From Defluviitaleaceae bacterium (lineage in GTDB: Bacteria > Bacillota > Clostridia > Lachnospirales > WQUN01): a stretch of DNA of 34,900 bases. The translations under genes were made by a program, and so were the position numbers. Shown here piece after piece: positions 1-34,900 of this stretch (its first letter is position 1; every line of letters starts with the position of its first letter). The DNA is taken from the NCBI GenBank assembly GCA_009786975.1, contig WRGX01000215.1, forward strand, positions 1-34,900. The letters run 5' to 3'. Below the pieces are notes generated by a model. It was not told where the DNA came from. It ran no database searches and worked only from the letters and a program-made list of their open reading frames with translations.

Positions 1-360
1 CTTTTGGATTGAAAGCGTCTGCAAGTCCTTCAACTTCAATCTACCAAATTCTCGGACAAGATACCCCTCGATAATATCCTGATATGATTGAAAAGTAGTA
101 GGAGATTTTCCGCGACAATAAGCATCAACCCATTCGCGTAAAAATTCTGATACAGTGACATTAGAATCCGTCACATGCTCTTGATTCTCAATCTCCAAAA
201 TCATCTTTTGTAAAATCCGTTCGGCTTCCTTTCGCGTTGTGCCAACTGGAAATGTTTTGTAATTCCTAAGACGTTTTCCTTCTGGGTCAATCCCTGTGTT
301 GACAACTGCCTGCCATACATGACCACCCTTACGGTTATTTTTCCTAAGATATCCACCCAT
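1..360 (-). CDS. Tyrosine recombinase/phage integrase, N-terminal part (truncated by window edge)
   Basis: My translation from the ATG at 360: MGGYLRKNNRKGGHVWQAVVNTGIDPEGKRLRNYKTFPVGTTRKEAERILQKMILEIENQEHVTDSNVTVSEFLREWVDAYCRGKSPTTFQSYQDIIEGYLVREFGRLKLKDLQTLSIQK; typical AP2-like/SAM-like N-terminal arrangement of ICE/phage integrases; GAGGAG RBS upstream. Not in the ORF track because it runs off the edge. Confidence 0.88.
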   Translation of the reverse strand, partial: MGGYLRKNNRKGGHVWQAVVNTGIDPEGKRLRNYKTFPVGTTRKEAERILQKMILEIENQEHVTDSNVTVSEFLREWVDAYCRGKSPTTFQSYQDIIEGYLVREFGRLKLKDLQTLSIQK

Positions 361-381
361 AAAAAAGCTCCTCTCATAAAA

Positions 382-411
382 GTTAGCAGGGTGAAATGTA
401 GCCCTGCTAAC
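382..411 (-). other. Perfect 10-bp-stem hairpin in the leader of the integrase gene
   Basis: gttagcaggg-tgaaatgtag-ccctgctaac, followed on the minus strand by TTTTATG and then the RBS/ATG at 360. Confidence 0.8.
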
Positions 412-432
412 AAAATTAAGTTGTGGTAATCA

Positions 433-645
433 CTACTTTTCAGTATCAACACGGCGTGTTTTGTCGGCATTGACCCATTCGATAAATCGCGCTTTTGAAA
501 CGAAAAAATGATTGCCCGCCTGAATGTGAATGATGCCGCCGTGCTTAATAAGATGTAACGCCTTTGCATACCCCACTCCCAAAGCAAGAGAAATGTCTCG
601 CGGAGTCAGAACGTCGGGGAGGGAGGAAAGACTTGCTCGAACCAA
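433..645 (-). CDS. Small excisionase-like/helix-turn-helix DNA-binding protein
   Basis: PDVLTPRDISLALGVGYAKALHLIKHGGIIHIQAGNHFFVSKARFIEWV matches the excisionase-type HTH layout; likely TTG start at 645 after GAGGTG (ORF extends to 672); adjacent to integrase. Confidence 0.75.
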   Translation of the reverse strand: MVRASLSSLPDVLTPRDISLALGVGYAKALHLIKHGGIIHIQAGNHFFVSKARFIEWVNADKTRRVDTEK

Positions 646-902
646 GAAAATCACCTCACAAAAATTTTTCAAAAATTCTCCAATTGTGCGTCAGTGTCGC
701 CCCAAAAATTCGCCCAACAGACAGCCAGAACCGCCCCAAAGAGACGCGTTTTTTTGTCGGGTGGAGGACAATTCCAAAATGGGTGGCTCTGCCCAGAAAA
801 CGCGGGAGAATCCCTCTTTTAGGCATGTTGCCACATAGCAAGGAAAGCCTTGGAGGGTGCGACACTCTATATAAAAAGCTCTCGTTTTCATCGCGGGAAA
901 AC

Positions 903-959
903 GTGGTTGGGCAGAGAAACGCCTTGCCGAACAAGGGGTTTCCCTGCCCCGCGAACCAC
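903..959. other. Long imperfect hairpin in a non-coding block between the excisionase-like and DUF927 genes
   Basis: gtggtt-gggcagagaaacgccttg-ccgaa-caaggggtttccctgccc-cgcg-aaccac; GTGGTT/AACCAC and GGCAGnGAAACnCCTTG arms are complementary apart from two mismatches. Confidence 0.65.
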
Positions 960-1025
960 AAGAAGCACGCTGTTTTTCCCGTTGGCTCTCGTGGTCGTTA
1001 AAATTCTATCAATTCTATCTATAAT

Positions 1026-2813
1026 TTAAGCTAAATTCTCAATAGGCTTCTCTTTTACTTGAATCGGTTTTCTTACTCTTCCTGTACTTTCTCCAGGGCT
1101 GAACTCATCTTCTTTCGCCTCGAAAATGCGTATAGCATAAACGGTAACAGCAGTACCACTTTCTTTTATTTTTCGCGTGCGCGTATATCTATCATTTTCG
1201 CAGTCAAGCCATTGCCGTTCTTTGAACTTCTTAAAAACAACTTTTGGCTCTTGAAAGCCGCCTTTTCGTAACAACTCTTCGCATTTTTCTTTTGCGATGC
1301 ATACATTCATGATACACTTATTGCCGTTAAACATGGGTTTATTATTTTGAGGTATTCGGATGCCCCATACTTCCCTTGTAGCTGATGATTCAGACAGCTT
1401 TACACTTCCAGTAATAGGATGATGAACAATGGTAGGACTGGCAAGAGAAAATTTATCAATGTTCACGTTAAATTGCTCCATTAGATAGTCGTAGGCTTTT
1501 TTGGCTATATCTCGATTGTCCTGTGTTTCGGCTTCATTTTGCACGAGCGCGTCAAGTATAGTTTCAAATGGTAAACATAAATCCATACACTCGTTTGCCA
1601 GTTCGGTTGCTGTTAATATGAAAGCATACTTTCCTGATGCGCGGGCTGTGAAACTATCGTTCACAAGTGACCGCGAAATAAATAATTTTCGATTGGCTTC
1701 ATATCGCTTCAAAACTTCATTAATTCCAAGTTTTAACATATGCCGTGCAAGGTAATAAATTGGTACAGCATAACATTCTTCTGTCACAAAATGGTTTACT
1801 GTTTCGGCGTGTGTTGCACTTTTCGTCCACGATATACTGTCAAATGATAAAACGCGAATTTCTTTTCCTGTGTTCTGATTACTGTTTGCTGTTAGTCTTT
1901 TCTCGCCATTTGTTAAAATTGTAGTTCTGTAGGTTACCGTTGCCTTTTGGTGTCCTTCTTTTGTTAGTCTCTTTTTCTCCCGCCCGCTTGTCATTCGATA
2001 AATAAATTGGCTTAAATCCTTCCTGTCGTTGGCATCGGCTTCATCAAAGCACGCAGGGAATCCAAAGTTGTATAATAGGGTTGCAAGTAGTGCGTTCTCT
2101 GTACCGTCAAACGTGTTCATAAGAGTATGCGGCTCCAAAAATGATGGCAGACTTCCCATGCTCACAGCTAAACGCGTCGCGGTACTTTTACCCGTTGTCG
2201 ATTCTCCACTTAAATGTATAACCAAGGATTCTGTTTGCAATCTATCGCCCAAGAATCCGACCACAATAGCAGATAGCCCAAATGCCACTGCCAATGATAA
2301 CGGATTGTCGATAATATACTTTTGTGCGAACGCCTTGAACATTTCCAAAGTACCTTTCGGCTTAACAACCAAGTCCCCGATGTATTCCGATTTCACCCCA
2401 ATGGCGCGATGACCCTTGAAAATATGCTTTCCCTTTCTAGTGTCATCCTTGAATACATCCATTCCAACGCCCCTGTGAATTAGCTTAGGCGGCTCGTCTC
2501 GTTCGGCTTCCTGTAATGTGATAAAATCAACAACGTATTTTGCGTTGGATTCTGTAGCGTTCAAACCTTGCGATGCGTATTTTACCAGCTCACTTTTTTT
2601 CAAATCTCCACGCGGTAATTTAATTTTTTGCGTAATTCCCATGTATTCGTATTCCAATTCAAGGATAATGCTCCCATCTTCTAAAACGCGCCACACGTTT
2701 GAAAGATAGGTCGGACTACCAAGATACTGCATAGAAGTATTATTTCGGTGGTCTGAAATTTCAGCCCATAAATTTCCATCTGCATCGTCATGCACTGTGT
2801 ATGAAGTAGGCAT
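1026..2813 (-). CDS. DUF927-type P-loop ATPase/helicase-like protein of a mobile element
   Basis: HLSGESTTGKSTATRLAVSMGS Walker A followed by NALLATLLYNFGFPACFDEADANDRKDLSQFIYRMTSGREKKRL, characteristic of DUF927 proteins; ATG at 2813 preceded by GGAG. Confidence 0.75.
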   Translation of the reverse strand: MPTSYTVHDDADGNLWAEISDHRNNTSMQYLGSPTYLSNVWRVLEDGSIILELEYEYMGITQKIKLPRGDLKKSELVKYASQGLNATESNAKYVVDFITLQEAERDEPPKLIHRGVGMDVFKDDTRKGKHIFKGHRAIGVKSEYIGDLVVKPKGTLEMFKAFAQKYIIDNPLSLAVAFGLSAIVVGFLGDRLQTESLVIHLSGESTTGKSTATRLAVSMGSLPSFLEPHTLMNTFDGTENALLATLLYNFGFPACFDEADANDRKDLSQFIYRMTSGREKKRLTKEGHQKATVTYRTTILTNGEKRLTANSNQNTGKEIRVLSFDSISWTKSATHAETVNHFVTEECYAVPIYYLARHMLKLGINEVLKRYEANRKLFISRSLVNDSFTARASGKYAFILTATELANECMDLCLPFETILDALVQNEAETQDNRDIAKKAYDYLMEQFNVNIDKFSLASPTIVHHPITGSVKLSESSATREVWGIRIPQNNKPMFNGNKCIMNVCIAKEKCEELLRKGGFQEPKVVFKKFKERQWLDCENDRYTRTRKIKESGTAVTVYAIRIFEAKEDEFSPGESTGRVRKPIQVKEKPIENLA

Positions 2814-2841
2814 ATTACAGCTCCATTTCAAATTAAAATAG

Positions 2842-2867
2842 GGGGACTGCCGCGTTGGACAGTCCCC
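2842..2867 (-). other. 8-bp-stem hairpin in the leader of the DUF927 gene
   Basis: ggggactg-ccgcgttgga-cagtcccc; followed on the minus strand by CTATTTTAATTT, RBS and ATG 2813. Confidence 0.75.
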
Positions 2868-2896
2868 ATTGTTGCAAGCATTGTTAAAGGCTGTAC

Positions 2897-3400
2897 CTAA
2901 CTCGAAAAGTCAATAACAGCGAACGTGATTTTTGCCCCTTCAACATCCTGCGTTTCAATTCGGATATTACCGTATGAGCGACTTGTGCGTCCACTAGGAA
3001 AGTCTAAACTGAAGGTATCAATAAGCCATTTAGCCAAACCCGCATTATAAATAGTAGTCGAATCTGAACGTGGAGCAAAGTCAAATGTTTTTGAAGCACC
3101 AGATAATTTTTCAGCGATTATGAGCTTATCACCTTTTTTTGCAACTTGGAGTGTAGAGGGGGACTCCAATTTTTCATGAAGAGCTTTGCTGAGCTTCACG
3201 CGCCTTCCGTTCGATTGCGAATAAACGACATTTAGCCTAAGCGCACCACTGCCACCACGTTGAACAATTTTTGCGAAGTCGTCGGGCGAAACATGCTCAA
3301 GCGTAGAGAGGTCAAATCCTTGTGACTGCTCCTGTCCTGAACCCAAGAGCGAATCTGCCTTTACCGCAACAGGTAAAGTACCCTGCACCTTATCTGCCAT
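2897..3400 (-). CDS. Hypothetical mobile-element protein
   Basis: 167-aa ORF with plausible composition; no family recognised. Confidence 0.6.
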   Translation of the reverse strand: MADKVQGTLPVAVKADSLLGSGQEQSQGFDLSTLEHVSPDDFAKIVQRGGSGALRLNVVYSQSNGRRVKLSKALHEKLESPSTLQVAKKGDKLIIAEKLSGASKTFDFAPRSDSTTIYNAGLAKWLIDTFSLDFPSGRTSRSYGNIRIETQDVEGAKITFAVIDFSS

Positions 3401-3438
3401 AAAAAACCAACTTTCTAGCGCATTTGCGCGTTAAATTT

Positions 3439-3468
3439 GGAACGTGCCAAAACAAGGCTTCACGTTCC
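3439..3468 (-). other. 8-bp-stem hairpin upstream of ORF 2897-3400
   Basis: ggaacgtg-ccaaaacaaggctt-cacgttcc, perfect arms. Confidence 0.7.
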
Positions 3469-3617
3469 CTAAGTAATTGTTCTTTGATAAAGTTGTACAA
3501 TACTTTTTACATAGCTAACCCATAACATCAAGCAATTCTTTGACATTTCACTGGATTTGTTGCAAAATTTGATATAATGACGGTAATATTTGCAAGTAAA
3601 GCCTTGGGGGAAGCGGT

Positions 3618-4085
3618 TTGAGTGATTATAGTAAGCGCGAAAAGGAAAGGCAGATTAAGGAAATATTACGCTTGCGCCTTATAGAATCGTGTACCTATGT
3701 AGAAATTACAAGACAAATTGGTGTTTCTCGTCCGACCGTCCGAAAGTATGTTGATTGGTTCACGCGCATTGCTTCCCGCGAAGATATGGCGTTAATGGAC
3801 ACCTACAAATCTATGAAGCGTAGAGTTCCGTTCCCTGTTCGTTGGAATAAATACGTCAAGATAATGGTTGACAGTTACGCCCGGCATCCTAAGAGAGTAG
3901 CCACTTCTGACATGCGTAAAAAAATTTTACTAGCGGCTACCTCTGGTCTGCCACCCGATAGTATACGGAGTGCAATGGAGACGTATCGAAATTTGCGTAT
4001 TATAATAGGAAGCGTTCCATCCTATGAATTGGTCGCTAAGGTTTTGAGAGAATATAAAAGCAAGCTAAAGCCGCCCACTACTTGA
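3618..4085 (+). CDS. HTH protein with transposase/regulator-like DNA-binding domain
   Basis: RLRLIESCTYVEITRQIGVSRPTVRKYVDWF is a clear HTH; TTG start; transcribed opposite to its neighbours. Confidence 0.6.
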   Translation: MSDYSKREKERQIKEILRLRLIESCTYVEITRQIGVSRPTVRKYVDWFTRIASREDMALMDTYKSMKRRVPFPVRWNKYVKIMVDSYARHPKRVATSDMRKKILLAATSGLPPDSIRSAMETYRNLRIIIGSVPSYELVAKVLREYKSKLKPPTT

Positions 4086-4113
4086 TAAATGAGCGGCTTA
4101 GGCAATGGCGTTT

Positions 4114-4716
4114 CTATTCTTTTTTCTTTGGCTTGTTCGTTGGCGCGGGCTTGCCGTCCTTGGCTTCGGATTCCGTTTTGTCGGCGGTCGGCGCGGGTAG
4201 TGCGAACGGTACAAGCTCCCACGGCTTATTTCTCAACGATGGTGAGAGTGGATGCAGACCCTCACGCCCCGAAGCGTCTGCGATTACAAAAATTTTTTCC
4301 GCGAATGGACGGAGCGAGTCAAACAATTTAGCTTGAAACGGAAGAACCTTTTTGTAGGTCTGCCCGATAGAGCCCAACGCCCAGATAAAGGTATCGCTTT
4401 CGCTTGCGTGTGTTACAATCTGCTCGTAATTTTCGGGACATGTGAGTTCTGCCAAGTCACCCGACAAGTTCAGTTTTGGTGTCATAAATGAAAACAGATT
4501 GACGATACAGCATGAGCCGTAACCTAGCGAAGATAGGGCATTGATGCAGAAAAGCGTCGTATAATCCATGTGATAAATGCTTGGCATTATGCCCGCGTTG
4601 CTCATACATATTGTGGCCTTAGGCAGTTCCTCGTTCCACACCTTTTCAAGCAATAGGCGATGCGTGTCTTTATGAAAAATAGCGCGGGTGCGCATGGTAA
4701 ATTGATTTTCGTTCAT
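4114..4716 (-). CDS. DUF1643-family protein
   Basis: RAIFHKDTHRLLLEKVWNEELPKATICMSNAGIMPS...DYTTLFCINALSSLGYGSCCIVNLFSFMTPK...FIWALGSIG fits the DUF1643 layout; AAAGGAG RBS before ATG 4716. Confidence 0.7.
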   Translation of the reverse strand: MNENQFTMRTRAIFHKDTHRLLLEKVWNEELPKATICMSNAGIMPSIYHMDYTTLFCINALSSLGYGSCCIVNLFSFMTPKLNLSGDLAELTCPENYEQIVTHASESDTFIWALGSIGQTYKKVLPFQAKLFDSLRPFAEKIFVIADASGREGLHPLSPSLRNKPWELVPFALPAPTADKTESEAKDGKPAPTNKPKKKE

Positions 4717-4754
4717 GAGTTAAAACTCCTTTCGTTTCTCTGAAATAGAAAAAT

Positions 4755-4782
4755 GGACTAATTCCATAATCGGAATTAGCCC
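4755..4782 (-). other. 11-bp-stem hairpin with U-rich tail in the leader of the DUF1643 gene
   Basis: Minus strand GGGCTAATTCC-gattat-GGAATTAGTCC-ATTTTTCTATTTC (one G.U pair). Confidence 0.75.
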
Positions 4783-4795
4783 ACAGACAATATTA

Positions 4796-4945
4796 TTAAA
4801 CTTCTCTTTCCAAACACTCTTCAATGTTAGCAATCTTTACTTCGCAACTGGCAAGCATTTTTTCAATGTTTGTCATACAAAGATACCATTGCTCCATTAG
4901 GTCAAGTTCTCGTGTCCAGCGATTGCATTTTGTTTCGTTTTCCAC
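4796..4945 (-). CDS. Small (49-aa) hypothetical protein
   Basis: GTG start after AAAGAGGTG; translation MENETKCNRWTRELDLMEQWYLCMTNIEKMLASCEVKIANIEECLEREV. Below the track's length cutoff. Confidence 0.5.
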   Translation of the reverse strand: MENETKCNRWTRELDLMEQWYLCMTNIEKMLASCEVKIANIEECLEREV

Positions 4946-5065
4946 AATACAACACCTCTTTGTCAAGATAAGATATTGTATTGTTTGCGATGGTTTGCGA
5001 TATCGAATACGCTGAATGTGGCGGTAATGCTGATGTTGCTTGCCCCGGTAATCATTTGAGCTTTG

Positions 5066-5791
5066 CTAATTTGGAACATAATCAAACGGGCGAAAGTTTT
5101 GATAAGTGATGGTTATTTGGCTACCAGATGTAAACAGCGTTAGATAATATCCACCCGATTCCCATGCGACAGCCATTCCTCCGATTCTTATTCCTGTAGG
5201 GTTGCCGTATATTGCCACAAACCTATCCGCAATGTTTTGCCTGTGTTCGCTTGTGAGATTTTGGAATCTGCCACCTGTCATTTCAATCAAGGCAACAGCG
5301 GGCATGGTTGCCATGTCGTTTTCAGCTACTATTATTGAAGTGACCTCTTCATTGAATCTGATATGTGCGCCAAAGTCAACTCCTTCAAACGTAAAATCCA
5401 TAGCGTTTGAGAGGCCTTGCACATGGATATATCCGTCCCCAAATGGCATTGTGGATATCCAAATTTCAGGAATTTCGCTTACAGTCATGCCAAGCCTTAC
5501 ATCCAAGTCAGGGAGTATTCGCAAGTGACCTGTTGCAAGTGAAGCGGGGTTGCCCGACCTATTGCCAAAAAATAACAATAGCCCACCGACAACAATGACT
5601 ACCGCAACAACTGCAATGATGATATTTCTCTTTGTCAACAGGACTTTTACGCCGCCGCTTGACACTTGAGCATTCACATTATCGGCTGTTTGCATTATCA
5701 TGCTTTTTACTTCACCTCTTTTCACTTTCTCACTTGCGGTATCGACTGTTTGTTTCACTGTCGATTTTGCTTTATCAAAAACATCTTTCAT
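5066..5791 (-). CDS. Single-TM hypothetical protein
   Basis: Charged amphipathic N-terminus, then NIIIAVVAVVIVVGGLLLFFG TM segment and an extracytoplasmic domain; GAGAGGTG RBS. Confidence 0.65.
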   Translation of the reverse strand: MKDVFDKAKSTVKQTVDTASEKVKRGEVKSMIMQTADNVNAQVSSGGVKVLLTKRNIIIAVVAVVIVVGGLLLFFGNRSGNPASLATGHLRILPDLDVRLGMTVSEIPEIWISTMPFGDGYIHVQGLSNAMDFTFEGVDFGAHIRFNEEVTSIIVAENDMATMPAVALIEMTGGRFQNLTSEHRQNIADRFVAIYGNPTGIRIGGMAVAWESGGYYLTLFTSGSQITITYQNFRPFDYVPN

Positions 5792-5830
5792 TTTGAATCA
5801 CACCTCTCGATTTATTTGATTTTTCAAAGC

Positions 5831-6598
5831 CTACAACTTCAAGGCTTCCACTTTCTTTTTGTAGTCCAAGAAACACCTCATCCCTAAGAACATCAATATT
5901 ATTATGGAAATCCATTGGCTTGTTGAAAATCCAAAGAAGATACCCCTTGCCAAATCGCCTCGGAAAAATTCGATTATGAAACGAAACAAGGCATATGACC
6001 ATAAGTAACTTCTTAACAGTTCAATTTTACTGCTTTTTTTCTCTACAATAAGAAGGGCAGCAAAGAGAATAAAATTGAAAATGGATTCAAACAGGGGTAT
6101 GGGTAGCCTGTCAAAATGTATTGCTCCCAGCAGAACAAACGGCTCGACTAATTGCCTGCCCGAACAACAACCACCTAACAAGCAGCCGATTCTTGCTATG
6201 CTGTGAAACAAGGGAATTGCAGGAGTAGACATTTGAAACAGCTCGTTTGCAGATAGTTTCCTGTATTTGGCAAGCATTTTTATTGCAAAAAGTACCCCGA
6301 ATAATCCGCCGTAAAATACGATGCCCCCTCTTGTAAAAAAGTGGATTACGTTTTGAGTGGAAAAGTTGTTAATAAGATGCGGTAATCGGGTTAGCAGGAA
6401 TAAAAACCTACTGCCAATCGCCCCAAAGACTAACGCCGCAACAAGAGCAGTCAACAAATCTCTAAATTCCACATGAAACTTAATACTTCGACCATACATA
6501 TAAAACAGCGTTACTGCGCCACCGATAAATGCCACAAGTGTAAATGAAGGGATTGAAAAATTGATGTTGTCGATTGAAAACTGTATGTGTGGATGCAT
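5831..6598 (-). CDS. Prolipoprotein diacylglyceryl transferase (Lgt)-like integral membrane protein
   Basis: HSIARIGCLLGGCCSGR and RFIIEFFRGDLARGIFFGFSTSQWISI match Lgt-family signatures; hydrophobic multi-TM; ATG at 6598. Confidence 0.85.
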   Translation of the reverse strand: MHPHIQFSIDNINFSIPSFTLVAFIGGAVTLFYMYGRSIKFHVEFRDLLTALVAALVFGAIGSRFLFLLTRLPHLINNFSTQNVIHFFTRGGIVFYGGLFGVLFAIKMLAKYRKLSANELFQMSTPAIPLFHSIARIGCLLGGCCSGRQLVEPFVLLGAIHFDRLPIPLFESIFNFILFAALLIVEKKSSKIELLRSYLWSYALFRFIIEFFRGDLARGIFFGFSTSQWISIIILMFLGMRCFLDYKKKVEALKL

Positions 6599-6600
6599 CG

Positions 6601-6921
6601 TTAAAGCCCGATACATCCAACGCAGTCCATGCAGTCGTCAACGCATGAACCACAATCTTCAACACAAGCTCTGCATCCTAACTCACAGTTCCCGCAGGTT
6701 ACACAATAGACACATTCGTCACAAACGCATCCAACGCAATAAGATGTGCATACGATGGGTGCCAAAATTACACAAGTGAAGCACCCCGCGAAACCTCCGA
6801 TATCACTCCCATAAGCCAATACTTCTTCGCTGGTTATTGCAGATGAGAAAAGTATACATGCTGAAACTGCAACAATCGCGATTAAGACTGATAATTGCTT
6901 CATCACTTTCTTGTTTTTCAT
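6601..6921 (-). CDS. Cys-rich secreted protein, possible lipoprotein
   Basis: Signal-like N-terminus with VSAC lipobox-like motif; C-terminal half ...CFTCVILAPIVCTSYCVGCVCDECVYCVTCGNCELGCRACVEDCGSCVDDCMDCVGCIGL; AAAGGGG RBS; stops 2 nt before the Lgt-like start. Confidence 0.75.
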   Translation of the reverse strand: MKNKKVMKQLSVLIAIVAVSACILFSSAITSEEVLAYGSDIGGFAGCFTCVILAPIVCTSYCVGCVCDECVYCVTCGNCELGCRACVEDCGSCVDDCMDCVGCIGL

Positions 6922-6950
6922 TGTAATTTACCCCTTTACCAGATATTATT

Positions 6951-7289
6951 TTATTCAGATTTGAAACTCTCTCTAACCATGCGCTCTATCCATTGCGAGG
7001 TATAGCCGCATGTCATAGCAATATGCTCTCTGTCGCGTCTGTTGGAACACGTTGACGCAATGGACACAACGTATTCGGGTCTGTAGAAATGTTTAGGAAA
7101 TCCAAGACTGCAACCTCGGAAGTGAATGTACATCCGTACAGCAACCTCAATTCCAAACACTTTTACAATCTCCCCGTAATCACCGCCGACAATTCCGCGG
7201 AAATCATCGGGATTGTTCATTTTTTCACCCGCCAATTCAATTAAATCTTGAATCAAGATTCGCTCTTTTTCGTCAGAAATCACAAGCAA
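6951..7289 (-). CDS. Mor-like transcriptional activator family protein (probable)
   Basis: ELAGEKMN...RGIVGGDYGEIVKVFGIEVAVRMYIHFRGCSLGFPKHFYRPEYVVSIA...HIAMTCGYTSQWIERMV resembles Mor/C layout; AAAGGAG 8 nt before TTG at 7289 (track ORF starts upstream at 7433). Confidence 0.55.
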   Translation of the reverse strand: MLVISDEKERILIQDLIELAGEKMNNPDDFRGIVGGDYGEIVKVFGIEVAVRMYIHFRGCSLGFPKHFYRPEYVVSIASTCSNRRDREHIAMTCGYTSQWIERMVRESFKSE

Positions 7290-7502
7290 TGCGCTCACTC
7301 CTTTCAACATTATGGATATTTTAGTAGCATAATTTTCCATTCGCAAATGTGAGAGCGAATCGAAAGCGGAAGTAATAATCATGGTGAAAATCAAATGCGT
7401 TTTGCAAGTGAAAACACCATGTAAAAAGCACAATCCACGCGGAACATAGAAGCCTCTGTTTCATCGCCATTACCCTTGCCCTACTGGGCTATACCTATGT
7501 CC

Positions 7503-7877
7503 CTACGCTAAAAAGTCTTTGATAATGGTAGTTCGCTCTGCTCCGTCCTTGTCCGCGTCCTGTACGCATAGCAGTAGCGCGTACTCGTGTAACTCCTCCA
7601 GTACCAAGGTAAGAATACGCTCGGTTGTGTCGGATTGGGTATCGTCTGCATTGAAGAATCCGCACATGGTAATAAACTTGCTATCGTCCGCGAAGCGTTG
7701 AAAATAGTTTTCGGGAAAAATACCATCGATTTCTTCAAGACAGAATAAATGCCCTTCTTGGAATAAAGATTCTCCGTCATCTAATATGAAGCCTTTGAAA
7801 TGCGCGGTGAGATACTTTTCCAGTTTTTTGCTAATTTCGACTGCGTTCATTCCTTTAACGCTCAAGCCCTTGCCCAT
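7503..7877 (-). CDS. Hypothetical accessory protein
   Basis: GAAGGTG RBS before ATG 7877; coherent acidic 124-aa product. Confidence 0.55.
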   Translation of the reverse strand: MGKGLSVKGMNAVEISKKLEKYLTAHFKGFILDDGESLFQEGHLFCLEEIDGIFPENYFQRFADDSKFITMCGFFNADDTQSDTTERILTLVLEELHEYALLLCVQDADKDGAERTTIIKDFLA

Positions 7878-7903
7878 AAGTTCACCTTCTCTGTATAAAA
7901 ATA

Positions 7904-7930
7904 AGCCCGACAAAAAATCCTTGTCAGGCT
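7904..7930 (-). other. 9-bp-stem hairpin with U-rich tail upstream of ORF 7503-7877
   Basis: Minus strand AGCCTGACA-aggattttt-TGTCGGGCT-TATTTTTATA. Confidence 0.75.
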
Positions 7931-7989
7931 GTACAGCTACTAAAAAAATAATATACGATTGATTTTTTGATAAATACGGTTTAGTATGC

Positions 7990-8092
7990 GCGGCAAAGCC
8001 GCTACAGCCCTATTTTGGCTCGTGCCTCGCCAAAACAGGGAATCCATGACAATATGTAGACAAAAAAGGTGACGAGCGTTAACGCCGTCACC
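7990..8092. other. Cluster of three hairpins in the distal flank of the integrative element
   Basis: gcggc-aaa-gccgc (7990-8002); ccctattttggc/gccaaaacaggg (8008-8040); ggtgacg-a-gcgttaacgc-cgtcacc flanked by A-runs (8068-8092). Confidence 0.65.
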
Positions 8093-8297
8093 AAAAAAAT
8101 CGCGCTCAATCAGAATTTTTGAAGCAAGCACCCCAAAGCGACGTCGCTTGCGTCGCTCGTTGGTCGCTTCCTTGAAATTATTGGACGAGTAAAATGATTT
8201 TTCAGCGTCCATTCGTCGCCGCAATAGGTGAAACCAATTGAAAACAAACGCGAATACATACGAATGAGTGACAAGAATTTCCATAATTCAGGACATG

Positions 8298-8343
8298 AAA
8301 AAAGGTTAAATTACTGAACAAACCCAGTAAACTCAACCTTTTT
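8298..8343 (-). terminator. Terminator-like hairpin downstream of tRNA-Trp
   Basis: Minus strand AAAAAGGTTgagtTTACTGggtttgttCAGTAAtttAACCTTTTTTC, imperfect stem ending in a T-run. Confidence 0.6.
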
Positions 8344-8360
8344 CATTTTCCCCGATATTA

Positions 8361-8433
8361 CAGGGGCAGAAGGATTTGAACCCTCGACATTCGGTTTTGG
8401 AGACCGACGCTCTACCAGCTGAACTATACCCCT
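8361..8433 (-). tRNA. tRNA-Trp (CCA anticodon)
   Basis: Minus strand AGGGGTATAGTTCAGCTGGTAGAGCGTCGGTCTCCAAAACCGAATGTCGAGGGTTCGAATCCTTCTGCCCCTG; acceptor, D, anticodon (CTCCAAA loop) and T arms all fold; GGTTCGAAT T-loop present. Confidence 0.95.
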
Positions 8434-8527
8434 AAAGCGGGACAGGGGGGTGCCCCGCAAATTTTATTATAGAATGGAAGTGATTGACTGTCAATTGAAT
8501 TTTGAATATTATTGGAGGGAATACATA

Positions 8528-9469
8528 TTGAGGGAGTGGAAGCGCGTGGAAAAATCTAACGAGCGGATTGCTATGCGGGTTGCGCGGAACAGTATCCTGA
8601 TAAACGTTGGGTTGGCGGCGTTTAAACTTTTTGCAGGGCTTGTTGGCGGCTCGGCGGCGATGGTTGCCGACGCGGTGCATTCTATTACGGATTTGGTCGG
8701 CACGGCTATCGCGATTGTCGGGATAAAATTGGCGGGGCGCAAGGCGGATAAGGACCATCCCTATGGACACGAGCGGTTCGAATGCGTGGCAACGCTTGCG
8801 CTGGCGGTGCTGATTTGCGTTGTGGGGCTTGGCATCGGATGGAGCGGTGTGCAAACTGTTTTTGCGGATTTGGCGGGAGAGCTTGAAACGCCGGAGGCGC
8901 GCTTGCTTGTTCTGCCGCTTATTGCGGCGGCGGCTTCGATTGCTGTGAAAGAGGGCATTTTTTGGTACGTGCGGGCGGCGGCGAAAAAAATTGACTCCGG
9001 CGCGCTTATGGCGGACGCTTGGCATTCCCGTGCCGACGGGCTTTCATCCATCGGCAGCTGTATCGGAATCTTGGGCGCGATGCTTGGGCATCCCGTTATG
9101 GACGCGGTTGCCGCCGTTGTTATTTGCTTGTTTATCGTGAAAACCGCGGTGCAAATTGCCGTGGAATCGCTGGGAAAAATGACCGACCGCGCTTGTGATG
9201 ACGAGACCGTTGAGGCTATGCGTGCGCTTATTTTGGCGCAAGAGGCGGTTGCGTCCGTTGATGTTTTGCGCACGCGGATTTTTGGTAATCGGATTTATGT
9301 TGACGTTGAAATCGGCGTTGACGCCGAGGCGACTTTTCGTCGGGCGCACGATGTTTCGCATCGTGTGCATGATGCGATTGAAGCGGAATTTCCAAAGGTG
9401 AAGCACTGTAAAGTTCATGCGAATCCGGTGGAGCCGACCACGGCGGCGGGGGACGCCGAGGGGGTATAG
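8528..9469 (+). CDS. Cation diffusion facilitator (CDF) efflux transporter
   Basis: GGSAAMVADAVHSITDLVGTAIAIVGIKLAGRKADKDHPYGHERFE plus second ALMADAWHSRADGLSS motif; TTG start at 8528 behind GGAGGG. Confidence 0.9.
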   Translation: MREWKRVEKSNERIAMRVARNSILINVGLAAFKLFAGLVGGSAAMVADAVHSITDLVGTAIAIVGIKLAGRKADKDHPYGHERFECVATLALAVLICVVGLGIGWSGVQTVFADLAGELETPEARLLVLPLIAAAASIAVKEGIFWYVRAAAKKIDSGALMADAWHSRADGLSSIGSCIGILGAMLGHPVMDAVAAVVICLFIVKTAVQIAVESLGKMTDRACDDETVEAMRALILAQEAVASVDVLRTRIFGNRIYVDVEIGVDAEATFRRAHDVSHRVHDAIEAEFPKVKHCKVHANPVEPTTAAGDAEGV

Positions 9470-9629
9470 TGTCCCATCCCGCAAAAAAGCGAAGTTGCCG
9501 CGCGGTCTTTTCGCCGAAAGCCTGCGTCAGCACTCTCCTTGCGTGCCTAAAGGCACGCGGCGTCGGTGCTTCCTTGTCTTTCGACGAAAATCCTCGCGCG
9601 GCAACTTCGCTTTTTTGCGGGATGGGACA
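9470..9629. mobile_element. 160-nt palindromic element with 35-bp perfect terminal inverted repeats (MITE-like)
   Basis: tgtcccatcccgcaaaaaagcgaagttgccgcgcg (9470-9504) is the exact reverse complement of 9595-9629; internal halves also partly complementary around gcgtgcc-taaa-ggcacgc; flanked on both sides by ATAG. Confidence 0.8.
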
Positions 9630-9657
9630 ATAGTCGAATGCAAAATTTTGAAAGCGA

Positions 9658-10554
9658 GTGAAAAATGTGATAATCGACAGATTGATTGGGCGTATTCGCG
9701 AAACCGCGCCGATTGTTGTGGGGCTTGACCCGCGGCTTGAGCAGATTCCTTCATATATAAAGGAAGGGCGGACCGCGCCGGATGCTTTTTTTGAGTTTAA
9801 CAAGGGGATTATCGACGCGGTTTGCGATATTGTTCCCGCCGTTAAGCCGCAAATTGCGATGTACGAACAGTATGGAGAAAAAGGGCGTGCGTGTTATCTG
9901 CGGACGATTAAATATGCGCAACAAAAGGGTCTTGTCGCACTCGGTGACGTCAAGCGCGGCGACATCGCAAGCACGGCAGAGGCGTATTCTGCAGGACATT
10001 TGGGACGATTGCGTGCCAGTGGAAAGCCTCCCGTGCGCGCTGATTTTATCACGGTCAACCCGTATCTCGGCCTCGACTCGGTTAGCCCGTATTTTGCGGA
10101 CATGCAAGCACATGACAAGGGGATTTTTGTTTTGGTGAAAACGTCGAACCCCGGCAGTCGCGACATACAGGACTTAATTTTGCAGAACGGCAAGCCGCTT
10201 TACGAGCATGTTGGCGGGCTTGTGGAAAAATGGGGCGCGGATTTTGTCGGCGCGGAGGGGTACAGCGCGGTTGGCGCGGTTGTCGGCGCGACGCATCCCG
10301 AAGAAGCCGCGCGGTTACGGAAAATTATGCCGCACACGTTTTTTCTTGTGCCGGGCTACGGTGCGCAGGGCGGCAGCGGGAAGGATTTGGCGGGACTTTG
10401 GGACGGCGATAAATTCGGCATGATTGTGAACAGTTCGCGCGGGATTACCGGCGCGTATCTTTCCGGCGAGTTTAAACGCGACGAAAAGGATTTTGCCTCC
10501 GCCGCAAGGGATGCCGCTGTTGAAATGAAGCGGGATTTGGAGGCGTTTATGTAG
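9658..10554 (+). CDS. pyrF: Orotidine 5'-phosphate decarboxylase
   Basis: VVGLDPRLEQIP...FNKGIIDAVCDIVPAVKPQIAMYEQYG...GLVALGDVKRGDIASTAEAYSAGHLG...ADFITVNPYLGLDSV. Confidence 0.93.
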   Translation: MKNVIIDRLIGRIRETAPIVVGLDPRLEQIPSYIKEGRTAPDAFFEFNKGIIDAVCDIVPAVKPQIAMYEQYGEKGRACYLRTIKYAQQKGLVALGDVKRGDIASTAEAYSAGHLGRLRASGKPPVRADFITVNPYLGLDSVSPYFADMQAHDKGIFVLVKTSNPGSRDIQDLILQNGKPLYEHVGGLVEKWGADFVGAEGYSAVGAVVGATHPEEAARLRKIMPHTFFLVPGYGAQGGSGKDLAGLWDGDKFGMIVNSSRGITGAYLSGEFKRDEKDFASAARDAAVEMKRDLEAFM

Positions 10555-10653
10555 CGCGCCAAGCGCGCAGCGGAAACCGGAGGAGCATGTGATACTTTTG
10601 CCGCGCATGTTCTCGAATCCGGGCACGATTTTCGGATAAAATGGGGTGGCTTA

Positions 10654-11436
10654 ATGAGCGAAAAAATTTTTGCGTCGGCGCGGGTTGTGCAAAATTTGCA
10701 AATTGCGCCGGAGATTTTTTCGATGGTGCTTCACGCGCCGGAGATTGCGGCGACGGCGAGGCCGGGGCAGTTTGTTATGGTTTATTTGGAGCGCGGGGAC
10801 TTGCTTTTGCCGCGACCCATCAGTATTTGCGATGCGGATGCGGGCGCGGGGACTGTTGAGATTGTTTATCAGGTCGTCGGGAAGGGAACGGCGGCTTTGG
10901 CGCAGATAACGGCGGGGCATGTGAATATTCTCGGCGCGCAGGGTAATGGATTCGACACCGAGGGCATGTCGCCGGGGACGGTTGCCATTGTGGGCGGGGG
11001 TATCGGCACTCCGCCTCTGTTGTTCCTTGCTAAAAAATTGGCGGAAGCGGGTATTTCTGCCGATGTTTTTCTCGGTTTTCGCGACGCGCCGATTTTGGTT
11101 GAACGTTTCCGTGAGGTTGTCGAGCCGTTGGGCGGGAAGGTGCGCGTTGCGTCGGAAAGCGGAAGCCATGGGATACGCGGATATGTAACGGAGCTTTTTA
11201 CGATTAACGCACAAACCGAAAATTACACCAAAGTTTTCGCCTGCGGCCCCGCCCCCATGCTTCGCGCCTTAGCAGAAATTTCCCGCGCCGAAAGCATCCC
11301 CTGCCAAGTGTCCGTCGAGGAGCGTATGGCGTGCGGGCTTGGGACTTGCGTGGGGTGCGTGGTGCAAGTCGGCGGAAACTACGTGCGCGTCTGTACGGAA
11401 GGGCCTGTTTTTGACGCGTTGGATTTGTACGGATGA
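10654..11436 (+). CDS. pyrK: Dihydroorotate dehydrogenase electron transfer subunit
   Basis: FAD/NAD-binding ferredoxin reductase fold with GGGIGTPPLLFLAKKL and terminal CGPAPMLRALAEI...VSVEERMACGLGTCVGCVVQV [2Fe-2S] cluster motif. Confidence 0.92.
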   Translation: MSEKIFASARVVQNLQIAPEIFSMVLHAPEIAATARPGQFVMVYLERGDLLLPRPISICDADAGAGTVEIVYQVVGKGTAALAQITAGHVNILGAQGNGFDTEGMSPGTVAIVGGGIGTPPLLFLAKKLAEAGISADVFLGFRDAPILVERFREVVEPLGGKVRVASESGSHGIRGYVTELFTINAQTENYTKVFACGPAPMLRALAEISRAESIPCQVSVEERMACGLGTCVGCVVQVGGNYVRVCTEGPVFDALDLYG

Positions 11437-12197
11437 TGACGACTTTTCGCGTGGTGCTTTTCGTTATCGGCGTTTTGGCGGCGGCAAATTTTTTTGTGTC
11501 GCTGCTTTTTTCGTGGCATTTTGGCAGTGTTTTGCTTGGGCTTTTTGCGGCGGATTTGATTGCTTGCGCGATTTTTTTTGAGAAGTTGCCAAAGTGGGTG
11601 CGGGGCGCGATTTTGGGGGTTTATTGTGTGCCGATTGTTTTTGCGGCGTTTTTGGCGGGGTATGGCAATACGAGGCGGCCGCCCTCTATTGACTGCCCGT
11701 GTTGCGAATATGTTGTGATTGTGCTTGGCGCGGGGCTTCGCGACGGCGAACCCGGCGGGCATCTTGCGCGGCGGCTGGATACTGCCGCGGAATTTTTGCA
11801 CATTCATCACGTACCCGTTGTCGTAACCGGCGGACTTGGCGCAGGGCAGGCAATTACCGAAGCCGCGGCAATGGCGGCGTATCTTGAACGCGCGGGAATC
11901 GCGGCGGAGCGCATTTTGCTCGAAGACGCCTCGACGTCCACATACGAAAATTTGAAATTTGCGGCGCGAATTCTGCGAGAACGGGAAAGGTCATACAGCG
12001 ATTTACTTATGATGCCCACAAACGATGTGCATGTAATCGTCACAAACGATTTCCACATTTTCCGCGCAACGCGGCAGGCGCGGGCGTTGGGGCTTCCCGC
12101 ATACGGTCTGCCCGCGCCGACGCCGTGGCACAGCCTCGCGCCGAATTATTTAAGAGAAATGGCGGCGGTTGTGAATTATTGGGTATCGACGATTTGA
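11433..12197 (+). CDS. YdcF/SanA-like DUF218 membrane protein
   Basis: IVLGAGLRDGEPGGHLARRLDTAAEFL...VVVTGGLGAGQAITEAAAMAAYLERAGIAAERILLEDASTSTYENLKFA...VIVTNDFHIFRATRQAR. Confidence 0.88.
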   Translation: MMTTFRVVLFVIGVLAAANFFVSLLFSWHFGSVLLGLFAADLIACAIFFEKLPKWVRGAILGVYCVPIVFAAFLAGYGNTRRPPSIDCPCCEYVVIVLGAGLRDGEPGGHLARRLDTAAEFLHIHHVPVVVTGGLGAGQAITEAAAMAAYLERAGIAAERILLEDASTSTYENLKFAARILRERERSYSDLLMMPTNDVHVIVTNDFHIFRATRQARALGLPAYGLPAPTPWHSLAPNYLREMAAVVNYWVSTI

Positions 12198-12411
12198 AGG
12201 CGGTCAGATGTTACGAAAACTGTTCGTATCCTCTCCTTTATTTGCCATTTAATTGGGTTAAATCTTGACATTTTGTAATATTTTGCGATATTTACATAGT
12301 TTCGATCATAGTTTCGATGATGGTCTTAGGAATCAACAAACTCAAAAAAATAATGCCCCATTGATTCAATAGGGCATTGGCTTTTCGCGCCATTTCAGCG
12401 TGAATGTTTCA

Positions 12412-12718
12412 TGGTAAGCTGCTCCCGGCTTCGAGGGAATACGTCGCCGCCGACACGTGTCCCCGGTGTCCAATGCGCGCAGTGCGCGCTTTTTTATTTT
12501 TGCAAAAAAGAGTCGGCGAGTGACACTCGCCGACTCTTTTTTTATGGGCTGGGAAACTGCTCCCGGCTTCGAGGGAACGCGTCGCCGCCCACACATGCCC
12601 CCGGTGCCCACCGCGCGCTTGGCGCGCTTTTTCAGCCAACAGTAAACTGCTCCCGGCTTCGAGGGAACGCGTCGCCGCCCGCACATGCCCCCGGTGCCCA
12701 CCGCGCGCTTGGCGCGCT
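12412..12718 (+). repeat. Array of three ~80-90-bp interspersed repeat units with an embedded hairpin module
   Basis: ggcttcgag anchors at 12427, 12565, 12655 (spacings 138 and 90); units run ctgctcccggcttcgaggga...ccccggtg(t/c)cc...gcgcgc-ttg-gcgcgc-ttttt. Confidence 0.93.
12504..12543. repeat. Perfect palindromic hairpin module (13-bp arms, 1-nt centre), A6/T7 flanked
   Basis: aaaaaa-gagtcggcgagtg-a-cactcgccgactc-ttttttt. Confidence 0.9.
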
Positions 12719-13194
12719 CACCTCGCTCCGAAAATTGAAAATTGCAGGCGGAGCGAGGTGGTTTCTTCAATTAAAACGGTGAACGAGCGTATGTAACCGT
12801 GCGTATTTTGAAAATCGCGCAAAAAGTCGATTGTTCCGTCAAAATTGCCGTCGTATTCGGCGGCGACGCGTATTTCGTAGAGATTTTCATTTGGCGAGAT
12901 TTGTGATAGATTAGAAATCTCGTCGGTGGAAAATTCCAAAATTTCAAGCCCGAACTCCGCGCCGCGAGAGGCTGTTTCCGCGAGGGCGGACAAAATTTCT
13001 TCGTAATTCAAAAAGACGACGTCCGCGGAACTGCGAAATATTTCGCTCGAGGCGGCGTATCTTTGCTCCAAATTTCGCAGGCTTGAGAGTCCTGTTTGAA
13101 GCGAAAGCGCAGTCGGCGCAAGCCAAAAAAATCCCGCGAAAACGAGAAGCGCAAAGTTGAAAAGTCCAAAAATCCAAAATATTTTTTCTCTCAT
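12718..13194 (-). CDS. Membrane-anchored protein resembling PilO/GspM-type pilus assembly proteins
   Basis: N-terminal TM, coiled-coil segment, then a small alpha/beta domain (YEIRVAAEYDGNFDGTIDFLRDFQNTHGYIRSFTVLIE). Confidence 0.5.
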   Translation of the reverse strand: MREKIFWIFGLFNFALLVFAGFFWLAPTALSLQTGLSSLRNLEQRYAASSEIFRSSADVVFLNYEEILSALAETASRGAEFGLEILEFSTDEISNLSQISPNENLYEIRVAAEYDGNFDGTIDFLRDFQNTHGYIRSFTVLIEETTSLRLQFSIFGAR

Positions 13195-13223
13195 ACAAAA
13201 ATTATATCATACGGGAGCATGTT

Positions 13224-13922
13224 TTGAAACTAAAAGAAGCAGATATGTATGGGCCAATAAAAACCTTGCTTACTTCGCAGGGTTTTATTGTGCGTGGGGA
13301 GGTTAAGGGCTGTGATATTGCGGCGGTTCGCGGCGAGGAACTTTGGATTGTTGAGATGAAATTAAGCGCGAATTTAACGCTGATTTTTCAGGCGATGGCG
13401 CGAAAGGAAGCGGCCGAGAACGTTTTCATCGCCGTTCCGCGTCCGAAATCCGGTCGGGACAAAAATTTTCGCGCGCTTAAAAAACTTGCGAAAAAACTCG
13501 AACTCGGCCTTATAACCGTCGCCCTTGACAGCCCCGCCAAACATGCGGAAATTTTGATTTTCCCCGAAGGCGCGGGCCGAGAAAACAAAAAATCCGCCGC
13601 AATAAAAAAAGAGATTTTTGGGCGTACAACGGACAGTTTAGGCGGAACATCGGGCAAAAAAATACACACGGCGTATCGCGAGCGCAGTGTTAAAATCGCG
13701 TGTTTGCTTGAATCGCGCGGCGCGCAAAGTGCGAAATCTCTGCGAGCAATGGGATGCGCGGACGACGCGTATACAATTTTGCGCGGAAACCCCTACGGCT
13801 GGTTTAAGAAAATTGCAAAGGGAACATACGATATTACCGAAATCGGCCAAAACTACTTAAATGATAACGAAAACGTCTCGTTAATTACATATTACCGCAT
13901 GAAAGCGGCTGAAACATTGTAA
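13224..13922 (+). CDS. DUF2161-like PD-(D/E)XK nuclease-fold protein
   Basis: DMYGPIKTLLTSQGFIVRGEVKGCDIAAVRGEELWIVEMKLSANLTLIFQAMARK resembles the nuclease-like core of DUF2161 proteins. Confidence 0.75.
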   Translation: MKLKEADMYGPIKTLLTSQGFIVRGEVKGCDIAAVRGEELWIVEMKLSANLTLIFQAMARKEAAENVFIAVPRPKSGRDKNFRALKKLAKKLELGLITVALDSPAKHAEILIFPEGAGRENKKSAAIKKEIFGRTTDSLGGTSGKKIHTAYRERSVKIACLLESRGAQSAKSLRAMGCADDAYTILRGNPYGWFKKIAKGTYDITEIGQNYLNDNENVSLITYYRMKAAETL

Positions 13923-13949
13923 AATTTCAGGCAAAATCTATAAAATGTT

Positions 13950-13978
13950 TTGCATTGCCCTTTTTTGCGTGTTATACT
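13950..13978 (+). promoter_or_regulatory. Putative sigma-A promoter for the NYN-domain gene
   Basis: TTGCAT-17 nt-TATACT upstream of ATG 14001. Confidence 0.6.
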
Positions 13979-14000
13979 TGGACACAAAGAGGTGGATTTT

Positions 14001-15539
14001 ATGCTGTGCAACACCGCAATTTTCTATGATATCGAGAATTTAACCGCAATTTTCGGCGGAAAATCTAATACTGTTTTGCATTTGGACGAAATTTATCGCC
14101 GCGTACTTGAAATGGAAGGTGTGCATGGCGTTTCCGTCCAGCGCGCCTACGCGGACTGGGCGATTCCCCAGCACCGAAACTTGAGAAATTCGGTACTTCA
14201 GGTCGGCATCGAGCCCGTTCATATTTTTAACACAAATATCAATGACAAAATGAAAAATTCCGCCGATGTCAGCCTAATCATTGACGCGGTGGATTTAATT
14301 TCGCGCCGTCCCGAAATCGAGAACTATGTAATCGCGTCCGGAGACGGTATTTTCGCGTTCTTGGCAAAAAAACTCCACGAACACGGAAAACGCGTTATCG
14401 GATGCAGTTTTGACAAAATTACAAATAATATTTTCAGAAATTCCTGCGATTATTTTATCGCGCTTGAAAAATCGGATACCACGATTATTGCTACGTCGTC
14501 CGTTCGCAAGACCAAAGCGGCGACCGCCGTTGTTCCGCCCCTCGCTCCGCCGCCTGTTCCGCCGGAACCCCCGGAACCCGAGCCGCCGCAAAAGCAAATC
14601 CCCGCAACGTTTCCGAAAACAAAATACACCGAAGCCCTCATCGCCGCAAACGTAGAAATTTGGCGCGACAAGGGCGATTTATCGGGCTGTTTCCACACCA
14701 TGCGCCAAATGATTGAGGCGATTTTTGTGCCGGAAACAAAGGTCATGTCCGGCCTTGAGGTTAGCGTTTTTGCAAACTATCTGAATCACTATTTGCCCGA
14801 CTTTAAAGTCACGAGGCACGGATTCAAGCGTGTAAGCGAGTTTATCCGATTCGGTCTTACGTCAAGCCCGTTTTGCATACATTCAATTTCAGATAATGTT
14901 CTGCTGATTTCGCCGCGCGAGTCTGCAAAAGGCACGATTATGGAGGACGTGAAGGGGCTTGTAATAACCGCGCAGGGCAATAAATACAACTCCGTGTTCA
15001 ATGTGCCGCCAGGCGAACCGTTTGTTTACTCGCTTCTGCCCGACGCACCGTCGCCCGCATCGCCCGCGCCTCCCGCATCGTCCGCGCCTCCCGCTCCGGC
15101 GAAGAAAAAAGCCGCTGTTAAAAAGCCCTCGACTCCGCCACAACCCGCGCCGAAAAAAATCGCACCTGTCCCCGAACCGGCAAAAGTTGAAAAATCTCCG
15201 CCGCCCGCACCCGAAATGTCGCCGATTTCCGGCTCAATCCGCAAATGGATTAAGGACCGCTTCGAAGAGCTTTCCGCCGCCGATTCACTGCCCGCAGCCG
15301 AGGTTCGCAAGCTGACAACGGTGGAACACAGCGAAAAAACCTTCGGTGTCCGCACGCCTGTTTTCAGGGAAATTGAAACGCGCAGCAATTTAACCGAACA
15401 ACGAACCGCAAACGGTAAAATAAAATATTGGAAAGAGTCCTTTCGTTTTAATGGCAAAATGTACCTTGTTTACAAAGAGTGGGTCGCCAGCCTGCACGAA
15501 AAACGCTTTGCGGCGTGGCTCGAATCCTTCAAGGCATGA
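14001..15539 (+). CDS. NYN-domain (PIN-like, LabA/DUF88-type) protein with Pro/Ala-rich linkers and a possible OST-HTH/LOTUS-like segment
   Basis: AIFYDIENLTAIFGG...DVSLIIDAVDLISRRPEIENYVIASGDGIFAFLAKKLHEHGKRVIGCSF; RBS GAGGTG before ATG 14001 (track ORF starts at 13950). Confidence 0.82.
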   Translation: MLCNTAIFYDIENLTAIFGGKSNTVLHLDEIYRRVLEMEGVHGVSVQRAYADWAIPQHRNLRNSVLQVGIEPVHIFNTNINDKMKNSADVSLIIDAVDLISRRPEIENYVIASGDGIFAFLAKKLHEHGKRVIGCSFDKITNNIFRNSCDYFIALEKSDTTIIATSSVRKTKAATAVVPPLAPPPVPPEPPEPEPPQKQIPATFPKTKYTEALIAANVEIWRDKGDLSGCFHTMRQMIEAIFVPETKVMSGLEVSVFANYLNHYLPDFKVTRHGFKRVSEFIRFGLTSSPFCIHSISDNVLLISPRESAKGTIMEDVKGLVITAQGNKYNSVFNVPPGEPFVYSLLPDAPSPASPAPPASSAPPAPAKKKAAVKKPSTPPQPAPKKIAPVPEPAKVEKSPPPAPEMSPISGSIRKWIKDRFEELSAADSLPAAEVRKLTTVEHSEKTFGVRTPVFREIETRSNLTEQRTANGKIKYWKESFRFNGKMYLVYKEWVASLHEKRFAAWLESFKA

Positions 15540-16300
15540 CGCCGGACGTTCAGGAAAAACAAAAGAAAACGCTCGATATTAATCGTACGCGTTTTTTTTT
15601 AGCGGGTATTATCGCAACGCCGACGGTTTTGGCACTGTTTTTCCTGTTCTCGCCGTACTTTCATATCAATACCGTTGTAATTGACGGAAATTATCGAATC
15701 ACGCAAGATGAAATCCGCGAGCGACTGGGAATCGGCGACAACACACATATTTTACTTTTCAACGCACGCGCCGCGCAAACCGCTCTTTTGCAAAATACGT
15801 ATATCGGCGAAGCGCATATCGAGCGCGTTCTTCCCGGCCGCGTGGACATTACAATTTCCGAACGCCGCCTGACCGCCTACGTTGAACATATGCCGGGCAG
15901 TTTTTTATTTTTGGACGATTACGGCCGCGTCCTCGAAGTTCGTACATATTTTTTCGAACCCCTTCCCGTCCTCGAAGGTCTGCATTTTACGCGTTTCCAG
16001 CTTGGCGAAGTCCTCGAAGTCCCCGACCCCGCCGCCTTTAATGTAATAGTACAATACGCACAAATCCTGAACCAACACGACCTGACCGCACGCGTGTCGC
16101 ACATAAACGTCGCCGACGCCGCAAACATCCGCATAATAATCGACAACATCGAGTTCAACGTCGGCGGAGTCGCGCACGCCGACGAAAAAGTTCGCACAAT
16201 AATCGAAATTTTGGATAATCACCCAAGCCTCGGGCTCGTTCCCGGATTTTTTGACTTGCGTGAGCTTAGGAGGGATTTTATTTTTGAGATTTTGTATTAG
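15536..16300 (+). CDS. ftsQ: Cell-division protein FtsQ/DivIB (POTRA domain)
   Basis: Single TM then FHINTVVIDGNYRITQDEIRERLGIGDNTHILLFNARAAQTALLQNTYIGEAHIERVLPGRVDITISER; ATG overlaps the preceding TGA. Confidence 0.85.
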   Translation: MTPDVQEKQKKTLDINRTRFFLAGIIATPTVLALFFLFSPYFHINTVVIDGNYRITQDEIRERLGIGDNTHILLFNARAAQTALLQNTYIGEAHIERVLPGRVDITISERRLTAYVEHMPGSFLFLDDYGRVLEVRTYFFEPLPVLEGLHFTRFQLGEVLEVPDPAAFNVIVQYAQILNQHDLTARVSHINVADAANIRIIIDNIEFNVGGVAHADEKVRTIIEILDNHPSLGLVPGFFDLRELRRDFIFEILY

Positions 16301-16383
16301 GGCGTGTTGCCACTACGCCCTAAGGCGTGGGAGCACACTCCTCGCATCCTCGCTACATATCGTACGATTGCGATTTTTTTTAT

Positions 16384-16778
16384 ACGCCGGGAAACTGCTC
16401 CCGGCTTCGAGGGAATGCGTCGTCGCCTACATATGTCCCCGGTGTCCAATGCGCGCTTGGCGCGCTTTTTTGTACGCCGGGAAACTGCTCCCGGCTTCGA
16501 GGGAATGTGCCGCCGCCTACATATGTCCCCGGTGTCCAATGCGCGCTTGGCGCGCTTTTTTTGTACGCCGGGAAACTGCTCCCGGCTTCGAGGGAATGTG
16601 CCGCCGCCTACATGTGTCCCCGGTGCCCAATGCGCGCTTGGCGCGCTTTTTTTGTTGCCGAGGAAACTGCGCAAAAAAACGAGTCGGCGAGTGTCACTCG
16701 CCGACTCGTTTTTTTTATACGCCGGGAAACTGCTCCCGGCTTCGAGGGAATGCGTCGTCGCCTACATATGTCCCCGCG
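16384..16778 (+). repeat. Tandem array of three full and two partial repeat units with an embedded hairpin module
   Basis: cgccgggaaactgctcccggcttcgagggaatg...cctacatatgtccccggtgtccaatgcgcgcttggcgcgctttttt; gaaactgc anchors at 16391, 16481, 16572, 16663, 16726. Confidence 0.95.
16673..16716. repeat. Palindromic hairpin module (cgagtcggcgagtg-t-cactcgccgactcg)
   Basis: Perfect 14-bp arms flanked by A7 and T8. Confidence 0.9.
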
Positions 16779-16825
16779 CAAAAAAACCTTCCCATTTTTT
16801 CATTTTTTTTCTTAACGATAAATTC

Positions 16826-16854
16826 TTGCCTCGCAATGAATATTAGGTTATACT
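16826..16854 (+). promoter_or_regulatory. Putative sigma-A promoter of the flagellar operon
   Basis: TTGCCT-17 nt-TATACT, about 53 nt before ATG of flhA. Confidence 0.6.
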
Positions 16855-16907
16855 GTTATGAGGTGTTTGTAAAAATATATCCCCATCCGGGAGAGTGAAC
16901 GCTTAAA

Positions 16908-18953
16908 ATGAAGAAAAAAGAAGCAATAATCGGCATATTTATAGTCGCGATGGTCGTTATGATTATGCGCCCGTTACCGCCAATTGCTGTGGACTTTCTT
17001 TTGATGGTAATTGTTGGTCTTGCCATAATCATCCTGCTGAACGCGCTGTATGCCAAAGAAGCGTTGGAAATGTCTATGTTTCCGACTATTTTGCTTGTCA
17101 TTACGCTTTTCAGAATGACTATGAGCGTAACGACAACGCGCCTTATTCTCGGCGGAGACGGAACCGAAGCCTCCGCGGGCGAGGTTATTCGAACGTTTGG
17201 GCAATTTGTTGCGGGGGGCAACTTGATATTGGGTCTGATTTTATTCCTCGTAATTTTGCTTGCGAGCTTCCTTGTTATTATCAAGGGTTCCGAGCGCGTT
17301 GCCGAAGTAACCGCGCGCTTTACGCTCGACGCGATGCCGGGTAAACAAATGGCAATCGACGCCGACCTCAACACCGGACTTATTAATGAAGAAGAAGCAA
17401 AAGCACGCCGCAAAAAAATTCAAGATGAATCGAATTTTTACGGCGCGATGGACGGTGCGGTAAAATTCGTAAAAGGTGACGCGATTTTCTCGATAATTCT
17501 CGTTTTCGTTAACCTTATCGGCGGCGTTGCAATGGGCGCGCTTTACAATGATTTGTCCATCGTTGAGGCGTTGGAAGTTTACGCGCTTTTGACAATCGGT
17601 GACGGGCTTGTTTCCCAAATCCCCGCGCTTCTTATCGCGCTTTCGACGGGTCTTATCGTAACGAAGGCGACCGTTGAGGACGAAGTGTCCGGCTCGCTTG
17701 CAAAACAGCTTTTGACGCACCCGCTTGTTATGCTTATAACCGGCGGCGCACTTGCTTTTCTTGGCGTTGCGACGCCTCTGCCGTGGTTTTTTGTCCCGTG
17801 CGGGCTGATACTTATGTTTGTCGGCTTTAGAAAAAGCAAAAAAGAAGAGCTGGAGTCAATTGAAACGGAAATCACGACCGACGACGTCGAGGCTGAAGAA
17901 ATGCGCCGTCCCGACGATATGTTGCCGCTTACCGACGTTGATATGATTCGCCTGTGCTTCGGCTACGGGCTGATTCCGCTTGTCGCGGCGGACCAAGGCG
18001 GTGACCTTCTCGAGCGCGTTGTAATGATTCGCCGAAATATCGCCCTCGAACTCGGCGCGATTATTCCGCAAATCCGCTTGCAGGACAATATAAAACTCTC
18101 CCCGAACCAGTACACGATTTTTATAAAAGGCGTAGAAGTCGCCGGGGGCGAAATAATGTTCGACCATTATATGGCGATGAATTCCGGCTATGTAGAGGAA
18201 GAAATCGACGGAATCGAAACCGTCGAACCCTTTGCCGGTCTGCCCGCGATGTGGATTTCCGAAAGCCAGCGCGAGCGCGCCGAGGCCCTCGGTTACACCG
18301 TTGTCGACCCCCCCGCAATTATCGCAACGCACCTAACCGAAGTAGTACGCCAGCACCTCCACGAGCTTCTTTCCCGCCAAGACGTACAAAAACTCGTCAA
18401 TCACGTCAAAGAAACACATACTGTCTTGGTTGACGAATTAATTCCGAAGTTCATGAGCGTGGGCGAGGTTCAAAAAGTTTTGGCGAAGTTGCTGAAGGAA
18501 AGCGTGTCTGTTCGCGACCTTGTAACGATTTTGGAAACCCTGGCGGACTACGCCCCAATTACGCGCGACACCGACATGTTGACGGAATATGTACGCGCCG
18601 CCCTTCGCCGAGCAATTTCCAAAAAATTCTTCGGTCAAGGCGTAAACACGGTAATCACCCTCGACCCGTCGCTCGAGCAGACCTTGACCGGAAATATCCA
18701 AAAAACCGAAATCGGTTCATTTGTAAATATCGACCCCGCGTTAAGCCAAAAAGTTTTCGACAGTCTCAAAAAAGAAGTAAGCAAGCTGACATCCCTTGGC
18801 GTTATGCCGATTATATTAACGTCGCCGTTCGTGCGCATGTATTTCAAGCAACTTGTTGACGAAATCGCGCCCGATTTGGTTGTGCTCAGTTACGGCGAAA
18901 TCGATCAAACCGCTGAGGTTCAATCGGTGGGAATGGTGAGTGTGACGACATGA
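16908..18953 (+). CDS. flhA: Flagellar export apparatus protein FlhA
   Basis: 681 aa; PPIAVDFLLMVIVGLAIIILLNALYAKEALEMSMFPTILLVITLFRMTMSVTTTRLIL...FTLDAMPGKQMAIDADLNTGLI. Confidence 0.97.
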   Translation: MKKKEAIIGIFIVAMVVMIMRPLPPIAVDFLLMVIVGLAIIILLNALYAKEALEMSMFPTILLVITLFRMTMSVTTTRLILGGDGTEASAGEVIRTFGQFVAGGNLILGLILFLVILLASFLVIIKGSERVAEVTARFTLDAMPGKQMAIDADLNTGLINEEEAKARRKKIQDESNFYGAMDGAVKFVKGDAIFSIILVFVNLIGGVAMGALYNDLSIVEALEVYALLTIGDGLVSQIPALLIALSTGLIVTKATVEDEVSGSLAKQLLTHPLVMLITGGALAFLGVATPLPWFFVPCGLILMFVGFRKSKKEELESIETEITTDDVEAEEMRRPDDMLPLTDVDMIRLCFGYGLIPLVAADQGGDLLERVVMIRRNIALELGAIIPQIRLQDNIKLSPNQYTIFIKGVEVAGGEIMFDHYMAMNSGYVEEEIDGIETVEPFAGLPAMWISESQRERAEALGYTVVDPPAIIATHLTEVVRQHLHELLSRQDVQKLVNHVKETHTVLVDELIPKFMSVGEVQKVLAKLLKESVSVRDLVTILETLADYAPITRDTDMLTEYVRAALRRAISKKFFGQGVNTVITLDPSLEQTLTGNIQKTEIGSFVNIDPALSQKVFDSLKKEVSKLTSLGVMPIILTSPFVRMYFKQLVDEIAPDLVVLSYGEIDQTAEVQSVGMVSVTT

Positions 18954-20215
18954 AAGTAAAACGTTACGAAGGAAAATCCGAAGCCGCGCTAATGCCGATA
19001 ATTTTGGAAGAAATGGGCGAAGGCGCGACGATAATCAGCGTGAAACAGAAGCCCGCAACAGGTTTTTTCGCGTTTTTCCGCAAGCCGACCGTAATAATTA
19101 CCGCCGCCAGCGAGGACGAAGCGGAATTAATGAACTTCATCAATACACCCGAGGAAAAATATGTTCCTCCGCCCCTAGTCGAGCGCAAGCCAATTGCGGC
19201 CGAAGTCATAGAAAGCAAAGCGGAATCGGGTGCGATTGAGGAATCAATGACGCTTCTGTTACAAGAGGCGCGAAAAGCCGCAAACCAAATCGAAAAAGAC
19301 GAGGCAACAAAACGCACGAAAAGCAAGGCAGAAAACAAAACCGACGCATCAGTTCCCGCGTCCGACGGAAAAAAATACAGTCACAGTATGGTGCAAATGT
19401 TTTACGACACAATGCTTGCCCAGCATGTCCTGCCCGATGTCGCCACCCACATCTTGCGCGAACTCGAAGACGTCGAGGAATCAAGCAAAGCGGACGTGCG
19501 AATTTTAATAAAATCGGTATACGGAAGCATTGTCGATATTTTGAAAAACCCAACCCTCATCGATACAAATAAAGCCGAAAAAGGCGAAGCGCAAGTCGTA
19601 GTTTTTATGGGTCCGACCGGCGTAGGAAAAACAACGACGATTGCGAAACTTTCCTCGATTTTGACCCTGAAACACGGGCTTCGAATAGGCTTAATCACAG
19701 CGGACACCTATAGAATCGCCGCCGTGGAACAGCTTAAAACCTACGCCGACATCTTAGGCTTGGACATTCGCGTAGTCTATAATCCCGACGAAATGAAAGA
19801 CCATTTGCGCACACTTCGCGCAAAAAACGATATTATTTTAGTAGACACTGCCGGCCGCAGCCATAAAAACACCGAAAGCATCCAAGAGCTTAAAGCCCTT
19901 TTGGACACGGTGCCGGACAGCAAACGCTACCTCGTCGTAAGCGTAACCACGCGATATGAAGACCTGTGCAAAATCGTAAACGTATTCGACGGCCAATCCG
20001 ACTTCGATTTGATTTTTACAAAGCTCGACGAGGCGGAAACATTGGGCGCGCTAATGAATATATGTTGTCTTGCGGGTAAAAAAGCCGCCTATGTAACTTT
20101 TGGGCAAAACGTACCCGACGACCTTGAGTCAATCAAGCCCGATAAAATCGCAAAATCACTGCTCGGGCTTGCGGAGGGTGAAGTACACCCCTATGCGGAA
20201 GGCGGCAACTCATGA
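18950..20215 (+). CDS. flhF: Flagellar SRP-like GTPase FlhF
   Basis: VVFMGPTGVGKTTTIAKLSSILTLKHGLRIGLITADTYRIAAVEQLKTYADILGL...DIILVDTAGRSHKN; overlaps flhA stop. Confidence 0.95.
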   Translation: MKVKRYEGKSEAALMPIILEEMGEGATIISVKQKPATGFFAFFRKPTVIITAASEDEAELMNFINTPEEKYVPPPLVERKPIAAEVIESKAESGAIEESMTLLLQEARKAANQIEKDEATKRTKSKAENKTDASVPASDGKKYSHSMVQMFYDTMLAQHVLPDVATHILRELEDVEESSKADVRILIKSVYGSIVDILKNPTLIDTNKAEKGEAQVVVFMGPTGVGKTTTIAKLSSILTLKHGLRIGLITADTYRIAAVEQLKTYADILGLDIRVVYNPDEMKDHLRTLRAKNDIILVDTAGRSHKNTESIQELKALLDTVPDSKRYLVVSVTTRYEDLCKIVNVFDGQSDFDLIFTKLDEAETLGALMNICCLAGKKAAYVTFGQNVPDDLESIKPDKIAKSLLGLAEGEVHPYAEGGNS

Positions 20216-21105
20216 TGGTGATGGACCAAGCGCAACGCCTTCGCGAGCTTATGGCGCAAAATGCATATGCGCCCGAGCCGATTGCAGAAAAAACAACTAT
20301 GAACGCGCGGATTATTGCCGTCGCGAGTGGCAAGGGTGGGGTAGGAAAGTCGAACTTTTCGATAAATTTGGCAATTCAAATGCGCAAGCTGGGCAAGCGC
20401 GTTGTAATAATCGACGCGGATTTCGGGCTTGCGAACGTTGAAATACTGCTTGGCGTCGCGCCAAAGCATACCGTTGTTGACGTTTTAAACGGCACTGTCG
20501 ATATGGAATCCGCGCTTACAATCGGGCCGATGGGATGCATGTTTTTGTCCGGCGGCTCGGGAATGGCTGCACTTGCGGAGCTTGATGACCGCCAAATTTT
20601 GCGCTTAACCGACGGATTTGCACAGCTCGACTCACTGGCAGATTTCATTTTGATAGATACGCGTGCGGGGATTTCAAACACTGTTGTAAATTTTATACGC
20701 GCAGCGTCCGATACAATTGTAGTAACAACCCCTGACCCAACCGCAATCGCCGATGCATACACGCTTATAAAATCCGTAAAAACAACGATGCCCGATGTCG
20801 GTATGTTAAAACTCGTCGTAAACTGCGCAGTAAACGATGCGGAAGCACAAGAAGTCTTTGAAAAACTCAACGGTGTATCCGGCCGTTTTCTCGAAATAAA
20901 ATTGAAATATCTAGGCTCGATACCGTTTGACTCATACCTCGTGCGTGCTGTTCGCAAGCAAAAACCTGTTTCGATTCAGTATCCCTTTGCGGAAAGCGCG
21001 AACAGATACGGCGAAATTTGCGCAAATCTTTTGGACATGGAAGCCGGAAAGAAAAACAGCATCCAAAACTTTGTAATGAAATTAATAGGAAAATTCAGCT
21101 CTTAA
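20212..21105 (+). CDS. flhG: MinD-like ATPase FlhG/YlxH
   Basis: IAVASGKGGVGKSNFSINLAIQMRKLGKRVVIIDADFGLANVEILLG; directly follows flhF. Confidence 0.93.
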   Translation: MMVMDQAQRLRELMAQNAYAPEPIAEKTTMNARIIAVASGKGGVGKSNFSINLAIQMRKLGKRVVIIDADFGLANVEILLGVAPKHTVVDVLNGTVDMESALTIGPMGCMFLSGGSGMAALAELDDRQILRLTDGFAQLDSLADFILIDTRAGISNTVVNFIRAASDTIVVTTPDPTAIADAYTLIKSVKTTMPDVGMLKLVVNCAVNDAEAQEVFEKLNGVSGRFLEIKLKYLGSIPFDSYLVRAVRKQKPVSIQYPFAESANRYGEICANLLDMEAGKKNSIQNFVMKLIGKFSS

Positions 21106-21123
21106 AAATGTGGGGGAATTTAT

Positions 21124-21786
21124 ATGTTTGTGAATAATTTAAAATCGGGGTCACGGGTGCAAATCCAACGCCCCCAAGACGGAGCAAACGACGGATTCGT
21201 TTGCAAAGTAGAGGTACTTGTGCCGGACTCGCGTGAAATTTTGGTACACGCGCCGGTCGAAAATAACAGACCGGTTGACCTAAAGGATGCGGGACCGCTT
21301 ACGCTCCGCCTCTTGACCGACAACGCCATTTATGTTTTTAAGGCAACCTTCCTTGCGCACGGCGATATCGACGGATTTGACATAATAAAACTTCGCGTCG
21401 ATGACGACGGCGAAAAAATACAACAGCGTTCAACCTTCCGTTTCAATTGCGCAATACCCATTACGTTTACGGTTATATATTCAAGCGGACAAAAGGCCGA
21501 GCGCGACGCCGGGGTAATTTCCGATTTAAGCGCGGGCGGCGCGAAAATTTTTACCGATAAAAGCCTGCAAACCGGCTATTTATTAAACGTTTCGATTCAA
21601 CTTGGCGATGAACTGGTTGTTGCGTTTGGTGACGTGCGGTCGCGAACGGAGCTTCCCGAAGGTTCCGAATTTGCATACCAATACGGAATCCGCTTCGCAA
21701 TGATGCCCGAATCCGACCAAGAGCAAATCATACGATATATGTACAAGATACAACGTGATGAACTGAAAAAAGTGCGCCCGCGGTAA
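21124..21786 (+). CDS. PilZ/YcgR-type c-di-GMP binding protein
   Basis: N-terminal YcgR-like barrel; QQRSTFRFNC (RxxxR) and DLSAGG (DxSxxG) PilZ motifs. Confidence 0.88.
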   Translation: MFVNNLKSGSRVQIQRPQDGANDGFVCKVEVLVPDSREILVHAPVENNRPVDLKDAGPLTLRLLTDNAIYVFKATFLAHGDIDGFDIIKLRVDDDGEKIQQRSTFRFNCAIPITFTVIYSSGQKAERDAGVISDLSAGGAKIFTDKSLQTGYLLNVSIQLGDELVVAFGDVRSRTELPEGSEFAYQYGIRFAMMPESDQEQIIRYMYKIQRDELKKVRPR

Positions 21787-21869
21787 CGTGCGAATAATTC
21801 TCAAAGCGGATTATTCGCACCATCCGACAGTTACCGCCGCCGAAGGCGGCACGAATTGGAGAGATTATT

Positions 21870-22502
21870 ATGGCTAAGAGAGCGGAAGATTTATTCACCG
21901 ACATGCATTTGGACATTTTGAAAGAAATAGGGAGCATGGGTACGGCATACGCCGCGACCGCGCTTTCGAAAATGGTGGATAAAAAAGTAACAATGCCTGT
22001 GCCTCGCGTTTCGTGGCTTGATTTTCATAATGTTGCGGACTTCGTCGGGGGTCCGGAGAGCATTGTTGTTGGAATTTTAGTTTCGCTTTCGGGAAACATT
22101 CAGGGCATGATGATGCAAATAATGTCCCTTGAGGCCGCGCATAATTTAGTTGAACTTGTAATCGGTACACCGCCGCCTACGAAAGAGGAGGACAAATTTT
22201 CATTCGGCGAAATGGAGCGTTCTGTTGTCGAGGAAGTCGGCAATATAATGATAAGCTCCTATCTTACGTCAATTTCCGGGCTGACCAATTCGCAGATAAA
22301 ACCATCGATTCCCTATATGTGCGTGGACATGGCAAATGCTATACTGTCTGTGCCGGCGAGTGAGTTTGGACGAATGGCGGACAAAATGCTTTTTATCGAA
22401 TCCCAGCTTTCTGTCGAAAATGTTGAAACTACGGGTTGCTTTGTAATGGTGCCGAATTTGCATTCGTTTTACAGGATTGTGCGTGCCCTAGGAGTGGAAT
22501 GA
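21870..22502 (+). CDS. cheC: CheC-family chemotaxis phosphatase
   Basis: DILKEIGSMGTAYAATALSKM and SVVEEVGNIMISSYL repeats; followed by cheD. Confidence 0.85.
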   Translation: MAKRAEDLFTDMHLDILKEIGSMGTAYAATALSKMVDKKVTMPVPRVSWLDFHNVADFVGGPESIVVGILVSLSGNIQGMMMQIMSLEAAHNLVELVIGTPPPTKEEDKFSFGEMERSVVEEVGNIMISSYLTSISGLTNSQIKPSIPYMCVDMANAILSVPASEFGRMADKMLFIESQLSVENVETTGCFVMVPNLHSFYRIVRALGVE

Positions 22503-22503
22503 T

Positions 22504-22992
22504 ATGCCGAGGAATATGATTGTGGTGGGCATGGCTGATTTGAATGTAACAAAGGCCCCCGGTGTTTTAACGACGCTCGGGCTTGGTTCGTGTATAGGAA
22601 TTGCCTTGTACGACGCCCGCGCAAAAGTTGCGGGGCTTGCACACATAATGTTGCCAGACTCCACTGCGATTCAAAACAATACGAATAGGGCAAAATTTGC
22701 AGATACGGCGGTTATCGCCTTGGTTGCTGAGATGGAAAAACTCGGTGCGAAGAAAATAAACATGAAGGCTAAAATCGCGGGAGGCGCGCAAATGTTCGCG
22801 TTTAACGCGACAAATGAAAACCTGCGCGTCGGTGACCGAAACGTTGACGCAACGAAAATAGCACTCGCGAAAATGGGGATTCCACTTATGGCGTCCGAGA
22901 CAGGAGCGAGCTTCGGTCGCACTGTCGAATTGTACTCAGAGGATGGAAAGTTTCTTATTAAAGCAATAGGTCAGGGGATCAGGACATTATAA
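22504..22992 (+). CDS. cheD: Chemoreceptor glutamine deamidase CheD
   Basis: LGLGSCIGIALYDARAKVAGLAHIMLPDS...KIAGGAQMF...RNVDATKIALAKMGIPL. Confidence 0.95.
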   Translation: MPRNMIVVGMADLNVTKAPGVLTTLGLGSCIGIALYDARAKVAGLAHIMLPDSTAIQNNTNRAKFADTAVIALVAEMEKLGAKKINMKAKIAGGAQMFAFNATNENLRVGDRNVDATKIALAKMGIPLMASETGASFGRTVELYSEDGKFLIKAIGQGIRTL

Positions 22993-23017
22993 AAAAATAA
23001 AAGAGGCGGTGTTTTTC

Positions 23018-23395
23018 ATGCCATACCAAATTAACAGGGTGCATTTGCTAATCTGTGTTTTAGCCGGAACGGTAATTACCGGCGGGTTTGTTTGGTTAAT
23101 ATTTTTCGATTTGCCGCATGCGACTTTCCGTATGATATTTTGGATAAACGTAACGTTGGTTGCGTTTTACTTTATCGGTCAATTTGCCCGAAGTTATCTT
23201 TTGGCAAATGTTTTTGTGCCGATTGAGGACGGATTTAATCTCGAAGAAGACGAGGAATACAAGGCTTTTGTTGCCCAGTTGGAGGCGCAGGGTGCGGATT
23301 CGATAGACCTTATGGTGGAAGAGCCGCTGGAGCTTGTTGACCCGCTTGACGATGACTTTATCGACGACTTTCAGGTTCCCGAAGAGGCGTTATGA
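23018..23395 (+). CDS. Small membrane protein of the flagellar operon (unknown function)
   Basis: Two TM segments and an acidic C-terminal tail; RBS GAGGCGGTG before ATG 23018. Confidence 0.7.
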   Translation: MPYQINRVHLLICVLAGTVITGGFVWLIFFDLPHATFRMIFWINVTLVAFYFIGQFARSYLLANVFVPIEDGFNLEEDEEYKAFVAQLEAQGADSIDLMVEEPLELVDPLDDDFIDDFQVPEEAL

Positions 23396-24156
23396 CGTCG
23401 GTAAGCCTCGAAAAGATGTGGGAAGCATATATTGAAAGCAAGAATCCTGCACTCAAGGAAAAACTGATTTTGTACTACGCGCCGATTGTTAAGTATGTTG
23501 CGGGTCGGATGATGATTCACGTTGGTCAGCATGTCGAGCTTGATGACTTGATGGGCTACGGAATTTTTGGACTTTTGGACGCGATTGACAAATTTGACAA
23601 TGCGAAGGGTGTTAAGTTTGAAACTTATGCGTCCTTTCGAATTCGCGGCGCGATAATCGACCATATTCGTAAAATGGACTGGGTTCCGCGTACGCTTAGG
23701 CAAAAAAACAAGCAAATGGAACAGGTTTACATTTCGCTGGAGGATGAACTGGGTCGTCCTCCGTCTGACGAGGAGCTTAGCGAAAAATTAGATATGTCCT
23801 TGGAGGAAACAAAGGATTTAATAAAAAAATCGTCGGTGCTTTCCCTTGTGAGTTTGGACGATTACATGGAGCAAAATTACGAATCGTCTTTCGCGCCGCT
23901 TGTCGCAAGCCGCTCGGACTCCCCGGAAGAACAAGCAGAACGGCAGGAACGGAAACAAATGCTTGCCGAAGCAATTTCAGACTTGACAGAAAAAGAAAAA
24001 CTTGTCATCACGCTATATTATTTTGAGGACTTGACGTTGAAGGAAATTAGTAGCATTATGAAAGTGTCTGAATCAAGGGTTTCGCAGATTCACACCAAGG
24101 CAATCTCTCGTTTGCAAGGCAAACTGGGGCGGTACAAAAATTTGTTATTCGCATAA
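23392..24156 (+). CDS. fliA: Flagellar sigma factor (FliA/SigD, sigma-28 family)
   Basis: LDDLMGYGIFGLLDAIDKFDNAKGVKFETYASFRIRGAIIDHIRKMDWVPRTLRQK and LTEKEKLVITLYYFEDLTLKEISSIMKVSESRVSQIHTKAI. Confidence 0.95.
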   Translation: MTSVSLEKMWEAYIESKNPALKEKLILYYAPIVKYVAGRMMIHVGQHVELDDLMGYGIFGLLDAIDKFDNAKGVKFETYASFRIRGAIIDHIRKMDWVPRTLRQKNKQMEQVYISLEDELGRPPSDEELSEKLDMSLEETKDLIKKSSVLSLVSLDDYMEQNYESSFAPLVASRSDSPEEQAERQERKQMLAEAISDLTEKEKLVITLYYFEDLTLKEISSIMKVSESRVSQIHTKAISRLQGKLGRYKNLLFA

Positions 24157-24175
24157 GTAGGAGAGGGGATTTTTT

Positions 24176-25777
24176 ATGACGGCGGGAAAAAATTTCAACA
24201 TTAAGGTCAAGGAAGACGGAATCTATCTAACCCTGCACAATGTCGAGGGAGAGGAGCGCGTTGCGCGTCAAGATGTTATCGACGCGATTGAATCCTACGG
24301 CATAAAAGATGTCGATTATATTACAATCGGCGACGCGCTTAAATCAGACGATGAGACAATTGAGGTAAAAATTTCAAGCAGTACGGCAATAATGCAAGTG
24401 GCCGAATCCGCAGCAATTGAAGTTTCCGAAGACCGTATGCAGGCTCACATTATTTTTCAGGAGCCTATTAACAACGGGAAACTTTTGACGCCGGAGGAGG
24501 TCATAATTTTATTGCAAGAAAAGCGGGTTGCGCCGGACGCAAAGCTGATTCAGGCCGCGCTTGCAAATAAACGATACGGCAGGAAAATTTTAATCGCTGA
24601 AGGCCGCGAACCCCTTAATGGCAGCGACGGCTTTTTGAAATTCCATTTTGACAAAAGCAATATCAAGCCCAAGCCGAAAATTATGGAAGACGGAACGGTT
24701 AATTTTAAACAGCTCGATATGTTTAAGCTGTGTAATCGCGGCGATGTTCTCGTTACGAGCGTTCCTGCACAGGAAGGAAAAGATGGCGTTGACGTTTACG
24801 GCAACGTTATGCCCGCGCCGAAAACGCGTCCCGCCGGAGCTATTCCGCGCGGAAAAGGCACGGTGCTTTCGCCCGACGGACAGCATCTTCTCGCCGACGT
24901 AAGCGGACAGCTTGTTCTTAAAGAAAACAAGGTAAGTGTGTCACCGCACTTGGAAATTCCCGGAAATGTTGACAACGCTACCGGAAATATTGATTTTAAC
25001 GGGCAGGTTACGATTCGCGGAAATGTTATTTCCGGGTTTACCGTAAAGGCTGTTGGAAACATCGAGGTTTTCGGCGTTTGTGAGGCGGCTAAATTGGTTT
25101 CGACGGAGGGCAGCGTTGTTCTCGGGGGCGGAATCCAAGGTGCGGACAAGGGCGAAGTTTCCGCCGCAGGTGACATCACCGCGAAATTTATTGAAAGCTG
25201 CAAATCCGTAACGGCGGGCGGAAACGTTATCACGGACTCGGTTCGCAAAAGCAATATCAAATGCGATGGCAGTGCGATGCTTGTGGGCAAAAACGGATTG
25301 CTTGTTGGCGGAAGCGTTACGGCAGGCGAAAAACTTGTTGCTACGACCGTTGGTTCGCCGATGGGTACGCTTACGGAAATTGAAGTCGGCGGCTCGCCTA
25401 AGGAATTGAACAAACAAAAGGACCTTGCTGCCGAATTTAACAAGCTCAAGGACGAATATGAAAAGTGTGATAAGGGCGTTGAAACGCTGAACATTTTGCG
25501 CAAGCGTGACCAGCTTCCGCCGGATAAAAAGGCCCTTTTGGCAAAGATGATTAACATGAAAATGGTTTTGCGCGACAAGATGACCAAGATGCAGGAAGAA
25601 ATCGACGGCGTAAACCGTAACCTTGCCGTAAATGTCGGAACCGTCAGCGTTAAAAACGTGATTCGCCCAGGGGTTCGCATAACAATCGGCAACGCACAAA
25701 TGACCATTCGCGACGAACTTTCAAATTGCAGGTTGCGCAATAACGGCGAAAAAATTGCAATAGGTCCCAATATTTAG
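24176..25777 (+). CDS. FapA-like DUF342 polymer-forming protein
   Basis: DUF342 layout: GREPLNGSDGFLKFHF...VLVTSVPAQEGKDGVDVYGNVMPAP...beta-helical repeats...C-terminal coiled coil. Confidence 0.88.
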   Translation: MTAGKNFNIKVKEDGIYLTLHNVEGEERVARQDVIDAIESYGIKDVDYITIGDALKSDDETIEVKISSSTAIMQVAESAAIEVSEDRMQAHIIFQEPINNGKLLTPEEVIILLQEKRVAPDAKLIQAALANKRYGRKILIAEGREPLNGSDGFLKFHFDKSNIKPKPKIMEDGTVNFKQLDMFKLCNRGDVLVTSVPAQEGKDGVDVYGNVMPAPKTRPAGAIPRGKGTVLSPDGQHLLADVSGQLVLKENKVSVSPHLEIPGNVDNATGNIDFNGQVTIRGNVISGFTVKAVGNIEVFGVCEAAKLVSTEGSVVLGGGIQGADKGEVSAAGDITAKFIESCKSVTAGGNVITDSVRKSNIKCDGSAMLVGKNGLLVGGSVTAGEKLVATTVGSPMGTLTEIEVGGSPKELNKQKDLAAEFNKLKDEYEKCDKGVETLNILRKRDQLPPDKKALLAKMINMKMVLRDKMTKMQEEIDGVNRNLAVNVGTVSVKNVIRPGVRITIGNAQMTIRDELSNCRLRNNGEKIAIGPNI

Positions 25778-25778
25778 C

Positions 25779-25856
25779 ACCGGGGACATGTGTTGGAAGC
25801 GACACATGCTCTCGAAGCCAAATTCGAAGCCGGATTCGAGAGCCGGACTCAAAAGG
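25779..25856 (-). repeat. Degenerate repeat unit, opposite orientation
   Basis: caccggggacatgtgttggaagcgacacatgctctcgaagcc; matches the reverse complement of the family core. Confidence 0.75.
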
Positions 25857-25866
25857 AGGGATTTTC

Positions 25867-26187
25867 ATGTTAAGACCGGTTGATTTAACATTAACGATAC
25901 AAAATGCCGCAGACGCACAGCGCGCGGGTTTCCAAGGCACGCAGGCGGGTCGCCCGGAGGTTGCCAGCCAAATGTTTGCCGACAGACTTCACAAGGAAGT
26001 CCGACAGCAGGAACAGCAGGTTGGGCAGACCTCTTTGGCGGAAAAAGCCGACGTCAACCCCGATAGACAAGGGGACGGCAAGGGCTATCAGCCTAATCGC
26101 AAGCCGCCGAACAAAAAAACCGAACAATCTAAAGTTAGGCCTACAAAAATGAACGTCGGCGAAAGTATGTATGATATCAAAATATAA
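25867..26187 (+). CDS. Hypothetical protein of the flagellar operon
   Basis: 106-aa ORF with RBS AAAGGAGGG; hydrophilic, ends with KMNVGESMYDIKI. Confidence 0.65.
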   Translation: MLRPVDLTLTIQNAADAQRAGFQGTQAGRPEVASQMFADRLHKEVRQQEQQVGQTSLAEKADVNPDRQGDGKGYQPNRKPPNKKTEQSKVRPTKMNVGESMYDIKI

Positions 26188-26192
26188 ATGAG

Positions 26193-26262
26193 TGCGCACC
26201 GGACACCGGGGACATGTGTCGGAATCGGCACATTCTCTCGAAGCCGGGAGCAGTTTTTTAGC
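26193..26262 (-). repeat. Single repeat unit, opposite orientation
   Basis: accggacaccggggacatgtgtcggaatcggcacattctctcgaagccgggagcagttttt. Confidence 0.85.
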
Positions 26263-26271
26263 GAATAAAAG

Positions 26272-26294
26272 AGGGGGCGCAAGCCCCTTTTTTT
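26272..26294 (+). terminator. Intrinsic terminator-like hairpin
   Basis: agggggc-gcaa-gcccc-ttttttt. Confidence 0.65.
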
Positions 26295-26312
26295 GAAGGA
26301 AATTTTCTTGCC

Positions 26313-26930
26313 TTGGGAGGAATTCTCTTGCTTGTAACCGTTATTCTTGTTGCGCTTATAATTTGCTTTATGGTTGTGACGGTTTTTTCGCTCTCTGCCA
26401 TGCTTATTGTGCGGCGGCGCGAGCAGAAATACGAAGGCGCGCAAAAGCTCGAAAAGGCAATAAGCGAGCTTGACTCCGCGCTTGATACCGCGCTTAAAGA
26501 AATAAACAAAATGGGCGGCTTGGTTCAGGCCGATGTTGACGAAAAATACAAATCCATGCTTTTTTTGTACAGCCTTGTTGAGGAAAAACAAAAGGAAATC
26601 GGCGAAATTGAGGCGAATGGGGTTGCGCCGCGCGTTGTCGCGGGCGAATCGCAAGCCGCGCAGGGGCAGGCGTACGCGCACGCACAATCGCCGCCGCAAC
26701 CGGTCATAACGTCAAGCGACGTCGTAACCGCCGCCGAAAAGGAAATGCTTGCCGTCTCTCCCGCCGCGCCTCCGCCCGAACCCAAGCGGCCTCCAAAATT
26801 CGCAAATTCCAAGCACAAACAAATTTGGGAAATGCGCGAAAGCGGCAAGGCCGTCTCCGATATCGCACGGGAATTCAGCATGGGGCAGGGCGAGGTTAAA
26901 CTTATTTTGGAAATTATTGATAGGGGATAG
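26313..26930 (+). CDS. DUF6115/SwrB-like membrane protein at the end of the flagellar operon
   Basis: N-terminal TM, coiled coil, C-terminal HTH-like KHKQIWEMRESGKAVSDIAREFSMGQGEVKLILEI. Confidence 0.65.
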   Translation: MGGILLLVTVILVALIICFMVVTVFSLSAMLIVRRREQKYEGAQKLEKAISELDSALDTALKEINKMGGLVQADVDEKYKSMLFLYSLVEEKQKEIGEIEANGVAPRVVAGESQAAQGQAYAHAQSPPQPVITSSDVVTAAEKEMLAVSPAAPPPEPKRPPKFANSKHKQIWEMRESGKAVSDIAREFSMGQGEVKLILEIIDRG

Positions 26931-26950
26931 ATGGTTTTTTGCAACACGCC

Positions 26951-28951
26951 CTAACAGCCCTTTGGTATTCGGTCTGCTCGACGCAGCAGCGATACTGTCT
27001 CCACCTTGCCCGTGTGGGGGAACATATCGACGGGCTGCACCGTGTCGAGGCTGTAGCCTCCGGCGGCAAGGATTTTCGCGTCTCGGGCGAAAGTTGCGGG
27101 GTCGCATGAGATATACACGACTCGTGGAATTTTTGCAGAAATTATCGCGTCCAGCAGGATGCGGTCGCAGCCTTTTCGTGGCGGGTCGAGGAAGATTATG
27201 TCGGGAATTTTGGCGGGAGACGTCATGAGTTTTGGCAAAACTTCCTCTGTCGCGCCGCAAATAAATTCCGCGTTTGTTATGCCGTTTTTAGCGGCATTTT
27301 TTTTTGCGTCGGATATCGCGGCGGGAACGATGTCGATGCCGAGGATGGGGTGCGCTTGGCGCGTTTTTTCGTGAGGCGGGAGAGCGCGTCCGGCTTCGAG
27401 AGCATGTGTCGCCTCTGACACGTGTTCGCGGTTCCCACTGTGCGCTTGGCGCGCTTCTTCGTGAGGCGGGAGAGCGCGTCCGGCTTCGAGGGCATGTGTC
27501 GCCTCTGACACGTGTTCGCGGTTCCCACTGTGCGCTTGGCGCGCTTCTTCGTGAGGCGGGAGAGCGCGTCCGGCTTCGAGAGCATGTGTCGCCGCCGACA
27601 CGTGTTCGCGGTGCCCATTGCGCGCTTGGCGCGCCGCTGCGTAGAGGGTTACTGTGCCGACGCCGCAATGTGCGTCTATTGCGTATTGCGTGCCGTTAAG
27701 GTCGGCTTGCGCGATTGCGATTTCGTATAAAATTTTTGTTTGCACCGGGTTTACTTGAAAAAATGACGGCGCGGAAAGCTCAAACTCTATGTCACCGATT
27801 TTTTCGCGAATAAATCCCGTTCCGTGTAATATCCTAAAATTTTCCTCTGCACCGTCAAAAATCGTGTTGTTTTTCGCGGTGTTTTTGTTTGTAAGAACCG
27901 TTGTGACGCCTGTTGCGGCTAAATTCTCAACAAGCTCCCCGCTGTGTGGGAGTTTTTTTCCGTTCAAAACAATCGTGACCATTACCTCGTGCGTTGCAAA
28001 GCTCGTCCGAACAACTATGTGTCTCACAAGACCCTTGTGCGCGATTTCATCATATGCCGAAATTTTATGCCTCCGCATATGTTCCTTTATGACGGCAAGT
28101 ACCCCGACATGCGATTCATGCTGGATTTCGCAGTCGTCGACCTCGATTAAACGATGGCTTCGCGCCGCGTACATTCCGATGGAAAAATCGCTGATGTTAC
28201 TGACGCTAACATCAACGATTTTTTTATGGGCGAGGAAGCTGCCCCCGGCTTCGAGGGAATGTGTCGCCGCCGACACATGCCCCCGGTGCCCACTGCGCTC
28301 TTGGCGCGCTTTTTTATTTTGCAAAAAAGAGTCGGCGAGTGACACTCGCCGACTCTTTTTTTCATGCGCAGGGAAACTGCCCACGGCTTCGAGGGAATGT
28401 GTCGACTCCGACACATGTCCCCGGTGTTCACTGCGCGCTTGGCGCGCTTTTTCATGCGCAGGGAAACTGCCCACGGCTTCGAGGGAATGTGTCGACTCCG
28501 ACACATGTCCCCGGTGTCCACTGCGCGCTTGGCGCGCCGGGACAACCGGGAAAACTGCTTTATTGCGGTAGCGAGAGGGGTTTTCCATGCCGATTACATC
28601 CAAAACAGGCGGAGCAACAAAGCCGCCGATTTTTTCAAGCGCGGTTATTACAAATTGTTTTTTGAAGGCGAGTTGCGCGGAATATTCGCAGTGCCGAAAC
28701 TGACATCCCCCGCAATTTGCCGCCACGCCACACGTACTTTTTACACGAAACGGCGAAGGTTTCACGATTTGCATAATTTTCCCGTATCCGTAATTTTTTT
28801 TCACTTTTACAATTAGCGCGTCAATTTTTTCATCCGGCAACGCGCCGTCAACAAACACAACGAAGCCGCCAATTTCGCCGACTCCGAAGCCTTTTTCGGT
28901 CACGCTTTTTATCTCGACCATGTGTCGCGAATTTTTATGCACGTTTGGCAT
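26951..28951 (-). CDS. rlmD: 23S rRNA (uracil-5)-methyltransferase, RlmD/RumA family, carrying two in-frame repeat insertions
   Basis: N-terminal TRAM-like segment, CGVAANCGGCQFRHCEY Fe-S motif, FFQVNPVQTKILYEIA, HCGVGTVTLYAA, IIFLDPPRKGCDRILLDAI, VYISCDPATFARD; 666 aa, of which ~196 are repeat-encoded. Confidence 0.9.
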   Translation of the reverse strand: MPNVHKNSRHMVEIKSVTEKGFGVGEIGGFVVFVDGALPDEKIDALIVKVKKNYGYGKIMQIVKPSPFRVKSTCGVAANCGGCQFRHCEYSAQLAFKKQFVITALEKIGGFVAPPVLDVIGMENPSRYRNKAVFPVVPARQARSGHRGHVSESTHSLEAVGSFPAHEKARQARSEHRGHVSESTHSLEAVGSFPAHEKKSRRVSLADSFLQNKKARQERSGHRGHVSAATHSLEAGGSFLAHKKIVDVSVSNISDFSIGMYAARSHRLIEVDDCEIQHESHVGVLAVIKEHMRRHKISAYDEIAHKGLVRHIVVRTSFATHEVMVTIVLNGKKLPHSGELVENLAATGVTTVLTNKNTAKNNTIFDGAEENFRILHGTGFIREKIGDIEFELSAPSFFQVNPVQTKILYEIAIAQADLNGTQYAIDAHCGVGTVTLYAAARQARNGHREHVSAATHALEAGRALPPHEEARQAHSGNREHVSEATHALEAGRALPPHEEARQAHSGNREHVSEATHALEAGRALPPHEKTRQAHPILGIDIVPAAISDAKKNAAKNGITNAEFICGATEEVLPKLMTSPAKIPDIIFLDPPRKGCDRILLDAIISAKIPRVVYISCDPATFARDAKILAAGGYSLDTVQPVDMFPHTGKVETVSLLRRADRIPKGC
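27350..27635 (+). repeat. Three tandem 90-bp repeat units inside rlmD (insertion 2)
   Basis: gaggcgggagagcgcgtccggcttcgag(a/g)gcatgtgtcgcc...gacacgtgttcgcggt...gcgcgcttggcgcgc at exact 90-bp period; encodes (ARQAxxGxREHVSxATHALEAGRALPPHEx)x3. Confidence 0.96.
28220..28537 (+). repeat. Three repeat units plus one hairpin module inside rlmD (insertion 1)
   Basis: ggcttcgag anchors at 28247, 28385, 28475 (138 and 90 bp spacing); encodes 30+30+16+30 residues. Confidence 0.96.
28323..28362. repeat. Palindromic hairpin module inside the rlmD ORF
   Basis: aaaaaa-gagtcggcgagtg-a-cactcgccgactc-ttttttt; identical core to 12504-12543; read as KSRRVSLADSFLQNKK. Confidence 0.95.
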
Positions 28952-28977
28952 TAGTCCGTCTCCCTTTACGCTCGGAA

Positions 28978-29334
28978 TTACGCCCCGAATGCGTTTTCAA
29001 TTTGATTTACAAAAATGCGACCGTTTTCTTCAAGCACCTCGATTACATCGAAGCGAAAATCGTTGTCGCAAAGGTTATTTTCGGCAATGTAATGCATTGC
29101 GGTTTGGATAATTTTTTGCTGTTTCGCATAGCCCACGGCTTCGGCGGGCGAGCCAAAGCCCGCCCCTCTGCGGAATTTCACCTCCGCGAAAATAATCACA
29201 CCGCTCGCGCGGCAAATCAAATCGATTTCCCCAAAACGCACGCGATAGTTTCTTTGCAAAATTTCCGCGCCTTTTTCGCTAAGGAATTTTTCCGCCTCTT
29301 CTTGCCCGCGAAACCCGACGGCAACCTTGTTCAA
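28978..29334 (-). CDS. yraN: UPF0102 (YraN-family) endonuclease-fold protein
   Basis: GFRGQEEAEKFLSEKGAEILQRNYRVRFGEIDLICRASGVIIFAEVKFRR; TTG start at 29334 after GGAGG, overlapping the cca stop (TTGA). Confidence 0.9.
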   Translation of the reverse strand: MNKVAVGFRGQEEAEKFLSEKGAEILQRNYRVRFGEIDLICRASGVIIFAEVKFRRGAGFGSPAEAVGYAKQQKIIQTAMHYIAENNLCDNDFRFDVIEVLEENGRIFVNQIENAFGA

Positions 29335-30518
29335 AGCAATGCCTCCTTGGTGTTCAAATTCGGGTCGCGCATAACGGCGTCCAAAAATTTTTCCAGGGCT
29401 TCGCCTGCCGCCTTGCCGGTTATGCCGATTTCGGCAAGGTCGTCGCCGTTTACAGCAAGGCCGCGCAAGGTAAAACACTCGCCTCGCGCCAAAATATCGC
29501 GTGATTCCGCGCGGATTTTTTCAAGACAACCCCCCTGCGAAATCTCTTTCAGGCGCAACAAATCTTCGAATTCCTCCGGCGGAAAAATCCGCAACAATTT
29601 CTTAATTTCGTAGCGCGACTCCGCAATTTTTTTCGGCAAAAATTCCACAAAACGCGAAACTATTTTTATAGTCCTGTTATCAAACCGCAAATCCCGCAAA
29701 ATACACTCGCACTTGCCCCCCGTCCACGAGAAAAACAGCGCGAGTAACAATGAAAGGGGCGGTCGTCCCGCGTCCGAATCGGAGCCCCCAAGGTCTTCAA
29801 TCCACGAAATCACGCGCTCCAATTCCCCGCCAAACGCCCTCCCTCGCAAAACGTAATACATTAACCCCGTTTCGTGTAACAAACGCACAGCCTGCGGATG
29901 CTCGCCGCAAAGCAGTTTACAAAGCTCCTCGCGCACGCGCTCCGCGCTGATATCGGCGAGATTCCCCCGCAATTTCGCAATTGCACCAATCGCGCCTCCA
30001 TCAACCGAAAACCCCAAAACCGCAGCAAATCGCACGGCACGAAGCATACGAAGAGCGTCTTCCCCAAATCGCGTTTCCGCGTCGCCCACGCATTTTATAA
30101 GCCCTCGCGAAATATCGCCGCGCCCGTCAAACGGGTCAACAAATCCGCGCGACGGCGCGTACGCAATCGCGTTTATCGTAAAATCGCGGCGGCTCAAATC
30201 CTCCTCAATTTTGCCCGAAAAAGTAACTTCCGACGGCCGCCGATTGTCCAAATATTCGCCGTCCACGCGATACGTCGTAACCTCGCAAACATCCCCGCCG
30301 CTAAGCACCGAAACCGTCCCGTGCTTAATCCCCGAGTCAAATGTGCGCGAAAATAAGGCCTTAACCTCGTCGGGCAAGGCCGATGTCGCAATGTCCCAAT
30401 CGACCGGAATCGCGCCGCGAATCATATCGCGCACGCATCCGCCAACGATAAATGCCTCATGCCCCGCGGCGGCCAAAGTGTTGATTATTTCTTTCACGTA
30501 TTCGGGGATGCTTGTCAC
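29331..30518 (-). CDS. cca: CCA tRNA nucleotidyltransferase/poly(A) polymerase family
   Basis: EAFIVGGCVRDMIRGAIPVDWDIATSALPDEV...RRDFTINAIAYAPSRGFVDPFDGRGDISRGLIKCVGDAETRFGEDALRMLRAVRFAA; GTG start at 30518 behind GAGGTG. Confidence 0.92.
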   Translation of the reverse strand: MTSIPEYVKEIINTLAAAGHEAFIVGGCVRDMIRGAIPVDWDIATSALPDEVKALFSRTFDSGIKHGTVSVLSGGDVCEVTTYRVDGEYLDNRRPSEVTFSGKIEEDLSRRDFTINAIAYAPSRGFVDPFDGRGDISRGLIKCVGDAETRFGEDALRMLRAVRFAAVLGFSVDGGAIGAIAKLRGNLADISAERVREELCKLLCGEHPQAVRLLHETGLMYYVLRGRAFGGELERVISWIEDLGGSDSDAGRPPLSLLLALFFSWTGGKCECILRDLRFDNRTIKIVSRFVEFLPKKIAESRYEIKKLLRIFPPEEFEDLLRLKEISQGGCLEKIRAESRDILARGECFTLRGLAVNGDDLAEIGITGKAAGEALEKFLDAVMRDPNLNTKEALL

Positions 30519-30568
30519 GACACACCTCAAATCGTTCTAATTGCAGTACAATTTACCGCGAAACAGTA

Positions 30569-33500
30569 TCACACAAACTTCACGCTGACCAGCTTCGAAA
30601 CGCCCTGTTCCTCCATTGTTACGCCGTATAAATTGTCGGCGGCTTCCATTGTTCCCTTGCGATGCGTGATGATAATAAATTGTGTGCCGACGGCGTGTTG
30701 CTTTAAAAATTTCGCGAAACGTGTAATGTTGGCGTCGTCGAGAGCGGATTCGATTTCGTCCAGGACGCAAAACGGCGACGGCTTCATGCGGAGGATTGCA
30801 AAAAGCAGTGCGATTGCCGTAAGTGCGCGCTCGCCGCCGGATAAAAGCATTAAACTTTGCAAAGATTTGCCCGGCGGCTTTGCGATAATTTCTATGCCGG
30901 ATTCGAGGACATTTTCCGGGTCGGTTATACGAATGCTTGCGGTTCCGCCGACGAACATTTCCGCGAAAACATCCTGGAAATGGCTTGCGATTAGTTTGAA
31001 TTTTTCCGCGAACTGTGCCTCCATTTGCTCGGTAAGGCCAACTATTAGCTCGTCGAGGGCGGCTTCGGCGGCGAGGATGTCGTCGCGCTGTGTTGTTAAA
31101 AAGCCGTGGCGGGTTTGGATTTGCTTGAAGGTTTCGATTGCGCCGACGTTTACATCACTCATTTTTGCAAGTTCGAATTTTAACTCGCGGCCACGCTTGC
31201 GCAGCGTGCTTTCGTCTAAATCGGTGCGCTTGAAGACTTCGGCGGCGGCGAAAGTTAAGCTGTATTCTTCCCAAATTTCATCGTGGAAACGGCGGCTTGC
31301 GGCGTCAAGATTTTCTTTGCGCGCCTCGAGCCGCGCGGTTTCGCGCTCAATCAGAGCCGCCGCGTCGGCATGGGTGCGCTCGTCGCTTTCGGTTTCGGTT
31401 ATTGCGGCGTCGAGGGTGGCTTTTTCGGTTTCGCTTTCCGTAAGGGAGATTTTTGCGGCGTCCAGGCGGGTTTGAATTTGCTCGAGTTGTGTAATTTTTT
31501 CCGCGCGAGTTGCGGCGGATTTTTGCGCGGCGGACTCGTTCGCGCCCGCTTCGGCGTCAAGCAATTTTTTTTCTTCATTTAATATGTCAATTTCCCGCGT
31601 GAGCCGCGCGATATTTTGCGCGGAGTGAGCGATTGCGTCGGTTTTTTGGGTGATTTCGATGCGCAGGTCTGTTAAAACGTCGCTTTCCTCGGTTACGGAT
31701 TGGCGATTTTTTTCGATTTCTTTTTGATATTCGTCGAGTGCGACCCGCGCGGTTTCAACGGATTTTTCGCGGAGAGCGAGTTCGATTTTTGCCTCGCGAA
31801 CGGTGGTGTTTGCCTCGAGTATTTGCGCCATTACGGCTTTTTCGCGCTCGTCGAATTCCTGCGCGGATTTTCGCATTTTCGTTAAATTTTCGTCGGCATC
31901 GGCGATTTTATTTTTCAGCGCGATTTCTTCGTGGGAGCCGGCGGAAATTTTTTCGCGCGTTGCTTGCAAAATTTCGCGGGTTGACCTGCGGCGTTCATTC
32001 AATGCGTGTAATTCTTGCGACAGTCGCTCCTCGTCTGCCTGTAGCGCGTCGACCTGCGCTTTAAGTGCGTCCAATTGCCGCGCACGCCCGATTATTCCCG
32101 CGCTTTGGCGCGCGATACTGCCGCCGGTAATCGCGCCGCCCGGGCTTAAACGCTCGCCCGCTTTTGTCACGATTTTGTAGGAGTAGCGGAATTTTTTGTG
32201 CATGGCAAGCGCGTTTTCAAGCGTGTCAACGAGTACGATATCGCCCAAAAGCTGCGAAATTACAGGCGCGTAGACCCCTTCGCATTCCGCGATTTCGGAG
32301 GCGATTCCTATGTAACCCGGCTCGTTTTTTATTCGATACGTGTCGATATTTCGCCCTTTTACGGCGGTAAGGGGCAAAAACGTTGCGCGGCCTTGGCTTG
32401 TCCGCTTTAAAAATTCGATTGCGTGCTTCGCGTCTCCTTCGTTTTGTGTAACAATATTTTGCGCCGCGCCGCCGAGGGCGATTTCGATTGCGACTTCAAA
32501 TTCACGCGGCACGCCGATTAGCTCGCCGACCGCGCCGCAAATCCCCGCAAATTCCGCGTCTTTTTTGCGCGAAAGTACGGCCTTTACGCTTCGGTGGTAC
32601 CCTTCGCGGGCGGCCTCGAGGTCCGACAACGCGCGAAAACGCCCGCGAGATGCGGTCAAATTTTCCGTGAGTTCTCGCAGGTTTTTTTCAAGCGCGTCGG
32701 CGTCGGCGCGCATTTTATTGTACTCGGCGGTGTAGGCTTCCTCGTTTTTTCTCGCGGCGGCAAGCTCTTTTTCGCAGGATGCGAGCGACGCTTCGCTTGC
32801 CGTGCGTGCGGCGGTTTGCTCGGCAAGTTTTTCTTCGTGCGCGTCAATTTCGGTGTTTAGCCGCTCCATATCCTCCTCAAGGCGAGAGTACGCGTTTTCC
32901 GCCTCAATAACCGCCGCGCGCGCATCGGTTGCGGCGTTCATTGCAGTCATTACGGACTGATTCAGCGCGTCGGTTTCCGCCGCGCCTTCGCGGAGTTCGT
33001 CCTCGTGCTTGGCGTGAAGGGCGAGTTGCTCGGCGAGTTGCTCGTTAAGGGCGTTTAGCTCGTTTTGTGTAACTTCGGCGGCTTGTTCTTGCTCCGTTTT
33101 TTCGCCCTCGCGCAATAAAATATTTTCGACGCGTTTTTCCGCCTCGCCTTTAAGGCGCGAAATATCCACCTCGAGCTGCTCTTCTCTATTTTGCAAAATT
33201 TTTATCTCGCCTTGCTGCTTTTCAATTTCCGTCGTTGCCTCGAGCAAAATTTCATTTGCGCGGCGATATTTTGCGTCGGCGTCGGCGGCGCGGGCTTTTA
33301 GGCGTTCTGCCGCCGTTCTCGCCTCGGAAAGGAGGCGTTTTCCGTCTCCGGATTGTGCCGAAATGTCCGCGAGGGCGGCCTCGGTTTGTGTCAAATCTTC
33401 GTTAATTTTGCGGATGTCCTCGAGGAAAATGTTTATGTGGATGCTTTTGTATTCGTCGCGGAGTTCGAGGAACTTTCGTGCTTCTTCCGCCTGCGATTCC

Positions 33501-34114
33501 AGCGGCTCGAGCTGTTCCTCAAGCTCCGAAATTATATCATCGACGCGTTCGCGGTTTTGTTTTTCGCGCTCGAGTTTGTTTAACGCTTCGCTGCGGCGCG
33601 CCTTGAATTTGCTTATTCCGGCGGCTTCTTCAAAAACATGCCGCCGCTCTTCGGAGCGCAGGGATAAAATTTCGTCGATGCGCCCTTGCCCGATAATCGA
33701 GTACCCGTCCCTGCCGACGCCGGTGTCCATAAAAAGGTCGCGGATATCCTTCAAACGGCAGTTTTCGCCGTTAAGCAAATATTCGCTTTCGCCCGAACGA
33801 TACACGCGACGTGTAACCGCGATTTCGTTAAATTCAAGCGGAAGCGCGCCGTCGGAATTATCCAAACGCATGGCAATTTCCGCGTATCCCAGCGGTTTTC
33901 TGTGCGCGGTTCCGGCAAAAATTACGTCCTCCATTTTGCCGCCGCGCAGTTGTTTCGCGCTTTGTTCGCCCAAAACCCAGCGAAGCGCGTCGGCGATATT
34001 CGATTTTCCGCTGCCGTTCGGCCCGACAACGGCATTCAGCCCCGGGGCGAAATCCAGCGAAATCCTGTCCGCAAAGGATTTAAAGCCCGCGAGTTCCAGT
34101 TTTTTTAAGTACAT
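30569..34114 (-). CDS. smc: Chromosome segregation SMC protein
   Basis: MYLKKLELAGFKSFADRISLDFAPGLNAVVGPNGSGKSNIADALRWVLGEQSAKQLRG, coiled coils, hinge, C-terminal LLSGGERALTAIALLFAILRMKPSPFCVLDEIESALDDANI; RBS GGAGAG before ATG 34114. Confidence 0.97.
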   Translation of the reverse strand: MYLKKLELAGFKSFADRISLDFAPGLNAVVGPNGSGKSNIADALRWVLGEQSAKQLRGGKMEDVIFAGTAHRKPLGYAEIAMRLDNSDGALPLEFNEIAVTRRVYRSGESEYLLNGENCRLKDIRDLFMDTGVGRDGYSIIGQGRIDEILSLRSEERRHVFEEAAGISKFKARRSEALNKLEREKQNRERVDDIISELEEQLEPLESQAEEARKFLELRDEYKSIHINIFLEDIRKINEDLTQTEAALADISAQSGDGKRLLSEARTAAERLKARAADADAKYRRANEILLEATTEIEKQQGEIKILQNREEQLEVDISRLKGEAEKRVENILLREGEKTEQEQAAEVTQNELNALNEQLAEQLALHAKHEDELREGAAETDALNQSVMTAMNAATDARAAVIEAENAYSRLEEDMERLNTEIDAHEEKLAEQTAARTASEASLASCEKELAAARKNEEAYTAEYNKMRADADALEKNLRELTENLTASRGRFRALSDLEAAREGYHRSVKAVLSRKKDAEFAGICGAVGELIGVPREFEVAIEIALGGAAQNIVTQNEGDAKHAIEFLKRTSQGRATFLPLTAVKGRNIDTYRIKNEPGYIGIASEIAECEGVYAPVISQLLGDIVLVDTLENALAMHKKFRYSYKIVTKAGERLSPGGAITGGSIARQSAGIIGRARQLDALKAQVDALQADEERLSQELHALNERRRSTREILQATREKISAGSHEEIALKNKIADADENLTKMRKSAQEFDEREKAVMAQILEANTTVREAKIELALREKSVETARVALDEYQKEIEKNRQSVTEESDVLTDLRIEITQKTDAIAHSAQNIARLTREIDILNEEKKLLDAEAGANESAAQKSAATRAEKITQLEQIQTRLDAAKISLTESETEKATLDAAITETESDERTHADAAALIERETARLEARKENLDAASRRFHDEIWEEYSLTFAAAEVFKRTDLDESTLRKRGRELKFELAKMSDVNVGAIETFKQIQTRHGFLTTQRDDILAAEAALDELIVGLTEQMEAQFAEKFKLIASHFQDVFAEMFVGGTASIRITDPENVLESGIEIIAKPPGKSLQSLMLLSGGERALTAIALLFAILRMKPSPFCVLDEIESALDDANITRFAKFLKQHAVGTQFIIITHRKGTMEAADNLYGVTMEEQGVSKLVSVKFV

Positions 34115-34159
34115 GAAGCTCTCCATCAGTCTCGCAAATTTGTCGCAAATTCGCTCGTA

Positions 34160-34192
34160 TATCATACTAGCAACTACGTTACCAGTATGATA
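34160..34192. promoter_or_regulatory. Inverted repeat between divergent smc and P-loop gene
   Basis: tatcatact-agcaactacgttacc-agtatgata (9-bp perfect arms); each strand carries TATGAT resembling a -10 box. Confidence 0.5.
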
Positions 34193-34249
34193 CAATTACA
34201 ATTGGATTACAAGTTTATTTCAATTTACATTTTTTAGGAGGAGATTCCG

Positions 34250-34669
34250 ATGGTGAAATTTATGGCAGGGATGAAGGGCGAGGGAAAAACGCGCAAGCTA
34301 ATAGAAATGGCGAACCAAAACGCAAAGGTCACAGACGGTAATCTTGTTTACATCGACGACGACATGCGACACAGCCGCGACGTGAATCGCGACATTCGGT
34401 ACGTTGAAGCAGGCAGGGGCGAGCTTGCGAATTATCGTGAACTTATCGGCTTCGTTTTAGGCATTTTGTCGCAAAACAGCGACATAAAACATATCTACGT
34501 TGACGGAATAAATAACATTTTGCAAGACGGCGCGGTGACGAATGAGGCTTTGTTGAAATTAAAACATCGTTTAGACGCGCTTGTCAAAACCGCAGATGTC
34601 GCGTTTACAATCAGCGTGCATTGCGATAAGGAGACGTTGCCGGAGGAGATTAAGTCGGCGTTGGTGTAA
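34250..34669 (+). CDS. Small P-loop ATP-binding protein
   Basis: FMAGMKGEGKTRKLIEMAN Walker A; KHIYVDGINNIL Walker-B-like; AGGAGGAG RBS before ATG 34250. Confidence 0.75.
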   Translation: MVKFMAGMKGEGKTRKLIEMANQNAKVTDGNLVYIDDDMRHSRDVNRDIRYVEAGRGELANYRELIGFVLGILSQNSDIKHIYVDGINNILQDGAVTNEALLKLKHRLDALVKTADVAFTISVHCDKETLPEEIKSALV

Positions 34670-34675
34670 TTTTGC

Positions 34676-34745
34676 GCGCATTGGGAACCGGGGGGCATAT
34701 GTCGTAGGCGACACGTGCCCTCGAAGCCGGAAGCAGTTTCCCGGA
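34676..34745 (-). repeat. Single repeat unit, opposite orientation
   Basis: gcgcattgggaaccggggggcatatgtcgtaggcgacacgtgccctcgaagccggaagcagtttcccgg. Confidence 0.88.
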
Positions 34746-34750
34746 GCATC

Positions 34751-34794
34751 AAAAAAACGAGTCGGCGAGTGACCTCGCCGGCTCGTTTTTTTTT
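34751..34794. repeat. Hairpin module, slightly degenerate
   Basis: aaaaaaa-cgagtcggcgag-tga-cctcgccggctcg-ttttttttt; directly follows the repeat unit. Confidence 0.85.
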
Positions 34795-34900
34795 GTTCGG
34801 CGAGGAATCCCCCCGCGTTGTGCGCACCATGGTGAACGAAGCGGGCGATATTTGGCAATAATAATATTGTCCGAGTCGTGTTGGTAGTCTGCTCCTTACA

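Follow-up and report, generated by a model that had tools for sequence, protein, structure and literature searches.

Palindromic repeats that lie in frame within housekeeping genes have been described in Rickettsia (RPE), Wolbachia (WPE) and Methanocaldococcus (PMC10969869, PMC3767692, PMC4224334, PMC2996958). The RPEs (Ogata et al., 2000) are summarized in PMC10969869 and PMC3767692, and WPE and WPE-like inserts occur in addA, addB and priA (PMC4224334). Most of what is known of such in-frame 'selfish' palindromes comes from Rickettsia and Wolbachia, intracellular bacteria that are hard to grow, so that their movement and tolerance are hard to test. The same kind of process is considered here in a non-rickettsial lineage, with far more copies and with close relatives that do and do not carry the repeats. 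Natural before-and-after pairs for rlmD, ligA, recG, rnr and hydG, among others, make insertion bias, tolerance, expression cost and the birth of peptides measurable, and those who annotate such genomes or predict structures from them must expect essential proteins to contain repeat-derived segments.

In this study, an rRNA methyltransferase gene containing two blocks of a repeat termed R90 was analyzed in a window of 34,900 nt, which is one whole contig of a draft assembly (2.21 Mb, 219 contigs, 92% complete). The source genome is denoted G000 and its sister species G003 and G009. An earlier note, made from the sequence alone, had described two independent in-frame insertions into an uninterrupted 666-residue RlmD/RumA-like frame with its catalytic motifs outside the inserts, by repeats of the same family as intergenic copies. 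It had proposed either RPE-like colonization of coding sequence that leaves a working protein or removal of the inserts by splicing or processing, and had named orthologue comparison and structure prediction as checks; both are reported here.

The rlmD gene and its two inserts

The gene (26951–28951, minus strand) starts with ATG and encodes 666 amino acids with no internal stop. Its product scores 400.6 bits against TIGR00479 (RumA/RlmD; cut-off 183.55) in a match broken into three stretches, and the closest solved structures are those of S. pneumoniae SP_1029, which is RlmCD, and E. coli RumA. Alignment of 49 sequences, with named bacteria included, showed that the Fe–S cysteines C74, C80, C83 and C274, the DPPRKG motif, SCDPAT (C616) and E651 are all kept; the columns of the four cysteines, SCDPAT and E651 are invariant or nearly so, and no such column lies inside either insert. 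By family score, Fe–S cysteines and the catalytic Cys and Glu, the protein is an RlmD/RlmCD-type 23S rRNA (uracil-C5)-methyltransferase; methylation of rRNA at U1939/U747 itself is inferred. The named RlmD sequences nearest to it are distant matches, mostly from Paenibacillus, Clostridia and relatives, and the host therefore does not look like a member of the Rickettsiales.

In an AlphaFold model of the 666-residue protein, the core has pLDDT values mostly above 90, with values below 50 at residues 149–210 and 214–252 (insert 1) and 463–528 (insert 2). The alignment was gapped over the inserts, and the low confidence there is therefore partly forced. The modelled core matches spRlmCD (5zq0) with a target-normalized TM-score of 0.94; the core fold, as predicted, and the catalytic motifs are intact. 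The 446 core codons are open, and their differences from G009 amount to 0.16, 0.12 and 0.43 at codon positions 1, 2 and 3. These are mainly third-position differences, and thus the core is still under constraint. The branch of G000 from the common ancestor is the longest of the three species (0.26 versus 0.18–0.19 in the sister species). That the enzyme works despite its inserts is an inference, made without activity, expression or protein data.

Insert 1 (28181–28537, minus strand) covers residues 139–257, about 119 codons, and was delimited by its sequence, by the 3–10 residues that 13 relatives hold there and by low pLDDT. In the coding direction it comprises R90–R90–palindrome–R90–A/T-flanked hairpin. 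Unit a, ARQARSGHRGHVSESTHSLEAVGSFPAHEK (28447–28537, minus strand), was recognized by repeat comparison and profile search, and unit b (28357–28446, minus strand) by repeat comparison, with a 98% match to unit a in tandem array. These are followed by a terminator-like palindrome of 39 nt, A6-GAGTCGGCGAGTG(T)CACTCGCCGACTC-T6, translated KKSRRVSLADSFLQ (28323–28361, no strand assigned; identified by fold and copy count), and by unit c, ARQERSGHRGHVSAATHSLEAGGSFLAHKK (28219–28314, minus strand; repeat comparison). The A/T-flanked hairpin, ATCGTTGATGTTA/TAACATCAGCGAT (28183–28226, no strand assigned), forms the 3' edge of the insert, folds at −20 kcal/mol (z −8.4) and is not found in the relatives. 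The repeat DNA proper extends over 28219–28537, and non-ancestral sequence reaches approximately 28181.

Insert 2 (27350–27634, minus strand) covers residues 442–534, about 93 codons, as determined by tandem-repeat search, comparison with G009 and pLDDT. It consists of three tandem 90-nt R90 units (3.2 copies, 95% match) closed by a repeated CGCGCCAAGCGC, and it lies in the loop joining the first SAM-domain helix to the next strand. R90 units are 95–98% identical within a block, and their identity to an intergenic reference unit is 80–91% for insert 1 and 72–74% for insert 2. Since the sites differ and the units are more alike within a block than between blocks, the two inserts represent independent events. 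Thus the open frame, the positions of the repeat blocks (27350–27634 and 28219–28537), the exclusion of the catalytic motifs from them and the independence of the insertions all held as claimed in the earlier note, and its estimate of about 90 residues for insert 2 compares with about 93 codons here. However, its value of about 106 residues for insert 1 was too small, as the roughly 119 codons include the 39-nt palindrome and the A/T-flanked hairpin.

RlmD was searched for in 41 genomes, 39 of which gave matches. In close relatives the pieces flanking both blocks abut, and all 13 aligned orthologues, nine of them from the same genus, lack both inserts, with approximately 3–10 residues at the site of insert 1 and approximately five at that of insert 2. 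The closest species, G009 and G003, are 73–81% identical to G000 in the RlmD core. This absence from the orthologues shows that both inserts are new to the G000 lineage, and it is proposed that rlmD took two hits after this lineage split from its sister species. The inserts are probably surface-exposed, near neutral and, as the model predicts, disordered. A chance open frame is ruled out by a null scan (0 matches) together with the orthologue comparison. An assembly artefact is rejected as the main explanation, although no read data were available, because a repeat-mediated mis-join would not give two inserts between contiguous halves; repeats cannot split gene halves that are contiguous in 13 relatives.

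A second intact rlmD, beside which the present copy would be decaying, was not found in the genome. The only other sizeable RumA-family frame is a paralogue of 481 amino acids (C182:12536–13978, L187, minus strand), whose own three in-frame R90-type repeats are located near the N-terminal third. Both RumA-family paralogues, rlmD and one of the C182 type, seem to be present in relatives.

Two repeat families and their copies in genes

R90 is a GC-rich multi-hairpin unit, usually of 90 nt (30 codons), with a consensus of 65% GC compared with 51% for the genome. The unit folds into three hairpins (z −3.3), and the composite reaches z −9.4. A profile search of 1.27 Mb of G000 (57% of the genome) gave 432 matches in 276 clusters, compared with none in a third-order Markov copy of the same sequence. 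Within the genus, R90 is abundant only in G000, G003 and G009, three species that form one group in the RlmD tree; weak matches occur in small number in G002 and G005, and a search of viral contigs gave none. The family membership of intergenic copies held as claimed, with R90 identified by repeat comparison at several sites in the window. An intergenic composite (12399–12722, minus strand) has the unit/palindrome/unit/unit spacing (138, 90) of insert 1, and an intergenic array (16375–16805, minus strand) contains a related palindrome at 16674–16713. Further copies lie just upstream of the ORF at 26313–26930 (26204–26284, plus strand, intergenic) and near the contig end (34687–34773, plus strand), and there is a core fragment at 25778–25819 (plus strand). 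Separately, the window contains a 38-nt inverted repeat (9467–9632) unlike R90; its arms, separated by 90 nt, are 97% complementary, and it might be a small mobile element.

The R90 consensus is free of stops in five of the six frames. Real copies have a mean of 4.58 open frames versus 3.57 in dinucleotide shuffles, so that readability arises mostly from composition, with some extra. Frame by frame, the proportion of non-genic copies that are open is 88, 77, 37, 79, 87 and 93%.

In a census of in-frame copies, flanks were scored as coding by frame for the 236 R90 clusters with enough flank. Forty clusters are open between coding flanks in the same frame and five contain a stop; in 13 the frame changes from one coding flank to the other, and some of these are likely to be gene boundaries. 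The remainder have one coding flank or none. Bacterial genomes are mostly coding. R90 is therefore depleted from genes, and the surviving genic copies are mostly in frame. By NCBIfam, the hosts include LigA (two sites), RecG, MnmG, RNase R (rnr), HydG (two sites), PurH, PurK and RecN, as well as PriA, ThiI, AroA, NspC, MurJ, an RqcH-like protein, a ClpA-like protein and pyrimidine-nucleoside phosphorylase. In pairwise alignments several of the G000 inserts are missing from the G003 orthologues, and the absence is clean for HydG against G009 and for a fused hydrogenase-type frame (L201) against G003. Within 0.8 Mb, G003 carries its own set of 13 in-frame R90 clusters, several of them tandem. 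The family is common to the species, whereas the insertion sites mostly are not. Among individual genes, G003 recG (C58, approximately 7202–9718) is an open frame of 852 codons with its own repeat insertions at positions unlike those of G000. In G009 RNase R (L277), an unrelated A/T-flanked hairpin occupies the site of the R90 unit of G000; different inserts at one site suggest tolerant hot spots and further repeat families.

The spacing of tandem units is most often 90 nt, and it is a multiple of three in six of six cases inside genes versus 46 of 79 outside. Genic copies (n = 43) are read in five frames in total: sense 24, 10 and 4, and antisense 4 and 1. The dominant frame thus accounts for 24 of the 43, and four others are also used. 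The excess of sense copies inside genes (36:4, or 38 of 43 by frame count) is not accounted for by stop content (P about 1e-9). Outside genes, R90 lies mostly 3' of a gene and in its orientation (63:11), which may mean that it acts at mRNA 3' ends or that its insertion is oriented by transcription. The replication strand was rejected as the source of the orientation; of 34 units at which the gene and the GC skew point in opposite directions, 28 follow the gene, although the skew is a weak proxy. The antisense reading of R90 ends in a terminator-like GCGCGCTTGGCGCGC-TTTTT, which would account for selection against antisense copies in genes but leaves the orientation bias 3' of genes unexplained. 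In coding copies, substitutions are only weakly enriched at third positions, a pattern that resembles that of non-coding copies. Purifying selection on the R90 peptide was rejected on this ground, and the peptides therefore resemble tolerated filler more than conserved modules.

The palindrome of insert 1 belongs to a second family, GAGTCGGCGAGTG(A/T)CACTCGCCGACTC with the core GTCGGCGAGTGWCACTCGCCGAC, which is near-perfect. The exact 23-nt core occurs 322 times in G000 and not once in 40 relatives, and the 39-nt palindrome represents a very recent, species-specific expansion. Of 188 copies in the sequence analyzed, about 115 have an R90 unit no more than 60 nt away. Apart from that of rlmD, eight palindrome-containing clusters lie in frame with coding sequence on both sides, and six of these eight contain no R90. 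The copy in rlmD still has its A6/T6 flanks, and its folding energy is −29.2 kcal/mol (z −8.8).

A proposed mechanism and its rivals

The reading that is very likely to be correct is that R90 is a mobile, nearly stop-free palindromic repeat, the coding insertions of which survive, as for RPEs, only when they are sense, in frame and in tolerant loops. R90 would be short and non-autonomous, and would have spread through G000 and its two sister species, mostly into 3' flanks and sometimes into genes. A sense insertion with a length of 3n would do no more than add a peptide, for example ARQARSGHRGHVSAATHSLEAGSSFPAHKK. Selection would remove copies that cause a frameshift, introduce a stop, fall in a structured region or have the antisense orientation, whereas those in tolerant loops would be maintained, would expand in tandem in steps of whole units and would then drift. 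In rlmD, two such hits would have occurred with the core enzyme retained. Insertion into pre-existing genes, the frame and strand bias, local tandem expansion and species-specific spread are shown; mobility as the source of R90, and purifying selection for frame, strand and site as the filter, are inferred. RPE-like colonization of coding sequence, as proposed in the earlier note, is supported and extends to at least 40 in-frame clusters, with the working protein still an inference.

With regard to the mover, no match to the Y1 (IS200/IS605-like) RAYT transposase family, PF01797, was found in G000 (assembly 92% complete), G003 or G009, and a RAYT/REP mover was rejected. A reverse-transcriptase mover was rejected likewise, as none was found in G000. 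A target-site duplication is weakly suggested by the comparison of first-unit flanks with the unit tail (2.76 versus 2.46 of 9 when permuted, P = 0.0065). A bolder reading, which we regard as improbable, is that R90 and its companion palindrome are an active mobile pair with insertion oriented by transcription of the target; it rests on the sense orientation inside and 3' of genes, which follows the gene and not the strand skew. If true, this would be a mobilization unlike that of REP/RAYT or ordinary MITEs, with a steady feed of disordered peptides into essential proteins.

Among the rivals to a tolerated mobile repeat, the first holds that rlmD is decaying or attenuated, in that the repeats, above all the palindrome, block full-length expression and the frame stays open merely because the repeats are poor in stops. 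The strongly folding, U6-tailed palindrome, the long G000 branch and the presence of the C182 paralogue speak in its favour. A U6-tailed palindrome in mid-frame resembles an intrinsic terminator and might curtail rlmD expression, for which there are no data; such attenuation is the main risk to reading rlmD as a working gene. However, the catalytic and Fe–S motifs are kept, the core codons are open and their differences are concentrated at third positions. Furthermore, similar insertions occur in genes that are hard to dispense with, such as ligA and rnr, and the paralogue also appears to be present in relatives and is itself repeat-bearing. This explanation is considered very unlikely.

There is equally little to recommend the view that selection maintains the repeats for a function, either as protein modules or as REP/BIME-like structures at mRNA 3' ends, the coding copies being co-opted functional peptides. 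The sense bias inside and 3' of genes and the dominance of one frame support it; however, the peptides come from five different frames, the third-position excess in coding copies is only weak and similar in kind to that in non-coding ones, and the insertion sites are mostly not common to the species that have the family.

Finally, removal of the inserts by RNA splicing, translational bypassing or protein processing to give a protein of normal size found no support and is all but excluded: the inserts do contain strong RNA hairpins, and bypassed palindromic elements exist in yeast (Magnusiomyces) mitochondria (cited in PMC6649704), but neither a group I/II intron nor an intein is indicated (Rfam gave no intron match in the window, the genome has no reverse transcriptase and the frame contains no intein domain), the in-gene tandem spacing is always 3n, which bypass does not need, the copies are read in several frames without a fixed take-off sequence, and splicing is unnecessary since the inserts are open and 3n long.

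Comparison with known systems

REP/BIME elements (PMC3733652) are, like R90, GC-rich hairpin repeats. They are linked to RAYT transposases, whereas G000 is without one. The SPRITE, BOX and RUP elements of Streptococcus pneumoniae (PMC3049150) resemble the present case in the species-level amplification of small hairpin repeats, and SPRITE has been named as terminator-like (PMC10969869), as the 39-nt palindrome also appears to be; however, in-frame coding insertion across dozens of genes is a feature of the present genome. PARCELs (PMC2996958) share with R90 the tandem, palindromic and protein-coding character of the repeat, but they are 75-nt/25-residue amphipathic DUF285-type domains in membrane proteins of unknown function, whereas the hosts of R90 are ordinary enzymes; no DUF285/TIGR02167-type 25-residue repeat was among the Pfam or NCBIfam matches of the rlmD frame.

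The closest parallels are found in WPEs and RPEs. Like R90, WPEs form several palindromic in-frame inserts per housekeeping gene, although their host belongs to a different bacterial group. R90 agrees with this type of element in being a many-copy short palindrome with in-frame insertion into unrelated genes; that the inserts fit the three-dimensional fold is seen for rlmD only. As to the single conserved peptide expected of each family, one frame of R90 dominates (24 of 43) and four others are in use. RPEs are likewise short and palindromic, intergenic as well as coding, and their in-frame insertions into unrelated housekeeping genes seem to leave the fold intact. By analogy, R90 may be said to act like an RPE in a different host, without implying sequence kinship to the named RPE or WPE families. 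It differs in that its host is Bacillota-related and not a member of the Rickettsiales, in its slightly shorter unit (90 nt, compared with about 100–150 nt), in its hundreds rather than tens of copies and in its 90-nt tandem arrays. Furthermore, unlike RPEs, R90 is read in at least five frames, has a second palindrome family alongside it and forms two blocks in one gene.
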